NCBI RefSeq assembly: GCF_020405205.1 | Contig: NZ_CP084469.1 | Coordinates: 620,001 to 684,000 of the forward strand | From: Natrinema salinisoli | GTDB lineage: Archaea > Halobacteriota > Halobacteria > Halobacteriales > Natrialbaceae | Length of the DNA: 64,000 nt | Reading direction: 5' to 3' | Shown here: positions 1 to 64,000 of the stretch, one piece after another | How positions within the stretch are numbered: position 1 is the first letter of the stretch | How the letters are laid out: each line of letters opens with the position of its first letter | The notes under the pieces: model-generated | What the model saw: only the letters and a program-made list of their open reading frames with translations | What the model was told of the DNA's origin: nothing | The model's database searches: none | Program-made: the position numbers and the translations under genes

Positions 1-291
1 ACTGTGTTAACAGGTATGGAGAGGTTTCTACCCGGTCTGACTGCTTCTTTCTACAATTCTTCCCTTTACTACAACCAGTGTTTAACTGTGAATGATTTGA
101 CGAGAGTATCGCATGCCTGCAAGCATACTGCTTGCTGGTCAGACAGACATGGCCAGTGCAGGGAGACGGAAAACGGTGGGGCGTATCAGCGGCGATCAGA
201 CACAGAAAAACGAACAGGGTCCCGTTTGCTCAGCGTCAGTTGACGCGGCTGATGGGATATCGAGTCGAGACTCACAGTCGGGGGCCGACCG
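1..291. other. Upstream region of the multicopper oxidase gene
   Basis: No convincing gene lies here; short reading frames have no recognisable sequence. It should contain the promoter of the large oxidase gene that follows, but I cannot single out one TATA box. A small inverted repeat (GCAAGC at 119-124 and GCTTGC at 130-135, 5-nt loop) is the only clear structural element. Confidence 0.5.
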
Positions 292-3200
292 ATGACTGAT
301 GGCGAAGTACCCGACGATACTGGAAACGACGCTACCGTCGACATAGACGATATTGGTGGGTTCGATTCGTCTACTCGACGGACGTTTCTCAAGGGTGCCG
401 GCGCGGCGACGATCGCGAATTCGATGGTGGGTAACAGCTGGGCGTTCTCCGGAAACGGGAACAACAGGGGACAAAACGGTGTTCGCAAGTTCACCGTCCA
501 CGCGATCCAGGTCGACATCGTCTACAATCGATTCGGGTTGCATCAGCCAAACGGCGCGATGTACGTGCTCGAGGAGAATCTCGAGGCTGCGAGGAAGGCC
601 TCGGGTGTCGCCCCCGGTGACGGGTTCGATCTGATATCGGATGAGAGTGGCGGCGACGACGTCGACACATCGGTCATCGAGCCGCTGACGATCCGGGCGA
701 ACAAGGGCGAAACCGTCGAAATCGAGTTCGTCAATCATCTCGACCAGCCGGCCTCGATGCACCAGACCGGGCTCCCGCAGGATCCGAAGGATTCTGACGG
801 GATGAACGTCGGGTACAACCCGAGTACGGTCGCTCAGCCCGGCGAAACGGTCACGTATCGGTGGGAGGCAACCCACCTTGGTGGGCACTTCTTCTACGAC
901 GGCGCCCACCAGGGATTCAACAGCCCCGACGAGGAACCTGCAACGGTCAATCACCTCTCCCGTGGGCTGTTCGGGACGCTGGTCGTCGAGCCAGAAGGCG
1001 CGACGTGGACCGATCCGGTCACCGGCGGCCCCCTCCGGAGCGGGACGAAGGCCGACATCCACGACCCGAACCACATGGGAACGAGCTACCGTGAGTTCGT
1101 CCCGCACTACCACACACCGTCGGGGGTGTACCTCCCGAACGGCACCGAGAAGAAATGGCCGAAAGATAGTACCAAGCAAACGACACACGGTATCAACTAC
1201 CGGGCTGACGGGACTGGTCCCCGCGTCAACCAGACCGAGGCCCAGCTCCAGCCCCACTCCCTCAAACGACTGTTCTACTCCTCGTGGATCAACGGTGATC
1301 CCGGTGGCGGTGACAACGTTTTCAACGCGTACAAGGGTGACTCCATCAAATTCGTGCCCGTCGGCGCCTCGCTCGAGGAGAACCACGTTCACCACCTCCA
1401 CAACAGCCGGTGGAAGACCGTCCCCGGTCGAACCGATTCGGACACGATCGACGCCCAGACGCTCGGTCTCGGTACGTCGTACCCCGAGTATCTGATCGCG
1501 GCGCACGGTTCGAACAGGGGAACCGCGGTTCACGATGCGGAGCAAAGCGTCCGCCAGAGCATGACGTACAGGGAGGCCTTCGACAGGGGCGGTGCCGGCT
1601 ACGTCCACGGCGGTGCCGGGGACATTCTGTTCCACTGCCACCTGTTCCCCCACTACGCGGAGGGGATGTGGGCGTTTATGCGCGTCCACGACAAGGAACG
1701 CGCCGACCTCCAGCCGCTCCCGAACACGAACATCGTTACCAACCCGTCGTCGGTCGACCTGCCGCTCAATGACGGGATCCTCGGATCGGGAACGAATATT
1801 CCCGGGTTCCCCGATTACGTCCCCGGGACGAAAGGCGAGTTCCCGCCCAAGCCCGTGGCGGGGTCGTCCGGGACGACGAACCCGCGCGCTCCGACCGCGG
1901 CCGAACGGAAGGCCGGCTTTACGACGGACGTCGACGGTGCACCGTACCAGGACCCGGTCGTGGACGAGAACGCACCGGAGCGGAACCACACGATCCACGT
2001 CCTTCAGGGGAAGCACCTCGGGGACATCGTGTACAACGACGCCGGAGATTACGATCCCGAGAGCCTGGTGTACGTCCACGAGGACGACGTCCAGGCCGCG
2101 AAGAACGGCGACCTGAACCCCGAACCGCTGTTCATCCGCGCGAACGTCGGCGAGGCGGTGAACATGACCCTCGTGAACGAGTCGGAGTTCCCGATATCGA
2201 TCCATCCCCACTTCGTCGGGTTCGACAATCAGGGCACCGACTCGACCCCGTCTATCGGGTACCAGACCGAGCAAAGCGTCGAACCGGGGGAGGAACGGAC
2301 CTACCGCTGGTACGCCGACGAGGAAGGCCCGATCTACTTCCACGACCACGCGGTCGGTGCAGAAGAGGCCCAGCACGGCACGTTTGCCGGTCTCATCGTC
2401 GAACCCGAAGGCTCTCGACACCTGGACCCCTACAGCGGGGAGCCGATCGAAAGCGGTGCCCAGGCCATCATCGAGGTTCCCGACGGGACCGACTTCCGCG
2501 AGTTCGGCCTCCACTACAACGACTTCGTCCCGCTGCGCGACAGAGAAACGGGTGAATACGTCAACCAGCAGCGCGAGCACAACCTGAATCTCGGGACGAC
2601 CGCCATCAACAACCGGAACGCGCCGTACTACCATCGAGACGACGACGGCGCAGCGTACGTCCACAGTTCGGCGGTCAACGGGGACCCGGCGACCCCACTG
2701 CTCGAGGCCTACTCGAACGACCCGGTTCGCATTCGGCTGTTTCAGGGTGCGTTCGAGGACCAGCACAACTTCCAGCTCCACGGTCGCCAGATCGAGCCCG
2801 AAGGCCTCGACGAACAGGACACGGTGTCCCAGCTCATCAGCCCCTCGGAAGCGTTCACGTTCATGATCGACCCTTACGACTCGCCGGACACCCCTACCTT
2901 CGACCGCATGCCGAACCCGTCGGGGCTTCCGATCCAGGACTACATGTACGGGTCGGGCATTACCGACGACCGGTTCACCGGCATGTGGGGCATCCACCGC
3001 GTGTTTGATGCGGCGGCACCGCACCTCGAGCCGCTCCCCGACCGCGGGACGCCGGCGGGCAAGGTCACCGAGAACCAACTCGAGCAGATGGGCCATTCGG
3101 CACCGTTCGTCGGCATCGACCGGCTGAAGAACCTGGGTCAGCAAGCCCGGCTGCTGTACGAAGCCGGCGACGACCGAACCCTCACGCCGGATACCGCCGA

Positions 3201-5424
3201 CCGGAAGAATCCGAACGTCGGTCAGAAGCCGCCGAAGCCGCCGTCACCGGGCCAACCCTGCGGAGACGACGCGCCCGATCGCCAGTACGACGTTGTTGCC
3301 CAGCAGGTGGACATCCACTTCAACGACCACGGTGACCACGACCCGCACGGTATCGTCTTCTCGCTCGACGAGTACGCCGACGAAGTGGCAGACGGGACCC
3401 GGCACCCCGATCCGCTTACGATTCGTGCCAACCAGGGAGATTGCATCGAAGTGCGCCTGCAAAACGAACTGCCGGCCGATCTGAACGACTCTCACGTGGA
3501 CCCGCCGATGCGGGTCGAGGAGACGCTGGACACCGAGTGGGAGCCGTCGAATCGCGTTTCGTTACACCCGCAGCGAATCACCTACGGCCCCAACGGCTCG
3601 GACGGCGCGACGGTTGGGTTCAATTACGACCAGACTGTCGCACCGGGTGAGACGATAACCTACCGGTGGTACGCCGACGATCTGTACGACAACATGGTGC
3701 TCACCGACGAGGCCGACGTCCGCGGGCACCGTCACCACGGTGCGTACGGCAACCTCGTCATCGAACCGTCCGATGCCGTCTGGCTCGATTCCTCGACCGG
3801 CGAAGCGTTACCGGAGGGCGTCGATGCGATCGTCAAGCGACCAGGACGGCAATCGGTCCGCGAGTACACGCTGTCGCTGAGCGATGGTCGATACGTCCTC
3901 AACAGCGACGATCCGGACTCGTGTGTGGTCCCCGGCGGTCCGGAGGACGGCAACGCGGACTGTAACACGATCGGCGGGTTCGAAGACAGCGGCCACGGCG
4001 CGATCAACAACCGTTCCGAACCGTTCGTCCGTCGATTCCAGACCGACCCGGCACAGCACAAGGTCTTCGACTCGGACGTCCACGGTGATCCGGCGACGCC
4101 GGTGTACCGAGCACTCACCGGTGATCCGGTGAAGTTCCTGGTCCACCAGCCGGCCGACAAGGCCCGTGGCACGTCGTTCCACCTGTCGGGTCACCAGTGG
4201 CAGCGCTATCGCGGCATCCCCGAATCGCCAGTTATCGGCGTTGAGGACCGCCTCAGCCCGGGTAAGGGCGTCAGGCTGGGGCTGACCAGCGACGCTGGCG
4301 GTCACCAGCAAGCGACCGGTGACTACATCTTCCAGGAGACCAAGCAGCGCCGACGCCTCGAGTCGGGTCTCTGGGGAATTTTCCGGGTGCGGAACACGCC
4401 CAGCGACTTCCCGAATCCGGTACAGCCGCTTCCCGATCTGGACAACCCCGTCGACCCGAAGCAGCGTCCGAACTGGAACGTGTTCCACGAAGACATCACG
4501 CGGAACGGGATCGACGACTTGGTGATCGGCATTCCTGAGAGCGACGTCGGTGGGAAAAACGCCGGCGCAGTGTACATCTTCGAAGACCATTCGGGGCCCG
4601 TCGACGAACTGTCCAATGCCGACTTGACGTTGCTTGGGAGCAGGCCCGGACAAGGTCTCGGTACGACCGTCGATAGACGGGGCAACGGAAACGCGCCGGT
4701 ACTCGCCATCGGAACGGCATCCGGCAAAGAGATCACTGTCCCTGCGGGAACCCCGGCGGTCGACGCAATCGCAAACCCGGCCGACACGCCCGAGCGTCGC
4801 TTCCTGAAAAATACCACCAAGAACACCCTCAAAGCTGTCCACGACGCCGAAAAGGCCCAGAACGGTTACGGAAACGGTCGTGGTAACGGGAACGGCGGTG
4901 GTAACGGAAACGGCGGGAATGGCAATGGAAACGATGGCGGCGGAAACGGTCGTGGTAACGGAAACGACGGTGGAAACGGCCGTGGCAACGGTAACGGTCG
5001 TGGTAACGGAAACGACGGTGGAAACGGCCGTGGCAACGGTAACGGTCGTGGTAACGGAAACGACGGTGGAAACGGCCGTGGCAACGGTAACGGCCGTGGC
5101 AATGGAAACAGCGGTGGAAACGGCCGTGGCAACGGTAACGGCCGTGGCAATGGAAACAGCGGTGGAAACGGCCGTGGCAACGGAAATGGCCGTGGTAACA
5201 GTAGGCGTTCAGATCTTGACGATCACGTTCACAGCGGTCCGTCCACATCACGGTCTGAGGGGACGGTCGGTCGGACGCAGTTCCTCAGCTGTACCGATTG
5301 CGGACAGAAAAGCGCTCCAGCCGGCGATGCGAGCATGTGGAGCGTAACGGACGCAGCCGACGAGGGAGAATCGGGCTTCGAGTGCGATTCCTGTGGTTCC
5401 CTCCTGGAGGATACCGAGCTATGA
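292..5424 (+). CDS. Very large Tat-exported multicopper-oxidase-like protein with FG-GAP segment, Gly/Asn repeat linker and zinc ribbon
   Basis: A 1,710-residue protein. A twin-arginine signal (RRTFLK, residues 29-34) precedes a hydrophobic stretch, so export folded across the membrane is expected. Three tandem cupredoxin-pair repeats follow (about 60-490, 555-970 and 1045-1390). Copper motifs are split between repeats: HVHHLH (365-370) and HCHLFPHYAEGM (448-459) in repeat 1, HPH (638-640) and HDH (684-686) in repeat 2; repeat 3 keeps only scattered His. Residues near 1404-1431 (NGIDDLVIGIPE, then NAGAVYIFE) look like one FG-GAP/integrin-type repeat. Residues about 1524-1640 are Gly/Asn-rich, and C1667, C1670, C1698, C1701 form a zinc-ribbon-like tail. 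Family members oxidise phenols or metals with O2; a substrate (for example Mn or Cu) is only inference. The ATG at 292 is the first that gives a normal Tat leader. Confidence 0.9.
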   Translation: MTDGEVPDDTGNDATVDIDDIGGFDSSTRRTFLKGAGAATIANSMVGNSWAFSGNGNNRGQNGVRKFTVHAIQVDIVYNRFGLHQPNGAMYVLEENLEAARKASGVAPGDGFDLISDESGGDDVDTSVIEPLTIRANKGETVEIEFVNHLDQPASMHQTGLPQDPKDSDGMNVGYNPSTVAQPGETVTYRWEATHLGGHFFYDGAHQGFNSPDEEPATVNHLSRGLFGTLVVEPEGATWTDPVTGGPLRSGTKADIHDPNHMGTSYREFVPHYHTPSGVYLPNGTEKKWPKDSTKQTTHGINYRADGTGPRVNQTEAQLQPHSLKRLFYSSWINGDPGGGDNVFNAYKGDSIKFVPVGASLEENHVHHLHNSRWKTVPGRTDSDTIDAQTLGLGTSYPEYLIAAHGSNRGTAVHDAEQSVRQSMTYREAFDRGGAGYVHGGAGDILFHCHLFPHYAEGMWAFMRVHDKERADLQPLPNTNIVTNPSSVDLPLNDGILGSGTNIPGFPDYVPGTKGEFPPKPVAGSSGTTNPRAPTAAERKAGFTTDVDGAPYQDPVVDENAPERNHTIHVLQGKHLGDIVYNDAGDYDPESLVYVHEDDVQAAKNGDLNPEPLFIRANVGEAVNMTLVNESEFPISIHPHFVGFDNQGTDSTPSIGYQTEQSVEPGEERTYRWYADEEGPIYFHDHAVGAEEAQHGTFAGLIVEPEGSRHLDPYSGEPIESGAQAIIEVPDGTDFREFGLHYNDFVPLRDRETGEYVNQQREHNLNLGTTAINNRNAPYYHRDDDGAAYVHSSAVNGDPATPLLEAYSNDPVRIRLFQGAFEDQHNFQLHGRQIEPEGLDEQDTVSQLISPSEAFTFMIDPYDSPDTPTFDRMPNPSGLPIQDYMYGSGITDDRFTGMWGIHRVFDAAAPHLEPLPDRGTPAGKVTENQLEQMGHSAPFVGIDRLKNLGQQARLLYEAGDDRTLTPDTADRKNPNVGQKPPKPPSPGQPCGDDAPDRQYDVVAQQVDIHFNDHGDHDPHGIVFSLDEYADEVADGTRHPDPLTIRANQGDCIEVRLQNELPADLNDSHVDPPMRVEETLDTEWEPSNRVSLHPQRITYGPNGSDGATVGFNYDQTVAPGETITYRWYADDLYDNMVLTDEADVRGHRHHGAYGNLVIEPSDAVWLDSSTGEALPEGVDAIVKRPGRQSVREYTLSLSDGRYVLNSDDPDSCVVPGGPEDGNADCNTIGGFEDSGHGAINNRSEPFVRRFQTDPAQHKVFDSDVHGDPATPVYRALTGDPVKFLVHQPADKARGTSFHLSGHQWQRYRGIPESPVIGVEDRLSPGKGVRLGLTSDAGGHQQATGDYIFQETKQRRRLESGLWGIFRVRNTPSDFPNPVQPLPDLDNPVDPKQRPNWNVFHEDITRNGIDDLVIGIPESDVGGKNAGAVYIFEDHSGPVDELSNADLTLLGSRPGQGLGTTVDRRGNGNAPVLAIGTASGKEITVPAGTPAVDAIANPADTPERRFLKNTTKNTLKAVHDAEKAQNGYGNGRGNGNGGGNGNGGNGNGNDGGGNGRGNGNDGGNGRGNGNGRGNGNDGGNGRGNGNGRGNGNDGGNGRGNGNGRGNGNSGGNGRGNGNGRGNGNSGGNGRGNGNGRGNSRRSDLDDHVHSGPSTSRSEGTVGRTQFLSCTDCGQKSAPAGDASMWSVTDAADEGESGFECDSCGSLLEDTEL
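4861..5205 (+). repeat. In-frame 48-bp tandem repeats encoding a Gly/Asn/Arg-rich linker
   Basis: From about 4955 the DNA repeats with a 48-bp period (16 residues, of the type GNGNDGGNGRGNGNGR) for roughly five copies, preceded by less regular Gly/Asn codons. Later copies differ mainly by a GAC to AGC change (Asp to Ser). All copies keep the reading frame. This linker joins the oxidase/FG-GAP part to the zinc ribbon. Such arrays change copy number by slippage or unequal crossing-over. Confidence 0.85.
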
Positions 5425-5606
5425 CAATGCAGACGGTGTCAATCCAGTCTCCGCCAGCGGCCATCGAGCTGAGACCATCGAGTCGATCGCGTTCCCTCCA
5501 GCCCCTCCGTTGTGAGGAAGACGGAGAGCGAGACGTCACGTGTATCGGTCTTTCCCCGGCTGGACGCCGGGAAAATCGTGCGGTAACTGCCTCGTGCACA
5601 GAGTAA
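5421..5606 (+). CDS. Possible 61-residue protein translationally coupled to the oxidase
   Basis: The ATG at 5421 overlaps the oxidase stop codon (ATGA), and GGAGG lies at 5407-5411, an ideal spacing for a haloarchaeal ribosome binding site. The product has no domain I recognise; it is Ser/Arg-rich with two cysteines and is less acidic than typical haloarchaeal proteins, which argues for caution. It ends 2 bp before the next small ORF, so the three could form one transcript. The case rests on start-site context, not on protein similarity. Confidence 0.35.
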   Translation: MTMQTVSIQSPPAAIELRPSSRSRSLQPLRCEEDGERDVTCIGLSPAGRRENRAVTASCTE

Positions 5607-5608
5607 CA

Positions 5609-5737
5609 ATGGACACAATCATCCTCCTGATCGCCGCCGGACTGATTCTGGTCATGGCGTATCGACGACTGCGGAAAACGCAAAAGAAGCTCAAACAACA
5701 CTTCAGATCCGGGATTAACGAGGTGAAAGAGAACTAG
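5609..5737 (+). CDS. 42-residue single-pass membrane microprotein
   Basis: The predicted protein starts with a hydrophobic helix (about residues 3-18, IILLIAAGLILVMAY) followed by a strongly basic segment (RRLRKTQKKLK). The positive-inside rule would place the C-terminus in the cytoplasm. It starts 2 bp after the stop of the preceding ORF, which supports co-expression with the exported oxidase. The function is unknown; a membrane tether or small partner of the oxidase is a guess from location only. Confidence 0.5.
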   Translation: MDTIILLIAAGLILVMAYRRLRKTQKKLKQHFRSGINEVKEN

Positions 5738-6340
5738 CCGTCAGCTCATCCACGTTCACATCAGAGTGAGACCCTCCGCGCCGTAATCGGAGAAGAACCG
5801 ACGGTGCCTCAGATAGTCGGGCGTCGTCCGACGACGGTGGCGTGGATTTCGACCCTCGCTCAGGAGCATCCCCTGGCTCTGTCATGGGTGCCCCAATCCG
5901 CCGACAACTCATTGTTCCGCGGTTTCTCGACGTCGCTCTCACCTCGGTGGTCGAACCACACGGTCGATCTGCTGGTTCTGTTATCTATTGTTGTCGGGCT
6001 CGCGGAACGGCGCAGACGTGAGTGGATCGATTTTAGTCGTCATTGCAATTATTCACACACTGGTCGCACGGCTGTCGTACGATCAGGTATACATTGTCCT
6101 GCAGGGGCTACTGTGGGCTCTTCAGTCTCAGCCACCGGAGGCTGGCGGAACCTGTGTACAAATTAGTCTTGCTGTGATACTACGGTTTGGAGGCTTTATC
6201 GTATGATTTCGGTAGTGCCGACACCCAGTTTTCCGCGATTCACGTCCGGTCCGGAGGACCGAGATTTTCTCGCTGTTTGACGAGTGACTAAGCCACCGGT
6301 ACGCCCGAAGTTTATCGAGACATCTGAACCCCGAGTCAAT
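5738..6340. other. Gene-poor stretch downstream of the oxidase cluster
   Basis: About 600 bp without a convincing gene. Two plus-strand frames around 5800-6200 contain hydrophobic runs (for example SILVVIAIIHTLVA near 6030) but are broken by stops and shift frame, so a decayed membrane-protein gene is possible. I recognise no family and see no promoter or RNA. Confidence 0.4.
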
Positions 6341-6511
6341 TCACTTTTCAGTAAAGCTTTCTATCACTCCATCACCGGTGTTGAATTGAGCCATGAGTAT
6401 TCCGATAACTTCGGGATTGCTCGGCTCGTACCCGAGCTGGTCTGTCAGCTCGTCTTTAATCTCTGTGAATCGGTCCCCTTTCTCTCCGTAAAGTTTGATG
6501 TGGACCGTCAT
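6341..6511 (-). CDS. 56-residue conserved-looking small protein
   Basis: Reading the minus strand from the ATG at 6511 to TGA at 6341 gives an acidic, soluble protein that begins MTVHIKLYGEKGDRFTEIKD and continues with a segment containing LGYEPSNPEVIGILMAQF. Composition (Asp/Glu-rich) fits a haloarchaeal protein far better than the overlapping plus-strand frame. GGTAGG sits just upstream of the start. The pattern of a short beta strand, then helices, resembles small DNA-binding or antitoxin-like proteins often found near mobile genes, but I cannot name a family. Confidence 0.6.
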   Translation of the reverse strand: MTVHIKLYGEKGDRFTEIKDELTDQLGYEPSNPEVIGILMAQFNTGDGVIESFTEK

Positions 6512-7136
6512 TCCTACCTAGACGGTCTCTCTCGACGGGTTCGTTGTCTCCCGTCGGACAGCGCTGTTTTGAAAATGATACTGTGACAAATCACGGACTA
6601 ACGGCCCAATGTAGCTTCCCATTCCCACCACAAATAATTAATATATGTGATACTGTAAATATGTTTCGGAATGACATTTTTGTTTCGGAATTTTGTCTAT
6701 GCTGGTGGTACCTGACATCCCTCGCACGCCATAAATTGAGTGGTTGGCGTCCACTCCGACCGAAACAACATCAAAAAGTGATCTCGGACTGTGACCATGT
6801 GGCTCTCGTCTCCGAGTGATACCACTGCTGGCAATCTCGTGAAACCGTCGAGATAGGTTTCATTACGACAAAAGTAGTACTCGAAAGGCAATCTGAAACA
6901 GTATCTGCTCACTGATTCTCGTGATATTCCGCATCCTAGCCCTTCTATATCCAATCTCGTAGCAACCACCCTGACGACCACATTCGTATAGCCATATGTG
7001 ATTTACAAGTCGCTCCTCGGACGCCACAATCGAGTTCAGTTGTCGTAATTGCGTAAACAATATGAATTGTTCCTGCCGGAACGATTCGATAGAGGGACGC
7101 CAGCAGCGGAATCGCGGCCAGAAACAGTCTTGTCGC
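6512..7136. other. AT-rich gene-poor stretch beside the integrase
   Basis: About 620 bp with AT-rich islands (for example 6632-6670) unlike the flanking chromosome. A minus-strand frame at 6697-6981 has no recognisable sequence and a non-acidic composition. Lower GC and lack of coding signal are typical of decayed mobile DNA. No att repeat could be identified. Confidence 0.4.
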
Positions 7137-8192
7137 TTATTTTCGTTGTCCAGTTACGGTATAGATACACCCGAGGTAGGTCTCGCGGACCCGATCCCCC
7201 CAGTTGTGGGTGTAGGTATCGATCACGTCGCCGGCGACGTCGCCCCGGAGGTACTGGACGATACCCCGATCGCCAGTTCGATCCCGGAGGTGGGTGGTGA
7301 AGAAGTGTCGGAAATAGTGTGGCGTGACGTTCTCTTGCGTTCCGCCGCCGGTCCGGTACCAACCGCGCTCTCGAGCGTGTTTCTCGACGATATAGCGAAC
7401 GTCCGAGGGAGTGAGCCGCTCGCCCCACGAATCGCGAGTATCGAGAAAGAGCGGCCGCGCCGACGAGACGGCGTCCGGACGGATCGCCAGCCACTCGAGT
7501 AGTGCGCGACGAAGCTCGCCGTCCACCGGAACCACCGTGTCCCGCTTTCGCTTGTTCGATGCCGTCCGTTCTTCGCCGTTGATACCCGTGCCACGGGCCG
7601 GTTCCGAGGAGATGAAAACGGACGACGGACGCCGCTCGAGCCCGACCCGGGGCGTCCACTCGAGGTCGAGTTCCGGTATCTCGAGGTAAAGATCCCGGAG
7701 ATCGAGGTTACAGAGTTCACCGACGCGCATTCCGGTCTTCAACAGGGTGACGACGACGGCCCGCTCGAGGGGGTGTGCGATCGCCTCGACGAACGATCGC
7801 ATTTCGTCGACCGAGATATCTCGTCGGGTGGGGTTCGTGTCGATCGATTCGGACATCTCCTCCATGACGAGGGCCATCGGATTGTCGTCGAAGACGCCGA
7901 CCCGAGTCATGTAGTCGTAGAACCGGTTGAGATAAGAGGCGTAGGTGGCGATCGTGCTGGATTCGAACGCCCCGCGCAGCGAGTGGATCCAGGCCATACA
8001 CTCCCGGCGCTGGGCCGCTCCGACCGCATCGATATCGAATCGCTCGCGGAGGAACGCCTCGAACCGTCGGAGCACGCGCTCGTAGGCCTCGAGCGTCCGT
8101 TCGCTCTTGCCGTGATACCGCTGGTCGTCGAGGAAGTACGAGATCGGATCCGTCACGTCCTCGGGGGCGTCGGTCCCGGGTTCAGTCGCCAT
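7137..8192 (-). CDS. Tyrosine recombinase / XerC-D-like integrase
   Basis: A 351-residue site-specific recombinase. An N-terminal SAM-like core-binding domain (about 15-105) precedes the catalytic domain. The catalytic set is visible: R156 in TGMRVGEL, Lys near 214-216, H292-x-x-R295 in PHYFRHFF, and nucleophile Y327 in DVIDTYTH; the usual second His/Trp region reads RGDVAGD. A basic insert lies at about 205-217. The ATG at 8192 overlaps the end of the upstream DUF5805-like gene by 11 bp, so the two are probably translated together; an upstream GTG at 8201 is a less likely start. Low-coding DNA on both sides suggests a resident integrated-element relic, but XerA-like housekeeping use is possible. 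Confidence 0.9.
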   Translation of the reverse strand: MATEPGTDAPEDVTDPISYFLDDQRYHGKSERTLEAYERVLRRFEAFLRERFDIDAVGAAQRRECMAWIHSLRGAFESSTIATYASYLNRFYDYMTRVGVFDDNPMALVMEEMSESIDTNPTRRDISVDEMRSFVEAIAHPLERAVVVTLLKTGMRVGELCNLDLRDLYLEIPELDLEWTPRVGLERRPSSVFISSEPARGTGINGEERTASNKRKRDTVVPVDGELRRALLEWLAIRPDAVSSARPLFLDTRDSWGERLTPSDVRYIVEKHARERGWYRTGGGTQENVTPHYFRHFFTTHLRDRTGDRGIVQYLRGDVAGDVIDTYTHNWGDRVRETYLGCIYTVTGQRK

Positions 8193-8577
8193 CGCCACCA
8201 CCGTCGACAGTCGTGTACCCGCCGTGGCGACCGCTGTATCGAATCCGGTTGGTCGACTGGAGCTCCTCGAGTGTCTCGTCTAACTGTGACTCGATATCCT
8301 GGGAGACTGCCTCGAGGAGCTCGTCCCACGAGTACGTGTCAGTTGAGAGTAAATTGAGGACCTGTGTTTCGAGGTCGCTACCCCCGGGGTCTGGGCCGGT
8401 AGAATCGGGTTCCGCAGAGCCGGATTCGAACCCCCGTCGCCCCGCCTGCACCATCGTTCGGACGAACTCGCTCTGGCTCATGTCGAGCTCGGCGGCGTGG
8501 GACTCCCACTCGGATTTCTGGTAGGCAGGCACGTACGTTTTGACAGCTGTTCTAGATGTGTCCGCCGAATCGCTCAT
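8182..8577 (-). CDS. DUF5805-like protein paired with the integrase
   Basis: A 131-residue protein. The N-terminal half (VKTYVPAYQKSEWESHAAELDMSQSEFVRTMVQAG) resembles a ribbon-helix-helix/CopG-type segment; the C-terminal half (about 75-120) looks like a winged helix (LLSTDTYSWDELLEAV ... RIRYSGRHGGYTTV). I know such genes mainly as companions of haloarchaeal integrases, where they probably bind DNA and assist or control recombination. The ATG at 8577 was preferred over one 39 bp upstream because the extra residues are not acidic. It overlaps the integrase by 11 bp. Confidence 0.75.
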   Translation of the reverse strand: MSDSADTSRTAVKTYVPAYQKSEWESHAAELDMSQSEFVRTMVQAGRRGFESGSAEPDSTGPDPGGSDLETQVLNLLSTDTYSWDELLEAVSQDIESQLDETLEELQSTNRIRYSGRHGGYTTVDGGGDGD

Positions 8578-10052
8578 ACGCCATCCATCAGACGCGATGA
8601 TATTCAATCTACCCATTATTCGAGCTAAGTGAGTTTATCTCATATTACAGAACCCCTATTGCCAGAGTACTAGGATCAGAAATGGGGATAATAGCCATAT
8701 ACGGTGACACAGTCTCGGATGCGTATCTTCGGCTTCTAGTGATACAATTTGGGATATTATTATCGACGATTCGATCGAGCCGTTCGATTTCCTCCCTCAC
8801 TCGGAGCGTCGGGTCGTCGATTCCGGTCGATCACGGAGACGATTTGAACTCCGCATCGTGGCCCGGATTGGGCTTCCCTACGCGAGCCGAGAAGACCGGA
8901 ACCGCTGGAGCGGAAAGCGGTAGCCACCACTCACTGCGGATCGCGTTCGATCGAGACGGATATCGCTCCGTGTGCAGCAAGTGCCCTCCAGAATTGCCAT
9001 CGCGATGCTTTGAATGTCTGTCGGCTACGGATCTGAGTTCGCCACGTTTGACACGCGAATCGTTGGCTCATCCCCGCTGGGGAGCGATTTCGGCCTCGAT
9101 CGAGTCAGTAGCCGTCGCTTTTCGGAATGAAACACGCTCCGGTTCGGATCGCCAGTCCCTGCGCTCAGAGATCGGCGCTGAAGCGAAACGAACCGAGACT
9201 ACAGCTGTGACGCGATTCGGTCCGATGGTCAGCACTCAACGACGCCTGTGTCACGACCTCTCCGACAGTGATTCGGACCCACGTTTCGGGACAAGCACGC
9301 TCGTCGGCACACTGTCGTTACCTGACTCGAACCGCAGGATCGGTCTTCTCCAAGTGTCGACGCTGGGATGTCACTGGAACGAGACAGCTCTCTTCTACCG
9401 GTCGGTCGCACGACTCGGTGCCGATCGCTGCTAGTGGCGAATGACGGAGAACGGACCTGCCTGCAAGCGGTAGGAGAGTGGAACCGTTCCGACGGCCACC
9501 CCGGTCTGACGATTTCGAGGTACTCGGCAGGTCCGAGTTACGGGCCCCATACGCACCCCTATTCGACGTGCTCTTCGCCTTATACTAATTCGTCAGAAGA
9601 TCATACATCGACAGAGAGAACCCACTCAGAGAGCCATTGAGCGGGTTCAAGAGGATCGACCGCATCGTGCTATCCTACCCGTCGTGTCGCTCGTTGGTCG
9701 AAATTCGGGTGAATGAACTGACGCGGCGTCCGAAAGCGATCTAATAAATCATATATTGCTATATCGATATTGGTGCCAACCGCTACTACATCGCGTTGGC
9801 TTCGCCCACGGTTTTCCGTTTCAAACTGGGCCGCCCAAACGGCCGAATTGCCCCGGCTCGAGGCGATCTCGAGAGCGACAAGGAGACGCCCCCAGCGCCG
9901 AGGCTAAGCAAATTGAATAGACGGCCACGCGGTTCGAACTGATGGCTCTGTTCTGAAACGGGTTTCAATCTTTCCTCGAATATCCCATCTCTGGAGAGCC
10001 ACGTGATCTCCTCGTCGGTAGTTATTCCCCGTTGGTGACCATCCACACCGCT
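8578..10052. other. 1.5-kb gene-poor stretch with hairpins
   Basis: No convincing gene. A 250-codon plus-strand frame (8682-9434) is open but basic and Ser/Arg-rich, unlike haloarchaeal proteins, and matches nothing I know. AT-rich islands occur at 8630-8700 and 9740-9773. Two adjacent inverted repeats lie before the dehydrogenase gene: GGCCG/CGGCC (9829-9833, 9840-9844) and CTCGAG/CTCGAG (9857-9862, 9868-9873). This looks like decayed insertion DNA next to the integrase pair. Confidence 0.5.
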
Positions 10053-10928
10053 ATGGCCGATATGACTGTCGAGGAAGCGATGGAGAAGTACGGACCGTCG
10101 GAACTCACGCGCGACGATCTGCTGGTGCTCGAGGATCCCAACTACACCACGGAGAACGTCGCGATCGTGACCGGTGCCGGCTCGGGTATCGGGCAGGCGA
10201 CCGCGCTGGCGTTCGCGGCGAACGGACTGACCGTCCTCGCGACGGACCACGACGAGGACGGACTCGCCGAAACGAGGACGCAGGCCGAGGAGCTGTCCCT
10301 GCCAGGAGAGCTCGTTACCGTGGTCGCCGACCTTACTAACGACCCGGCGCTCGAACGGATCGTCGACGAAGCCGCCGAGCAGGGCAACGTCCGATATCTG
10401 GTGAACATCGCCGGGATTCAGACCGTCGCACCCATCGAGTCGTTCCCGCTCGAGAAGTACGATCTGATGCACGACGTCATGCAGCGTGCCCCGATGGTAC
10501 TCGCGAAACACTGCTTGCCACATTTCCGCGACAATGAAGACGGCAGGGGCGTCGTCGGGAACATGTGCTCGGTCCACGGCCACATCGTGACGCAGGACAA
10601 GGTCGCGTACAACACGACGAAGTTCGGGCTCCGCGGGCTGACGCAGTCGATCGCCGCCGAGGGTGATGGGAAGGTGCGAGCATTTACCGTCAGCACGGCC
10701 TACGTGAAGACGGCGCTCGTCGCGAAACAGCTTCCCGATACGGCGGATCGTCGCGACATGACCGTCGACGAGGTCGTAGAAAACGTGATGCTAGAGCACA
10801 CGCGGGTCAAGGAGATGATGGAGCCCTACGAGGTCGCGAACCTGTTCGTGATGGGCTGTTCGAACCACAGCAAGCACCTCAACGGCGGCGACATGACTCA
10901 CGAGGGCGGGATGAGCCTGACCTACTGA
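10053..10928 (+). CDS. Short-chain dehydrogenase/reductase (3-hydroxybutyrate-dehydrogenase-like)
   Basis: A 291-residue NAD(P)-dependent SDR. The Rossmann motif TGAGSGIG is at residues 40-47, the structural Asn motif NIAG at 118-121, and the catalytic Ser at about 173 with YNTTK at 186-190. Asp65/Asp67 after beta-2 (ATDHDED) suggests NAD preference. An unusual 33-residue N-terminal extension precedes the first strand. The closest look is to 3-hydroxybutyrate dehydrogenases and related 3-oxoacyl reductases, but the substrate cannot be fixed from sequence. It stands alone, with gene-poor DNA upstream. The ATG at 10053 gives the cleanest N-terminus; a TTG/GTG 20 bp upstream is possible. Confidence 0.85.
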   Translation: MADMTVEEAMEKYGPSELTRDDLLVLEDPNYTTENVAIVTGAGSGIGQATALAFAANGLTVLATDHDEDGLAETRTQAEELSLPGELVTVVADLTNDPALERIVDEAAEQGNVRYLVNIAGIQTVAPIESFPLEKYDLMHDVMQRAPMVLAKHCLPHFRDNEDGRGVVGNMCSVHGHIVTQDKVAYNTTKFGLRGLTQSIAAEGDGKVRAFTVSTAYVKTALVAKQLPDTADRRDMTVDEVVENVMLEHTRVKEMMEPYEVANLFVMGCSNHSKHLNGGDMTHEGGMSLTY

Positions 10929-11043
10929 GCCTCGCAGCGTGCGTCACGGATCTTCGTCGGTTCGTCGATCACTCCGAGGGGTTTCTACTACGGAACCCAG
11001 TAGCTCCCCATCTCCGTCGACCAGCACTGCACTCGCAGGTAGC

Positions 11044-12633
11044 TTACGACATATCGTCGTTTTCAGCTGTGGAATTGTCGTCCGTCGCGTCGCTCGAGTC
11101 CCGAACCCACCGATCGACCGTCCGCTGGCGTTGCCGCGCTCGAAGCCGGTCCTGTAACCGCTCTTCGATGTCGGCCTGCATCTCGAGGCCGCGGTCCGAA
11201 TCCACGTCGTACGCGGTCGCGGCTCGGCCGAGAAGCGTCGCGGAGCTGGCGGTGTCGGCCGTCACGCTGGCGAGTCGCCGCCGACGCTGGAAGATCGTGG
11301 CCGAATGGATGACGGCCTGAACTCGATAATAGGGGACGACTTTCGTCGTCCGCCGCCAGAATCCGGTGCGGGTGAGGAAGTACCGGCCGTCGATCCGGTA
11401 GCCCCGGCTCGACCACTTCAGGTGGGCAGCCAAGGGGACGAGGACTGCAAGGACCGCGAGGACGTACCATCGGTGGACGAGCGAGGTATATCGGGCCAGT
11501 GCGTATGCGATGCCGACCACACCAGCGACGACCAGCAGGTACCGGACGGCGTACCGTTCGCGTGCACGTCGCGGCGGGGACTCGAGGTCGATCGGCCCGA
11601 ACGGTTCGATCGCCCGCGCGAGTTCCCTGACGCGGTCGGCATCGGCGAGGGGGATCGCGGATTCCGTCCCGCGGGAATCGGACTGTCCCGGCGCGTAGCC
11701 GGCCGTTTCGACGCTCAGTGCCGCGTAGCCGAACCACCGGAACGGGATCGATTCCGAAATCGTCAGCGTCTGGACCTTCTCGAGGGGAATCGTCCCGCTG
11801 TAGCGCTGGAGGAGGCCGCGCTCGTAGTAGAGTTCGTCGTCGACGCGGGTGAGCCGGAAGCCGTAGTATCTGGTAAACGTGAGGGCGGCGCTGATGAGCC
11901 AGGCGGCGAGCAGGAAGAGCAGGATGCCCCAGATGAGCGTGAACAGCCCCGACTCCGGCCCGGGAAGCCACGTGAAGCGATCCGTGGGGACGAGTGCCGT
12001 CGGATCGAGTCCGCTGGCGAAGGAGAGAGCGATCCCTCCCAGCAGACTCGCCCCCGGGTCGATCGTGAAGACACTTAGGATCGCAAGTTCGTGCGGCTGG
12101 ATCTCGAACAGGACGTCCTCGTCGGTCGTCGGCTCGAACTCGTCCTCGTCGTCGGCGTCGCGAGCGCGTTCGTCGGCCGATTCGGCCCCGGTAGCGCTCC
12201 CGCCGCGTCGAAGCTGTCGCCTGAGCCGGTGAGCCTCTGCTTCGGCCACGTACTGCAGGCTGACTTCGGTCTGGCCGCCGCCGGCGGTTTCGATGTGGAC
12301 GGCGGCGATACCGAGCACGCGACCGACGACGTTCTGCCTGATGTCGACGTTCTGGACCCGTCCGAGGGGCAGTTCGCGGTCCCTGCGCGCGAGCACGCCG
12401 GAGGTGACGTCGAACGTGTCGCCGGTGAGTTCGTACCGGAAACGCCGGTAGTAGGCGAACTCGTAGACGATGCCGACGACGATCCCGATCGCGACCAGTC
12501 CGAACACGGACAGCAGGTCGGTCCCGTTCCCGCCGGGTGAGGCGACGATACCGACGACGAAGAACAGAAAACCGGTATTGAGGCTTCGCGAGAGGGATCT
12601 GACCGCGACCGATGCGGGATGGAGCGTTTTCAT
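11044..12633 (-). CDS. Large PH-domain (DUF304/bPH2) membrane protein, YdbT-like, copy 1
   Basis: A 529-residue membrane protein with about six transmembrane helices in pairs (near 16-58, 185-260 and 360-395), each pair followed by a bacterial PH (bPH2) domain; the conserved turn GRVQNVDIRQNVVGRVLGI (about 95-113) marks the first. An acidic hydrophilic insert lies at about 140-175. It corresponds to YdbT of Bacillus. The start overlaps the stop of the upstream YdbS-like gene by 4 bp (ATGA). In Bacillus, YdbST gives resistance to certain antimicrobial peptides; the archaeal role is unknown. A paralogous pair lies at 20.7-22.8 kb. Confidence 0.85.
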   Translation of the reverse strand: MKTLHPASVAVRSLSRSLNTGFLFFVVGIVASPGGNGTDLLSVFGLVAIGIVVGIVYEFAYYRRFRYELTGDTFDVTSGVLARRDRELPLGRVQNVDIRQNVVGRVLGIAAVHIETAGGGQTEVSLQYVAEAEAHRLRRQLRRGGSATGAESADERARDADDEDEFEPTTDEDVLFEIQPHELAILSVFTIDPGASLLGGIALSFASGLDPTALVPTDRFTWLPGPESGLFTLIWGILLFLLAAWLISAALTFTRYYGFRLTRVDDELYYERGLLQRYSGTIPLEKVQTLTISESIPFRWFGYAALSVETAGYAPGQSDSRGTESAIPLADADRVRELARAIEPFGPIDLESPPRRARERYAVRYLLVVAGVVGIAYALARYTSLVHRWYVLAVLAVLVPLAAHLKWSSRGYRIDGRYFLTRTGFWRRTTKVVPYYRVQAVIHSATIFQRRRRLASVTADTASSATLLGRAATAYDVDSDRGLEMQADIEERLQDRLRARQRQRTVDRWVRDSSDATDDNSTAENDDMS

Positions 12634-13118
12634 ACGGCGTCTTCACCCGCGCTTTCGATCGCGAGTTCCCGAAGCGACTCCTGTAAGTCCTCCGCACGGG
12701 TCGGTGTCAGTCCTGGGATCGACACGTCCGAGCTCCGGGAGCCGGCCGTGTAGATCACGACGGTCGCGAGCCCGGTCGTTCGCTCGAGCGGCGACCGCCG
12801 GGAGTCGACGTGCTGGACCCGGACGTAGGGGACGACGGTCTTGACGCGCGTGAAGACGCCGCGCTCGATGTACAGATCGTCGTCCCGGAGTTCGAATCGC
12901 CAGACCCCGTAGCGTCGCCAGGCCACGAAGACGCGCAAGAACGCGAGACCGACGGCGATCGACACGGCGGCCGGGACGAGGACGTCGGGCGCCGATTCCC
13001 AGAAATCCGTGCGCGTGAGTCCGATCGCCGCGCCGACGATGATCCCGCCGAAAATCGCGGCTCGAGCGAGCGCGAGGCCGAGCCAGACGACTCGCACTCG
13101 CGGAGTGAGCCGTTCCAT
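12630..13118 (-). CDS. Small PH-domain (DUF304/bPH2) membrane protein, YdbS-like, copy 1
   Basis: A 162-residue protein with two N-terminal transmembrane helices (about 10-32 and 38-58), then one bPH2 domain with the pattern ERGVFTRVKTVVPYVRVQHVD and LERTTGLATVVIYTAGS. It is the first gene of a two-gene operon with the YdbT-like protein, with a 4-bp stop/start overlap that implies translational coupling and probably a membrane complex. Function in archaea is unknown. Confidence 0.85.
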   Translation of the reverse strand: MERLTPRVRVVWLGLALARAAIFGGIIVGAAIGLTRTDFWESAPDVLVPAAVSIAVGLAFLRVFVAWRRYGVWRFELRDDDLYIERGVFTRVKTVVPYVRVQHVDSRRSPLERTTGLATVVIYTAGSRSSDVSIPGLTPTRAEDLQESLRELAIESAGEDAV

Positions 13119-13413
13119 ACGTACCGTGAGGGGACGATCCGATTAAATGGTGGGAAAGCGGCGGCGGTTCTCACAGCCTGAATGGAGATCCCCACGCCTG
13201 TGGACTTCGAGGGTGTCCGAGACCCGGAGAACCCGAATCGAGTCGGTGCCGCCGGCGGCGTCGACGGCGGCGGACGAACTCGTCGTCCGAATACCCAGCT
13301 TCCAGATAGAAGCACTCTACGGACTGGTATCGGCGATTCCGGGCTGGGTCGGAGACCGCGTGTCAGTCGGCAATGCACAGATATATGTGAACAGTTAGCG
13401 TACATCCTGTTTG

Positions 13414-13776
13414 ATGGGCAACGATAACGATACTCTCGAGTTGTTTGCCCTCCAGACAGCGTCCGATTCGGTTCCGGTCGACGAGGTGATTCGCCTCCTC
13501 GCGAACGTCCACGCGCGGAACGCGGTGGTTTATCTCCACGATCACCCCACAGCGACGCTCGACGAACTCGCCGATGCCCTCACCGCCGCGGCTGCCAGTG
13601 CCGACGAAACGATCGCGACGCCGTCCGATCGGAACCGGATTCTGATCCGGTTGCACCACGATATCCTCCCGCGACTCGCCGATCTGGACTTCATCGAGTT
13701 CGATAGCGAGACGAACACCGTCACCGAGACGCGGATCCCCGACGCGGTCGTCGCCGCTCTGGGAGTCAACGACTGA
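13414..13776 (+). CDS. DUF7344-type winged-helix protein
   Basis: A 120-residue acidic protein with a winged-helix layout: a helical start (VDEVIRLLANVHARNAVVYLHDHPTATLDELADAL) and a C-terminal part with DILPRLADLDFIEFD, a pattern of the haloarchaeal DUF7344 family. Proteins of this type usually precede DICT or HalOD1 domain genes and are probable regulators or adaptors. The DICT-domain gene begins 5 bp after its stop, so the two form an operon. The ATG at 13414 was chosen over the adjacent TTG. Confidence 0.75.
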   Translation: MGNDNDTLELFALQTASDSVPVDEVIRLLANVHARNAVVYLHDHPTATLDELADALTAAAASADETIATPSDRNRILIRLHHDILPRLADLDFIEFDSETNTVTETRIPDAVVAALGVND

Positions 13777-13781
13777 CTGGC

Positions 13782-14513
13782 ATGCACTCGCTTCGAGACA
13801 TCCTCGAGACCGTCGGCCAACGGCGGAAAACCCTCGAGGTACACACCGACGAGGAGTCCGTTATTAGCGAGCTCCGACGGCAGTTCGACACCCGAAACGT
13901 CGACGTGACTCACCGGCAACTGGGATCGATCGACGAAACGGGGTTCGTACTCATCCGGGACAGCGACGGTGAGTTCCGGGGTGCGCTGGGACTCGACCAG
14001 TTCGAGGCCGTCCTGTCGCCCGAGATCCATCCGCCGTGGGAACTCGCCGACACCGAGTACGATCAGGCGGAACTGTTCAGCTTCCTCGAGAACACGCTGT
14101 TCTCGTCGTACAATCGCCGACAGATGCTCGCGACGTCGCGCGAAATCGAGGAGCGGGCGTGGCGAGTCGGCACCGGGCGGTTGTACGCGGGGTTCCAGCG
14201 GCCGGACGCGCTCCGGGCACAGACCGACCTCTACGATCGACTCGTAACTCGCAAGTCGGTCGCCGTCACGGTGTTTCTAGAGGGAGACTGTAACGTCCCC
14301 CTCGCTGATGACGTGAGGGTCGTTGCGGACTCTAACGGCGAACTCGGCGCGTTCTGGTTCCTGATCTATGACGACGGCGAGAGCGGTTCCCAAAACTGTG
14401 CGCTGATCGCCGAAGAACGAGGCAACGGACAGTACTACGGGTTCTGGACGTTCGATCCGACGATCGTCGGCGACCTGATCGCACACCTCGAGACGAGGTA
14501 CGCCCTCTCGTAG
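13782..14513 (+). CDS. DICT sensory domain protein
   Basis: A 243-residue protein matching the DICT domain known from bacterial diguanylate cyclases and two-component proteins. It starts HSLRDILETVGQRRKTLEVHTD, then has a beta-rich sensor part with LIRDSDGEFRGALGLDQFEAVL, and a second half beginning at about residue 100 (SSYNRRQMLATSREIEERAWRVGTGRLYAGFQ) that ends in FWTFDPTIVGDLIAHLE. No output domain is attached, so it probably works with the DUF7344 protein encoded 5 bp upstream. The ligand is unknown. DICT is proposed to sense light or small molecules, but nothing here decides that. Confidence 0.8.
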   Translation: MHSLRDILETVGQRRKTLEVHTDEESVISELRRQFDTRNVDVTHRQLGSIDETGFVLIRDSDGEFRGALGLDQFEAVLSPEIHPPWELADTEYDQAELFSFLENTLFSSYNRRQMLATSREIEERAWRVGTGRLYAGFQRPDALRAQTDLYDRLVTRKSVAVTVFLEGDCNVPLADDVRVVADSNGELGAFWFLIYDDGESGSQNCALIAEERGNGQYYGFWTFDPTIVGDLIAHLETRYALS

Positions 14514-14699
14514 TACACAATAGTAGCTACTGATACGGATCACACACTACTCACAATGTACTCGTGCGATTCGGTGTGCAGTGACGTTCAGTGGCAAGTA
14601 TAACCGATCAGTCGTCCCGGACGACTCGAGTTTCGGGTATCGCTGGTCATTTCGTCGGCGCGCTGTGGGGCACTCGGTACGAAGAAAGCGTCTCGAGGG

Positions 14700-14933
14700 C
14701 TACTGCGTCGCGGTCCGAACGTCCTCGACGCGATACAGGTCGTCTTTCAGTCCGTTTCCGTCACAGTCCTCGCTCGGGCATTCGTAGTGCCAGCCGTCCT
14801 GAGTCGCAGTTCCCTCTCGGAACCGCTCCCCGCATACCTGGCAGAAGAGCTGTCCCTTTTTACACGTATCTCGGTGTAACTCGAGGGCGAGTTCGGTCTG
14901 GAACGACTGGTTGCAGTTACGACAGGTGTGCAT
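14700..14933 (-). CDS. Small C2H2/zinc-ribbon protein
   Basis: A 77-residue protein starting MHTCRNCNQSFQTELALELHRDTC (a C2H2/C2HC finger) followed by a zinc ribbon, CQVCGERF ... CPSEDC. A longer version from ATG 14990 is open (96 residues), but a TATA-like AATAAAAG lies at about 14972-14979, roughly 40 bp upstream of 14933 and inside the longer form, so the shorter start is favoured. Haloarchaea carry many such very small zinc-finger proteins; several affect growth, motility or biofilms, by mechanisms not known. Confidence 0.75.
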   Translation of the reverse strand: MHTCRNCNQSFQTELALELHRDTCKKGQLFCQVCGERFREGTATQDGWHYECPSEDCDGNGLKDDLYRVEDVRTATQ

Positions 14934-15233
14934 ATTTCGCCAGACGCGAGCATCCGCAAAAACTGCTTGGGTTCTTTTATTACGCCCCATAACGCGCTGA
15001 TTCGCCGTCGCTGACCCGATTTACTGTTGACCGATCGGGAATAAAGAACGACCCGAATCCGTGTTTACTCGTCACCGAGTATTCCGGTAGCTGGTAGTTC
15101 GACCGACCCCAGTTTCTCCCGTCGGGACCCTTCGCGAAGGTGTCGATATCGTGTCACTCCGTCCGTCGATCGGCAGATTTCATTCGGTCAAAATCCGCGC
15201 CGAATTTGTGTCTGGCGCTCCAACGTTGTCGTG

Positions 15234-16310
15234 ATGAACTCATTCGTAATCGGCGGGCGGTTGTTCGCAGGGGTGTTGCTCATCCTGGCGAACGCCTTCT
15301 TCGTCGCCATCGAGTTCGCGTTGACCCGTGCTCGACAGTTTACCGAGGACGAGTTCGTCGACGGGAATCCCAAATTGGAGCGGGCCTGGGAGATGACCGA
15401 CGACCTCGAACTGTATCTCACGACGTGCCAGGTGGGAATTACGGCCTCGAGCATCGCCGTCGGGATCGTCGCCGAGCCGGCGCTCGCGGCCATCTTCGAG
15501 CCGCTGTTCGAAAACACCGTTTTGGCCACGATCGGGAGCGGAGCGATCCTCGCCTTCCTGATCATCAACCTCGTCCACCTGACCCACGGGGAACAGACGC
15601 CGACGTATCTCGGCGTCGAGCGGTCGCGGCTGGTCTGTCGGTACGGCGCGACGCCGCTGTACTGGTTCTACTGGATCATCTCGCCGATCATCACGCTCGG
15701 GGACGGCATTGCGAAACTGACGCTCAAACTCTTCGGGATCGAGATGACCGGCGCGTGGCTCGAGACCGAGGAGGACGTCATCGAATCGCGAGCGGACCTC
15801 CGGAACCGACTCGGGTCGGTCCTCGAGGAGGGCGACCTCCCGGAGGAGCGCCGTGAAGAGGTGTTGAACGCGTTCAATATCGGCGATCAGTCGATCCGGG
15901 ATCTGATGGTGTCTCCCGAGGAGATCGTCGCGCTGTCGACGACGGCCGACCCCGAGGAGAACTTCCGAAAGATGGAGGAACGGCCACAGACCCGGTATCC
16001 GCTGGTCGGCGAGGAGTTGACCGATTTCCGCGGGATCGTCTACACGCCGGTGTTCGTCCGGCATCGGCAGGAGCTGGCCGACGGGTCCATCGACTTCGAG
16101 GAGCTCGCGGCCCCGCCGATGACGCTCTCGCCGGATACGGACGTCAGCGACGCAGTCGATCAGTTCCAGACGGAGAGTCAGGAGCTCGCGCTGGTGATCG
16201 AAGACGGCGAGGCCGTCGGGCTCGTCACCGTGACCGACCTGCTCGAGGCGGTGATGGGTGATATCGAGGATCCCCTCGATCAAGCAGAGCTCGATCCGGT
16301 CGATCGGTGA
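15234..16310 (+). CDS. DUF21 (CNNM/CorC-type) membrane protein with CBS domains
   Basis: A 358-residue protein. The DUF21 domain (about 1-175) has three to four membrane helices and the signature HGEQTPTYLGV, the counterpart of the family GE-x-x-P-K motif. A tandem CBS region follows (about 200-340), with motifs IRDLMVSPEEIV and LVIEDGEAVGLVTVTDLLEAVMGDIEDP. Family members move divalent cations, mainly Mg2+ efflux, with CBS domains binding adenine nucleotides. The CorC/HlyC C-terminal domain seems to be missing. A GTG directly before the ATG is an alternative start. Confidence 0.85.
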   Translation: MNSFVIGGRLFAGVLLILANAFFVAIEFALTRARQFTEDEFVDGNPKLERAWEMTDDLELYLTTCQVGITASSIAVGIVAEPALAAIFEPLFENTVLATIGSGAILAFLIINLVHLTHGEQTPTYLGVERSRLVCRYGATPLYWFYWIISPIITLGDGIAKLTLKLFGIEMTGAWLETEEDVIESRADLRNRLGSVLEEGDLPEERREEVLNAFNIGDQSIRDLMVSPEEIVALSTTADPEENFRKMEERPQTRYPLVGEELTDFRGIVYTPVFVRHRQELADGSIDFEELAAPPMTLSPDTDVSDAVDQFQTESQELALVIEDGEAVGLVTVTDLLEAVMGDIEDPLDQAELDPVDR

Positions 16311-16378
16311 TCGGTCGCGGACGGTCACACCGGCAGGCTGCTGCGTGCGTCTGATTTTTTCGTGTGGCGGTGAATGCA

Positions 16379-16816
16379 ATGGCCGTGTACGACGATATCC
16401 TCGTGCCGACCGACGGGAGCGACTCGAGTACGGCGGCGGTCGAGCAGGCCGTCGCGATCGCGGACGGGGAGGCGGCGACGGTTCACTTCCTCCACGTCGT
16501 GGACGTGGGGACGGAGATGTCGGCGAGCGCGTCCGGGTCCATCGCGCCACAGCTCACCGAGACGCTCGAGGACGAAGCCGAGTCGGCCCTCGACGATGCA
16601 GCGAGCCGGGCCGAGGAAACGGGCATCGCGTACGACCAAGTCACTCGGGAGGGCGATCCCCACGAGGTGATCGCAGCGTACAGCGCCGACCACGAGATCG
16701 ATCTCGTCGTCATGGGCGCGAGCGGTCGATCGGGGATGAAAGAACGCCTCCTCGGGAGCACGACTGATCGCGTCGTGCGCACGGTCGATACTTCTGTGCT
16801 GATCGCACGGGCCTAA
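16379..16816 (+). CDS. Universal stress protein (UspA family)
   Basis: A 145-residue single UspA domain starting MAVYDDILVPTDGSDSSTAAVEQAV. The ATP-binding pattern G-x2-G-x9-G-S/T is visible as MGASGRSGMKERLLGSTTDRVVR near residues 116-138, so it probably binds ATP. It begins 69 bp after the DUF21 gene on the same strand. Its role in stress physiology is by family only. Confidence 0.9.
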   Translation: MAVYDDILVPTDGSDSSTAAVEQAVAIADGEAATVHFLHVVDVGTEMSASASGSIAPQLTETLEDEAESALDDAASRAEETGIAYDQVTREGDPHEVIAAYSADHEIDLVVMGASGRSGMKERLLGSTTDRVVRTVDTSVLIARA

Positions 16817-17032
16817 CCGTGTCCCAACTGCTTATCGGATCGCTATCCGAGGAGTCACTCACCGGCGATGGGAAGTAAAATTCGTTGAACTAGAGTAGTA
16901 GTATCCTACACTCCTCGGACGCCGATTAGGTGAATACAACGAATCATCTCTTTCTAATCGCGACAGTAACAATGTCGCGGTGGTATCAAAGACTACGATA
17001 ATCGCCCCCTGACGTGATTACCCAGAAATTGT

Positions 17033-17044
17033 ATATTTATTCTT
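17033..17044 (+). promoter_or_regulatory. TATA box of the amine-oxidase-like gene
   Basis: GTATATTTATTC lies about 50 bp upstream of the ATG at 17091, which predicts a transcription start near 17062 and a leader of about 30 nt. A G-rich run (GGGGGGT at 17074-17080) 10 nt before the ATG can pair with the 16S rRNA tail. Confidence 0.6.
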
Positions 17045-17090
17045 TCATGTGTACTGTGTCATTAAGATTCAGAGGGGGGTAGAGCTCACC

Positions 17091-19001
17091 ATGTCATACA
17101 ATGGCATGCACTATGGGGAGGAATGGTATCGGCGTGGGTTCATGAAAGCGACCGGAGCGGCCACTGTACTCGGGTTGCAAGCAAGCATCGTCGGAGCGCA
17201 GGAGAACGGTCAAGGCGGCGAGGTCGTCACCACGGACGAGCAACCGGAGCTACCGGACGCACAACAGCGCATCGACCTGGCCGAACGGGTCGGTCCGCGA
17301 GACTTCCACGAGGAGAACTACGAGATAATCAACGTCCACCGCCGCAAGGAGGCGGTTCAGACGCTGTTGCGTGACCCGGAGGTCAACCGGGTCGCGAGCG
17401 ACTGGATCGCCCACTTCATCAGTTACGAGGCGCTGACGAACCACCTCGACGCGATCAGCATCCAGGGGCCGACGGATTACACCGTCGACGGGAGCCTCGA
17501 ATCGGGGACGTTCGACGTCACGGCGGTCGACCGGCAGACGATCTACGGGCTGATCGACCGGCGACGGAACGAGATCGTCGCGCTGCAGATCGAGGAGCCC
17601 ACCGACGTCCAGTGGACCGAGGAGTACGAGCAGGAGCAGACACGTCGGGTTCAGCTCTTGCTGGACCAGCAAGAGATACAGCAGTACCTGCAAGGCAAGG
17701 ACTACTGGCCGATGATAAAAGTGGCCGAAAGCATCACGAGCGGCCGCGGCCTCGCGCACTACGAGATTTCGGTGGTCATCCTCTACGCCGTCGACGAGGA
17801 GAACGTCAGCGTCGTCTCCGGGTTCATCGACGTGCGCGAAGAGGGCAACCCCGAGTTCCTGACGGCGTACATCGTCGACGACTTCATCCGGTATCCGGTC
17901 CAGCAGATGGCGCGGGAAACCGCCACGAACGACGAGTCGGTCCTCGGGCAGGTTCCGAACGTGCCCGTGGAGAAACGGCCGATGAAGACCGCCAACAACG
18001 GATTCCATCGGTTCGAAACCCTGCCTGAACAGCAGTTCCAGCAGGACAACTGGGACATCAGGTGGGAACCGCCCGAGACGCAGGGCGTGACCTTCTGGGG
18101 CGAGTACAACGGCAAGCCCGTGTTCAGCACGATGAACGCGATGGCGACACCGACGGCCTACGGGCTCCCGCCGCGCGAGGGCCGCAACACCCGAGAGTGG
18201 TACTTCCCGGACAACGAGCCGGTCATCAACGGCCACCACATCTTCTGGGACATCCACAGCATCCCCTTCGGCGGACCCGGCCAGTTGGCGAAGATAGACT
18301 ACCCCGCACGCCGCGGGCATCCTTCGGGCTTCCAGTTCCGGACCCACTACCACACGGGGGCACAGGGCCGCGGGAGCGTCGACTTCCACACCGGGGCGCA
18401 GTTCGGGCCGTACAACTACAACATCTCCTACGAGTTCTTCGAGGACGGGCGCATCGTCCCCATCTGGCGCCGTCACGGGCCAGGCTACGTGGTCGAGGCG
18501 CTGCGTAACTACGGCGTCCCCGAGGACTGGGAGGGCGAGGAGACCGTCGTCCAGCAGTACCTCCATCTCACGGCCCTGGAGCCAACGCCCGGAACGACCG
18601 ACGGCGGCGTCCGGACGCAAGTCTTCGACGGAGAGGAGTGGGTCACCCCCGAGAACGAATTCTACCTCGTCGGCGAACCCGGCCAGAAGGTCCGGTTCTC
18701 CAACCCCGACGGGAGCGAGCAAATCGACGTGCCGCTGAACCGCAACCTCGAGGTCGTCGTCGTCCGGCCCAACTCCGACGAAATCGGTCCCGCGCAGGAC
18801 CAGGTGACCCGGACGATGGACAGGGAGGTCGAAAGCGAGTTCTACCATCCCGCCCAGTACGTCGACGACGAAAGCATCCAGGACCAGCGGGTCATCTTCT
18901 GGCTCATCATGGAGGCCTCGATGGACGAGGTGCCCCACCCGGCGGGCGTCACCGGCTACGTCGCGCAGGCAGAGTTCCAGCTCAACGGGTACGAGAACTA
19001 A
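17091..19001 (+). CDS. Tat-exported copper-amine-oxidase-like protein with degenerate copper site
   Basis: A 636-residue protein. Twin Arg at residues 14-15 (WYRRGFMKATGAATVLGLQ) directs Tat export. The fold of copper amine oxidases is recognisable: N2/N3-like domains (about 50-200) and a large beta-sandwich with GVTFWGEYNGKPVFSTMNAMATP near 345 and the quinone-cofactor region GPYNYN (439-444), where Tyr443 aligns with the self-processing Tyr of T-x-x-N-Y-D/E. The copper ligands do not hold: the H-x-H site about 49 residues on reads YLHLT (490-494), and the third His position reads as Met in WLIMEASMDEVPH. The first position T of the signature is Gly and the last D/E is Asn. It may be inactive or use another chemistry. 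The gene stands alone. Confidence 0.8.
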   Translation: MSYNGMHYGEEWYRRGFMKATGAATVLGLQASIVGAQENGQGGEVVTTDEQPELPDAQQRIDLAERVGPRDFHEENYEIINVHRRKEAVQTLLRDPEVNRVASDWIAHFISYEALTNHLDAISIQGPTDYTVDGSLESGTFDVTAVDRQTIYGLIDRRRNEIVALQIEEPTDVQWTEEYEQEQTRRVQLLLDQQEIQQYLQGKDYWPMIKVAESITSGRGLAHYEISVVILYAVDEENVSVVSGFIDVREEGNPEFLTAYIVDDFIRYPVQQMARETATNDESVLGQVPNVPVEKRPMKTANNGFHRFETLPEQQFQQDNWDIRWEPPETQGVTFWGEYNGKPVFSTMNAMATPTAYGLPPREGRNTREWYFPDNEPVINGHHIFWDIHSIPFGGPGQLAKIDYPARRGHPSGFQFRTHYHTGAQGRGSVDFHTGAQFGPYNYNISYEFFEDGRIVPIWRRHGPGYVVEALRNYGVPEDWEGEETVVQQYLHLTALEPTPGTTDGGVRTQVFDGEEWVTPENEFYLVGEPGQKVRFSNPDGSEQIDVPLNRNLEVVVVRPNSDEIGPAQDQVTRTMDREVESEFYHPAQYVDDESIQDQRVIFWLIMEASMDEVPHPAGVTGYVAQAEFQLNGYEN

Positions 19002-19289
19002 TCCGACTCTCGACGCTTCATCTTTATCGACATCGAAGTAGAGTAGATACGAGTACAGTAGTCGGCCCGACCGATGTACGGCACCACTGTCGGAACCCAA
19101 CTGCAGTGGCGAACGATCCAGTGGCGATCAGTCCTCGAGTGGTTCCGTTCGTTGAGTGACTCTCAGCACGAGGGTGAGCGTTGGCTAACAGTTACCGTTC
19201 TACTCTCATCTCGGGTGATCGCCCCTCGAAAGCACTGGTTATGGAATCGCTGAATTTATCGAACTACTGGTACGGTAGTCGTCGGCGGT

Positions 19290-20705
19290 TCAGTCGTCCT
19301 GTCCGAGAATACCGCGCTCGGTCATCTTCCGGGGATCGAGCACCTCGTCGGCCTCCTCCTCGGTGAGATAGCCCTTCTCGAGGACGACCTCGCGAACGGT
19401 CTTGTCCTCCTTGAGCGCGGTCTTGGCGACCTCGCTGGCCTTGTCGTAGCCGATGTGGACGTTCAGCGAGGTTGCCATCGCCATCGACTGTTCGACGCGG
19501 TCCTCGCAGTACCTCTCGTTGGCCTCGAGTTTACGAACGAACCGCTCGCCGAAGACCTGGCTCGCGTTCGAGATGAGTTCGGCCGACTCGAGGAAGTTGT
19601 GTGCCAGCACGGGCTTGTAGAGGTTGAGGTCGATCTGGCCCTCCGCAGCGCCGGCGGAGACCGCGGCGTCGTTGCCGACGACCTGCTTGTGGACCTGATT
19701 GACGGCCTCGGCGACGACCGGGTTGATCTTCCCGGGCATGATCGAGGAGCCGGGCTGGTTCTCGGGCTGTTCGATCTCTCCGAGTCCGTTACGCGGGCCG
19801 GAAGCGAGCAGTCGGAGGTCGTTCGCGATCTTGTTCAGCGAGCCGGCGACGGTCCGGAGCGCGCCGTGGGCCTCGCTCATCGCGTCGTGGGCGGCCTGGG
19901 CCTCGAAGTGGTTGTCGGCCTCGCGGAACTGGACGCCGGTCTCCTTCGTGATGTACTCGGCCGCGCGGCCGGGGAACTCCTCGTGGGTGTTGAGACCGGT
20001 TCCGGTCGCGGTACCGCCGAGTGCCAGTTCGCCGAGGTGGTCCCGTACCTGATCGACGCGGGCCAGCCCCTTCTCGACCTGGGTCCGGTAGCCCGAAAAC
20101 TCCTGTCCGAGCGTGACCGGCGTCGCGTCCTGCAGGTGCGTGCGACCGGTCTTGACGACGTCGTCGAACTCCTCCTCTTTCTCCTCGAGGGCCTCGCGGA
20201 GGGTATCGAGCGCCGGGATGACGTCCTTCTCGACGGCCTCGAGGGAGGCGACGTGCATCGCGGTCGGGATGACGTCGTTGGACGACTGGCCGTAGTTGAC
20301 GTGGTCGTTGGGGTGGACGACGCGGTCGCCGATCTCGCTGCCCATGATTTCGGCGGCACGGTTGGCGATGACCTCGTTGGCGTTCATGTTCGAGGACGTC
20401 CCGGAGCCGGTCTGGAAGACGTCGACCGGGAACTGGTCGTCGTGTTCGCCGGCGATGACCTCGTCGGCGGCCTCGATGATCGCCTCGGCGACGTCGTCGT
20501 CGACCAGGCCGAGGTCGCGGTTGGCCTGTGCGGCGGCCTTCTTGACGACGCCCAGTCCGCGGACGAACCGACGGCTGAACGTGATCCCCGAGATGGGGAA
20601 GTTCTGAATGGCACGTTGGGTCTGTGCGCCCCAATACGCGTCCGCTGGCACCTGCATCTCGCCGAGGCTGTCCTCCTCGATTCGGTAGTCGTCTCCGTCT
20701 GCCAT
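19290..20705 (-). CDS. fumC: Fumarate hydratase class II
   Basis: A 471-residue enzyme of the TCA cycle that interconverts fumarate and (S)-malate in the cytoplasm. The superfamily signature GSSIMPGKINP is clear, as are the upstream QTGSGTSSNMNANEV and TGRTHLQDATPVTLGQEF (catalytic His region) blocks. Length fits the homotetrameric, iron-free class II enzymes. The ATG at 20705 gives the normal N-terminus (MADGDDYRIEEDSLGEMQVPADAYWGAQT); a much longer upstream frame is a GC artefact. It starts 20 bp after the PH-domain gene, so co-transcription is possible. Confidence 0.95.
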   Translation of the reverse strand: MADGDDYRIEEDSLGEMQVPADAYWGAQTQRAIQNFPISGITFSRRFVRGLGVVKKAAAQANRDLGLVDDDVAEAIIEAADEVIAGEHDDQFPVDVFQTGSGTSSNMNANEVIANRAAEIMGSEIGDRVVHPNDHVNYGQSSNDVIPTAMHVASLEAVEKDVIPALDTLREALEEKEEEFDDVVKTGRTHLQDATPVTLGQEFSGYRTQVEKGLARVDQVRDHLGELALGGTATGTGLNTHEEFPGRAAEYITKETGVQFREADNHFEAQAAHDAMSEAHGALRTVAGSLNKIANDLRLLASGPRNGLGEIEQPENQPGSSIMPGKINPVVAEAVNQVHKQVVGNDAAVSAGAAEGQIDLNLYKPVLAHNFLESAELISNASQVFGERFVRKLEANERYCEDRVEQSMAMATSLNVHIGYDKASEVAKTALKEDKTVREVVLEKGYLTEEEADEVLDPRKMTERGILGQDD

Positions 20706-20725
20706 ACGCGGAGCCTCGGCTCCAG

Positions 20726-22369
20726 TCAGGTAAAATCCACCGAAAGGCCGATATCGTCCGCGCGAGCGCGCTCGCGCAGCGCAGACTGGAGCCGGTCCCG
20801 GCCGGTGTCCTGTATACCGCGGGCCGTCTCGAGGTCGATATCGTAGATCGTCGGCGTCCCCCAGGCGAAGGTCCGCGAGCTGGCGGTATCGACGACCAGC
20901 GACGCCAGCCCGAGCCGACGCTGGAAGACCGATCGGCGGGTCGAGATCGTCTGGATCCGGTAGTACGGAACGACCGTCGTCCGCCGTTTCCAGAACCCGC
21001 TTCGGACGACGAGGTGGTCGTCGCCTACGACGTACCCCAGATGAACGTACTTCAGGTGCGCCGCGGGCGGCACTGCGGCGAAGACGATCGCGGTGAGATA
21101 CCACCGCTCGAGCGCGGTGACCGCCGCGAGCCCGAACGCGGCGGCGACGATGACGGTTGCTATCAGGGCGTACCGGACGAGGTATCGTCGACGGGCCAGC
21201 GTCGGCGGGCTCCGGAACGCCGCCGACTCGAGGCCGGTGAGGTTCGCAGCGAACTGTCTGACTCGGGACGCGTCGGCAAGGGGAACGGCCGACTGGCTCC
21301 CGCTGCTACTATCGGGTCCGTAGCCGGCGGTCTCGACCCAGAGGCCGGCGTAGCCGAGCAGCCGCTGGACCGGGTTGTCGGTGATCGATACCGCCTGAAT
21401 CTTGTCGGCGGGGATCGACCCGCTGTAGCGCTGGGCGAGCCCTCGTTCGTAGACGAAGTCCTCGCCGGCCCGCCCCAGCCGGAAGTCGTAGTACGCCACG
21501 AACGTGTAACCGACGTTCAGGACGTACGTGACGATGACCCCGTTGACGAGCGACACCAGCGTCAGGATCCCGTAACTCCCGACCGAGCCGCTCTGGAGAT
21601 CCGCCGGCCCACCGAACGGCCGGGCAACGGCAATGAGGTACTCGAGGATCGCATCGTTCGCGAGGAAGAAGAGGAACAGAAGCCCCGCGCCGGCCGCGGG
21701 TCGGAACGAGGACAGCGAGTACAGGAGCAATTCTCGCGGCTCGAGGGCGAACAACTGCCGTCGACGGGGTCGGTCAGCGGGCGCTCGTTCCGCGGACGGC
21801 GTCGATCCGGGTTCCGAACGCGATCGAGTATCCGGTGTGCCGGCGCTCGAGTCGTCGGTATTGACGGCGGTATCGGTGGATTCCGATTCGCTACCGGTCT
21901 CGTCCGGGTCGCGCCGGGGCTCTCTTACCTCGGCAGTTCGACGGCGGATATCGCGCTGTAATCGCGTCGCGTCCGCCTCGCTGACGAACTGGAGCGACGC
22001 CTCGGTGTCGCCGCCGCCGGCGGTTTCGATCGAGACGACGGCGAGTCCGAGCACGCGCTGGAAGACGCCCTGCGCGACGTCTACGTTCTGAATGCGCCGA
22101 TACGGAATCTCGCGCGAGCGCCGGGAGAACACGCCCGAGGTGACGTCGAACGTGTCCGCGGTGACGGCGTAGGTGAACCGATAGTAGTACGCGATGCCGT
22201 AGGCGACGCCGGCGACGAGTCCGATCGGTGCCAGCACGAAGATCCAGCCGACGTCCACGAACTCGAAGATACTCGAGAGGATCATGACGAGGAAAAACGG
22301 CATCGAGAATCCGGTGACGCCGCGCTGGAGGGCCATCGACACCGCGCTGAGTGGATGGAGTCGGTTCAT
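20726..22369 (-). CDS. Large PH-domain (DUF304/bPH2) membrane protein, YdbT-like, copy 2
   Basis: A 547-residue paralogue of the protein at 11.0-12.6 kb, with the same order of membrane-helix pairs and bPH2 domains: VTADTFDVTSGVFSRRSREIPYRRIQNVD in repeat 1 and a closely related third repeat. A long hydrophilic acidic/Ser insert (about 145-205) replaces the shorter one of copy 1. It begins 1 bp after the stop of the YdbS-like gene upstream and ends 20 bp before fumC. Role unknown, presumably the same type of membrane complex as copy 1. Confidence 0.85.
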   Translation of the reverse strand: MNRLHPLSAVSMALQRGVTGFSMPFFLVMILSSIFEFVDVGWIFVLAPIGLVAGVAYGIAYYYRFTYAVTADTFDVTSGVFSRRSREIPYRRIQNVDVAQGVFQRVLGLAVVSIETAGGGDTEASLQFVSEADATRLQRDIRRRTAEVREPRRDPDETGSESESTDTAVNTDDSSAGTPDTRSRSEPGSTPSAERAPADRPRRRQLFALEPRELLLYSLSSFRPAAGAGLLFLFFLANDAILEYLIAVARPFGGPADLQSGSVGSYGILTLVSLVNGVIVTYVLNVGYTFVAYYDFRLGRAGEDFVYERGLAQRYSGSIPADKIQAVSITDNPVQRLLGYAGLWVETAGYGPDSSSGSQSAVPLADASRVRQFAANLTGLESAAFRSPPTLARRRYLVRYALIATVIVAAAFGLAAVTALERWYLTAIVFAAVPPAAHLKYVHLGYVVGDDHLVVRSGFWKRRTTVVPYYRIQTISTRRSVFQRRLGLASLVVDTASSRTFAWGTPTIYDIDLETARGIQDTGRDRLQSALRERARADDIGLSVDFT

Positions 22370-22370
22370 G

Positions 22371-22832
22371 TTAGACGGCGTCGTCAGCTTCGCTTTCGAC
22401 GGCCAATCCGCGAAGCGTCTCCTGCAGCCGTCGGGCGCGTTCCGGCGTCAATCCCGGGATCCGAACGTCCGCGTTCCGGGTGCCGGCCGTGTAGACCACG
22501 ACGCTCGAGAGGCCGAGCAGCCGCTCGACGGGACCGAACTGGGTGTCGACGTGCTGGACCCGAACGAACGGGACAGCAGTCTCGACGAACGTGACGACAC
22601 CTCGCTCGAGGTAGAGGGCGTCGTCCTGCAGTTCGAACCGCCAGACCCGGTAGAGGCGGACGGCGTAGACGATTCCGAGGAGCAGTGCGAGTACGGATGC
22701 GGCCACGACGGCGACTCCCGGCACGGTAACGAGCCACTGGTCGACGGCAGCGAGGGCGACGGCGAGGACGACCGCCGCGAGGGCACCGCGAGCGATCCAG
22801 AGCAACCGAATGCGGGGATGTAGCGACTCCAT
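22371..22832 (-). CDS. Small PH-domain (DUF304/bPH2) membrane protein, YdbS-like, copy 2
   Basis: A 153-residue protein with two N-terminal transmembrane helices (about 10-55) and one bPH2 domain (LQDDALYLERGVVTFVETAVPFVRVQHVD, then ERLLGLSSVVVYTAG). The C-terminal helix ends like copy 1 (LTPERARRLQETLRGLAVESEADDAV), which confirms paralogy. First gene of the operon with the second YdbT-like protein, with only 1 bp between them. Confidence 0.85.
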   Translation of the reverse strand: MESLHPRIRLLWIARGALAAVVLAVALAAVDQWLVTVPGVAVVAASVLALLLGIVYAVRLYRVWRFELQDDALYLERGVVTFVETAVPFVRVQHVDTQFGPVERLLGLSSVVVYTAGTRNADVRIPGLTPERARRLQETLRGLAVESEADDAV

Positions 22833-23020
22833 ACCCGTATCGTGTCAATACTAATAAATAAAACCACGGTTCCGAACGTGTAGACGTCCTCGAGGCGGTC
22901 GACGGATCGACACGGGAGGCGAAACTCCCGCACTGAAAGGAAACACGAGAGTCAGTTTTCCCACCACTGCTGCGAGGAGGACGGTCGTCCTGATAAAGAG
23001 GGCAGGGTGTCGTAACCCCG

Positions 23021-23281
23021 CTACTGGTTCGCCTCGAGGTCCTCGTACTCAGCGGGCGTGTACGTCGACAGCTCGAGGGCGTGGATATCGGTCGTCATGT
23101 GGTCGCCGAGCGCGTCGTACACTTCTTGATGTTGCTGGACGAGCGGCAGGTCCTCGAAGACCGGCGAGACGACGGTCGCGGCGAGGTGGTCCTCGTCGTG
23201 TTCGTCGCGTGCGTACGTGACCGTCGCGTCGGCGTCTGCGAGGTTCGATTCGATGAGTTCCTCGACGGCTGCTGGTTGCAT
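23021..23281 (-). CDS. BolA family protein
   Basis: An 86-residue protein with the BolA fold (alpha-beta-beta-alpha-alpha-beta): N-terminal VEELIESNLADADATVTYARDE, then LAATVVSPVFEDLPLVQQHQEVYDALG with the conserved HQ-x-VY. BolA proteins work with monothiol glutaredoxins or NfuA-type proteins in Fe-S handling. An Fe-S-related NifU-like gene lies directly upstream on the same strand, 68 bp away, which fits this role. The ATG at 23281 gives the family start. Confidence 0.85.
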   Translation of the reverse strand: MQPAAVEELIESNLADADATVTYARDEHDEDHLAATVVSPVFEDLPLVQQHQEVYDALGDHMTTDIHALELSTYTPAEYEDLEANQ

Positions 23282-23349
23282 AGAAAGAACGTGCACCGCT
23301 CGAGGCAAAAACGCCGCGGTCCCGGCCAGTGAGAGGGAGTACCGCTCTC

Positions 23350-23676
23350 TCAGAACGGCACGTCGGAGGGGACGTCTTTTCCTGACGAGTTGCCGTCGCC
23401 CAGCCCGTCGAATCCGGTGGTGACGGAGACGTGATCGACGGCGTCGATATCGGACGGGAGTCGCCGCTGGATCGCCTGCGTCGTCATCGGACTGACCCCA
23501 CAACCGCTACAGGCACCGGTGAGATTGATCGAGACGCGACGCTCCTCGAGATCGACCTCGGTGATCGCGAACTCGCCGCCGTGGCTTTCGATCTGCGGGA
23601 AGTTCCGTCGGAGGAACAGCGACACGTCTTCGCGGATGGCGTCCTCGGGGGACTGCTCCGTTTCGGACTCGCTCAT
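23350..23676 (-). CDS. NifU C-terminal-domain (Nfu-type) Fe-S scaffold protein
   Basis: A 108-residue protein whose core (about 10-85) is the NifU/Nfu domain with C56-x-x-C59 (LTGACSGCGVSPMTTQAIQRRL), the cysteines that hold a bridging [4Fe-4S] cluster in a dimer. It likely delivers clusters to apoproteins. The C-terminal ~20 residues are Gly/Ser/Asp-rich. The gene precedes bolA on the same strand. The ATG at 23676 was chosen because upstream residues are not family-like. Confidence 0.88.
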   Translation of the reverse strand: MSESETEQSPEDAIREDVSLFLRRNFPQIESHGGEFAITEVDLEERRVSINLTGACSGCGVSPMTTQAIQRRLPSDIDAVDHVSVTTGFDGLGDGNSSGKDVPSDVPF

Positions 23677-23821
23677 GTGAGAGACGAGGGACTGAAGCGG
23701 TATATACTGTCGGGCGAACCGGTTCTCGGCTTGAGTCCGAAACTCCCGCCGATCGGATACCTGTGAACCACCGCGGCCGAAATAGCGCGATTTTATATCG
23801 ACTCGAGACGCCGGGTGGGAT

Positions 23822-24319
23822 ATGTCACTGGCAGCCGAGACGCGCCGCGCGGTCGAACGCCACCCGTTTCTGCTGACCGCCCTCCGGGCAGATATCGTCA
23901 ACTACAGCGCCGCCGCCCGCTTTCTTGAGGTCGACGGCGAACCCGACGCGATCGCGACGGCACTGCGCCGGTACGCCGACGAACTGCCGACGTACGAGAC
24001 GGACGCCCGCGAGGTCCGGGTCCGGATGGAAAGCGGAATCGGGCCGCTCGAGGATACCGACGGGGACACGGACGCGCTCGTCACCGTCGGCGGCGCGGCA
24101 TTTGGCCCCTGCGGTGGCGAACGCACGGCTATCGTCGCGACGGGCGACGTCGATACGGGTGCGCTCACCGACGTGCTCGCACGCCTTTCGACCGAAGAGA
24201 TTTCGCCCGAGGCGGCAGGCGTTGCCGACGAAACGATGGTGCTCGTGGTCGATCGACTCGCGGGTGCGAACGCGCTTCGCGCGGTCGAGGACGCGCTCGA
24301 GCGAGTGCGCGTTCGGTAG
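23822..24319 (+). CDS. Conserved haloarchaeal protein (DUF7523-like)
   Basis: A 165-residue acidic protein beginning SLAAETRRAVERHPFLLTALRADIVNYSAAARFL, a helix-turn-helix-like N-terminus, then alternating beta strands and helices (DALVTVGGAAF, TAIVATGDVDTGALTDVL, TMVLVVDRLAGANALRAVEDALE) that suggest two ACT-like folds. I recall this pattern only as a haloarchaeal protein of unknown function. It is divergent from the Nfu/bolA genes, with 145 bp between the starts. Confidence 0.7.
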   Translation: MSLAAETRRAVERHPFLLTALRADIVNYSAAARFLEVDGEPDAIATALRRYADELPTYETDAREVRVRMESGIGPLEDTDGDTDALVTVGGAAFGPCGGERTAIVATGDVDTGALTDVLARLSTEEISPEAAGVADETMVLVVDRLAGANALRAVEDALERVRVR

Positions 24320-24467
24320 GTGAGACATTAGGTTGCCATTGGTCCGAGCCCAGTTCGACTCCTGTGATGAATGATTGAGATCGTATCAGTCTAATTTGCT
24401 GGAAAGCAGCTCAGTACGACAGTCAGCCGAGCACAACTGATTTGTGACTCATGGCCAACGGTACTGT

Positions 24468-25061
24468 ATGCTGATTCAGGCCGTCTCGGAACCGACGGAC
24501 GAGCCGGTTCCCAGAGCGATCCTCTCCGAACTGATCGCCGACACGATCACCGCGCTGCCCAAAGTAATCTCGGGCGTTCTCTTCCTGGTGGTCGCCTACC
24601 TCCTGATCAAGATCGCACTGTGGGTCACTCGGTCCGTCCTCGAGCGAATGCATCCCGACGAGCAGCGGCTCATCGTGGATCTCTCCGTGACGATCGTGGG
24701 CGTGTTCCTCTGGTTCGGCGCTGCGCTCGCCTTCCTGAAGATCGTCGGGCTGGGTGACGTGGCGGCCAGTTTGGGGACCGCCGGCGGGTTCATCGGGTTG
24801 GGCGTGGCGTTCGCGCTCAAGGAAATGATCGCCGATACGGTCGCCGGTATCTACCTGCTCCGCGATCCGGACTTCGAGGTCGGCGACACCGTCAACACGG
24901 CCTCGGTGACCGGAACGGTCACGCAGATCGACCTCCGGAAGACGCGAATCCGGGCCGACGACGGGACTCTGGTCGTCCTCGCGAACCGCGACGTCGAGAA
25001 GAAGTGGACGAACGAATCGAGCGCCGCGAGCGAATCGCGGGTCGAAGCACCCGCCGAATAG
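24468..25061 (+). CDS. Small mechanosensitive channel (MscS family)
   Basis: A 197-residue protein with three membrane helices (about 20-45, 65-90 and 95-120); the third (VAASLGTAGGFIGLGVAFALKEMIADTVAG) has the Gly/Ala pattern of the MscS pore helix. The following beta domain (about 130-185, DPDFEVGDTVN ... GTVTQIDLRKTRIRADDGTLVVLANRDV) matches MscS. The large C-terminal vestibule domain is mostly absent. It should release solutes on osmotic downshift. The ATG at 24468 is preferred over the GTG at 24444. Confidence 0.88.
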   Translation: MLIQAVSEPTDEPVPRAILSELIADTITALPKVISGVLFLVVAYLLIKIALWVTRSVLERMHPDEQRLIVDLSVTIVGVFLWFGAALAFLKIVGLGDVAASLGTAGGFIGLGVAFALKEMIADTVAGIYLLRDPDFEVGDTVNTASVTGTVTQIDLRKTRIRADDGTLVVLANRDVEKKWTNESSAASESRVEAPAE

Positions 25062-25206
25062 CCGACCGGCTGTGACGGTCCCGCCGACCCTCGAGAGAAG
25101 CCGACGAATGCGGCCGCCGAACTCGTCGGTATCGGTCCGGCTCGAAAACGCGCCGCGTTCGGGTGGCATCACACTGTTTAACTTTCGGCCGGGGGAAGTG
25201 CCGGTA

Positions 25207-26721
25207 ATGACCCTGCACGTGACGAACACGTTGACGGGCGAAAAAGAGCCGTTCGAGCCACAGGATCCCGAGAACGTTCTCCTCTACTACTGTGGCCTGA
25301 CGGTCTCGGATCCGCCACACCTGGGCCACGCGCGGTCGTGGGTCCACGTCGACGTCATGCACCGCTGGCTCGAGCACCTCTCGTACGACGTGCGTCACGT
25401 CGAGAACTTCACCGACGTCAACGAGAAGATCGTCGCCCGCGTCGGCGAGGACGACCTCGGCGAGAGCGAGGGCGACGTCGCGGAGACCTACATCCAGCGG
25501 ACGATCGACGACATGCGCTCGCTGAACCTCCTGCGCGCGGAGGTCTATCCGCGAGTATCCGAACACGTCCCCGAGATCATCGACCTCGTCGAGACGCTGA
25601 TCGAGAAGGGCTACGCCTACGAGTCGAACGGGTCGGTCTACTTCGACGTGAGCAGTTTCGACGAGTACGGCAAGCTCTCGAACCAGGAACTCGACGAGAT
25701 CGAGTCCCAGGGCGACCCCGACGAGCGCACCGAAAAGCGCAATCCGGCGGATTTCGCGCTCTGGAAGGCCGGCGGTGTCGATCCCGACGCGGTCGAAGAG
25801 CACCGCCACGAGGGCGTCGACCACGGCGGCGACCCGCCCGAGGGACTGACCTGGGAGTCGCCGTGGAGCGAGGGCCGACCGGGCTGGCACATCGAGTGCT
25901 CGGCGATGAGCATGACCCACCTCGACGAGACGCTGGACGTCCACGTCGGCGGTCGCGATCTGGTCTTCCCCCACCACGAAAACGAGATCGCACAGTCGGA
26001 AGCCGCGACGGACCGGCAGTTCGCGAACTACTGGCTCCACTGCGAACTGTTCCAGATGGACGAGGAGAAGATGTCCTCGAGTCTGGGCAACTTCGTCACG
26101 GTCGACGAGGCGATCGACCGCTGGGGGACGAACGTCATGCGGACGTTCCTGACCGCCGGCTCCTACAACAGCAAACAGCTCTACTCGGACGAGACGATTG
26201 CCGAAGCTCAGGAGCGATGGGAGCAACTCGAGCGCGGCTACGAGGCGGCCGTCGACGCCCTCGACTCGCCGGCGGCGAGTTCGAAGGTCGCGGACGAGTC
26301 GCTCCGCGACGAGGTCGACGGCGCGCGCGAAGCGTTCGCGACCGCGATGAACGACGACTTCAACACGCGGGAGGCCCAGTCCGCGCTCCTCTCCGTGTCG
26401 ACGGCGATCAACCGGCACCTCGAGGAGAGCAGCGGGGACGGTGACGAAGGTGCGGGCTACGATTACCGCGGCCTCCGGCAGGCCGTCGAGACCCTCGAGG
26501 AACTGGGTCGCATCCTCGGCCTCTCCTTTACCGGCGAGACGACGGGCTCCGCGGAACTCGCGGGCGACGTCGTCGACCTCGTGCTCGACGTCCGCGAGCG
26601 GGAACGCGAGGCAGGCAACTACGAGCGGGCCGACGAGTTGCGCGACGAACTCGAGGCGCTCGGGATCGAAGTGCAGGATACGGACGACGGCTCGACGTAT
26701 CGACTGCCGTCGGGGGAGTAA
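25207..26721 (+). CDS. cysS: Cysteinyl-tRNA synthetase
   Basis: A 504-residue class I synthetase that charges tRNA-Cys. The zinc Cys29 lies in YYCGLTVSD, the HIGH motif is PHLGHARSW (37-45), ERHE-like metal site ECSAMSM with HVGGRDLVFPHHENEIAQSEA, and KMSSS at 288-292. The C-terminal DALR-type domain has the usual VREREREAGNYERADELRDEL segment. It belongs to the standard CysRS family, with charging directly on tRNA rather than by the SepRS/SepCysS route of methanogens. The ATG at 25207 gives the family start (MTLHVTNTLTGEKEPF). Confidence 0.96.
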   Translation: MTLHVTNTLTGEKEPFEPQDPENVLLYYCGLTVSDPPHLGHARSWVHVDVMHRWLEHLSYDVRHVENFTDVNEKIVARVGEDDLGESEGDVAETYIQRTIDDMRSLNLLRAEVYPRVSEHVPEIIDLVETLIEKGYAYESNGSVYFDVSSFDEYGKLSNQELDEIESQGDPDERTEKRNPADFALWKAGGVDPDAVEEHRHEGVDHGGDPPEGLTWESPWSEGRPGWHIECSAMSMTHLDETLDVHVGGRDLVFPHHENEIAQSEAATDRQFANYWLHCELFQMDEEKMSSSLGNFVTVDEAIDRWGTNVMRTFLTAGSYNSKQLYSDETIAEAQERWEQLERGYEAAVDALDSPAASSKVADESLRDEVDGAREAFATAMNDDFNTREAQSALLSVSTAINRHLEESSGDGDEGAGYDYRGLRQAVETLEELGRILGLSFTGETTGSAELAGDVVDLVLDVREREREAGNYERADELRDELEALGIEVQDTDDGSTYRLPSGE

Positions 26722-26798
26722 TCGACTGTTCGATCGGGCAGTTCTCACGGATCGGGTCTATCGACACGCCTCAAGTACGTCGCAACCCTAGGGGCGGT

Positions 26799-28022
26799 AT
26801 GAGTGGAACAGGCTCGGTTGTCGCTGCCGGCTTCGATTCCCTGCCGGCACGCGTCGCGATTCTCGACGCCGACGGGGAAATCGTCTACACGAACGAGTCG
26901 TGGGATTCCTTCGGCGTCGATCAGGGGCTGGCCGAGGGGGCCGGTGGGGTCGGCAACAACTACCTCGCAGTCTGCGACGCCAGCGACGACGCGAACGCGA
27001 CCGAGGCGGCACGCGGGATCCGGGCGGTCGTAAGCGGCGAGTGCGCGGAGTTCTCCCTCGAGTATCCCTGCCACACACCCGAGGAGGACGGCTGGTTCAT
27101 GCTGCAGGTGAAACCCTACGAGATCGAGGGTGAGCGCTTCGTACTGGCGATGCACGTGGACATCACCGATCGGCGACTGCTCGAGCAACGGACCGCCGAA
27201 CAGGCCGAGCGAATGGAATCGTTCGCGAAGTTGCTCTCACACGACCTTCGAAATCCGTTGTCGGTCGCGCTGGCCCACGCCGAGATGCTCGAGTTGGACG
27301 ACGAGATCGACCTCAGCGGCGAGGGGAGTGATCGAACGCCGCTGCGGTCGTCCCTCGAGCGAATGGAAGCGATCATCGACGACGCACTGGCGCTGGTCGC
27401 GATCGAGACCGTAGAGGAAACCGAACTCGTTCCGCTCGCGACGGTGGTCGAGACCGCGTGGGACAACGTTTCAACGGATTCCGCGACGGTTTCGGTGGTC
27501 GACGACATCGCGATCCGCGTGAACGCCTCGCTCGTCAGTCACCTCTTCGAGAACCTGTTCCGAAATGCTGTCGAGCATAGCTCGACGAACCCTGACTCGC
27601 ACGCTCGTCAGAATGCCGTGGAACACGGTTCCACGGATCCTGCTTCGCTGGCTCAGCAGGATACCGTCGAGCCCGCCAACGGCGTTCGTGTCGAGGTCGG
27701 CGCCCTGGAAAGGGACACTCAAAACGACGAAGGCCGCGATTCGGCGGCTAGCGGTGACGACCACGAGGGAGCCGAGATCGACTGGACGGCCGACTTGGCC
27801 GCATTCGATGGATTTTACGTCGAAGACGACGGCCCAGGGATTCCGGCCGACCTGCGCGAGCAGGTGTTCGAATCGGGCTACTCGAGCGACGACGGGTCGG
27901 GCTTCGGCCTCGCGATCGTCGCGGAAGTCGCTGACGCACACGGCTGGTCGGTTTCGGTGAGGACGGGTCGCGACGGCGGAGCCAGATTCGAGATCAGAGA
28001 CGTCTCGGTCGTCGAACTCTAG
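26799..28022 (+). CDS. PAS-domain sensor histidine kinase with repeat-expanded ATPase domain
   Basis: A 407-residue soluble kinase without transmembrane helices. A PAS domain (about 8-120, with ILDADGEIVYTNESWDSFGV) is followed by HisKA (phospho-acceptor His in LLSHDLRNPLSVALAHAEML, about 149) and a HATPase domain with N-box LFENLFRNAVEH (about 250-260), G1 box EDDGPGIP and G2 box GSGFGLAI. Between N-box and G1 box the protein carries about 80 extra residues, beginning with copies of a 16-residue unit (N256-Q271, N272-Q287) and continuing with acidic sequence. No response regulator gene is adjacent, as is common for haloarchaeal kinases. The signal is unknown. Confidence 0.92.
   Translation: MSGTGSVVAAGFDSLPARVAILDADGEIVYTNESWDSFGVDQGLAEGAGGVGNNYLAVCDASDDANATEAARGIRAVVSGECAEFSLEYPCHTPEEDGWFMLQVKPYEIEGERFVLAMHVDITDRRLLEQRTAEQAERMESFAKLLSHDLRNPLSVALAHAEMLELDDEIDLSGEGSDRTPLRSSLERMEAIIDDALALVAIETVEETELVPLATVVETAWDNVSTDSATVSVVDDIAIRVNASLVSHLFENLFRNAVEHSSTNPDSHARQNAVEHGSTDPASLAQQDTVEPANGVRVEVGALERDTQNDEGRDSAASGDDHEGAEIDWTADLAAFDGFYVEDDGPGIPADLREQVFESGYSSDDGSGFGLAIVAEVADAHGWSVSVRTGRDGGARFEIRDVSVVEL
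27564..27683 (+). repeat. In-frame 48-bp repeats with internal hairpins in the kinase N-box region
   Basis: Unit 1 is 27564-27611, unit 2 is 27612-27659, and a partial unit follows (27660-27683). Each begins with codons for NAVEH or DTVEP, so the N-box is copied. At the same place in each unit is a 6-bp perfect inverted repeat with a 5-nt loop: GTCGAG/CTCGAC (27570-27586) and GTGGAA/TTCCAC (27618-27634). The arm sequences differ but pairing is kept, which suggests selection for a nucleic-acid structure or a mobile repeat origin. Confidence 0.8.
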
Positions 28023-28249
28023 ACGGTCCGAGCAGCCACACAAACAGTGATTTGGAAGTGGAGACTACACCGCGATAGTCGCTTCGTCGCCCGCCGGAGA
28101 ACGGGTGGTTTGCACGACGGGTCAGAATCTCGAGCATTGCCACGATCTCGTCGCAGACGATTCGGGCTGCGATGAGGGGAATCGAAACGGGAAGTCTATA
28201 GCCCGGTTTCGCGGCGCTGAGTCGATGTGAGCGGTGAATGCTCCCGCAG

Positions 28250-29272
28250 TCAGAGGCCGATCGCGGTCGCGATCGAGAGCCCGCTCGCGAGGGCGCCGAG
28301 CAGGTAGCCGCCGATCGCGCCGCCGTTGAGGAGCGGTAATCCGGCGTGGGCCCGCCCCTCGAGGACCATGTACATGAGCACGAGCAGGCCGGCGATCGTG
28401 CCGAGCGACGCGCCGAGCGCCGGCAGGTTGAGCGCGATACCGGGAACCGAGAGCGCGTCGACGTCGAGGAAGGCGGCCGCGCTGGCGACGAGAATCGTCG
28501 GGATAACGGCGTCGCCGAGGCCGATGAAAAGCGCGTCGCGATCGAGGGCGCCAGCGTCGGGTTCGGCCTCGTTCTCGAACGCACCTCCGTCGGTCGCTTC
28601 GCCGTCGGCCACGGTCTCAGCCCCGCCGTTCTCGAGGACGTCGTCGGTACCGCCGGCTGCGAGATAGGAGTAAGAGAGGGTCATCGGGACGACGAGGACG
28701 ACGGGGATCTTGAGGTCCATGACGCCCTCGGCGAGGTCCAGCATGTGTTCGGTGCCGTAGACGCTGATGGCATCGTAGACCGCGAGCACCGAGAGCAACA
28801 CGAGGGCGGGGAGCAGGCCGAAACTGATTCCGAACAGGGCGGCGGCACCGGCACCCATCACGACCCCCGCACCGTCGATGACGTACCACTCGGGATACCA
28901 CAGTAGCGCCGCCCCGACGGCCAGCGAGGCGACGATCGCGAGGCCGCTCGCGACGCCGTCGGAGACGAAGGGCGAAACGACTGTCGGGACGAGCTCAGCG
29001 AAGACGTACCACGAGATCATCACGCTGACCCCGACGAGCAAGAGCCTGATGAGCCAGTCGAGGTCGTATCTGAACGCTGCGAGCATGAGCCCGGTCGCGA
29101 CCAGCATGACGCCAACGTAGAGGATACTGTTGATCGGATTTTCGGGATCCTCGACGGCCTGACGGCCCGACTCGGTGAACGGCTCGAGCAGTGCCAGTGC
29201 ACCGAGTTGAATGGCGAGGAACAGCAGTACCGTCATCCCGACGGCAGCGAGGATCCGGGTCCGGTCGTTCAT
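28250..29272 (-). CDS. Presenilin/signal-peptide-peptidase-type intramembrane aspartyl protease
   Basis: A 340-residue membrane protein with nine predicted helices. The catalytic Asp pair is in AVYDAIS (Asp167) and GLGD (Asp254), and the PAL-type motif reads AGLPLLN (310-316). This is the family A22 archaeal presenilin homologue (as in Methanoculleus PSH). Between the two catalytic helices lies a long acidic loop (about 205-247). It cleaves membrane helices, but natural archaeal substrates are largely unknown. The ATG at 29272 was chosen; an upstream in-frame ATG adds 13 basic residues. Neighbours (Gar1, SRP19) are upstream on the same strand. Confidence 0.88.
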   Translation of the reverse strand: MNDRTRILAAVGMTVLLFLAIQLGALALLEPFTESGRQAVEDPENPINSILYVGVMLVATGLMLAAFRYDLDWLIRLLLVGVSVMISWYVFAELVPTVVSPFVSDGVASGLAIVASLAVGAALLWYPEWYVIDGAGVVMGAGAAALFGISFGLLPALVLLSVLAVYDAISVYGTEHMLDLAEGVMDLKIPVVLVVPMTLSYSYLAAGGTDDVLENGGAETVADGEATDGGAFENEAEPDAGALDRDALFIGLGDAVIPTILVASAAAFLDVDALSVPGIALNLPALGASLGTIAGLLVLMYMVLEGRAHAGLPLLNGGAIGGYLLGALASGLSIATAIGL

Positions 29273-29379
29273 GGCGCGGCGTTCGCACCCCGCTCGTATT
29301 GGTTTTTCCACTCCGGATTCGCGACGAAGACGTATGCAATCCGAGGCAGAAGCGGGGAGGAGTTCGACCGACAGTACCG

Positions 29380-29640
29380 CTACCGCGCGTACAACGTCGA
29401 TCCAACCAGCGACGGGAGGTGAACGGCGTCGTCCGGCGTCACCGCCAGATAGGGCCTCGAGACGGGACCGAAGACATCGACCACGCGGCCGACCTCCTCG
29501 AGGTCGTCGTCGATGACCATCGTCCCGATGTCGTCGCGGTGGCCGTCAATAGCGGTGGTGCTCTCGCCGCCGTCGACCTCGTCTGCTCGCAGGATCGCAA
29601 GCCCCTGTGCGGTGCGGACGACCGTGCCAACCCGATGCAT
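29380..29640 (-). CDS. gar1: H/ACA ribonucleoprotein subunit Gar1/Naf1-type
   Basis: An 86-residue protein starting MHRVGTVVRTAQGLAILRAD, with a small beta-barrel core and the conserved block LEEVGRVVDVFGPVSRPYLAVTP, the Gar1/Naf1 signature. It binds Cbf5 in the archaeal H/ACA pseudouridylation complex. It begins 1 bp after the SRP19 gene stop, so the two are co-transcribed, the same order seen widely in haloarchaea. The ATG at 29640 is the natural start. Confidence 0.88.
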   Translation of the reverse strand: MHRVGTVVRTAQGLAILRADEVDGGESTTAIDGHRDDIGTMVIDDDLEEVGRVVDVFGPVSRPYLAVTPDDAVHLPSLVGSTLYAR

Positions 29641-29641
29641 G

Positions 29642-29923
29642 TTACTCACGCATCGCGACGACGTAGGCCGCGACGGCCTGGACGAGGTCGTTCTTCGTCG
29701 AGTCGTCGGCCCCGCGGACCACGACTCGGCCGCGGTCGGCCCAGTGCTCTCGGGAGTAGGCTTTGTCCCGCTCGATCGTGGCGTCGTACCCGATCTGCTG
29801 GACGGCTTTCGCGATCTCGTCGACGGTGGGTTCCTCGACCGCCAGATCCTCGGACACGCGCCGTCCCTCGGCCCGTGAAAGGTCCGCATCCAGATAGGCG
29901 GGCCAGATGACGTTCTCGACCAT
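29642..29923 (-). CDS. srp19: Signal recognition particle 19 kDa protein
   Basis: A 93-residue archaeal SRP19: starts [23 protein letters not shown], with conserved [31 protein letters not shown] and [24 protein letters not shown]. It binds SRP RNA and helps load SRP54. It overlaps no gene and ends 1 bp before the Gar1 start. Standard length for archaea. The ATG at 29923 matches the family N-terminus (upstream frame sequence does not). Confidence 0.93.
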
Positions 29924-30020
29924 GCGCGTTCCTGCGAGGTCAGGCGAGTAAACCCTTTTCAAAACGATACGTCGAGCGGTGCCGTCCGAACGGAGTGACG
30001 ACACCGAGAATCGTCTACAG

Positions 30021-31085
30021 TTAGCGCCGCCTCGAGACGAATCCGACGGCGGCCAGCAGGGCGACCAGTGTCGCAACGACGCCGAATCCGGGAATCGGAC
30101 TCTCGTTGGGTTCGCCGCCGGTCGCGTCGGTATCGCTCTCGTTCGTACCGTCGAGGTCGTCGCTCGCCTGCTCGTAGGCATCCGAGTGAACAGTTTCGAC
30201 GATATCGACGATCGCGTAGACGATCTGGGGGGCCGGCTGGCTCATCTGATTCGCGTTAACTGCGAGGACGTTGTCGTTCTGAAACGCCGTCGTCGCCTCG
30301 ACCGACTGGTGAATCGGCGGTTCCGATCTGTCGTCGGGGTAGATGATCCAGTCGGGGTTCTCGTCGACGACCGTTTCGGGATTGATCTGTCCGTACCCCT
30401 GAATGCCGGCACGATCGGCCACGTTTTCGACGCCTGCTGTCGTCATCGCCTCGTGAATGAACGTACCCGATCCGGCGGTATAGCCGTCGCCCATCGCGTA
30501 GTACGCCAGGGGTCGATCCACGTTCTCGAGGGCCCGATCGACGACCGCGAGTTGCCGGTCCATCCAGTCGACGGTCGCTCGAGCACCGTCGCACTCGCCG
30601 GTGAGTTCGCCGGTCGTTACGACGTTGGCACGGACGTCGTCGATCGATTCGGCCGTTTCGAAGTGATAGACCGTGAGTCCGGCGTTGCGGAGTTGCTCGA
30701 TGGACTCCTTCTCCGTCGCGTTGGCAGCCAGGACCAGGTCGGGATCGAGGTCGATCACCCGCTCGGGGACGAGCTGGTAATTGTCGGTCACGGCCGTCCG
30801 GTTACCCAGTTCGAGGTCGCTCGTCGCCGGATTGTCGGGCATTCCTACGAGGCGGTCCTCGGCACCGATTTCGAACATCGTCTGGGCGTCGCTGGGCTGG
30901 AGCGCCACGACCGATTCCGGTCGTTCGTCGAGCGCGATCGGTTCACCTGTTGCGTCGGTCACCTCGAGCGGAAACTCACACGCCACGGTCGAGTCAGATC
31001 CGCCGTTCGACTGTGCGGCGCCGACGGGAGCGAACGCCGAGACGGCGAGCAAGACTGCCAAGAAAACGGGTAGGTATCGTCGCAT
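30021..31085 (-). CDS. BtuF-type corrinoid/iron-chelate binding protein with PGF-CTERM anchor
   Basis: A 354-residue extracellular binding protein. A Sec signal (about 1-24) leads into two lobes of the cobalamin/ferric-siderophore family, with [29 protein letters not shown] and [21 protein letters not shown] low-complexity acidic linker (about 305-328) precedes a PGF-CTERM-type sorting tail, [30 protein letters not shown], hydrophobic helix, basic end. Archaeosortase would cut and lipid-anchor it. It is divergent from the BtuC/BtuD genes and presumably feeds them; cobalamin versus iron chelate cannot be told apart. Confidence 0.9.
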
Positions 31086-31110
31086 CTGTACTACCTCTTC
31101 ACCACTTCAA

Positions 31111-31120
31111 CAAATATTTG
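31111..31120. promoter_or_regulatory. Palindromic TATA element shared by the divergent btuF and btuCD promoters
   Basis: CAAATATTTG is a perfect 10-bp palindrome in the 60-bp gap between the two divergent start codons. Its centre is about 30 bp from each ATG (31085 on minus, 31146 on plus), so one box could serve both directions with leaders of only about 5-8 nt. I see no second TATA-like sequence in the gap. Confidence 0.6.
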
Positions 31121-31145
31121 CCTACTGCAAGATTGGTTGCTGTGT

Positions 31146-32243
31146 ATGTATCGACCGGCCCGAACGATGGCGTGGTCGGCGGGGCTTCTCGTCGTGCTGG
31201 TCGCCGTCGTCCTTAGCAGTGCCGCACTCGGTCCGGTCAGAATCGACGTTCTCACGGTCGCGATGGCGATGTTGAACGCGATCGTGGTGCCGACGAGCGT
31301 GACGGTCGGCAGTTGGTCGGTCCCCATCCTCGGCGTCTCGGTTCCCGTTCTCGGACTCGAGTACGCCCCGATCTTTTCCTTCGACGTGCCGGCGACGCGT
31401 CAGATCATCGTCGCGGATGTACGGTTACCCCGGATCGCACTCGCGGCGACGGTCGGGCTCGCACTCGCCGCTGCGGGGACGGTGATGCAGGGATTCTTTC
31501 GGAACCCGCTGGCGGATCCGTCGGTCATCGGAGTATCCTCCGGTGCCGCGGCAGGTGCCGTCGCCGCGATCGCCTTTCCCGCAGTGATTCCGTTCGGCGG
31601 ACTCCATCTCTCGGCGTTCGTCGGCGCGCTCGGAACTGCCTTTCTCGTCTACGGGATCGCTACCGAGGGCGGGCGAACGCCCGTCGCGACGCTGTTGCTC
31701 GCGGGCGTCGCGGTCCAGGCCTTCCTCGGCGCGATGATTTCCTACATGCTCGTCCACAGCGGCGACTCGCTCAGGGAGGCCGTCGTCTGGATGATGGGCC
31801 ATCTCAACAACAGCCAGTGGAGCGACGTCGCGTTCGCGCTGCCGATCACGCTCGTCGGCGTCCTCGTCCTCTGTACGTTCCGTCGGGAACTGAACGTCCT
31901 CTTGCTCGGCGAGGAGGACGCCCACCACCTCGGCATCGAGGTCGAGCGAACGAAACTGCTCTTGCTCGCGCTCGCGAGCATCGTCACCGCCGCCGGCGTT
32001 GCGGTCGCAGGCGTCATCGGATTCGTCGGTCTCGTCGTCCCCCACATCATGCGACTGATCGTCGGCCCGGATCACCGGATCCTGTTGCCGACCAGCGCGC
32101 TCGCGGGCGCATCGTTCCTCGTCGCCACCGATACGATCGCTCGAGCGGGACCTGCCGTCGTCCCGGTCGGCATCATCACGGCGGCGCTCGGGGCGCCGTT
32201 CTTCCTGTTCTTGCTCACTCGCCGGGAGGTGCAATCGCTGTGA
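31146..32243 (+). CDS. FecCD/BtuC-type ABC transporter permease
   Basis: A 365-residue membrane protein of about ten helices. Family marks: RLPRIALAATVGLALAAAGTVMQGFFRNPLADPSVIGVSSGAAAGAV and GEEDAHHLGIEVERTKLLLLALASIVTAAGVAVAGVIGFVGLVVPHIMRLIVGPDHRILLP, with the coupling-helix Gly. It forms the channel for corrinoid or ferric-chelate uptake with the ATPase encoded next, which starts inside its stop codon region (4-bp overlap, GTGA). The ATG at 31146 lies a few nt from the predicted transcript start. Confidence 0.93.
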   Translation: MYRPARTMAWSAGLLVVLVAVVLSSAALGPVRIDVLTVAMAMLNAIVVPTSVTVGSWSVPILGVSVPVLGLEYAPIFSFDVPATRQIIVADVRLPRIALAATVGLALAAAGTVMQGFFRNPLADPSVIGVSSGAAAGAVAAIAFPAVIPFGGLHLSAFVGALGTAFLVYGIATEGGRTPVATLLLAGVAVQAFLGAMISYMLVHSGDSLREAVVWMMGHLNNSQWSDVAFALPITLVGVLVLCTFRRELNVLLLGEEDAHHLGIEVERTKLLLLALASIVTAAGVAVAGVIGFVGLVVPHIMRLIVGPDHRILLPTSALAGASFLVATDTIARAGPAVVPVGIITAALGAPFFLFLLTRREVQSL

Positions 32244-33625
32244 TCGACTTCGATCGACTCACGAAACGGTTTGGCATCGGCTCCGGGTCGGAATCCGGCG
32301 TCCCCGCCGAGTCGAAACCCGGTCCCGAACCGAACCCGGATCCGGTGGCGATCAGCGTCGACGACTGCTCGCTGTCGTTCGGCGAGCTCTCCGTACTCGA
32401 GGCGGTATCTCTCTCGATCGAGCCCGGGGAGTTCGTCGGCCTCGTCGGCCCGAACGGAGCCGGGAAGACGACGTTACTCCGTGCGATCAGCGGCGCGCTC
32501 GAGCCCGGTTCGGGTTCAGTTACGGTCGGCGGTGTCGACGTCCACGGTGTTCCCTCGCGGGCCTCGAGCCGACTCGTCGCCGTCGTTCCGCAGGACACCT
32601 CGCTCTCGTTCTCCTTCCCGGTTCGCGACGTCGTCGAAATGGGGCGACATCCACACCGCTCGCGGTTCTCGTCGCCTGGACCCGACGACCGCGCGGCGGT
32701 CGAGCACGCCCTCGAACGGACCCGCACGGCCGAACTCGCCGACCGGCCGATCGACGAGATCAGCGGTGGTCAGCGCCAGCGGGTCGTGCTCGCGCGGGCG
32801 ATCGCGCAGGAAACGCCGGTGATGTTGCTCGACGAGCCGACGGCGAGTCTCGATATCAACCATCAGGTCGAAACCCTCGAGCTGGTTCGCGAGCTGGTCG
32901 AGGACGGCAAGACCGTGATCGCGGCGATTCACGATCTGGACCTGGCCGCACGGTACTGCGATCGACTCGTGTTGCTCGCCGACGGCTCGGTCGCCCGGAA
33001 TGGACCTCCCTCGAGCGTTCTGACCAGCGGCGCGCTCGCGGATGCGTTCGATGCGAACGCCGTCGTAACGCCGAACCCGGTGACGGGGACCGAGGCGGTG
33101 ACTGCGTTCGCGGCCGACCGGGAGCCAGAGCGTCTCCCGGATCGGGTACACGTGCTCGGGTCCGGGTCCGCCGCTGCCGGGGCCGTCGCCCGACTCGAGG
33201 CCGTGGGAATCTCCGTCTCGCTCGGGCCAGTTTCGTCGGGCGACGCCGCGGCCGAAACGGCGCGGTCCCTCGGCGTCGAGACCGTCGAAACCGATCCGTT
33301 CGAACCGATCTCCGCTGCGCAGCGAGCGACCGTCGCAACGTTCGTTCGAGACGCCGATGCGACGGTGCTCGCCGATTTCGTCGTGGGGTCCGGCAATCGG
33401 AGCATCCTCGAGACCGTCGACGAGTCGGACTCGCTCGTCGTGATCGAAACGCGGCTGTTCGCCGAGCGGAACTTCGCCGGGGATGGGGCTCGAAACCGTT
33501 ACGAGCGATATCGCGAGCGAGCGCTCGAGGTGCCAGTGAGTCGCGTGCTCGAGGCAGTCACGGCGGCCGACGGGAACCGATCCGGACAGCAGTCGTCGGT
33601 GCCGATCGATTCGGACGACGATTAA
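32240..33625 (+). CDS. BtuD-type ABC transporter ATPase with a C-terminal extra domain
   Basis: A 461-residue protein. After a short Pro/Ser-rich insert (about 12-35), the ATPase part has Walker A GPNGAGKTT (70-78), signature ISGGQRQRVVLARA and Walker B VMLLDEPTASLD. A further ~190 residues (from about 270) form an extra domain beginning RVHVLGSGSAAAGAVARLEAVG that looks Rossmann-like and ends in an acidic tail. Most BtuD proteins are about 250 residues. The start is GTG at 32240, supported by GGAGGTG at 32224-32230 and by overlap with the permease stop. Function: energising BtuC. Confidence 0.9.
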   Translation: MIDFDRLTKRFGIGSGSESGVPAESKPGPEPNPDPVAISVDDCSLSFGELSVLEAVSLSIEPGEFVGLVGPNGAGKTTLLRAISGALEPGSGSVTVGGVDVHGVPSRASSRLVAVVPQDTSLSFSFPVRDVVEMGRHPHRSRFSSPGPDDRAAVEHALERTRTAELADRPIDEISGGQRQRVVLARAIAQETPVMLLDEPTASLDINHQVETLELVRELVEDGKTVIAAIHDLDLAARYCDRLVLLADGSVARNGPPSSVLTSGALADAFDANAVVTPNPVTGTEAVTAFAADREPERLPDRVHVLGSGSAAAGAVARLEAVGISVSLGPVSSGDAAAETARSLGVETVETDPFEPISAAQRATVATFVRDADATVLADFVVGSGNRSILETVDESDSLVVIETRLFAERNFAGDGARNRYERYRERALEVPVSRVLEAVTAADGNRSGQQSSVPIDSDDD

Positions 33626-33723
33626 CGGGTGCCGAGATTGCCGAGCGCGTCGGTACCGACGGAACCGGGTTCGGCGAGCCGGACTGGACGGTTTTTTACC
33701 CCTCCGCCACCGAGTGGCGGCCA

Positions 33724-35592
33724 ATGACCGAGTACGATTACGAGGATCTCGGACTCGTCGCCGGGCTGGAAATCCACCAGCAACTCGATACGGCGACGAA
33801 GCTGTTCTGCCAGTGTCCGACCGATCTCCGCGAACCCGAGGCGTCGACGCGAACCTTTACGCGCTACCTCCATCCGACCCGGAGCGAACTGGGCGAACTC
33901 GACGACGCCGCCGTCGAGGAGAGCAAGGTCGAACGCGAGTTCGAGTACCTCGCCTACGACACGACCTGTCTCGTCGAGGAAGACGACGAACCGCCCCACC
34001 GGCTCGACGAGGAGGCCCTCGAGACGACCCTCGAGGTCGCCCAGTTGATGGACATGAAGCCGGTCGATCAGGCCCACGTCATGCGCAAGATCGTCGTCGA
34101 CGGCTCCAACACGACGGGCTTCCAGCGCTCGTCGCTGATCGCCACCGACGGCGAGATCGAGACCAGCGAGGGGGCCGTCGGGATCGAGGACATGCTGCTC
34201 GAGGAGGAGAGCGCCCAGCGCGTCGAAGAGACCGACGACGGGGTCCGCTACAGCCTCGATCGCCTCGGGATCCCGCTGGTCGAGATCGGGACGAGTCCGG
34301 ACATCGCCTCGCCCGAGCAGGCGCTCGAGGCCGCCGAACGGATCGGGATGTTGCTCCGCTCGACGGGGAAAGTCAAGCGCGGACTGGGGACGATCCGCCA
34401 GGACGTCAACGTCTCCATCGAGGAGGGCGCTCGCGTCGAGATCAAGGGCGTCCAGAGCCTCGACGACATCGACGATATCGTGCGCAACGAGGTCGCCCGA
34501 CAGGCCGAACTCGTCGAGATTCGGGACGAACTCGCGGATCGCAACGCGTCGGTGGGTGACGTACGGGACGTGACCGGGGTCTTCGAGGACACTGACAGCG
34601 GCGTCATTGCGGGAGCACTGAATTCGGGCGGGTCCGTCACGGCGGTCCCGCTCTACGGATTCGACGGGATCGTGGGTCGCGAGATCGCGCCCGATCGCCG
34701 GCTCGGAACCGAGCTCTCGGACCACGCGAAACGCCACGGCGCGGGCGGAATCTTCCACACCGACGAACTACCCGCATACGGGGTCACCGAAGACGAAGTC
34801 GCGGCGCTTCGAGACGCAGTCGGGGCAGGGCCAGAGGACGCAGTCGCGATCGTCGCCGCCGACACGGAGATCGCGGAATCGGCCATCGAAGCCGCCGCAG
34901 AGCGTGCACGAACCGCACTCGAGGGCGTCCCCGAGGAGACTCGCGGCGCGAACGACGACGGGACGACCCGGTACCTGCGACCGCTGCCCGGCGCGGCGCG
35001 GATGTACCCCGAAACGGACGTGCCGCCGGTCGAGCCGGATCCGAGCGAGGTTCCGGAACCGGAGCTGCTGACCGAAAAGGTCGATCGCTATCAGGACGAG
35101 TACGGCCTCGGCGAGGGGCTGGCCGAGCAGGTGGCCTACGGCGAGTACATGCCGCTGTTCGAGGACGTCGTGACCGACGGTGTCGATCCGACACTGGCCG
35201 CGACGACGCTCGAGTCGACGCTGACCGAAGTCCGCCGGGACGGCGCGCCCGTCGAGAACCTGACCCGGGATCACCTCGAGGGCGTCCTCCGCATGGTCGA
35301 GGACGGCGACCTCCCGAACGAGGGGGTACCGGACCTGCTCGCGGCGCTGGCCGAGGAGCCGGATCGAACGGCCGAAGAGGCGGCCGAAGAAGCCGGCCTC
35401 GGCGGCGCCGAGGAGGACGAGGTCCGCGAGGCAGTCGTCGAGGTCGTGGAACGAAACGAGGGACAGGTCGAAGAGGAGGGAATGCAAGCCTTCTCGGGGC
35501 TCATGGGCGAGTGCATGGGTGCGCTGCGAGGGAAGGCGGACGGCGACCTCGTGAGCGAACTCCTCCGCGAGGAGATCCAGAAGCGGGCCTGA
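33724..35592 (+). CDS. gatE: Glu-tRNA(Gln) amidotransferase subunit E
   Basis: A 622-residue archaeal-specific GatE. It starts TEYDYEDLGLVAGLEIHQQL, has the cradle-domain blocks VDQAHVMRKIVVDGSNTTGFQRSSLIATDG and IPLVEIGTSPDIASPEQALEAA, an AspRS-like insert domain (about 280-400) and a tail domain that ends in MQAFSGLMGECMGALRGKADGDLVSELL. With GatD it converts Glu-tRNA(Gln) to Gln-tRNA(Gln). GatD is not encoded next to it. The ATG at 33724 fits the family start. Confidence 0.96.
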   Translation: MTEYDYEDLGLVAGLEIHQQLDTATKLFCQCPTDLREPEASTRTFTRYLHPTRSELGELDDAAVEESKVEREFEYLAYDTTCLVEEDDEPPHRLDEEALETTLEVAQLMDMKPVDQAHVMRKIVVDGSNTTGFQRSSLIATDGEIETSEGAVGIEDMLLEEESAQRVEETDDGVRYSLDRLGIPLVEIGTSPDIASPEQALEAAERIGMLLRSTGKVKRGLGTIRQDVNVSIEEGARVEIKGVQSLDDIDDIVRNEVARQAELVEIRDELADRNASVGDVRDVTGVFEDTDSGVIAGALNSGGSVTAVPLYGFDGIVGREIAPDRRLGTELSDHAKRHGAGGIFHTDELPAYGVTEDEVAALRDAVGAGPEDAVAIVAADTEIAESAIEAAAERARTALEGVPEETRGANDDGTTRYLRPLPGAARMYPETDVPPVEPDPSEVPEPELLTEKVDRYQDEYGLGEGLAEQVAYGEYMPLFEDVVTDGVDPTLAATTLESTLTEVRRDGAPVENLTRDHLEGVLRMVEDGDLPNEGVPDLLAALAEEPDRTAEEAAEEAGLGGAEEDEVREAVVEVVERNEGQVEEEGMQAFSGLMGECMGALRGKADGDLVSELLREEIQKRA

Positions 35593-35744
35593 CCGACCGA
35601 CGAGGTCCCCTTCAGTACACCGTTTTGTTCGAGCAGTCCGTCCGAGTTTCCGTCGGCGGAGATCGTCTTCCGGGCCTGGTACTCTCGGATATCTGCATCG
35701 TCGAAAACATTTATTGGCACACACATTGCCCGATCACGTGACCT

Positions 35745-36410
35745 ATGACTCAGACCAGAGAGACGGAATCAGTGGATCTCACTACGGTGTGTCACGTGCG
35801 TGCGCCGCTGTTGCTCGAGCCGATCGACGAACAGATCGAGACGCTCCAGGCCTGCGAATCGGAGGGCGCGATCGACGACCTGCTGATCCGGAGCTGGCCC
35901 AAGGAAGTCGCACTGTCGGAGGAAAGTCCCCATCAGGAAGTCTTCACGAACTACGAGACGCTCACACAGTGGGCCGACGAGCGCGGCGTGACGGTCCGGC
36001 CGCCGTTCAGGGAGCGCTCGACGACCTCTCAGGTGACTGGGAAGACGCGAGACCTCCTCGTGACGCCGCTGCTCTGTCTTGAACTCTACGCCGACGACGA
36101 GTTGCTCGGCGTGTTCCCCCACTCCGACGAGACGACCGACGAGACGTACACCACCGACGAAGCGATCGCCACGCTCCGAACCGGCGAACTTCCGACGCCG
36201 CTCGGCTCGAGGGAGCCTGCAGCGGAGGAATTCGAGTCGACGACGTCGACGAACTGCCCCGACTGCGGCGGTACGCTGATCGACGGGCAAGGGCTGTTCG
36301 GCTGTAGCGATTGCGGGTGGGTCGGGACCGTCACCCAGTCCGGCCGACGCGAGTCGCGGTCGAATCAGCACGCACGGGACAGCGAGTCACCGGTCGTCGA
36401 AACGCGATAA
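35745..36410 (+). CDS. Haloarchaeal protein of unknown function with C-terminal zinc ribbon
   Basis: A 221-residue protein. The N-terminal part (VCHVRAPLLLEPIDEQIETLQACESEGAIDDLLIRSWPKEVAL) resembles haloarchaeal HTH-associated proteins of unknown function. A zinc ribbon follows (C171, C174, C187, C190: CPDCGG ... GLFGCSDCGW). A TATA-like CATTTATTGG at about 35707-35716 puts the transcript start within about 10 nt of the ATG. I recall related proteins only as hypothetical regulators. No operon partner: the next gene is on the other strand. Confidence 0.7.
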   Translation: MTQTRETESVDLTTVCHVRAPLLLEPIDEQIETLQACESEGAIDDLLIRSWPKEVALSEESPHQEVFTNYETLTQWADERGVTVRPPFRERSTTSQVTGKTRDLLVTPLLCLELYADDELLGVFPHSDETTDETYTTDEAIATLRTGELPTPLGSREPAAEEFESTTSTNCPDCGGTLIDGQGLFGCSDCGWVGTVTQSGRRESRSNQHARDSESPVVETR

Positions 36411-36461
36411 GCAGTAACCGAGAAAGCGGCGAACCGGTCGGGACCGGACGGAACTCGTCTG

Positions 36462-37490
36462 CTACTCGGTAGCGAACTCCGCGCCGTACTCGGCGTCGAT
36501 TTCGACCGTCGACCCGGTCGTGACGAAATCGACCGTTTCCGCCTCCGTTCCGAGCGCCGACTTGAGGCGCTCCTGGTCGACCCGATCCTCGCTGCTGTAC
36601 GTGACGACCGCGTTGGCGGTCGCAGCGGAGTCGACTCCGGTTACCGCGAGTTGCTGGTGGACGCCGTAAGACCCCTCGAAGGAGCCGAATTCGAACTGGA
36701 GACTATCGTTGTCGCTCGCCTGGTCGTCCGCGAGCGTCTCGGACGCGAACTCGTCGCTGTCGGTGTATAGACAGCAGGCGATCCCGCCGTTTTCGCCGGC
36801 GCGGAGCAGGCGATCGAACTCCTCGTCGGCCTCGTGTTTCGGCTCTCGATCGCCCGCCGCCGTCGCGACCGTTCGCTCGACGGCTGCGACCGGATCGAAG
36901 TCGGACTCGCTTCCCCTCGAGTAGGAATACGCGTACACGTCGCCGGAGACGCCGATGATCTCGTCGCTCTCGCCGTCACTGTAGACGACGTACGCGTCTC
37001 CCTCGCTTTCGACCGTATAGCCGGCCGACTCGAGATCCGTCGCGAGGCCGTCGCGGTCGTACGAGCCGACGAGCGCGTAGACGCCGTCGGCGTAGACGAA
37101 CTGTTCCTCGCCATCGGCCGTCTCGTTGTTTCCGAGATACGCGTCACGGCCGGCAGAGGTGCTGAGCTGTTGGATCCCGAACGAGCAGAGGAGTGCGACG
37201 ACGACGGGGTTAGCGACGAGCAGGTCCGTCGGTTCCTGCCCCGCCTCGGCACCCTCGTCGTTGAGCAGGGTATTCATCGTACTGACGCCGATCGCCCCGT
37301 AAAAGTACGCCGAGCGATCGTTCGTCGGGAGTACCGAGGCGTACGACGGGAGGTCGCCGACGGGCTGGTCGCCGTCGTCATCGTCGTCGGTACCGTTGCC
37401 GTTTCCATCGGACGACTCCGAGCACCCGGCGAGGAGCGCCATTCCGCCGCCGAGTAAACTCAGCGCCTTCCGTCGGTGAAGGTCGGTCAT
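36462..37490 (-). CDS. Tat-type lipoprotein of unknown function
   Basis: A 342-residue exported protein. The leader has RR at 6-7 and a lipobox LLAGC with Cys23, followed by an Asn/Gly/Asp-rich linker. The mature part (about 45-342) is acidic with two similar alpha/beta sections and no motif I recognise (for example FVYADGVYALVGSYDRDGLATDLESAGYTVE). Cell-surface location by lipid anchor is the only firm inference. It ends close to the end of the preceding plus-strand gene (convergent). Confidence 0.8.
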   Translation of the reverse strand: MTDLHRRKALSLLGGGMALLAGCSESSDGNGNGTDDDDDGDQPVGDLPSYASVLPTNDRSAYFYGAIGVSTMNTLLNDEGAEAGQEPTDLLVANPVVVALLCSFGIQQLSTSAGRDAYLGNNETADGEEQFVYADGVYALVGSYDRDGLATDLESAGYTVESEGDAYVVYSDGESDEIIGVSGDVYAYSYSRGSESDFDPVAAVERTVATAAGDREPKHEADEEFDRLLRAGENGGIACCLYTDSDEFASETLADDQASDNDSLQFEFGSFEGSYGVHQQLAVTGVDSAATANAVVTYSSEDRVDQERLKSALGTEAETVDFVTTGSTVEIDAEYGAEFATE

Positions 37491-37578
37491 CCCATGTTGC
37501 TGGTTACTGGGAACGTATTACTGTACTGGCCACCGAACGGGGCTGTTTTGAGCGGTTTGACAGGTCTGTATCGGTCGA

Positions 37579-38334
37579 TCAGTTTTCGGCAGGCCGCTCC
37601 GTTGCTCGTCGAAGGAGACCGAGCAGCGTGTTCGCCTCCCGTTCCGTGAGGTCGGCCCGTCCGTACACCCGTCGGAGCATCCGCATCGTCTTGTCGCGTT
37701 TCTCCTCGGGGTGATTGATCTCCTCGAGTAGTGCCGCCCACTGGTCGTAGAGCCGGTCGATAGTCGGCTCGGGGGCCCGGACGCGCTCGAGGTCGGGGAG
37801 CTGCGTCTCCTCGAGGGCGAGCGACCGGAGTTCGTAGAGCGTGATCGTGGCGGCCTGCCCGAGATTGAGCACGGGGTAGTCGGCGTTCGCCGGGATCGAG
37901 CAGATTTCGTCGATCCGGGCGAGTTCCTCGTTCGTCAGGCCGACGCGTTCGCGACCGAAGACGAGGGCGGTCGGTGCCTCGACGGTGGGCAATCGGTCGG
38001 CCAACTCGGCGGGCGTCGAATAGGGGAACCGCATGTGACTCCGGTCGTCCTCGTTGGTCACTGCCGTACACCCGATCGTGTGATAGGTCTCGACGAGGTG
38101 ATCGAAACTGATCTCCTCGGCGTTCGGGAGCACGTCCTCTCGAGCGTGTCCCGCGAAGCCGTACGCTTCGCCATCGGGGTCGAGGTCTGGCGGATCGACG
38201 AGCAGGAGCTCCTCGAAGCCGAAGTTCTTCATCGCTCGAGCGATGGTGCCGACGTTGCCGGGTGATTGAGCGTCGACGACGGCGACGGCCGGGACGGTCC
38301 GACCCGCATCCGTATCGGACGTATCGTCGCTCAT
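37579..38334 (-). CDS. trmJ: tRNA (Nm32) methyltransferase TrmJ, SPOUT family
   Basis: A 251-residue SPOUT methyltransferase. It begins with VAVVDAQSPGNVGTIARAMKNFGFEELLLVDPP, and the knot region is ALVFGRERVGLTNEELARIDEICSIPANADYPVLNLGQAATITLYEL, both typical of TrmJ. The C-terminal helical part (LYDQWAALLEEINHPEEKRDKTMRMLRRVYGRADLTEREANTLLGLLRR) also matches. TrmJ 2'-O-methylates tRNA position 32. Its gene is the last on this strand before the replication origin region. Confidence 0.92.
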   Translation of the reverse strand: MSDDTSDTDAGRTVPAVAVVDAQSPGNVGTIARAMKNFGFEELLLVDPPDLDPDGEAYGFAGHAREDVLPNAEEISFDHLVETYHTIGCTAVTNEDDRSHMRFPYSTPAELADRLPTVEAPTALVFGRERVGLTNEELARIDEICSIPANADYPVLNLGQAATITLYELRSLALEETQLPDLERVRAPEPTIDRLYDQWAALLEEINHPEEKRDKTMRMLRRVYGRADLTEREANTLLGLLRRATERPAEN

Positions 38335-38534
38335 CGGTTCGTCGATCGGCGGAACGTACGGTGAGCGATGCTCGGTACTAGTTCTCTCACAGTAGCTTCG
38401 ACAAGAGCGACTCTCGACGGAGACGCTGTCACGGTGGCCACATTCATACCCGGAGTTCCGAACGGGAAGACAAAAAGGAGCGCGTTGTCCGCTCGTTCGA
38501 TGGCTCGGTGGAGAAACCGGAGATAGTGACAGTA

Positions 38535-38640
38535 GCTGGTTTTCTTTTCGCCTTTCTTCTCCTTCTTTCTCCTTCTTCGAATAAGAACTAGCTAGAACTA
38601 GCCTTCTACAATCTAGAACAGTAATTTAGAATCAGATGCG
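38535..38640. other. Pyrimidine- and AT-rich tract, candidate DNA unwinding element
   Basis: A long C/T-rich stretch (about 38535-38580, several CTTTCTTCTCC-like units) is followed by AT-rich DNA with repeats of CTAGAAC/TAGAACT (38586-38625). It is the least GC-rich DNA in the origin region and lies to one side of the long inverted repeats, where melting would be expected. Assignment is by composition and position only. Confidence 0.55.
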
Positions 38641-38729
38641 ATCCGGCCTGAGATCAGCGTGAGCGACGTATCGTGGCGCGGTCCGTTTCTTGTATTCGCC
38701 GATCATGTCGGCGAACAGTGAGAGAGGGA

Positions 38730-38751
38730 CACACCCCCCTCGCGTTTGTAA
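38730..38751 (-). repeat. Origin recognition box, left arm of a perfect inverted repeat
   Basis: The minus strand reads TTACAAACGCGAG followed by GGGGGTGTG, a 22-bp sequence repeated exactly on the plus strand at 38876-38897. The run of G after the core matches the G-string found in haloarchaeal ORBs. Orc1/Cdc6 is the expected binder. Confidence 0.8.
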
Positions 38752-38875
38752 GCGTATCTAGGTGTGGGAGTCCTGTGTTGGAACACACCAGTGCCGCGGA
38801 TGTAAATTCTCCTGGAAAAAGGGCTCTAATTCTGGATATCCCGAGATAATTCTCTCCGGCCCCACACTATTGCCG

Positions 38876-38897
38876 TTACAAACGCGAGGGGGGTGTG
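38876..38897 (+). repeat. Origin recognition box, right arm of a perfect inverted repeat
   Basis: The plus strand reads TTACAAACGCGAG then GGGGGTGTG, exactly the reverse complement of 38730-38751. The arms are 124 bp apart, pointing outward with their G runs. Perfect identity over 22 bp is strong evidence of a functional site. Confidence 0.8.
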
Positions 38898-39046
38898 CCC
38901 CCCGTGGTGAATCATCGAACTGTTCGTTCGGTCTCCGTCCGAGTCGATTTCGGGCCGCAATGTCGGTATCCCGTTCGCGACCGAAAAGCGGGATTCGCTC
39001 TCAGAGATCGGCTATAACGCCCCTTATACGGTAGAAAAACTAATCT

Positions 39047-39068
39047 TTACATACGCGATGGGGGTGTC
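39047..39068 (+). repeat. Third, near-matching origin recognition box
   Basis: TTACATACGCGAT followed by GGGGGTGTC differs at three of 22 positions from the long repeats and has the same orientation as the right arm. It lies 172 bp upstream of the orc1/cdc6 start. A still weaker match, TTACATCCGCGAT, is at 39177-39189, overlapping the promoter region, which could link initiator binding to autoregulation. Confidence 0.65.
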
Positions 39069-39239
39069 CGCCCCGATTTCCGGTATCGAACGCTATTAGA
39101 AGCGCGAGGGCGGCGACCCGTAAGTCGCTCAGCCATGCGGCCGAGAATACCCGTTCGAGTCCCTCAACCGGACGGTTTACATCCGCGATCGATCCCCACA
39201 TCTTTATTTCAATCCAGTTGAAAGGGACGGCACATCGCA

Positions 39240-40469
39240 ATGTCCGCCAACGACGATCGAGACCCGCTCTTTCGGTACGACGATCCGGTCTTCGCCGACG
39301 AGCGCCTGCTCGAGATCACGCACCTGCCCGGCCCGGATCGGATCGTCGGTCGCGACGAGCAGATGCAACGGGTTGCGGACGCCCTGAACCCGGCGATCTT
39401 CGGGAGCGAACCCAACCATCTGTTCATCTTCGGCAAGACCGGCACTGGCAAATCGCTCATTTCGCGGTCGGTCACCCAGCGAGTGATCACCGAGGCCGAA
39501 CACGACGACATCACGGTCCGGTACGCGTTCATCGACTGCGGCGAGCAAAATACGGAGGCGTCCATCGTCAAGACGATCGCCCAGATCGTCAACGAACCGG
39601 ACGCGAGCGGCGTCACCGTTCCCGACCGCGGCCTCGGCACCGGCGACTACTACAAGCGCCTCTGGCAGGCCATCGATCACTGTACCGACGTTACCATCGT
39701 CATCCTCGACGAGATCGACATGCTCGAGGACGACGAGGTCCTCCGAAAGCTCTCTCGAGCAGGCGAGAACCGACGCATCTCCGACTCGAGTATCGGCATC
39801 ATCGGCATCTCGAACAAGATCGACTTCCCGGATCACCTCTCCGAACGCGTCAAGTCGAGCCTCTCGCGGGACGAACTGGTCTTCTCGCCCTACGACGCCA
39901 ACCAGCTCGTCGAGATCCTCGAGAAACGCCGCGACGCGTTTCACGACGGCGTCCTCTCCGACGACGTCATTCCCCTGACGGCCGCCCTCGCGGCGCAGGA
40001 ACACGGCGACGCCCGCAAGGCCATCGACATCCTCCGGAACGCGGGTCGCATCGCGAAGAAGCGAAACGAAACGCGAGTCACCGCGGATCACGTCCGCGAC
40101 GCCAAGGAGAAGACCGAGGCCGACCGCTTCAACGAGTTGATCGAGGGCTCTCCCCAGCAGGCGAAAGCGATCCTCTACTCGCTCACCCTGCTGACCGAAA
40201 ACAGTTCGGAGAAGGAGTTCCCGACGAAGATCATCTACAACCAGTACAAGGAGGTTGCCCGGCGGCTCGACTTCGACGTCCTCTCCGAGCGCCGCGTGCA
40301 GGAAATACTTCAGGAACAGAACTTCCTCAACGTCATCCAGTCCGAGCGCGAAGGCCGCGGCCGCGGTCGCGGCGCACACGCCAAACACCGCCTCCTCGAG
40401 AACCCCTCGATCGTCAAGAAGGTGCTCCTGCGGGACTCGCGACTGGCCGTGCTCGAGGACGAGGAGTAA
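39240..40469 (+). CDS. orc1/cdc6: Orc1/Cdc6 replication initiator
   Basis: A 409-residue AAA+ protein. Walker A is GKTGTGKS (65-72), Walker B is VTIVILDEIDML (about 155-166), sensor 1 IGIIGISNK, and arginine/sensor-2 region HGDARKAIDILRNAGRIA. A winged-helix domain (about 300-400) carries the DNA-binding part, with QEQNFLNVIQSEREGRGRGRGAHAKHRLLENP. It binds ORBs to open the origin and load MCM. A TATA-like ATCTTTATTTC lies at 39200-39210, giving a short leader. It is adjacent to its probable origin. Confidence 0.96.
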   Translation: MSANDDRDPLFRYDDPVFADERLLEITHLPGPDRIVGRDEQMQRVADALNPAIFGSEPNHLFIFGKTGTGKSLISRSVTQRVITEAEHDDITVRYAFIDCGEQNTEASIVKTIAQIVNEPDASGVTVPDRGLGTGDYYKRLWQAIDHCTDVTIVILDEIDMLEDDEVLRKLSRAGENRRISDSSIGIIGISNKIDFPDHLSERVKSSLSRDELVFSPYDANQLVEILEKRRDAFHDGVLSDDVIPLTAALAAQEHGDARKAIDILRNAGRIAKKRNETRVTADHVRDAKEKTEADRFNELIEGSPQQAKAILYSLTLLTENSSEKEFPTKIIYNQYKEVARRLDFDVLSERRVQEILQEQNFLNVIQSEREGRGRGRGAHAKHRLLENPSIVKKVLLRDSRLAVLEDEE

Positions 40470-40548
40470 ATCCTCGTCGGCCACTACACGCTGCACTCGA
40501 GTTCGCCGGAACCGCGATACCTTTTTGCCTCGCTTCCTCAGACCGGAT

Positions 40549-41742
40549 ATGAACACCGTCGATGCCGCCGGACTGGGAATCGGGGACGACCACCCGCCTC
40601 GAATCATGGGCGTGTTGAACGTTAGCGAAGAGTCCCCCTACGACCCGAGCGTCTTCGACGACCCCGGCGAGGCGGCCCGCTACGTCGACGAGGACCTGAT
40701 CGGTGAGGGCGCCGATATCGTGGACATCGGCCTCGAGTCGGCGAACAAGCGCTTCGACGTGCTCTCGGCCGAGGAGGAACTCGAGCGGCTTCACGTCGCG
40801 CTCGAAACCATCGAGAGCGTCTCCGGAGACGCGATCTTCTCGATCGAGACGCGCTACGCGGACGTGGCCGACGAGGCGCTTTCGCAGGGGTTCGACATGG
40901 TCAACGACATCTGCGGGTTCGCCGATCCGGAGATGCCCGCGGTCTGTGAGGACCACGATGTCGCGGTCGCGAAGATGGCGAGTCCGCCGGATATCGAACG
41001 GCCGGGTGCGGTCGAGGAGACGGACTGGGCGGCGCGGAAGTCACCGGAGTGGGCGTCGCAGGCAGACTACGTCGATCAGGTCTACGAGGCACTGAAACAG
41101 AACGGGCTGACGGACAAGACGATTATCGACCCCGCGTTCGGCGGGTGGAGCGAGGCGCAAACGGTCGCGGACGACCGCGAGACCTTCCGCCGACTTCGGG
41201 AGTTCCGGGCCCTCGATCGGCCGATGCTGGTTTCGATCAACCGGAAGAACTTCCTCGGGGAGATCGCGGACCGCGAGACCGAGGAGCGACTCCCGGTCAG
41301 CCTCGCGGCGACCTCGATGGCCGTCGAGCGCGGCGCACACGTGATCCGAACACACGACGTTGCCGAAACCAGGGACGCAGCACTGATCGGAAAGGCCTTC
41401 ACCGAGCGGTCGAGCGCTACCGCCGAGGGAGTCACGGTTTCGCAACTGGACGTTCGCTCGACTCGCGAGTTTCGGGCCCAGCTCAGAGAGCGTGGGATCG
41501 ATCCCGCGTTCGCCGACGACTGGCAGACCCAACTCCTCGAGGTCGAGGGTCTCGACGCCGACGCCAGCGAGCGATTGATTTCGATCGCGACCGAGCACGG
41601 CGTGGACGTCCAACGCGCGTCTGACGTGCGACTTATTCTCATGGGATCGACGGGATCCGTTTCCGATGTATCAGGACGCCTGAGTGAAGAAAACGGACGT
41701 CTCGGTCGTCTCGGGGAGAAGCTGTCAACACTGCTGCGTTAA
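40549..41742 (+). CDS. Divergent dihydropteroate-synthase-family protein
   Basis: A 397-residue pterin-binding TIM-barrel protein. Family blocks are visible: RIMGVLNVSEESPYDPSVF (19-24 on), ADIVDIGLESANKRF (D59 on), MVNDICGFADPEMP, and IIDPAFGG. Canonical DHPS has TPDSFSDGG and the DIGGESTRPG loop; here these read SEESPYDPS and DIGLESANKR, so pABA-binding residues are altered. A C-terminal extension (about 300-397) has no match I recognise. mptE lies downstream on the same strand, which supports a pterin role, but true DHPS activity is uncertain. The ATG at 40549 fits the barrel start. Confidence 0.75.
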   Translation: MNTVDAAGLGIGDDHPPRIMGVLNVSEESPYDPSVFDDPGEAARYVDEDLIGEGADIVDIGLESANKRFDVLSAEEELERLHVALETIESVSGDAIFSIETRYADVADEALSQGFDMVNDICGFADPEMPAVCEDHDVAVAKMASPPDIERPGAVEETDWAARKSPEWASQADYVDQVYEALKQNGLTDKTIIDPAFGGWSEAQTVADDRETFRRLREFRALDRPMLVSINRKNFLGEIADRETEERLPVSLAATSMAVERGAHVIRTHDVAETRDAALIGKAFTERSSATAEGVTVSQLDVRSTREFRAQLRERGIDPAFADDWQTQLLEVEGLDADASERLISIATEHGVDVQRASDVRLILMGSTGSVSDVSGRLSEENGRLGRLGEKLSTLLR

Positions 41743-41994
41743 GAGAAAGCTTATGCCGGATGCTTCGAAAGGGGGGAGTGGACGCCGGGCGGCCTCCCGG
41801 GTAGGGGTACTTTGGAGGCGACCCCCGGCCCATAACACGGAATTATTGTGGTGCTACGTTGCCCAGTGACGACCAGGTCCTTCGCCCGGTAGTGACACGG
41901 ATCATATAGGTATGGGCGCTGCCGTCGCCATCGATCGGGCCGGCTGTCGATACCGAACACCCAAATCCGTAGAGCGACGAGCACGGATAGCGAC
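41743..41994 (+). ncRNA. Candidate structured RNA or leader between the DHPS-like gene and mptE
   Basis: A TATA-like AAGCTTATG (41747-41755) would start a transcript near 41775. The first 60 nt can fold as a two-helix hairpin: GCCGGG (41784-41789) with CCCGGC (41824-41829), and inside it GCCTCC (41792-41797) with GGAGGC (41814-41819), with a 16-nt G-rich loop and a small internal loop. AACACGG follows just after the lower helix, and an ACA there could be an H/ACA box. A second TATA-like ATCATATAGG (41901-41910) likely drives mptE. No known RNA family was recognised; a guide RNA, a leader or a coincidental hairpin remain possible. Confidence 0.4.
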
Positions 41995-42696
41995 ATGGAG
42001 TTCGACGAGTGGGAGCCGGTTTACGACGCGATCCTTCGAGATTTCGGCTACGACCGAGCCGGCGACGAGCGGGGACGTGATCTCCTCGCAGCCCGCCTCG
42101 AGGAGTCGTTCGACCCGACCGAACTGCCGATCGACCCCGACACGACCGTCGCCATCGCCGGTGCCGGTCCGTCCCTCGAGACCGAAGCGAACCTCGAGCG
42201 GGCTCGCGAGGCCGACGTGGTCGTCGCCGCGTCGACAGCCGTGGATACCCTCGCGAGCCACGGTATCGACGCCGACTGCATGGTGACCGACCTCGACAAG
42301 AACCCGGAGACGGTCGAACGACTCACGGCGGACGACGTTCCGGTCGCGGTTCACGGCCACGGGGACAATCTCGAGGCGATACGCGACGTCGTCCCGAACT
42401 GTGACGATGCGTACGTGCTCCCGACGACGCAGGCCGCACCGCGCGGACCGGTTCGGAACTTCGGCGGGTTTACCGACGGAGATCGGGCGGCGTTCCTCGC
42501 CGATCATCTCGGGGCCGGCCGACTGACCTTCGTCGGCTGGGATTTCGACGATCCCGGGGTCGATACGCCGAAAGCGCGCAAACTCGAGTGGGCCGAGCGC
42601 CTCCTCGCCTGGCTCGAGTCGCGCCGGACCGAACGGTTCGCGGTACTCGACGGACGACGTGACGCGATCGACACCGGTGTCCTCCCGATCGAGTAG
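41995..42696 (+). CDS. mptE: 6-hydroxymethyl-7,8-dihydropterin pyrophosphokinase (MptE-type)
   Basis: A 233-residue protein of the DUF115/MptE family, the archaeal functional replacement of FolK. Markers: FDEWEPVYDAILRDFGYDRAGDERGRDLL, the turn VAIAGAGPSLE, ADCMVTDLDKNPETVERL, and FGGFTDGDRAAFLADHLGA. It transfers pyrophosphate from ATP to 6-hydroxymethyl-dihydropterin, a step of folate/tetrahydropterin synthesis. The DHPS-like gene lies upstream on the same strand, consistent with the pathway. The 250-bp gap in between holds a possible structured RNA. Confidence 0.88.
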   Translation: MEFDEWEPVYDAILRDFGYDRAGDERGRDLLAARLEESFDPTELPIDPDTTVAIAGAGPSLETEANLERAREADVVVAASTAVDTLASHGIDADCMVTDLDKNPETVERLTADDVPVAVHGHGDNLEAIRDVVPNCDDAYVLPTTQAAPRGPVRNFGGFTDGDRAAFLADHLGAGRLTFVGWDFDDPGVDTPKARKLEWAERLLAWLESRRTERFAVLDGRRDAIDTGVLPIE

Positions 42697-42725
42697 CGCC
42701 GACTCGATGACACCTCACGCCGCAG

Positions 42726-42911
42726 TCACTCGATTCGGTATTCGACGATGTCGGTGCCGCCACAGGCCGGACACGTCGTCGCTGACTCGAGGGTCATCCC
42801 ACATCGACGACACTCCTCGATGATGGATCGATCGTTTACTCGGCCGAGAACGGCCGCGAGCGCTTTTCGTATCGGTGACCGCGTCGTAGTACCGTTTTCC
42901 TGGCTCTGCAT
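42726..42911 (-). CDS. 61-residue zinc-ribbon protein
   Basis: Small protein with four paired cysteines (C34-x2-C37 and C47-x2-C50: ECRRCGMTLESATTCPACGG), a zinc ribbon as in many haloarchaeal microproteins. The first 30 residues are polar and slightly basic. Convergent with mptE. Its role is not known. An ATG at 42911 opens the frame, and the acid/base balance and Cys spacing support it being real. Confidence 0.7.
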   Translation of the reverse strand: MQSQENGTTTRSPIRKALAAVLGRVNDRSIIEECRRCGMTLESATTCPACGGTDIVEYRIE

Positions 42912-43223
42912 GCTCGTTCAGTCTCGGATATCACAATTCGTTATTGTCTAGTTATACGCACAGTCACGGTAGCGTTGATCCCCGAAACGAAGTAATCAGT
43001 GCCTACGGCCTTCGAGTTACTACTTCTGGGCTGTGTCGCGAAGGGTCCGTATCGACCGGGGTCGACGAACTGCGATGTCGACCTGAGACGACTGTCGGGT
43101 ATTTCGCCGCTGTCCCGGTCCCCTTTGCCTTAGACCGTCACCTCCGAAAACCGCCGTCGTGGAGCACATAATGAAAAAATGTTGGTAATAACGGTTAAGA
43201 CGATTAGGTGATCACGATACGAC
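42912..43223. other. Intergenic region between the zinc-ribbon gene and a membrane protein gene
   Basis: About 310 bp separating two divergent genes, so it should hold both promoters. TAGTTATACG (42949-42958) could be the TATA box of the zinc-ribbon gene on the other strand. No gene, RNA or repeat was identified. Confidence 0.4.
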
Positions 43224-43664
43224 GTGGATCAACGACTCATCGCAACGACGCCGTTTATACTCTATCTGGCACTCTGTGGGTTGTTCGGGATCGCCCTGTC
43301 GACGGCCGATGCCCCCCTCACTCAGGGCCAACCGGCGTTTATCGCCACCGTCGGCCTGGTCGGGCCGCTCGTCGCGATCGGGTTGATCTGGGCGCAAAAT
43401 TACTCGTACGGTGCGCCAGTTCTCGTCTCGACGATGCTCACCAACGCCTGGTTCGTCACCTACTTCTTTTTCATTCACGACAACCCGGCGAACGTCTTCG
43501 CGGTCTCTGGAACCGGCGCGACAGCGCTTCTCGCTGGAACCGTGGGCCTCATCGCAGGCTCGCTGTTGACCGCCGGCGTGGGCTGTTGGCTGTGGTACCG
43601 CGAGAGCCCGGGATTCCGATCGGCAATCCACCGACTTGTGGGTCCGTCGGACGCGCGGAACTGA
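43224..43664 (+). CDS. Four-helix membrane protein of unknown function
   Basis: A 146-residue membrane protein with four hydrophobic segments (about 8-26, 40-60, 64-86 and 98-122) and a hydrophilic C-terminus. GTG at 43224 is the start (GTG GAT CAA). It contains a hydrophobic run with FVTYFFFIHDN. I recognise no family; similar small membrane proteins occur as orphans in haloarchaea. It is not co-oriented with a close partner. Confidence 0.65.
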   Translation: MDQRLIATTPFILYLALCGLFGIALSTADAPLTQGQPAFIATVGLVGPLVAIGLIWAQNYSYGAPVLVSTMLTNAWFVTYFFFIHDNPANVFAVSGTGATALLAGTVGLIAGSLLTAGVGCWLWYRESPGFRSAIHRLVGPSDARN

Positions 43665-43868
43665 TCGAAACAGCGATCATGCGGCCTCCCTTCTCTCGTC
43701 GGGAGACTCGATCTAGTGTTGAGGCGGGCCGCTGAAATGGCGGATCGTTGCCGAGAACGGTCCGTTACGTGGGCTGGTATCCGCTATCTTATCGAATAAT
43801 GCTTACAAACACGATTTACACGCGAGCAAGGTGTATTAATATAATTATGAATTTATTTTCAATAATCA

Positions 43869-43880
43869 GATATATAAAGC
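43869..43880 (+). promoter_or_regulatory. TATA box of the TAXI-TRAP operon
   Basis: GATATATAAAGC ends 23 bp before the ATG at 43904, which predicts a transcription start within about 5 nt of the start codon, that is a nearly leaderless mRNA. The region before it (43800-43870) is strongly AT-rich. Confidence 0.65.
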
Positions 43881-43903
43881 TACATAGTATGTGTCGAATA
43901 TAG

Positions 43904-44878
43904 ATGTCACTCGATACGAACCGACGTCGATTTCTCGAACTGACTGGTGCGACCGGTGTAGCCGCACTCGCCGGCTGTAGTGGCGGCGGTAACGGAAACG
44001 GTAACGGAGACGGAAACGGTGGCGGCAACCGCCTGACCTGGCACGCCGGCGGTACCGGTGGCACGTACTACCCGCTCTCGAACGAGTTCAAGACCGTCGT
44101 CGAGGCCAACACCGACTTCTCGCTGAACGTCCAGTCGACGGGCGCGAGCGTCGAGAACGTCGGCAGCCTCGCGGACGGCTCCGCGGACTTCGCGCTCATC
44201 CAGAACGATATCGCGTCCTTCGCGAAGAACGGCACCGGAATCGACGCATTCCAGGACAATCAGATCGACACCCTGCAGGGTGTCGCGACGCTGTACCCGG
44301 AGACGATTACGCTCGTCACGCTCGCCGAGAACGACATTTCCTCGGTCGAGGATCTCAGCGGCGCGTCGATCAACACCGGCGACCTCGGTTCGGGCACCCA
44401 GGTCAACGCGCTTCAGATCCTGGAATCGGTCGGGATCACAGACTTCGACGAACAGAACGCCGGCTTCTCCCAGGCGTCCGAACAGCTCGCCAACGGCGAC
44501 ATCGACGCAGCCTTCGTCGTCGGTGGCTGGCCGGTCGGTGCGATCGAGGATCTCGCGAACACGAACGACATCGAGATCGTCCCGATCGCGGGCGACAACC
44601 GCGAGACGATCAAAGAGGACGCCACCTGGTTCGCCGACGACACCATCCCCGGTGGAACCTACAGCGGCGTCGACAACGACGTCGAGACCGTCGCCGTGCA
44701 GGCGATGATCGCCACGCACTCCGACGTGCCGGCCGACACGGTCGAGACGGTCACCGCGGCCATCTTCGACAACCTCGGCGAACTCTCGATCAAGACCGAC
44801 TTCATCTCGGTCGATAGCGCACAGGACGGGATGTCCATCGAACTCCACGAAGGAGCAGCAGCGTACTTCGACGCCTGA
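43904..44878 (+). CDS. TAXI-family TRAP transporter solute-binding lipoprotein
   Basis: A 324-residue protein. Tat leader RRRFLE (7-12) and lipobox ALAGC (Cys25) mean it is anchored outside the cell, followed by a Gly/Asn linker. The mature part has the TAXI marks: WHAGGTGGTYYPLSNEF, LQGVATLYPETITLVTLAENDISSVEDLSG, INTGDLGSGTQVNALQIL and AAFVVGGWPVGAI. Such proteins bind amino acids or organic acids; the ligand cannot be fixed. It heads a three-gene operon with a DUF1850 protein and a fused permease. Confidence 0.92.
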   Translation: MSLDTNRRRFLELTGATGVAALAGCSGGGNGNGNGDGNGGGNRLTWHAGGTGGTYYPLSNEFKTVVEANTDFSLNVQSTGASVENVGSLADGSADFALIQNDIASFAKNGTGIDAFQDNQIDTLQGVATLYPETITLVTLAENDISSVEDLSGASINTGDLGSGTQVNALQILESVGITDFDEQNAGFSQASEQLANGDIDAAFVVGGWPVGAIEDLANTNDIEIVPIAGDNRETIKEDATWFADDTIPGGTYSGVDNDVETVAVQAMIATHSDVPADTVETVTAAIFDNLGELSIKTDFISVDSAQDGMSIELHEGAAAYFDA

Positions 44879-44943
44879 TCGGTTCCGCCGCTACGGAACC
44901 CGTCCGGCGCGCTGACATCGGTTTCATCGAATTACACGTAAGA

Positions 44944-45441
44944 ATGGGCCGTGTCTCCCGTCCGAACGTCCTCGTCGCGATCCTCGTAGCGACGGTACTG
45001 GTCCTCGTCGCCGTTACCGCGACGGCCCCGGCCGAAACGGTGCTCGTCGTCGAGGACGTCGAAACCGGCGAGCAGTACCTCACCGAGCCGGTCTCCGACG
45101 GCAGCACTGTGGCCCTCGAGTACACGCATAGCGTGGAGAAATCCCGGGTGTACGACGAGTATCGCGTCGACGATCGAACTCTGGTCAACACCCGAATGGA
45201 GTTCGAGTCCTACGGCTGGGGGCTGCCCGCTCGAGTCGATGTGACGAACGTGAACGGGACGCTCGTGTACGAGCCGTCCGAGCCGATCGCGGAACTTCGA
45301 ACGCTTTCCGTATCGCCCGGACGGATCGCCGGCCACACGCTGATCGTCGACGATCGACGATACGACCTGGTCGCGATGACGAACGCCAACGACGTTCGCA
45401 TTCGCGTCGAACGACGATCGCTAATCGAGATGATTCTATGA
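44944..45441 (+). CDS. DUF1850 protein of the TRAP operon
   Basis: A 165-residue protein with one N-terminal membrane helix (about 8-28) and an extracellular beta domain (EYTHSVEKSRVYDEYRVDDRTLVNTRMEFESYGWGLP), the DUF1850 pattern. DUF1850 genes almost always lie with TAXI-TRAP systems, although what they do is not established. Its stop overlaps the permease start by 4 bp (ATGA). Confidence 0.85.
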   Translation: MGRVSRPNVLVAILVATVLVLVAVTATAPAETVLVVEDVETGEQYLTEPVSDGSTVALEYTHSVEKSRVYDEYRVDDRTLVNTRMEFESYGWGLPARVDVTNVNGTLVYEPSEPIAELRTLSVSPGRIAGHTLIVDDRRYDLVAMTNANDVRIRVERRSLIEMIL

Positions 45442-48185
45442 ATACGAACGACCAATCTGACGGCGGTACTGACACTCCGACCGACGATCGGGAGGGGTCT
45501 GACGACGAACCGACCGACGCGGTCTCCCACGAGGAGGCCGAGGAATTGATCCAGGAGATCGAGCGCCGACGGTCGCTACAGGGGGGTGCCGCAGTGGCGG
45601 TCGCTGCGATCGGCATCCTGTTTTCGGTCTTCCAGCTGTTCCTGGCCGCGCGTAGCTTTTCGTTCACGATCTGGCTCCCGATCGTCGATAACTGGCAGGT
45701 CTCACTACAACTCTTGCAGGCGAACGCGATACACGTCTCGTTCGCCCTCGTGCTGACATTCCTGCTGTTCCCAGCGAGTATGGGCGACGGGATCGTCGCA
45801 CGAAACCTGGGGCGGATCGTCCCCACCGCGTCCAGCAATCTCGGGGATCGAAACCCCCTCACGCGGCTTCTCGAGAGCGCTCGAGCCGCGTCCCGGTGGG
45901 CGTTCCTCGACCCCGACCGGGAGCGCGTGACGCCGTTCGATCTCCTCTGTATCGGAGCGTCGATACTGTCGGCGGGCTACTTCCTGACGGAGTTCTCCGA
46001 AATTCAGAACATGCGGGTGTTCGGCCTTCAGTCCGGGCGGCCGATCACCGAAGTGTACGCGTTCCTCCAGCCCCTCCTCGGCGGCGTTCCGTTTGTCAGC
46101 GAGTACTCCTACGCGATGATACTCGGCGTGGTCGGCGTCCTGTTAGTGCTCGAGGCCACCCGCAGAACGCTCGGGCTCCCGCTGATGATCATCGTCGCGA
46201 CCTTCATCGTCTACGCGCGCTGGGGCTACCTCATCAGCAGCGGGACGCCATTTATCGGCCTGCTCGCGATTCCGGAGCTGACCTGGCCGGACATCGTTCA
46301 GAACCTCTGGTACAACACCGAAAACGGCGTCTTCGGCATCCCGGTGACGGTATCGGTGAGCTTTATTTACATCTTCATCCTCTTCGGGTCGTTCCTCGAG
46401 ATGAGCGGCGCCGGCCAGTGGTTCATCGACCTCGCGTACGCGGTCACTGGAAATCGCAAAGGTGGCCCGGCGAAGGCGAGCATCCTCGCGAGCGGCTTCA
46501 TGGGGACGATTTCGGGATCGTCGATCGCCAACACGGTCACCACCGGCGCGTTCACGATTCCGCTGATGAAGCGCTCGGGATACTCGCCGGAGTTCTCCGG
46601 TGCGGTCGAGTCCTCGGCCTCTTCGGGCGGTCAGATTCTGCCGCCGGTGATGGGGGCCGCCGCGTTCCTGATGGTCCAGTACACCGCGACGCCGTTCGCG
46701 GACATTATCATCGTCGCGACGATTCCGGCGATCGTCTTCTTCTTCGGCGTCTGGGTGATGGTCCACCTCAAGGCGGTCGAACAGGGGATCGGCGGCGTCG
46801 AGGACGCCGACACCGTCCCGATCGGGGCTCACCTCAAGCGCGGGTGGTTCTACCTCGTTCCGATCGGCTTGCTCTTGTACTACCTCATCATCGAGCGGCT
46901 CTCCGTCTCGCGGTCGGCGTGGTTCACTCTCGTCGCGCTCGTGGGGTTGATCGCGCTCGTCTCGGCGTACAGTGAGGAGACGCGCGGGCGGCTCCTCGGC
47001 GTTTTCGCGGCTATCGTCGGCGTCGAACTGGCGAGCTACGCGGTCGGCGGCGTCCCCGTTACCGGCCTCGTCACTGGAGCCAGCAGCGCCGGATTGCCCG
47101 TCGGGGAAGCGCTCGACCGCGTCGTCTCCCGGATCGAATGGTACGCGATGCTGGCCGGTGCGCTGACGTTGCTGTCTCGTCCGAACCTCGACGCACCGTT
47201 GCTCGATCTCAACCCGGCGGTCGGGGAGACGGCCGACTCGATCGGCGATCGGACCGGTCGCGACTTGGGCGATAATCAGCCGTTCCGTCTCGGAACGTTC
47301 GTCGTCAAGTCGATGGACGAGGGCGCGCGGACGGCCGTTCCGGTCGTGATCGCCGTCGCGGCCGCCGGTATCATTCCGGGCGTCATCAGCGTCTCCGGGC
47401 TCGGCCCGAACCTCACGTCGCTGTTGCTCACGCTGTCGGGCGGGTCGCTCGTGATCATGCTGCTCGTGACTGCCGTGGCCAGCATCATCCTCGGGATGGG
47501 GATGCCGACGACGGTCACCTACATCATCCTCATCTCGATGCTCGCGACGCCGCTAGTCGAGTTCGGTCTCCCGCTGCTCGCCGCCCACCTGTATATCCTC
47601 TACTTCGGCGTCATCGCCGACATCACGCCGCCGGTGGCCGTCGCCGCCTACGCCGCGAGCGGGGTCGCCAAGTCGAATCCGTTCGAGACCGGTGTGAAGG
47701 CGTTCTCGCTGTCGCTGAACAAGGCGATCGTGCCGTTCGCGTTCGTCTTCGTCCCCGGAATCATCCTCCTTCGCGAGAAGGAGAACGCCGCGGAGTTGCC
47801 GATTCGCGAGCAGTACCGCGTCGTGGGCGTCTCCGATCTAATGGAACTCTCCTACTCGATTCCGGAGATCCTGATCCCCGTCGCCGGCGTCTTCCTCGGC
47901 GTGATCGCCCTCGGTGCGACCGTCATCGGAACGCTGTACACGAGCGCGAACCGCCTCGAGCGATCCGGCTTCGCGCTCAGTTCGCTGCTGCTCATGGCAC
48001 CGGGGATGCTCTCGACGTCGGTATTCGACCTGCTCGGAGTCGTCGGCGTGACTGCCTCGGTCGACGCGCTCGCGCTCGATCTCACGCTTCGTGGCATCGG
48101 ACTCGTGCTGTTCGTCGTCCTCGCGGCGAAGAACCGGCAGCAGGCGACGAATCCGGGTGAGGTGAATCAGCCGACGGTGAGCTGA
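45438..48185 (+). CDS. Fused TRAP transporter permease (4TM-12TM)
   Basis: A 915-residue membrane protein combining the small (DctQ-like) and large (DctM-like) TRAP permease subunits, as is usual in TAXI systems. A charged N-terminus (1-40) precedes about 18 helices. Typical DctM blocks: ASGFMGTISGSSIANTVTTGAFTIPLMKRSGYSPEFSGAVESSASSGGQILPPVMGAAAFLM, and GMGMPTTVTYIILISMLATPLVEFG with ITPPVAVAAYAASGVAKSNPF. It drives import by the Na+ or H+ gradient using the binding protein two genes upstream. Start overlaps the DUF1850 stop. Confidence 0.94.
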   Translation: MNTNDQSDGGTDTPTDDREGSDDEPTDAVSHEEAEELIQEIERRRSLQGGAAVAVAAIGILFSVFQLFLAARSFSFTIWLPIVDNWQVSLQLLQANAIHVSFALVLTFLLFPASMGDGIVARNLGRIVPTASSNLGDRNPLTRLLESARAASRWAFLDPDRERVTPFDLLCIGASILSAGYFLTEFSEIQNMRVFGLQSGRPITEVYAFLQPLLGGVPFVSEYSYAMILGVVGVLLVLEATRRTLGLPLMIIVATFIVYARWGYLISSGTPFIGLLAIPELTWPDIVQNLWYNTENGVFGIPVTVSVSFIYIFILFGSFLEMSGAGQWFIDLAYAVTGNRKGGPAKASILASGFMGTISGSSIANTVTTGAFTIPLMKRSGYSPEFSGAVESSASSGGQILPPVMGAAAFLMVQYTATPFADIIIVATIPAIVFFFGVWVMVHLKAVEQGIGGVEDADTVPIGAHLKRGWFYLVPIGLLLYYLIIERLSVSRSAWFTLVALVGLIALVSAYSEETRGRLLGVFAAIVGVELASYAVGGVPVTGLVTGASSAGLPVGEALDRVVSRIEWYAMLAGALTLLSRPNLDAPLLDLNPAVGETADSIGDRTGRDLGDNQPFRLGTFVVKSMDEGARTAVPVVIAVAAAGIIPGVISVSGLGPNLTSLLLTLSGGSLVIMLLVTAVASIILGMGMPTTVTYIILISMLATPLVEFGLPLLAAHLYILYFGVIADITPPVAVAAYAASGVAKSNPFETGVKAFSLSLNKAIVPFAFVFVPGIILLREKENAAELPIREQYRVVGVSDLMELSYSIPEILIPVAGVFLGVIALGATVIGTLYTSANRLERSGFALSSLLLMAPGMLSTSVFDLLGVVGVTASVDALALDLTLRGIGLVLFVVLAAKNRQQATNPGEVNQPTVS

Positions 48186-48448
48186 AATCGGAACTCACAC
48201 CCATCCGCGAGCGTGTGACGAAGCCGACGAGCGCACCGAAACGCTATCTCTCTCCGTTCGTGACGCCGGACGTATTCACCACACTGGGCACCTAACCGAC
48301 GGTACTCGAGGCACCGTATGCGGTGAACGGTACCGGATCTGGATCGATTTCCCCGTAGCTCGCCGGCGGTTTCGTACGCTCGGTGACGAAAAACGGACGA
48401 CTCGTTCTCTGGGAGTCAACACCAGCAGGGCGGCGACACTCTCGATCG

Positions 48449-49606
48449 TCAGAACAGCGCGTCGAGCTCGCCGCCGGTGTCCATCAGTGAGGCGAACTCC
48501 TCGTCGGCGCTCGCCCGGACGTCCTCGGTGGTTTCCTGGGCCTCGATCGCCACCTGCTGGAGCTGTTCGATCCGCGGCACGTCCGTCACGCCCGACAGCA
48601 GGACGATCGCGCCGACCTCGTCTCGGCTCGGGATCGGATAATCGCCGCCGCGGATCTCCATGCTCGCGGTCTCGTCCTCGAGCCACTGGCGGCCGCGCTC
48701 GACGCCCTTGCGGTTGAGGTGGGACGGCGGGCCGGTGGCGACGACCAGCCCGCGATCCGCGCTCGAGACGTCACAGGGGAGCGTGAGTCGTCCGAGAGCG
48801 GCCTTGCGGACGAGGCTGGTCATTCGGTTCGTCGCGGCACCGTCGTCGAACTCGTCGTCACCGGTCAGGGACGAGAGCAGTCCCGTGTCCGCGTCGACCA
48901 CCTCGCGCGCGTAGCCGATCGTCGAGATGCCGTTCGAGAGCGTGTTGATGATCTCGCTCGAGTCGACGACGCTCTCGGCGACGTGATCGCCCTGCTCGAC
49001 CTCGCCGGCGGCGAAGAGGAGGCCGAACCGCTCGACGATCTCGCGGTTGATGCGGTCGTAGCCGCCTTCGACGGATTCGCCGGCGCTGCGCCAGACGTCG
49101 TTGTCGAAGACGAGCAGGTTGTCGACCTCGTCGACGAAGGTCTGGAACGATCGAGCGGCGTTGAGCGTGTAGATCCCCCCTTCGTCCGTGCCGGGGAGGA
49201 TGCCGAGCCCGTAGACGGGCTGCGTGTAGATCCGCTTGAGGTGTTTCGCGAGGACGGGTGCGCCGCCCGACCCGGTGCCGCCGCCCATCCCGGCGACGAT
49301 GAGGAAGGCGTCGATCTCGTGGACGGGGATCCGATCGATCGCGCCCTGTATCTCGTCGATGTCCGCCTCGGCGACTTCCGCGCCGAGTTCGTTGTCGGCA
49401 CCGACGCCGTGGCCCTTCACGCGCGCCTGACCGATGAGGATGCGGTTCTCGTCCGTTATTCGCTCGAGTCCTTTGAGGTCCGTCGTCGCGGAGTTGACCG
49501 CGATCGCCGATTCGATGAAGCCGCCGCCGATCGCGTCGTCGAACGACAGGAACTCGTCGACTACCTTCCCGCCTGCCTGACCGAAGCCGATGAGTGCGAG
49601 TTTCAT
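48449..49606 (-). CDS. cetZ: CetZ-family tubulin/FtsZ homologue
   Basis: A 385-residue GTPase. The G-loop starts LALIGFGQAGGKVVDEFL, with the tubulin signature GGGTGSG at 108-114, and T7-region GGYDRINREIVERFGLLF. The C-terminal domain contains IEIRGGDYPIPSRDEVGAIVLLSGV-like sequence and ends in an acidic tail. CetZ proteins form cytoskeletal filaments; CetZ1 is needed for rod shape and motility in Haloferax. Which paralogue this is cannot be told, though overall it looks like the CetZ1 type. It is divergent from the photolyase gene. Confidence 0.9.
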   Translation of the reverse strand: MKLALIGFGQAGGKVVDEFLSFDDAIGGGFIESAIAVNSATTDLKGLERITDENRILIGQARVKGHGVGADNELGAEVAEADIDEIQGAIDRIPVHEIDAFLIVAGMGGGTGSGGAPVLAKHLKRIYTQPVYGLGILPGTDEGGIYTLNAARSFQTFVDEVDNLLVFDNDVWRSAGESVEGGYDRINREIVERFGLLFAAGEVEQGDHVAESVVDSSEIINTLSNGISTIGYAREVVDADTGLLSSLTGDDEFDDGAATNRMTSLVRKAALGRLTLPCDVSSADRGLVVATGPPSHLNRKGVERGRQWLEDETASMEIRGGDYPIPSRDEVGAIVLLSGVTDVPRIEQLQQVAIEAQETTEDVRASADEEFASLMDTGGELDALF

Positions 49607-49909
49607 AGCTGTCTATCGTGGCCGTTCCCCGGCGCGACCGCGACCGCTCTGTGGGGACCGGCGGTCCGCCGGGATTGGAACGGGTTCCACGTCTCCCGAG
49701 ACGCCACTTCCGGGCATTGTTATGCGCGCCGTATAGTCGATACAAAGTATGTCATCGTCTCACTACTCTCTTCTAATCCGAACTTTCATCGACCGATGAG
49801 TGTTGATTGCGGTAGCCGAACTGAGGGGTTACACCCATCCAACCGACTCCGCGACCGCACGGATCACCGACAACCCCACGTTTTCCGTGCTCGAGTCGTC
49901 AGACCGAGT
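49607..49909. other. Intergenic region between cetZ and the photolyase gene
   Basis: About 300 bp separating divergent genes, and so probably containing both promoters. TATAGTC and GATACAAAG (49732-49747) are TATA-like candidates. No gene or repeat was identified. Confidence 0.4.
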
Positions 49910-51319
49910 GTGATCGTTCACTGGCACCGCCGGGACCTCCGGACGACCGACAATCGGGGGCTGGCACGCGCTGCGTCGACCGAGGAGCCGGTCGTCCCGC
50001 TGTTCGTCCTCGATCCGACCGTCCTCGAGCACGCGTCGCCGGTCCGCGTCGCGTGCTTGCTCGAGTCTCTCGCCGACCTTCGGACGTGGTACCGGGACCG
50101 GGGGAGCGACCTGCTCGTCGCTCGCGGCGAGGCGAGCGGGGTCGTTCCACAGGTGGCGGCGGCCCACGACGCGACGAGGGTCGTCTGGAACGAGGATTAC
50201 AGCGGCCTCGCACGGGACCGCGATCGGGCAGTGCGGGCGGCGCTCGAGGAAGCGGGTATCGCTGCCGAGTCGGTCCACGACGCGATCCACCACGAACCGG
50301 GGTCGATCACGCCGAATCAGGGCGAGCACTACTCGGTGTTTTCGTACTTCTGGAAGAAGTGGCGCGATCGCGACAAGCGAGCGGCGGTCGCGGAACCGGT
50401 TGCGGACGATCTCGCCGACGTGTCCGGCGAGCCGATCCCCTCGCTCGCCGAGCTCGGGTTCGACGAGCCCGAGGCGACGCCGCCGACGGTGACGATGGCG
50501 GCGGCTCGAGAGCGGGTCGCCGACTTCTGTTCGGGACCGATCTACGACTACGCCGACCAGCGCGATTATCCCGCGGCCAGCGGGACGTCCCGGCTCTCTC
50601 CACATCTCAAATGGGGCACGATCGGGCCGCGCGAACTGTTCGCGGCGACCGAGCGCGCCGCCGATGGAGCCTCGACCGCCGACGACCGCGAGAGCGTTCG
50701 AGAGTTCCAGCGCCAGCTCGCCTGGCGGGAGTTTTACGCACACGTCCTCGCGTTCAACCCCGAGACGATTACCGAGGATTTCAGCGGGTACGAACACGAG
50801 ATCGAGTGGCGCGACGACCCGGACGCCCTCGAGGCCTGGCGAGCCGGGGAGACGGGCTATCCGATCGTCGACGCGGGAATGCGCCAGCTGCTGGCCGAGG
50901 GATGGATGCACAATCGCGTGCGGATGCTCGTGGCCTCGTTTCTGACGAAGGATCTCATGCTCGACTGGCGAGCGGGCTACGACTGGTTTCAGCGGCGTCT
51001 CGCGGATCACGACACCGCAAACGACGTCGGCGGCTGGCAGTGGGCGGGCTCGACCGGCACCGACGCCCAGCCGTATTTCCGGGTCTTCAACCCGATGAAA
51101 CAGGGGCGAGAGTACGATCCTGACGCCGAGTACATCCGCGAACACGTACCCGAACTCGCCGACGCGACCGCCGACGAGATCCACGGCTGGCACGAGCTCG
51201 AGCCGGCACAGCGAGAGCGAATCGCCCCCGACTATCCGGCTCCGATAGTCGACCACGCGGACCGGCGAGAACAGGCGATCGAATTGTTCGAACGGGCGCG
51301 CGGCGAGTCATCAGATTAG
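49910..51319 (+). CDS. phr: Class I cryptochrome/deoxyribodipyrimidine photolyase
   Basis: A 469-residue protein. The N-terminal Rossmann domain starts IVHWHRRDLRTTDNRGLARAA; the FAD domain carries SRLSPHLKWGTIGPRELF, RQLAWREFYAHVL, GYPIVDAGMRQLLAEGWMHNRVRMLVASFLTKDLMLDWRAGYDWF, and DHDTANDVGGWQWAGSTGTDAQPYFRVFNPMKQ. The pattern matches CPD photolyases that repair UV dimers with light; a cryptochrome-like role is less likely because the repair-type Asn/Trp residues are present. The start is GTG at 49910. It is alone, divergent from cetZ. Confidence 0.94.
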   Translation: MIVHWHRRDLRTTDNRGLARAASTEEPVVPLFVLDPTVLEHASPVRVACLLESLADLRTWYRDRGSDLLVARGEASGVVPQVAAAHDATRVVWNEDYSGLARDRDRAVRAALEEAGIAAESVHDAIHHEPGSITPNQGEHYSVFSYFWKKWRDRDKRAAVAEPVADDLADVSGEPIPSLAELGFDEPEATPPTVTMAAARERVADFCSGPIYDYADQRDYPAASGTSRLSPHLKWGTIGPRELFAATERAADGASTADDRESVREFQRQLAWREFYAHVLAFNPETITEDFSGYEHEIEWRDDPDALEAWRAGETGYPIVDAGMRQLLAEGWMHNRVRMLVASFLTKDLMLDWRAGYDWFQRRLADHDTANDVGGWQWAGSTGTDAQPYFRVFNPMKQGREYDPDAEYIREHVPELADATADEIHGWHELEPAQRERIAPDYPAPIVDHADRREQAIELFERARGESSD

Positions 51320-51449
51320 TGAGGTACCGCGTTCACGTTCCCTCGTACCGATTGAACGTAAAATCGATAGCTATTGTTGTAATATGTAGGTGATGCGAAT
51401 AACTATATTTGCCATCATCCTTTTCCGAATGACTCTCTTAGCCGCTATT

Positions 51450-51758
51450 ATGTCCTCCCCGGACGGAACCTCGACGCCCGATGGTTCGGTGTCGCCAACG
51501 CAGGCCATCATCGAGGCTATCGCCGAGCACGAGGGCGTCGATATCACTGACGTCGAACCCCCGGCCTACGACCCGCTGTTTACCGTCGTCAATCCGGAAG
51601 CCCTCGACGATCTGTTCCACACCACTGCCGGTCTCGCGACCAACGTGGAGGTTCGTCTGGAGTACGAGGGGTACGAGGTCCTCGTCCGTCCGGGCAGTGA
51701 CGTCGACGTTCGCGACCTCGATTCCACTAACTCGATCGACAGTTCGTTCGGGGACTGA
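51450..51758 (+). CDS. HalOD1 output-domain protein
   Basis: A 102-residue acidic protein. Core SPTQAIIEAIAEHEGVDITDVEPPAYDPLFTVVNPEALDDLF and VEVRLEYEGYEVLVRPG is the HalOD1 domain. It is usually either a lone protein or attached to response regulators; its molecular role is unknown but it is seen as an output module. The ATG at 51450 was preferred over upstream in-frame ATGs because the extra residues form an odd hydrophobic leader. A TATA-like ACTATATTTG is at 51401-51410. Confidence 0.8.
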   Translation: MSSPDGTSTPDGSVSPTQAIIEAIAEHEGVDITDVEPPAYDPLFTVVNPEALDDLFHTTAGLATNVEVRLEYEGYEVLVRPGSDVDVRDLDSTNSIDSSFGD

Positions 51759-51772
51759 CGGCCGAGTCGAGT

Positions 51773-52741
51773 TCACTCGGCCCAGTAGGCCTCTCCTGGT
51801 TGGGTTTCGAAGACTGCGCGAGCGAGCAGATCGATCGCCTTCTCGAGTCCCTCCCGCGAACTGGTCAGCGAGTCCTCGTGCTCGATGCTCAGCGCGCCGT
51901 CGTAACCGACCATCCGGAGCGTCGAGACGATGTCCTTCCAGTGAGTTTCGTCGTGTCCGTAACCGACCGACCGAAACAGCCACGATCGATTCGGCTCGTC
52001 GTCGTACGCCGTCGTGTCCAGCACGCCCTTTTCGCGGGCCTGTGCATCGTAGATCTTGGTGTCTTTGGCGTGGAAATGGTGGATCGCGTCGCGCTCGCCC
52101 AGATACCGGATCGCGTCGGTGATCGTGATCCCTTGCCAGTAGAGGTGCGAGGGATCGAAGTTCGCGCCGATCCGATCGCCGGTCTCCTCGCGGAGCCGTG
52201 CCATGCCGTGGGGTTCGTACACCAGCATGTTGGGATGCATCTCGATCGCGATATCGACCCCGTGATCGGCGGCCTCGTCGGCGATATCGTCCCAGTAGTC
52301 GACGGCTCGTTCCCACTGGTACTCGAGGGCTGCGGCGTGTTCCGGCGGCCAGGGTGCCGTGATCCAGTTCGGAACGTCGTCGTCCGGGCCGCCGGCCGGG
52401 AGTCCCGAGAAACAGGTGACGGTCCCGACGTCCAGTTGCGCGGCCAACTGAATCGCCTCGCGGAGTTCGGTATCGGCCGTCTCGGCGCGATCCTCGTCGG
52501 GATGCAGGGGGTTGTTGTGCGTCGCGAGCGCGCTGATCCGCATGTCGTACTCGTCGAGCAAGTCGCGGAGCTCGGCCTGCTCGGTATCGTCGTCCAGGTA
52601 CTCTTCGCGCGTCAAGTGGGCCTGTCCCGGATGGCCGCCGACGCCGGGTTCGATCGCGTCGACGCCGAGCCCGTCGAGATAGGGGAGCGCCTTCTCGAGC
52701 GGTTCGTCGGCCAGCGGTGGCGTGTGGACGCCGATTTCCAT
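51773..52741 (-). CDS. Sugar phosphate isomerase/epimerase (AP-endonuclease family 2)
   Basis: A 322-residue TIM-barrel protein. Family marks: EIGVHTPPLADEPLEKALPYLDGLGVDAIEPGVGG, a metal-binding Glu region VDIAIEMHPNMLVY, IGANFDPSHLYWQGITITDAIRYLG, HFHAKDTKIY and ALSIEHEDSLTS. Relatives isomerise or dehydrate sugars and inosose. It is the last gene of the minus-strand carbohydrate group, 65 bp downstream of the Gfo/Idh oxidoreductase, so both probably process the imported sugar. The ATG at 52741 begins the barrel directly. Confidence 0.88.
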   Translation of the reverse strand: MEIGVHTPPLADEPLEKALPYLDGLGVDAIEPGVGGHPGQAHLTREEYLDDDTEQAELRDLLDEYDMRISALATHNNPLHPDEDRAETADTELREAIQLAAQLDVGTVTCFSGLPAGGPDDDVPNWITAPWPPEHAAALEYQWERAVDYWDDIADEAADHGVDIAIEMHPNMLVYEPHGMARLREETGDRIGANFDPSHLYWQGITITDAIRYLGERDAIHHFHAKDTKIYDAQAREKGVLDTTAYDDEPNRSWLFRSVGYGHDETHWKDIVSTLRMVGYDGALSIEHEDSLTSSREGLEKAIDLLARAVFETQPGEAYWAE

Positions 52742-52806
52742 ACGGCGTGTGACCACTGCCGGAAAGATAAAACGGGGGCCGGCACGTCCCCGGTGCCGGA
52801 AGAGGA

Positions 52807-53874
52807 TCACTCGTCGAACGCGATCGTTCGACCCTCGTTGCTCGAGCGGTAGATACTCTCGATGACTCGCTGGACTTCGAGCGCCTCCCTGACGCTGTTG
52901 TCGTGATCTTCGTCGCCGACGATACGGTCGAAAAACGCCTTCTGCTCGTCCGAGTGGGTGTCGTTCTGTCGCGTTTCGATGGTCGTATCCTCGAGGTGAT
53001 CGGGGCCGTCGTTGCTCGCCGAGTGAACGCTGAGATCGCCGTCGAGGAGGTCGAACCGGGCGGCGGCCTCGGTGCCGCGGACGACGAACTCGTGGGTCGC
53101 TGGTCGGTTGGTCGCCCACGCGACCTCGAGCGAGACAGTTCGGTTTCCGTCACAGCGAATGAACGCGCTGGCCGAGTCGTCGACGTCGAACCCTTCGGGC
53201 CCCGCGTCGTCGGCCCACATGTCGAGGTAGGCGTACTCTTCGCGGTGGCCGAACTCGCTGCGGGCGACGCCGCTGACCTCCCAAAGATCGGGATAGCCGA
53301 GGAGATAGAGGGCGAGATCGATCGCGTGGACCCCGAGGTCGATGAGCGCACCGCCACCCGCGATCTGGTGACGGGTAAACCACGACCCGCGCCCGGGGAT
53401 GCCTCGCCGACGGACGTAGTTCGCCTCGACGTGCGAGACATCGCCGAGATTCCCCCGATCGATCCGATCTTTCACGATCCGGACCGTGTTCGCGAACCGG
53501 TTGTTGAATCCGACCGTGGCGTGGCCCTCGGAGTCGGCCGCCGCGTCGGCGATCCGCTCGGCACTCTCGATCGAGTGGGCGAGTGGCTTCTCGAGGAGCA
53601 CGTGGAGGTCCCGTTCGAAGGCATCGATGGCGTACTCCTCGTGATACTTGTTCGGCGTCGTGATGATCACTGCGTCGACGGTGTCGTACAACTCACGGTG
53701 GTCGTCGTAAACGTCCACGTCGTACCGTCTGGCAAAGCGCGTTCTCGCCTCGGCGGCGATGTCCATCCCACCGGTAAGCGTCACCCCGAGGTCTACGAGT
53801 CGCTCCGCGTGGTACTGGCCGATGTTGCCGAGACCGACGATCCCGGTTTCGATGTTCGATCGATCGAGTGTCAT
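52807..53874 (-). CDS. Gfo/Idh/MocA-family oxidoreductase
   Basis: A 355-residue dehydrogenase. The Rossmann motif is GIVGLGNIGQYHAERL, the EKP catalytic motif reads LLEKPLAHS (about residues 93-101), and the substrate-binding helix motif is GGGALIDLGVHAIDLALYLLG with Asp and His of the family. It probably oxidises a sugar, polyol or related carbohydrate using NAD(P). It lies between the ABC ATPase gene (172 bp upstream) and the isomerase gene. The ATG at 53874 is chosen; the upstream extension is basic and unlikely. Confidence 0.9.
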   Translation of the reverse strand: MTLDRSNIETGIVGLGNIGQYHAERLVDLGVTLTGGMDIAAEARTRFARRYDVDVYDDHRELYDTVDAVIITTPNKYHEEYAIDAFERDLHVLLEKPLAHSIESAERIADAAADSEGHATVGFNNRFANTVRIVKDRIDRGNLGDVSHVEANYVRRRGIPGRGSWFTRHQIAGGGALIDLGVHAIDLALYLLGYPDLWEVSGVARSEFGHREEYAYLDMWADDAGPEGFDVDDSASAFIRCDGNRTVSLEVAWATNRPATHEFVVRGTEAAARFDLLDGDLSVHSASNDGPDHLEDTTIETRQNDTHSDEQKAFFDRIVGDEDHDNSVREALEVQRVIESIYRSSNEGRTIAFDE

Positions 53875-54046
53875 TTCCCTGTAATCTGGTGCTGCCGGCG
53901 GTCGTCTCGTTTCAGTCCGATACACCGGTATCCGCTATATCTAATCTTTCGACTCGAGCGACTTCCGTCCGTCGCCAAACGAGGGGGTGACGCACGCGGA
54001 TACGCGAGTCCGATCGAGAACCGACCTCTCATCACGACGGGGCGGT

Positions 54047-55234
54047 TCAGCTGTCCGCTTCCGTCGGCGTCGTGCCGGGCTCTCGCTCGGGGAGATCGGT
54101 GAGGCCGTGGACGAGCGCGTTACCGGTTGCCGTATCGAAGAGGTGGATCTTCGACCGGTCTAACACGACATCGACGTCCTGATTCGCCTCGATATCCGTG
54201 TCCGGCGTGACGCTCATCAGCAACTGATTCGGTGACGTGGCCGGATCTTGTTCCATCGATCCCGTCGTGGCCTCGGAGAGCAACAGGTAGACGAAGACCT
54301 CGTCGCCCATCGGCTCGAGGACGTCGGTTCGAGCGTCGATCGGATCCGTCGACGAGGCGAGCGAGTCGGCGTACTCGGTCAGGTGGACGTCTTCCGGCCG
54401 GATACCGAGCGTGACGTCGTCGCCGACGGTCACGTCCGGAACGCGGGAGGGGTCGAACTCGACGTCGAAGTTGGTCGTCTCGAGACCGCTCTCGACGAGT
54501 TTACCTTCCACGAAGTTCATCGACGGCGAGCCGATGAAGCCCGCCACGAACAGGTTCGTAGGTTCGTTGTAGCAGACTAGCGGTGCCGCGATCTGCTGGA
54601 GTTTGCCGTCGTTTAGCACCGCGATCCGATTCGACATCGTCATCGCCTCGGCCTGATCGTGGGTGACGTAGATGACCGTCGCGTCCAGCTCCCGGTGGAG
54701 CCGCTGGAGTTCGGTTCGCATGTGGACCCGCAGTTTCGCGTCGAGGTTGGCCAGCGGCTCGTCCATCAGGAACACGTCCGGGTTGCGAACGATCGCGCGG
54801 GCGATGCCGACCCGCTGTTGCTGGCCGCCGGACATCTCCTTTGGCATCCGGTCTAACATCCCCTCGAGCTGGACGATATCGGCCGCCTGTTCGACACGTC
54901 GCCGAACTTCCTCGTCGTCGTACTTCCGCAGCCGCAGCCCGAAGGAGATGTTCTCGTAGACGTCCATGTGCGGAAACAGGGCGATGTTCTGGAAGACCAT
55001 CGCGACGCCCCGATCCTTCGGCGCGAGATCGGTGACATCGTCGTCGCCGATGTAGACGCGCCCCTCGGTCGGCTGGGTCAACCCGGCAACCGTCTCCATC
55101 GTCGTCGACTTCCCACAGCCCGAGGGGCCGACGAACGTGACGAACTCGCCGTCCTCGACCTCGAGGCTGATGTCGTCGACCGCCGTTTCGTCTCCGTATC
55201 GTTTCGTGATGTTTTCGAGTCGTACTCGTGACAT
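54047..55234 (-). CDS. MalK/UgpC-type sugar ABC transporter ATPase
   Basis: A 395-residue protein. ATPase part: Walker A GPSGCGKST (about 36-44), Q-loop FQNIALFPHMDVYENISFGL, signature MSGGQQQRVGIARA, Walker B DVFLMDEPLANLD. The C-terminal OB-fold (TOBE) part (about 240-395) is typical of carbohydrate importers and gives regulatory contacts. The start is 4 bp after the permease stop, so it belongs to the same operon. It energises the two permeases. Confidence 0.95.
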   Translation of the reverse strand: MSRVRLENITKRYGDETAVDDISLEVEDGEFVTFVGPSGCGKSTTMETVAGLTQPTEGRVYIGDDDVTDLAPKDRGVAMVFQNIALFPHMDVYENISFGLRLRKYDDEEVRRRVEQAADIVQLEGMLDRMPKEMSGGQQQRVGIARAIVRNPDVFLMDEPLANLDAKLRVHMRTELQRLHRELDATVIYVTHDQAEAMTMSNRIAVLNDGKLQQIAAPLVCYNEPTNLFVAGFIGSPSMNFVEGKLVESGLETTNFDVEFDPSRVPDVTVGDDVTLGIRPEDVHLTEYADSLASSTDPIDARTDVLEPMGDEVFVYLLLSEATTGSMEQDPATSPNQLLMSVTPDTDIEANQDVDVVLDRSKIHLFDTATGNALVHGLTDLPEREPGTTPTEADS

Positions 55235-55238
55235 TGTG

Positions 55239-56282
55239 TTACTCCTTGAGTGCTCCTGCGGTGAGTCCGCTGACGATCTTCTCCTGTGCGATGACCACGA
55301 GGATCGCGACGGGGATCACCCCGAGGATGCTCGCGGCGGCCATGAGGTTGTACAACACCTCGTACTGTCCCTGATACGCGAGGATCCCGTCGAGGATCGG
55401 TGCCCAGTTCTCCGGCTGGCCGTCCGTCATCAGGAACGAGAAGAAGAACTCGTTGTAGACGGCGATGAAGGTCAACACGCCGGCCGTCGCGACGCCGGGT
55501 GCCGACAGCGGGATGATGACCCGGAACAGCGCACCGAGACGGGTCGTCCCCTCGACGCGGGCCGCGTCCTCCAGGCCGTCCGGAATCTGTCCGTAGAACG
55601 TCGTGAGAATAAAGATAGCGAGCGGCATGAAGATCGCTGACAGCGGGGTCACGAGGGCGAACGGCGTGTTGTAGAGCGTGCCGTCGCCGGTGATCGGCTC
55701 GAGGAACACGAACGAGGTGTTGAAGAGGTCGTTCAGCGGGATGAAGAAGGCGGCCGGCGGGAAGAACGAAATGATCAACACCAGTAGCATGAGCGGCGTT
55801 CGGCCGGGGAACTCGAGGCGGCCGAAGGCGTAGCCGGCGAGGCTGGCGATGACGAGGACGACGACCGTCGAGGCCAGCGCGATCACGAAGCTGTTGAACA
55901 TGTAGACGTGGAAGGGGATGACCTGGAATACCTCGACGAACGCGCCCGGATTGAACCCGTTGGGAGTGAAGACGATGTCCTGAAGCTGCCCTTCCGGCGT
56001 CAGTGCGACCATGAGCAGCCAGTAGAACGGGAACAGCGTCGTCACGAGGAAGAAGATCGCCGCGACGTAGAACATCGCCCGGTACACCCGCTCGGGGTGG
56101 GAGATGGAGTTCGCCACCCACCGCTGGAATGGACCGCGGTCGAGTTCGGCGTCGCGGTCGTCTTCGAGGACGGACGTGCCGCCGTCGGGTCGGCGGAGGG
56201 TCGGGTCTCGCGGCGGTCCGTCGCCAGCGTCGTCGGTACCTCCGGTGTCGTTCGGATCGGTGGAATCCCTTGGATCTGACAT
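55239..56282 (-). CDS. Carbohydrate ABC transporter permease (MalG-type)
   Basis: A 347-residue membrane protein. A long acidic hydrophilic N-terminus (about 1-60) precedes six helices; the coupling loop EAA motif reads EDAARVEGTTRLGALFRVIIPLSAPG. It pairs with the other permease to form the channel. The start ATG overlaps the upstream permease stop by 1 base (TGATG). Within the operon order binding protein - permease - permease - ATPase. Confidence 0.93.
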   Translation of the reverse strand: MSDPRDSTDPNDTGGTDDAGDGPPRDPTLRRPDGGTSVLEDDRDAELDRGPFQRWVANSISHPERVYRAMFYVAAIFFLVTTLFPFYWLLMVALTPEGQLQDIVFTPNGFNPGAFVEVFQVIPFHVYMFNSFVIALASTVVVLVIASLAGYAFGRLEFPGRTPLMLLVLIISFFPPAAFFIPLNDLFNTSFVFLEPITGDGTLYNTPFALVTPLSAIFMPLAIFILTTFYGQIPDGLEDAARVEGTTRLGALFRVIIPLSAPGVATAGVLTFIAVYNEFFFSFLMTDGQPENWAPILDGILAYQGQYEVLYNLMAAASILGVIPVAILVVIAQEKIVSGLTAGALKE

Positions 56283-57325
56283 CAGTACATCCCTCCTTCG
56301 GTGTCGCGGAAGAGTAGCACGTAGCCGCCGATGATCAGGCCGATCACGAGGGCCGTGGCGAAGGCCACGGCGGCGGCCGTCGCGTAGATGCGGGTCCCGC
56401 CGAACATCGCTTCGACGACGAGACAGCTCAGCGAGGGAACGGTCGTACAGCCGGCAGTCGACTCGATCAGGCCGAAGACGCGCATTGCGTCCATGGTTCG
56501 AAACAGCATCGCGACCAGCAGGGCCGGCATCACGAGCGGGAGCGTGATCATCTTGAATCGCTGCCACGGCGAGGCCCCGGCCACGCGCGCGACATCGTAC
56601 AAGTTTCGGTCGACGCTCTGGAGTCCCGCGAGTATCAGCAGGGCCATGAACGCCGACGATTTCCAGATGTCGGCCACGAGGATGATGATGAACGCGTCCC
56701 GGCTGTTGGCCAGCGGCGTCCCGCTGAAGACCCCGATGCTCTGCATGAGGTCGGAGCCGAACCCGACCGTCGGCTGGAACAGCAGGAAGAAGATCATCCC
56801 CTGAATGACGATCGGCACCGCCCACGGGAGGATGATCGCCACGCGGACCCAGCGACGCCCCGTGAACTCCTGGTCGAGCACGTACGCCTGGCCGAACCCG
56901 ATCACCGTCTCGAAGATGACGCTGATGACCGCGAAGGCGAGCGTGACGAACAGCGCCTGCTGGAAGAACGGAGTGCCGAGTTCGATAAAGGGGAACGACG
57001 ACGTCAGTCCGACGTCGAGGAACTGCCGGGCCAGTCGTGCGTTCCCGGTGAGGATGTCGACGTAGTTCTCGATGCCGACGAAGCCACCGAGCGGGTCGAG
57101 CCCCCGCGTCTGGTTGGCACGAAGCGACATGACGAACGTCCGTATCATTGGGTAGAACGCGATCAGCGTCAACAACGCGAACGCCGGTAGTAACAGCAGG
57201 TACGCGTATGCCGCCTCGCTCAGGCCCTCCATCCAGTTGACGACGGCGTTGCCGGACCGCTCACGATCTCCTTCCCGTCCGGACTCGCCGCCGATCAACC
57301 CGTCCGTATCCGTGTCAGTTGCCAT
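56282..57325 (-). CDS. Carbohydrate ABC transporter permease (MalF-type)
   Basis: A 347-residue membrane protein with six to seven helices; first helix at about 38-60 (AYAYLLLLPAFALLTLIAFYPM) and the EAA loop YDVARVAGASPWQRFKMITLPLVMPALL. It pairs with the MalG-type permease encoded next. The start overlaps the binding-protein stop by 11 bp, which favours translational coupling. Confidence 0.93.
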   Translation of the reverse strand: MATDTDTDGLIGGESGREGDRERSGNAVVNWMEGLSEAAYAYLLLLPAFALLTLIAFYPMIRTFVMSLRANQTRGLDPLGGFVGIENYVDILTGNARLARQFLDVGLTSSFPFIELGTPFFQQALFVTLAFAVISVIFETVIGFGQAYVLDQEFTGRRWVRVAIILPWAVPIVIQGMIFFLLFQPTVGFGSDLMQSIGVFSGTPLANSRDAFIIILVADIWKSSAFMALLILAGLQSVDRNLYDVARVAGASPWQRFKMITLPLVMPALLVAMLFRTMDAMRVFGLIESTAGCTTVPSLSCLVVEAMFGGTRIYATAAAVAFATALVIGLIIGGYVLLFRDTEGGMY

Positions 57326-58781
57326 TCGTTTCCACCTCCGCTTCGCTCTGCTCGAGTTCGTTCGCGAGGTCGTTCATCGCGGCCTCGGGGGATTGCTCGC
57401 CGCGATATGCCGCGTTGACCGATTGATAGATCAGCGCGGACTGTTCCGGCCAGAGGTCGGTCGCCGGCCGCGGGATCGCGTTCTCGCTGGCCCGCTGGAC
57501 CACGTCGCCGTAGCGAGCGACGGGACCGACATCGTCCGGATCGGCCTCCGCGACCAGATCGAGGTTCGGCGGTAAGTAGCCCCCGAGCTCGAAGACCGTG
57601 AGCATGACCTCCTCGGTGGCGAACGCCTCGAGGACCTGGAGCGCTTGGTCCTGGCGCTCCGAAAACGGGCTCACGGCGAGATTCCAGCCCCCCAGCGCCG
57701 CGACGGTGCCGCCGGTGCCCTCGTACTCGGCCTCCTGCTGGGAGACCGCGTACGGCCGCGTCATCACGCCGAGGTTCTCGCCGAACGCGTCCTCGGTACC
57801 CGTCTCTGCGATCGCGTACGACCAGTTCCGGTTCGAGACGGCGTTGCCGGCCGCGAACGGGTTGAGCGACTGCTGTTCGGTCCACTGGACGATCGCCGAC
57901 GGACAGATCTGGGCGTAGCCGTCCATGGTGTTTTCCTCCTCACCTTCGATGAACGAGCGCATCATTCGGATCGCATCGATGACCCGGTCCCCGTCGACGG
58001 TGATCGGCCGGTCGCCCGCGGTGAAGAGGTTGTCCGCCCCGCCGTAATACGCCCCGCCCCAGGACGTCATCACCTCGTTGAACGTACAGCAAGACAGCCC
58101 CTCGTAGGCGGCCGCCTGCGTCGTGAACCCGTAGTCGAGTCCGGCCTGGTCACGCGCATCGCGAACCGCCCCTGAGAACTCCTCCCAGGACGGCGGCGCC
58201 GACGGCCAGTTGCCGGTGTCGTAGCCGGCGTCTTCGATCAGATCCTCGCGGTACAGCGTGAACCCCAGGTCCGGAAAGAACGGCAGGGCGTGGAGATCTC
58301 CGGTCTGGGGATGACGCGCGGTTTCGAGGATGGCCTCGAGGTAGTTACTGTTGACGCGCTCGAGGACGTCGTCCGAGAGCTCTTCGGTCAGGTTGACCGT
58401 CTGGTTCCTGAGGATGAAGGGAACCGTCCAGCCGCTGTCCATCATGTGAATGTCCGGCGGAGCGCGACCCGCCTCGAGCGCTGATTGAGCGGTCTGCATC
58501 CGCGATGCGGAGTCGCTGACGACGGTCTGGATATCGATGCGGATCTCCTCGTCGAGCCCGGCGTCCCAGAGCGCCTGCTGGACCGAGGGTCCGTCGCCGT
58601 CGCTGTGTATGATCCCTGCGACACCCGAGTCGGCGGTCATCACCACGGTGTTCGCTTCGCGCCCCCGACCCAGACAGCCGGTGACGGCGACCGCTCCCGC
58701 CGTCGACACCGATGCGGCTTTCAGGAACGATCGCCGCCCGAGACGGGAGCGGTCACTTTGACCGGCGGTATCGTGTCCCAT
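57315..58781 (-). CDS. Carbohydrate ABC transporter solute-binding lipoprotein
   Basis: A 488-residue binding protein. Tat leader RRSFLK (16-21) and lipobox VTGC with Cys36 predict lipid anchoring outside the cell. The mature part has the MalE-like layout: VVSDSASRMQTAQSALEAGRAPPDIHMMDSGWTVPFI, LHALPFFPDLGFTLYREDL and GGWNLAVSPFSERQDQALQVLEAFATEEV. First gene of the transport operon. The sugar is not known; TrmB-type control and the oxidoreductase/isomerase neighbours point to a sugar or polyol. Confidence 0.92.
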   Translation of the reverse strand: MGHDTAGQSDRSRLGRRSFLKAASVSTAGAVAVTGCLGRGREANTVVMTADSGVAGIIHSDGDGPSVQQALWDAGLDEEIRIDIQTVVSDSASRMQTAQSALEAGRAPPDIHMMDSGWTVPFILRNQTVNLTEELSDDVLERVNSNYLEAILETARHPQTGDLHALPFFPDLGFTLYREDLIEDAGYDTGNWPSAPPSWEEFSGAVRDARDQAGLDYGFTTQAAAYEGLSCCTFNEVMTSWGGAYYGGADNLFTAGDRPITVDGDRVIDAIRMMRSFIEGEEENTMDGYAQICPSAIVQWTEQQSLNPFAAGNAVSNRNWSYAIAETGTEDAFGENLGVMTRPYAVSQQEAEYEGTGGTVAALGGWNLAVSPFSERQDQALQVLEAFATEEVMLTVFELGGYLPPNLDLVAEADPDDVGPVARYGDVVQRASENAIPRPATDLWPEQSALIYQSVNAAYRGEQSPEAAMNDLANELEQSEAEVETNGN

Positions 58782-58821
58782 GCGAAGAAACGGACCACGT
58801 TCACCGACTTAATTGTTAGCT

Positions 58822-58874
58822 ATAAATATGGTAATAAAATGTGAGTGTTCGGATATGGGTTCGGTTACGAACAC
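58822..58874 (-). promoter_or_regulatory. Promoter and candidate operator of the sugar ABC operon
   Basis: On the minus strand the TATA-like CATATTTATAGC (about 58819-58831) lies about 45 bp before the ATG at 58781. Immediately upstream is an inverted repeat, GTGTTCG (58845-58851) and CGAACAC (58868-58874), with 16 nt between, and inside it GTTCG-GTTA-CGAAC (58859-58872). Its position upstream of TATA fits an activator site, probably for the adjacent TrmB-family regulator. Confidence 0.55.
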
Positions 58875-59008
58875 CGAGCAGTCGATCCAGTTATCGACGA
58901 CTGGGAGTGACCGTCGTCAGGAACCCCCTAATCTCGTATTGCCGACGGACGGTCGGCAGGTGCCAGCCGATGGACTACAATGGCACTGATCGTAGTCCGA
59001 TGGCGCAA

Positions 59009-60076
59009 TTAGCGCTCCTCGAGCGTCGGCGGCTCGTTCCGACCGATGTGGATCTCGTGGGCTTCGACGTCTTCGAGGGCGGCCACCCGGCCGCCGACGG
59101 AGACCGCGTCGCCGTCTTCGGTTTCTATGGTGAGACTAGCGACCTCCTCGCTGACCTCGAAGTCGATGTCGCGGACCCGGCCGCGGACGATACGCTGACC
59201 ACCGACCTCGACGTCCCGGCCGTCGATGGTCGCGTAGAACTCGCCGCCCTCGTCGATGAGGTCCTTGACACACCGGCGGATGGAGGCGTACGTTCGGGGA
59301 TAGGGGCGCGCAGTGCCGTCCTCACCGAGCGTCTGTTCGGCGGTCGTCCAGAGGACGGTCCCGAAGAAGCCGGAGATGAGGAAGCCGAGCGCCGATCGAT
59401 TGAAAATCACGCCGTACCGGTCCTGATCGTCGCGCAGGGCGTCCTGCGTGGCGTAAACCGAGTAGTTGCCGTCGGCGACGGCGACGACCGGCGTCGTGAT
59501 CCCCCGGCGGGCACGGGCCGTCGTCGCGACCTCGCCGTACGCGAACTCCGACGGGTCCGGGGCCTCGCTCGCGGGCGTCACGATCAGGTCGACGCTGACG
59601 CCGTCGTCGACCGCCGCTCGCAGTTCCGCCTCGAAGCGGGTCAGCAGATCCGGCGTCAACGAGAGCGCGAGTTCGAACTCCGCGGCGTCGATGACCTCCT
59701 CGAGGTAGCGGAGAATCGTCGATCTGGACTTGACCAGCGAGACGGCCTCCGTATCGCGGGCCGGCGCGGTGTAGCGGGCCTCGAGTTCCTCGATCATTTG
59801 CTCGAAGGAGGTCTGGACGTCGTCGAACGCCTCGCCGGGATCGATCGCGACGACTTTCATCGGACGGGACTCGCGCAGTTCGACCAGTCCGCGGTCGCTG
59901 AGGCTGCGAACCGTGTCGTAGACGCGCGGCTGGGGAATGTCCGTTCGGTCCGCGATCTCGCTCGCCGTGAGTTGGCCCTGCTCTAACACGGTGAGATAGG
60001 CGTCGATCTCGTACTCGCCGAGGTTGAACCGGTCCCCGACTCGCTCGACGGTCGAGCGAAGTTCGTCTGGTGCCAT
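59009..60076 (-). CDS. TrmB-family sugar-responsive transcription regulator
   Basis: A 355-residue protein with an N-terminal winged helix (about 15-85: [48 protein letters not shown]) and a C-terminal sugar-sensing region (about 105-330) with [29 protein letters not shown]. This is the TrmB/TrmBL domain order. In haloarchaea TrmB proteins act as activators or repressors of sugar transport genes. It lies just upstream of the sugar ABC operon, same strand, and likely controls it. The ATG at 60076 gives a normal family start. Confidence 0.9.
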
Positions 60077-60215
60077 ATCGGTCCCTACACTCCCGGCCGC
60101 TAAATGATTTATTATATTCCGAGTAGCACCCGTTTTCGAAATTGGGTTGTTTTTCCCTCGAGGGTCGAACCGAAGGGTCAGAACGCTTAACCACGCCGGG
60201 CCAGAGCGTGTTGGT

Positions 60216-61226
60216 ATGCGCGCGGTCTTACAGGGGAACGGCGAATCGATGGCCGAGGCCATCTCGAACCAGCTTCCCGGACGGGTTCCGCAACAGGCGG
60301 TCGAGATCTTCCTCGCGCTCATCGTCCTCGCCGCCGGCTGGTATCTCTCGAAGCTCGCGGTTCGGATCGCCGGTCGGACGGTCGCCCGCAAGATCGAACG
60401 GCCGAGCGTCACCAGAACCGTTCTACGGGGCGTGAGAGTTGCCGTCTTCCTCTGGGCGGCCGGTATCGCCGCCGGCATCGTCGGCGTTGGCGACACGCAG
60501 ATCCTCCTGTCGGTGACCGTCATTTCGGCCGTGATCGCGATCGTCCTCGCACCGTTAGCCGGCAGCCTCATCAACGGTCTCTACGTCCTCGCCGATCGCC
60601 CCTACGAGATCGGCGACATGATCGAAGTTTCCGACGCCGGCCACCGCGGGTTCGTCGAGGATATTACGATCCGCTATACGAAAATCTTCACCCTTCAGAA
60701 CACCTTCATCGTCATTCCGAACTCCGAAATTCACGCGCGCGACGTCGTCAATTACTCCGCCGAGGACGAGCGGACGCGGGTCTCGGTCGGGTTCGACATC
60801 ACGTACGAGAGCGATCTCGAGGCGGCGCGCAAGGAAGCCGAGCGGGCTGCACGGGGCGTCGACGACGTCATCTCCGGCGGCCCGGACATCCGGATCGGGA
60901 GCGCCCGGTACGCCGCCGCACCGTCCTGCTACATCGCCGAGTACGGCGATCACGGGATCGCCCTCGAGCTGTTCTTCTGGATGAAACACCCCTACAAGCA
61001 GACCGTCGTCCGGTCGGCAGTCCAGGACGCGATCGGCGACCGCTTCGCGGACCTCGACGTCGAGTTCGCCTACCCGCACCGCCACCACGTCTTCGACGAG
61101 ACCAGCGGCGTCGCGCGCCTGTCCGTCGACGAGTCCAGCGCCGAGCGATCGGCTGCGGACTCGCCCGTCGAACCGGCCAAGGGGGGGAATCCGGGCGAAA
61201 GTCCTGCCGACCAGACCGATCGGTAA
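60216..61226 (+). CDS. MscS-family mechanosensitive channel
   Basis: A 336-residue channel. Three membrane helices (about 28-50, 66-90 and 96-125), pore helix with [24 protein letters not shown], beta domain ([43 protein letters not shown]) and the C-terminal alpha/beta domain, unlike the truncated MscS at 24.5 kb. A disordered acidic/Ser tail ends it. Its promoter is divergent with the TrmB gene. The ATG at 60216 is chosen from the family start. Confidence 0.9.
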
Positions 61227-61327
61227 CCCCGACCCGGTTTCGAACGACTCCTCCCGCGTCCGCCGTTCGGCCGATATCGTGGGGGTGATTTATGCTATGT
61301 CCGACTCAAATCACAGTTACCAGACAG

Positions 61328-61771
61328 ATGTACGACGACATTCTCATTCCCACGGACGGAAGCGATACGGTTCCCGAAACGCTCGACCACGGCCTGCCGA
61401 TCGCGACGAACAACGATGCGACGGTCCACTCGCTGTACGTCGTCGACAGCCGCGTCACCACTGCCGCCGACGAAGACACCAGTACGGATCTCGAGCGAGC
61501 GCTCGAGACGGAGGGCCGAGAGGCCGTCGCTGCCGTCGAAGACCGGGCGGCGGCCGAGGGACTCGATACCGTAAGCGAGGTACGGCAAGGGACCCCGGCG
61601 AAGACCATCCTCGAGTACGTCGAGGAGAAAGGGATCGACTTGATCGTCATCGGGACGCGGGGGAAGAGCCCCCGCGAGAAGGTGACGTCGCTGGGAAGCG
61701 TCTCGGAGCGAGTCGTCGATAACGCCTCGATTCCGGTGTTCGTCGTCCGAAACGCGGGCAACGGCGAGTGA
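61328..61771 (+). CDS. Universal stress protein (UspA family)
   Basis: A 147-residue UspA domain, starting MYDDILIPTDGSDTVPETLDHG. The ATP loop is IGTRGKSPREKVTSLGSVSERVVDNASIPVFVV, with the second Gly of G-x2-G replaced by Lys, so ATP binding may be weaker. Convergent with the next UspA gene, with 21 bp between their ends. Confidence 0.9.
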   Translation: MYDDILIPTDGSDTVPETLDHGLPIATNNDATVHSLYVVDSRVTTAADEDTSTDLERALETEGREAVAAVEDRAAAEGLDTVSEVRQGTPAKTILEYVEEKGIDLIVIGTRGKSPREKVTSLGSVSERVVDNASIPVFVVRNAGNGE

Positions 61772-61792
61772 CGGGGTCGTCGCGGTCCGAGA

Positions 61793-62203
61793 TCAGTTGC
61801 GGACGCTCTCGACCGTGATCACTTCGCAGTCGAGGTGACTCCGCAGATAGCTGTCGATGTCCGGGTTGTCGGTAAAGCGCTGGAAGAGTCGTCGGAGCCT
61901 GCTCGCCTGTTTCGTCCCGATGACGACCGCGTCTGCCTCCTCGGCCGCGACCTCGTCGAGAATGCTCTCCTCGACGAGAAAGCCGGTTCGGACGACGTAC
62001 CGAGCGCTCTCGAGCCGTCCGAACGTCGCCTCGACGGCGTTTTTCAGGTCGATACGCGTTACTTTCTTCCCGTTCTGGTAGAGGTCGACGTGGAGAATCG
62101 TCAACGCGGCGTCTCGCTCGCGTGCGATCTCGATCGCCCGCTCGAGCGTTCGCCGCGAGTGCTTCGACAATGGATACCGAACGGGAACCACGACCAGCGA
62201 CAT
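61793..62203 (-). CDS. Universal stress protein-like (UspA superfamily), ATP loop altered
   Basis: A 136-residue UspA-fold protein: SLVVVPVRYPLSKHSRRTLERAIEIARERDAALTILHVDLYQ at the start and ADAVVIGTKQASRLRRLFQRFTDNPDIDSYLRSHLDCEVITVE at the end. The typical G-x2-G-x9-G-S/T loop is replaced, so it is probably a non-ATP-binding type. The start ATG at 62203 was placed by family N-terminus. Confidence 0.85.
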   Translation of the reverse strand: MSLVVVPVRYPLSKHSRRTLERAIEIARERDAALTILHVDLYQNGKKVTRIDLKNAVEATFGRLESARYVVRTGFLVEESILDEVAAEEADAVVIGTKQASRLRRLFQRFTDNPDIDSYLRSHLDCEVITVESVRN

Positions 62204-62390
62204 TAGACAATCGAAGGATTCCCGGGGGTGTAAACCTTTCAGTACGGACTGTCTATACTGCGAACTAATCCCATACGTCGAGTGGTACCATCTCATCGGT
62301 CCGATCGATTTCAGTGGCCTGTTCCTCGCCGAGGCGGCGAACGCGGCACGGAAAGACACTCATTTACCGAGTGCGAGATTACAGGTGACC

Positions 62391-62630
62391 ATGCAAACCT
62401 GGTCGACCGACGGTGGCGATACCGTCTATATTTCCGAGACGGACGGCGATAGGGGATCGAAAGGACCGTTTCTGGTCGCCTACGAATCCCGCGATACGGA
62501 GCGTCGGTACGGCTGGTTCTGTGCGAACTGCGAAAGCCTCGACAACGCGATGGACTCGATGGGACGGATCAAGTGCAACGAATGCGGGAACTTCCGGAAG
62601 CCGACCGAGTGGGACGCCGCTCACGAATAA
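62391..62630 (+). CDS. DUF5816-like zinc-ribbon protein
   Basis: A 79-residue protein with C44-x2-C47 and C62-x2-C65 (GWFCANCESLDNAMDSMGRIKCNECGNF), a treble-clef-like zinc site. Sequence pattern matches small haloarchaeal DUF5816 proteins, whose role is unknown. The ATG at 62391 is the likely start; a GTG lies two codons upstream. Confidence 0.75.
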   Translation: MQTWSTDGGDTVYISETDGDRGSKGPFLVAYESRDTERRYGWFCANCESLDNAMDSMGRIKCNECGNFRKPTEWDAAHE

Positions 62631-62843
62631 TTCTCGCCGGACGCCGAGAGCCGACTGTCGACGGACCGTCGACAAAGTCGATACTCGGACGGACTCGTCA
62701 ACAGATCATTACTGACTACCAATCCACACGACGACGAGACAGTCGGTACGAAATATCGGAATAGAGTGAGTGTGTGACGAGGTTACTGTCCATTCGTGTT
62801 ACGTACTAACATTTATGATGGATGCCGACGTAGGTGGTAACGA

Positions 62844-63167
62844 ATGGGTCCTGTTAACATGCGACTCGTCGAGCAGGCCAGGTCGATCTTCGCTGAGCTG
62901 GGTTACACCGTCGAAGGCAACGGCCCCGAGTTCCGCGCCGAACGAGCGTGGAAAGTCGTCCACGTCAATACCGTTCTCGAGGCGGGGGAGCTCCCGACAT
63001 CGTCGTCGGGACAGTTCCACTGTTTCGTCGCCGAACCCGAGGACGCGGACGACCTCGAGGCGCGACTCGAGGGAGCGAACCCGAACTACGAGTGGGCGAT
63101 CATGGTCGTCGACGGGGAGGACTATCAGGTCGAACGAGCGCCACCAGGACCGCGAGTATCGGCGTAG
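62844..63167 (+). CDS. DUF7116-like small haloarchaeal protein
   Basis: A 107-residue protein, core RLVEQARSIFAELGYTVEGNGPEFRAERAWKVVHVNTV and GQFHCFVAEPEDADDLEARLEGANPNYEWAIMVVDGEDYQVERAPPGP. I recall this as a conserved haloarchaeal family of unknown function (DUF7116), not more. Alternative start at 62859 removes five residues and fits the core better. A TATA-like ACATTTATGA lies at 62810-62819. Confidence 0.7.
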   Translation: MGPVNMRLVEQARSIFAELGYTVEGNGPEFRAERAWKVVHVNTVLEAGELPTSSSGQFHCFVAEPEDADDLEARLEGANPNYEWAIMVVDGEDYQVERAPPGPRVSA

Positions 63168-63200
63168 AACCGTCGAATCGCGAAAACAACCGCCCGTCGC

Positions 63201-64000
63201 TTATTTTCCGAGTGCGCGTCGCGTCGCAGTCACACCGGCGCCCGGATCGACGTCCGCGCCCATCGACTCGAGGACGTCGCCCAGCGCCGTCACGACGTAG
63301 ATCACGTTCTCCGGCCGCGCCGAGTGGCCCATACAGCCGATCCGGAAGATCTCGCCGGCGAGGTCGCCCAGTCCGCCGGCGATCTCGAGGTCGTACTGCT
63401 CGAGCAGCGCGTCACAGACCTCGCCGTCGTCGATCCCGTCGGGGACGCGGACTGCGTTCAGACTCGGCAGCCAGTACTCGTCGGGGGCGTTCATCTCTAG
63501 CCCCATCGCCTCGGCGCCGGCTTTCAGCGCGCCCGCCAGTCGCTCGTGGCGCGCCCAGCGTTCCTCGATGCCTTCCTCGGCGACGAGTCGCAGCGCCTCG
63601 CGGATCGCGTAGACGTTCGTGATCGGTGCCGTGTGGTGGTACGCGCGTTCGTCGCCCCAGTACCCTTCGAGCAGGGAGAGGTCGAGGTACCACGAGCGGG
63701 GCTCTTCCTCTCGCGAGAGGACCTTCTCCATCGCACCGTCCGAGAGGGTGAGCGGACTCGCGCCGGGCGGACAGGAGAGACACTTCTGCGGGCCCGAGTA
63801 CGCCACGTCGATGTCCCACTCGTCGACTCGCAGCTCGACGCCGCCCAGCGAGGTGACGCTGTCGGCGATCACGAGCGCGTCGTGGTCGTGGGCCGCGGCG
63901 GTGAGCTCCGGCACGTCGGGCTGGAGGACACCGGTACTCGTCTCGGCGTGAACGAAGCCGAAGACGTCCGGGTCGTGTTCGGCCAGCGCGTCCGCGACGT
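63201..64000 (-). CDS. Class V PLP-dependent aminotransferase (AGXT-like), 5' end beyond window
   Basis: Partial: about 266 C-terminal codons, ending at 63201; the start lies beyond the right edge. Family signs: HAETSTGVLQPDVPEL, LVIADSVTSLGGVELRVDEWDIDVAYSGPQKCLSCPPG with the PLP-binding Lys, and AYHHTAPITNVYAIREALRLV. Members such as alanine-glyoxylate or serine-glyoxylate aminotransferases transfer amino groups between small 2-oxoacids; substrate not fixed. Confidence 0.92.
   Translation of the reverse strand, partial: VADALAEHDPDVFGFVHAETSTGVLQPDVPELTAAAHDHDALVIADSVTSLGGVELRVDEWDIDVAYSGPQKCLSCPPGASPLTLSDGAMEKVLSREEEPRSWYLDLSLLEGYWGDERAYHHTAPITNVYAIREALRLVAEEGIEERWARHERLAGALKAGAEAMGLEMNAPDEYWLPSLNAVRVPDGIDDGEVCDALLEQYDLEIAGGLGDLAGEIFRIGCMGHSARPENVIYVVTALGDVLESMGADVDPGAGVTATRRALGK

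Follow-up and report, generated by a model that had tools for sequence, protein, structure and literature searches.

Canonical multicopper oxidases of the laccase and CueO type carry two HxH motifs first, then HxxHxH and HCH, all within approximately 500 aa. An oxidase of 1710 aa encoded by the haloarchaeon Natrinema salinisoli places HxxHxH and HCH ahead of HxH motifs and spreads them over tandem repeats. Can motifs arranged in this order build a complete copper site, to which known enzymes does the protein belong, and what might it oxidize? We addressed these questions by sequence comparison for the gene, which lies in a 64,000-nucleotide stretch of contig NZ_CP084469.1 (positions 620,001 to 684,000 of the forward strand), hereafter called the window.

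Gene and domain architecture

The oxidase gene is an open reading frame without an internal stop, and its translated product matches Pfam Cu-oxidase_3 and Cu-oxidase_2. A 982-aa antisense open reading frame (196-3144) was rejected as a shadow frame of GC-rich DNA; it is the sense frame that has full-length homologues. BLASTP comparison of the protein against itself delineated three repeats (R1/R2, E 2.4e-29; R1/R3, E 2.3e-26; R2/R3, E 1.4e-36), each of two domains and with pairwise identity of approximately 27-28%. The tandem repeats described in an earlier note on this DNA are thus real. The gene is laid out as follows.

292..5424 (+): mnxG-like gene for a six-cupredoxin multicopper oxidase, 1710 aa (open reading frame; PDB 9bxa; Pfam; Priestia MnxG alignment)
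376..396 (+): candidate twin-arginine export motif RRTFLKG, residues 29-35 (sequence; weak TAT matches below cut-off)
478..1851 (+): repeat 1 (domains 1-2), residues 63-520 (self-comparison; aligns with MnxG residues 2 to about 400)
1972..3171 (+): repeat 2 (domains 3-4), residues 561-960 (self-comparison; PDB 9bxa and Priestia MnxG alignments)
3262..4491 (+): repeat 3 (domains 5-6), residues 991-1400, without a complete copper motif (self-comparison; MnxG alignments)
4864..5199 (+): Gly/Asn/Arg-rich low-complexity linker of 48-bp tandem repeats (Tandem Repeats Finder)
5290..5394 (+): C-terminal CxxC...CxxC tail, zinc-ribbon-like (sequence; weak Pfam zinc-ribbon matches below cut-off)

The twin-arginine (Tat) motif falls within the first ~50 residues of the oxidase, which is probably Tat-exported. 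Because the N-terminal Pfam TAT_signal and NCBIfam TAT matches are weak and both below cut-off, export is a prediction from the motif. The three two-domain repeats would be expected to close as a ceruloplasmin-like ring. AlphaFold models of residues 62-960 and 560-1390, each from a four-row alignment, had mean pLDDT values of 34 and 39, respectively, low scores that we attribute to alignments too shallow for the purpose; the three-dimensional arrangement proposed for the copper site is based instead on homology to MnxG in PDB entry 9bxa.

The last ~310 residues (about 1400-1710) lie outside the oxidase repeats and comprise a Gly/Asn-rich tandem repeat and the CxxC...CxxC tail. The 48-bp unit is in frame and present in 5.4 copies with 95% matches. 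The CxxC tail is common to the window oxidase and its homologue in Natrinema salsiterrestre (locus L009), and CxxC pairs were not seen in the last printed residues of other haloarchaeal homologues. Near the start of this region, ITRNGIDDLVIGIPESDVGGKNAGAVYIFE (window 4480-4680, residues about 1400-1465) resembles by eye one FG-GAP/integrin-type blade; the segment has no Pfam match. Approximately 0.8 kb upstream of the oxidase gene, in the same orientation, lies a gene for a 494-aa protein (locus L031, 11983-13467) that by eye is a membrane protein; it is conserved at the N. salsiterrestre locus and has no Pfam or NCBIfam match. Downstream of the oxidase, window positions 7137-8616 hold a tyrosine recombinase (Phage_integrase) and an overlapping DUF5805 gene.

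Copper motifs and their conservation

A motif scan found the copper motifs where the earlier note had placed them, two in repeat 1 and two in repeat 2.

1384..1401 (+): HVHHLH, residues 365-370, an HxxHxH motif; H365 assigned to type 1 copper, H368 and H370 to the trinuclear cluster (roles by homology; opposite HVFHYH of MnxG)
1633..1668 (+): HCHLFPHYAEGM, residues 448-459; H448 and H450 assigned to the trinuclear cluster, C449, H454 and M459 to type 1 copper (roles by homology)
2203..2211 (+): HPH, residues 638-640; H638 and H640, candidate domain 3 ligands of the trinuclear cluster (opposite HIH of MnxG)
2341..2349 (+): HDH, residues 684-686; H684 and H686, candidate domain 3 ligands of the trinuclear cluster (opposite HDH of MnxG)

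HCH, HxxHxH and HCH-x3-H-x4-M each occur once in the protein. HxH is found seven times in residues 61-1460 versus 2.8 +/- 1.6 times in shuffles, and conservation is a stronger argument against chance motifs than this excess. In a protein alignment of 16 haloarchaeal and four bacterial rows, each of the 16 haloarchaeal rows has retained H365, H368, H370, H448, C449, H450, H454, M459, H638, H640, H684 and H686, so that a search among close homologues for loss of the motifs found none. Locus L047, putatively the Haloterrigena turkmenica copy, retains every motif. The middle residue of the first domain 3 HxH varies among the haloarchaeal rows. By standard multicopper-oxidase assignments, the twelve conserved residues are four type 1 ligands and eight trinuclear-cluster histidines. 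Because all twelve are present, one complete copper site can form between domain 2 and domain 3.

The rest of the protein is poorer in motifs. Repeat 1 had been said to lack a proper H-x-H. This holds at the ligand position, where a single His (H157) is kept in haloarchaea, and does not hold for the repeat at large, which contains one more H-x-H (HYH at 272) outside the metal-ligand position. H157 in domain 1 and H825/H830 in domain 4 are examples of surviving remnants of the other two ancestral sites, which agrees with the scheme published for an ancestral six-domain protein. Motif scan and alignment also revealed no complete copper set in repeat 3, as the earlier note had proposed. Its suggestion that repeat 3 is structural goes too far if read as purely so, because a DxADxRxxRHHGA(F/Y)G segment in domain 5 is conserved in the haloarchaeal rows and shared with Priestia MnxG.

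Six-domain blue proteins can decay altogether; coagulation factor V is degenerate and catalytically dead. The window oxidase might be another such protein, since two of its three ancestral site positions have decayed and a relative from Pseudonocardia has lost both HCH and HDH. Against this stand an open gene and the intact twelve canonical ligands, in the window oxidase as in 16 of 16 haloarchaeal rows, and we consider a dead protein very improbable.

Relationship to MnxG

A PDB sequence search ranked chain A of 9bxa, the MnxG subunit of the MnxEFG complex, first (E 7.5e-172), followed by two-domain laccases at E ~1e-11 or weaker. The 9bxa alignment spans query residues 64-1370 in three colinear blocks, and all four motifs pair with their equivalents in MnxG. 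Priestia MnxG aligned with the window oxidase in a single colinear BLASTP alignment, motif for motif, at 35% identity over 1348 columns. The earlier note had proposed alignment to an MnxG-type oxidase as a check, and both comparisons show full-length colinear homology to characterized MnxG. In these alignments the counterpart of HCHLFPHYAEGM is HCHLYPAFGIGM in 9bxa and HCHLYPHFGEGM in Priestia. At the position of H454 of the window oxidase, where a type 1 His is expected, the 9bxa chain carries Ala; since the Priestia sequence has His there, the deposited protein was probably engineered at this residue.

Among NCBIfam models, copper_ox_MnxG was the best match (E 2.2e-54). The window oxidase scored 184 bits against the 3100-bit cut-off of the MnxG equivalog NF041487, a shortfall that is not evidence against MnxG membership because Priestia MnxG also falls below this cut-off (353 bits), which therefore excludes Bacillus-type MnxG too. 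The Priestia gene used for comparison sits in a genuine mnx operon, as the products of two adjoining small plasmid genes match the MnxE and MnxF chains of 9bxa. On this Priestia megaterium plasmid (L037, 3614-7941), mnxE and mnxF are annotated as hypothetical and mnxG as a generic multicopper oxidase, and the three genes lie near a CopC/CopD gene.

The likeness extends to layout. MnxG of Bacillus sp. PL-12/Priestia, the Mn(II) oxidase of MnxEFG, has three two-domain repeats with the same motif order, a single type 1 site in domain 2, and a trinuclear cluster whose ligands come from domains 2 and 3. As in MnxG, HxxHxH and HCHxxxHxxxxM of the window oxidase fall in domain 2, ahead of both domain 3 HxH motifs. 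Vasin, Klotchenko and Puchkova (2013, PMC3600357) described MnxG-like proteins with six domains, from bacteria and also from two haloarchaea: Halorubrum lacusprofundi (Hlac_1576, 1525 aa) and Haloterrigena turkmenica (Htur_3146, 1476 aa). In all prokaryotic six-domain multicopper oxidases they analyzed, the haloarchaeal proteins included, a mononuclear type 1 site was assigned to domain 2 and a trinuclear site to the interface of domains 2 and 3 (PMC3600357). Their tree clustered the haloarchaeal sequences with Bacillus/Clostridium MnxG, and green-algal Fox proteins shared the domain 2/3 trinuclear layout with MnxG and the haloarchaeal proteins (PMC3600357). The order that the earlier note had regarded as unusual is therefore the normal one of the MnxG family, being colinear with MnxG and published in 2013, for salt-loving archaea as well; the window oxidase adds another member. 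The note's central proposal, a single complete copper set drawn from repeats 1 and 2, is supported by MnxG colinearity, by motifs in register and by the published layout (PMC3600357).

An origin independent of MnxG, which would make this a truly new permuted three-repeat oxidase with an unprecedented mode of site assembly, would have to draw solely on a non-canonical motif order, the reverse of that in laccases and CueO-type enzymes (the core of the window oxidase, moreover, spans 1300 aa). It conflicts with a single colinear MnxG alignment holding four motifs in register and with the same layout published for MnxG, green-algal Fox and haloarchaeal proteins (PMC3600357). We rejected it on the ground of colinear homology and give it practically no credence.

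Other six-domain enzymes are more distant in organization. Ceruloplasmin and hephaestin also have six cupredoxin domains, and the PDB search showed weak local similarity to domain 3, but their trinuclear cluster lies between domains 1 and 6 and they carry additional type 1 sites. In the window oxidase the motifs are in domains 2 and 3, and domains 1 and 6 have neither HxH nor HCH at the ligand positions. The Chlamydomonas multicopper ferroxidase Fox1 has its trinuclear cluster between domains 2 and 3, as in the window oxidase; unlike it, Fox proteins oxidize iron and may have a type 1 site in domain 4 also (PMC3600357). Htur_3146 and Hlac_1576 come from the same class of organisms and have the same published architecture, and the greater length of the window oxidase (1710 aa versus 1476 and 1525) is due at least in part to its tail. 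Relative to MnxG, the window oxidase has the Tat motif, the Gly/Asn-rich tandem-repeat tail with CxxC pairs and, at residue 367, His rather than Phe; searches of its genome recovered neither MnxE nor MnxF.

Collectively, these data make it highly probable that the window oxidase is an MnxG-type six-domain multicopper oxidase in family, architecture and copper-site mechanism, its substrate being a separate matter. We infer by homology that the site is occupied by copper. Type 1 copper in domain 2 (H365, C449, H454, M459) would accept electrons singly, at the protein surface, from a metal substrate, and the Cys-His link (H448-C449-H450) would carry each electron to the trinuclear cluster where domains 2 and 3 meet. 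That cluster, predicted to be bound by H368, H370, H448 and H450 from domain 2 and by H638, H640, H684 and H686 from domain 3, would convert O2 to water. Its counterparts between domains 4/5 and between domains 6/1 have decayed.

Distribution among haloarchaea

The mnxG-like gene is sporadic across haloarchaea. A 359-aa segment containing the motifs found matches at E < 1e-30 in nine of 194 sampled genomes of the class and in none of the 13 congeners listed; a search at family level gave strong matches in nine of 101 genomes (hand count). The homologue in N. salsiterrestre is 95% identical and its neighborhood is conserved. Several copies reside on large replicons recorded as plasmids. No relatives were found among viral contigs, and no gene neighbors are common to most of the 16 haloarchaeal loci. 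In the tree, the haloarchaeal rows all group together with full support, separate from the four bacterial rows; this bacterial sample is small and long-branched, and the tree gives no indication of the direction of transfer.

Individual loci vary. One 1.02-Mb replicon (G076:C2) carries two divergent mnxG-like paralogues, at ~772 kb and 1.0 Mb (L042 and L043), which fall into different haloarchaeal subgroups of the tree. At another locus (L048, 6171-11047; G002:C18) the gene is split into two overlapping frames of 960 and 703 aa, and so appears to be frameshifted or mis-assembled. The Pseudonocardia plasmid pBCI1-2 (L040, 3989-7759) encodes an MnxG-like protein without HCH and with HDG for HDH, apparently a six-domain protein without a copper site.

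Substrate and accessory subunits

Activity in Bacillus requires at least mnxE, mnxF and mnxG (PMC5622069). The mnxE and mnxF genes, which normally adjoin mnxG, were not found with the window gene: searches using one Priestia sequence each of MnxE and MnxF, which such small proteins or remote homologues could escape, gave no match in its genome, and the same type of search gave nothing credible beside the haloarchaeal homologues. An empty result of this kind says little unless a positive control succeeds, although in the neighborhood comparison these queries do recover the Priestia locus. Because MnxE and MnxF were not found, we divide our expectation about evenly between Mn(II), the best single guess, and other reductants such as Fe(II) or Cu(I).

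Within the second half of that expectation, the MnxG-fold enzyme may have Fe(II) or Cu(I) as its natural substrate and work as a haloarchaeal ferroxidase or cuprous oxidase in the manner of Chlamydomonas Fox1, whose trinuclear cluster likewise sits between domains 2 and 3. Consistent with this are the two subunits not found, in the genome or beside haloarchaeal homologues, and a clade-specific change within HxxHxH, beside the type 1 site: at residue 367, every one of the 16 haloarchaeal rows has His, whereas all four bacterial rows have Phe. Yet MnxG is by far the closest characterized protein in sequence, and the haloarchaeal sequences grouped with Bacillus/Clostridium MnxG in the 2013 tree (PMC3600357). 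A substrate of this kind is possible, although we lean against it.

Haloarchaeal MnxG might, on the other hand, be a self-sufficient Mn(II) oxidase that needs neither MnxE nor MnxF, with second-shell tuning of its own (H367 and an EE-x-H conserved ahead of the type 1 His in the haloarchaeal enzyme) and its tail. We hold this to be rather unlikely and put it forward tentatively. A limited search of the open literature on haloarchaea or archaea and manganese oxidation or MnxG turned up no account of a haloarchaeal MnxG oxidizing Mn(II).

With the trinuclear site of MnxG-type oxidases placed between domains 2 and 3, the structural puzzle is already solved, and interest now lies in the function of an MnxG apparently without MnxE and MnxF. 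Were the archaeal enzyme to oxidize Mn(II) alone, it would offer a simpler system for the two-electron oxidation of manganese by one protein, archaea would join the organisms that form Mn oxides, and they would gain a multicopper-oxidase route to Mn oxide in brines.

Follow-up and report, generated by a model that had tools for sequence, protein, structure and literature searches.

A probable secondary replication origin with a dedicated Orc1/Cdc6 initiator and promoter-locked boxes in Natrinema salinisoli

Introduction

The closest described systems are the haloarchaeal origins that adjoin orc/cdc6 genes. According to the available text of a survey of 15 haloarchaea, origins were predicted beside 102 of 154 orc/cdc6 genes, and box sequences go with initiator families (PMC3528665). 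The accessible portion of a genetic study of Haloarcula hispanica reports a dependence of each origin on the neighboring cdc6 gene and an essential role of G-strings at oriC1 (PMC3936714), and that of a study of the related Natrinema J7 reports transformants from six of seven cloned origin regions (PMC5350488).

Here we describe a locus in a window (the whole stretch of DNA analysed, 64,000 nucleotides; bases 620001–684000 of the 4.19-Mb chromosome, in a genome of 4.70 Mb in three contigs) that we interpret as a probable secondary origin of chromosomal replication, served by an Orc1/Cdc6 dedicated to it. Judging from comparisons of sequence, we put the probability of this reading at roughly 0.8. 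Coordinates are those of the window unless another contig or chromosome position is named.

The locus and its initiator gene

The intergenic region (38335–39239) is flanked by a methyltransferase gene and directly adjoins an initiator gene:

37579–38334, minus strand: gene for a TrmJ-type RNA methyltransferase (trmJ)
39240–40469, plus strand: orc1/cdc6 gene, 409 aa, with AAA+, Cdc6 lid and C-terminal winged-helix domains

The gene product has the AAA+ and winged-helix domains of a haloarchaeal origin initiator, matches the profiles TIGR02928 (413 bits), PF22703 and PF09079, and by sequence has 2v1u and 2qby as its closest solved structures; it is 97–100% identical to proteins of many Natrinema species. 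A dihydropteroate synthase gene comes after orc1/cdc6. An RNA element was considered and rejected, with no Rfam match in the window.

Organization of the boxes

A box consensus, TTACANNCGCGANGGNGGTGT, was built from orthologous loci, and the mismatch counts of boxes 1–5 refer to it. The features of the intergenic region are as follows:

38510–38640: pyrimidine/AT-rich tract left of box 1 (GC 35–45% over 38510–38659)
38731–38751, minus strand: box 1, ORB with G-string forming the left arm of the perfect inverted repeat (0 mismatches)
38785–38805, minus strand: box 1b, second inverted box within the pair (3 mismatches; conserved in the 46-sequence spacer alignment)
38806–38870: AT-rich spacer from box 1b to box 2, candidate unwinding element (local GC 47–48%)
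38876–38896, plus strand: box 2, ORB with G-string forming the right arm of the perfect inverted repeat (0 mismatches)
39047–39067, plus strand: box 3, ORB with G-string (0 mismatches), found in most orthologous loci at a varying distance from the gene
39096–39116, plus strand: box 4, degenerate direct box (3 mismatches), at −144 from the orc start
39177–39188, plus strand: core of box 5, lacking a G-string, shortly upstream of the orc TATA element
39203–39207, plus strand: TATA-like element TTTAT of the orc1/cdc6 promoter, at a fixed distance from box 5 and the ATG

The initial annotation had recognized a perfect 22-bp inverted repeat (38730–38751 and 38876–38897), a third near copy (39047–39068) and a weaker fourth (39177–39189), and all of these are present. 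The full arms of the repeat (38726–38751 and 38876–38901) are 26 nt long and 96% complementary, 22 bp of them perfectly so, and box 2 begins 145 bp after the start of box 1. Six boxes are counted in total, with boxes 1b and 4 as the two additions to the earlier four. At its full length (39177–39197, plus strand) box 5 has six mismatches to the consensus with the core intact; three further six-mismatch matches in the same kilobase were left out of the count, and one more match with at most three mismatches lies elsewhere in the window. We note that the bases separating the box 5 core from the TATA element (39189–39199) include a short C-run in many loci, as if there were a G-string on the opposite strand.

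Boxes 1 and 2 supply the inverted G-string ORBs (at least two repeats) by which haloarchaeal origins are recognized, and the DNA between them includes an AT-rich element of modest enrichment and putative unwinding role: averaged over 46 loci, bins 70–110 bp past the start of box 1 are 55–59% AT, compared with 38–39% just before. The pyrimidine/AT tract noted earlier beside the boxes is real, with a mean AT content of 50–55% at 110–250 bp left of box 1 in the same 46 loci, and is situated outside the inverted pair. The inverted G-string ORBs, the AT-rich DNA, the adjacent orc1/cdc6 gene and their conservation support the original proposal that the anatomy fits a haloarchaeal origin. From this layout we infer that Orc1/Cdc6 would bind the inverted boxes 1, 1b and 2, and also box 3, its winged helix reading the TTACANNCGCGA core and its AAA+ side touching the G-string, and that the bound initiator would open the AT-rich spacer and load MCM.

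A search with TTACAAACGCGAGGGG at up to three mismatches gives four matches in the window, all within 38736–39111, where 0.40 are expected from shuffles and none of 100 shuffles reaches four. Across the whole 4.70-Mb genome, allowing up to two mismatches to TTACAWACGCGANGGGG, there are three boxes here and one two-mismatch match at 2.253 Mb; the reversed TTACAWACGCGANGGGG pattern, searched as a control in the same 4.70 Mb, has no matches.

Conservation across orthologous loci

A scan of genome contigs identified 72 loci with an Orc match. Fifty-eight of these (L030–L087), at about 65% Orc identity or more, are the orthologous loci, and the 14 more distant ones (L088–L101) were excluded as orthologs; five of the latter (L088–L092, about 45% Orc identity) were scanned for the box and none was found. 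Upstream regions were compared in a set of 55 (54 orthologous loci and the window, with L082–L085 excluded), promoter distances and the spacer alignment in sets of 46 (45 core Natrialbaceae loci and the window), and the TATA/box 5 spacing in a set of 59 (all 58 orthologous loci and the window). Because many of the species are close relatives, all of these locus counts are counts of non-independent events.

The 55 upstream regions contain 243 boxes at up to three mismatches, whereas five first-order Markov resamplings gave 0, 0, 0, 0 and 1. Spacing of the inward-facing pair is 143–148 bp in 48 of the 55 loci, the remaining values being 137 (two loci), 166 (one), 167 (two), 197 (one) and 426 (one). 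Alignment of the pair region from 46 sequences shows that boxes 1, 1b and 2 are conserved and that the other spacer bases are mostly unconserved. AT-richness is also a recurring feature, in a spot between boxes 1b and 2 and over a broader stretch to the left of box 1. L082 is the sole case among the 58 orthologous loci in which no box was found.

The trmJ neighbor is present in 44 of the 58 orthologous loci, and 13 of the 14 loci in which it was not found still have at least one box beside orc (16-base pattern, up to four mismatches); the box–orc unit therefore stays joined when its surroundings change. In several relatives a chromosome-sized contig starts next to this orc gene (L207, G071:C1; L208, G128:C1; L209, G112:C1; also L042), as if its numbering had been set here and not at oriC1. 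In-frame stops reported for some Orc orthologs are probably the natural protein end, as most of the matches concerned extend to residue 407.

Boxes locked to the orc promoter

The box 5 core starts at −63 in 44 of 46 loci and at −62 in the other two, and box 4 is at −143 to −145 in 40 of the 46; the distances of boxes 1–3 to the gene vary among loci. Among the 59 loci the box 5 core is 25–26 nt upstream of TTTAT in 55 and 35 nt upstream in one, the combination of core and TTTAT being absent from L082, L083 and L084, and this locking reaches Halorussus loci in which Orc is only about 74% identical. The fixed distance between the box 5 core and the orc TATA element suggests autoregulation, with initiator at the promoter-locked boxes 4 and 5 probably controlling its own transcription. 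A fuller but tentative model, to which we give a little less than even odds, divides the boxes into a floating module (1, 1b, 2 and 3) and a promoter-locked module (4 and 5): excess initiator at box 5 would block TBP/TFB and silence its own gene in a DnaA-like archaeal loop, and the lack of a G-string would set the affinity such that the origin is filled before box 5.

In the same genome, ORB-like sequences are also found close to the orc start at oriC1 and at two other paralogs, so promoter-proximal boxes may be common. The H. hispanica study refers to the autoregulation of dnaA in bacteria and puts forward titration of the initiator, and its available text reports no promoter box comparable to box 5 (PMC3936714). 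Within the accessible text of the literature searched, no description of a promoter-locked ORB core was found, and a piece of the box searched in the main texts of papers gave no match. The promoter-locked core offers a direct test case for archaeal initiator autoregulation.

A different explanation is that the boxes are an operator array that regulates or titrates Orc only and that no replication starts here. It would account for the locking of boxes 4 and 5 to the orc promoter, and has a parallel in the ORB-rich, probably titrating region that the available text describes downstream of cdc6E in H. hispanica (PMC3936714). Yet boxes 1–3 float relative to the promoter while the inverted pair is kept at 143–148 bp around AT-rich DNA, which is the layout of an origin and not of an operator, and we consider an operator without an origin improbable.

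The initiator and its box as a probable specific pair

Among 392 genomes of the order, the exact box TTACAWMCGCGANGGNGGTGT is present in 109 and an orthologous Orc (E ≤ 1e-150) in 117, the latter being absent from 275. Both occur in 108 genomes, Orc only in nine, the box only in one (G280) and neither in 274 (Fisher p 1e-84, a value that ignores the relatedness of the genomes); the reversed TTACAWMCGCGANGGNGGTGT control had none among the matches listed for genomes of the order. All nine Orc-only genomes (G017, G041, G066, G084, G092, G202, G204, G207 and G225) have more divergent initiators, at 65–75% identity, and in the 96 genomes of the window's own family there are 76 with both, 20 with neither and no discordant case. 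The initial annotation had suggested that initiator and box co-evolved as a specific pair; their near-perfect co-occurrence across the 392 genomes strongly supports such a pairing, and more than 100 genomes that keep or lose initiator and site together are a data set for Orc1/Cdc6 origin discrimination within one cell. The specific-pair principle itself is already published for haloarchaea, as the available text of PMC3528665 makes clear, has genetic backing from H. hispanica (PMC3936714), and is not new.

In three genomes, at L204:4875 (G280:C1:2534874), L205:5223 (G102:C1:883222) and L206:4779 (G217:C3:76778), the box is present as an exact copy, yet the 9.5–10.5 kb examined around it contained no relative of the window Orc. 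These copies may be orphan or titrating sites; the one in L204 is followed after 106 bp by a second near copy and has a transposase-like ORF alongside. A viral source of the box was rejected: the two viral contigs with the exact box (L202 and L203) gave no match to the window Orc, and the box matches, which in L202 fall in or beside an ORF of a tailed-phage-like structural region, were judged to be chance. A plasmid source was likewise rejected, a blastn search with the origin having matched two of 72,556 plasmid records, both haloarchaeal megaplasmids with an orthologous orc.

Paralogous loci, oriC1 and possible use of the origin

Eight further Orc genes are located elsewhere in the genome. 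Five have clearly different boxes, and no comparable box family was seen at the three remaining loci. The five paralog box types are:

C3: ACGACGGAAACGTGGGGTG
1.573 Mb: TTCACCGGAAACACGGTGTG
C2: AACACATCGATAGAGGGGTGT
2.481 Mb: TTCACTTGAATCGGTGGTGTG
3.075 Mb: CCAGTTGAAACGAAGGGGTGGGG, beside another Orc1 (C1 3.073–3.075 Mb)

The core of the window box is unlike all five. We take the CCAGTTGAAACGAAGGGGTGGGG box at 3.075 Mb to be the canonical archaeal oriC1 ORB type, and the earlier remark that the core differs from the box of the main chromosomal origin holds against this canonical-type oriC1 box of the same genome. The Orc1 beside the canonical-type boxes (L021:956–2719, minus strand; G000:C1 about 3.0735–3.0752 Mb) has 587 residues, more than 100 of them in an acidic low-complexity insertion within the AAA+ region; an intein, considered for its split match, was rejected because the extra piece is this acidic low-complexity stretch.

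From 100 stretches of 20 kb, the change in skew across each orc locus was calculated and given a percentile relative to the chromosome as a whole. For GC, AT and purine skew at distances of 100–420 kb, oriC1 ranks at the 87th–99th percentile, a strong reversal. The rank of the window locus is only modest at 100 kb (79th–93rd percentile) and is background at 170–420 kb (23rd–77th). Skew thus does not mark the window locus as a dominant origin, and is weak evidence either way in genomes with several origins and many rearrangements.

That the window locus is oriC1 itself, the main conserved origin, but with an unusual box, might be suggested by long contigs of relatives, G071, G112 and G128 at least, that start beside the orthologous orc, as if numbered from there. 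The window locus does not have the canonical ORB beside the universally conserved Orc1 that defines oriC1, however, and it is the other Orc1, at C1 3.073–3.075 Mb, that has both a canonical-looking box and the strong skew reversal. Moreover, 20 of the 96 genomes in the window's own family lack the window initiator, whereas oriC1 is conserved in all haloarchaea examined, according to the available text of PMC3528665. We regard this identification as highly improbable.

Because the window locus has no skew reversal beyond 100 kb, a minor or dormant role is possible. In its strongest form the locus would be a dormant or very weak origin that keeps its parts and fires upon loss of oriC1, and perhaps of other Orc loci, which normally initiate. 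The missing long-range reversal, unlike at oriC1, is consistent with this, as is a dormant origin reported for Haloferax mediterranei, which is activated once the primary origins are lost (PMC4595724, available text). Tight conservation of the boxes, their spacing and the promoter elements implies continuing selection, though, and rearrangement and competing origins can each wipe out a skew signal; we hold dormancy to be conceivable but on balance doubtful, and favor a secondary origin with its own initiator that may be used in vivo.

Comparison with known systems

The window locus resembles oriC1 (cdc6A/Orc1) in having inverted G-string ORBs around AT-rich DNA beside orc, and differs in its box core, its patchier distribution and its lack of a strong skew reversal; its Orc is of a lineage distinct from that of the oriC1 Orc, with 42% identity over residues 112–407. 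With the orc/cdc6-adjacent origins described in the available text of PMC3528665 it shares inverted G-string ORBs in an intergenic region beside orc/cdc6, a box specific to an initiator family, and the occurrence of several such origins per genome. As in the accessible account of H. hispanica oriC2-cdc6E (PMC3936714), there is a secondary chromosomal origin with a dedicated initiator and multiple ORBs; that system has a cluster of 11 ORBs downstream of cdc6E, for which the window orc has no room because only 79 bp separate its stop from the start codon at 40549, and the comparison is one of layout. Since these two studies, in the text available, describe origins that are initiator-adjacent and initiator-specific, the window locus is of a known kind and a good example of it, and its new detail is the promoter-locked core.
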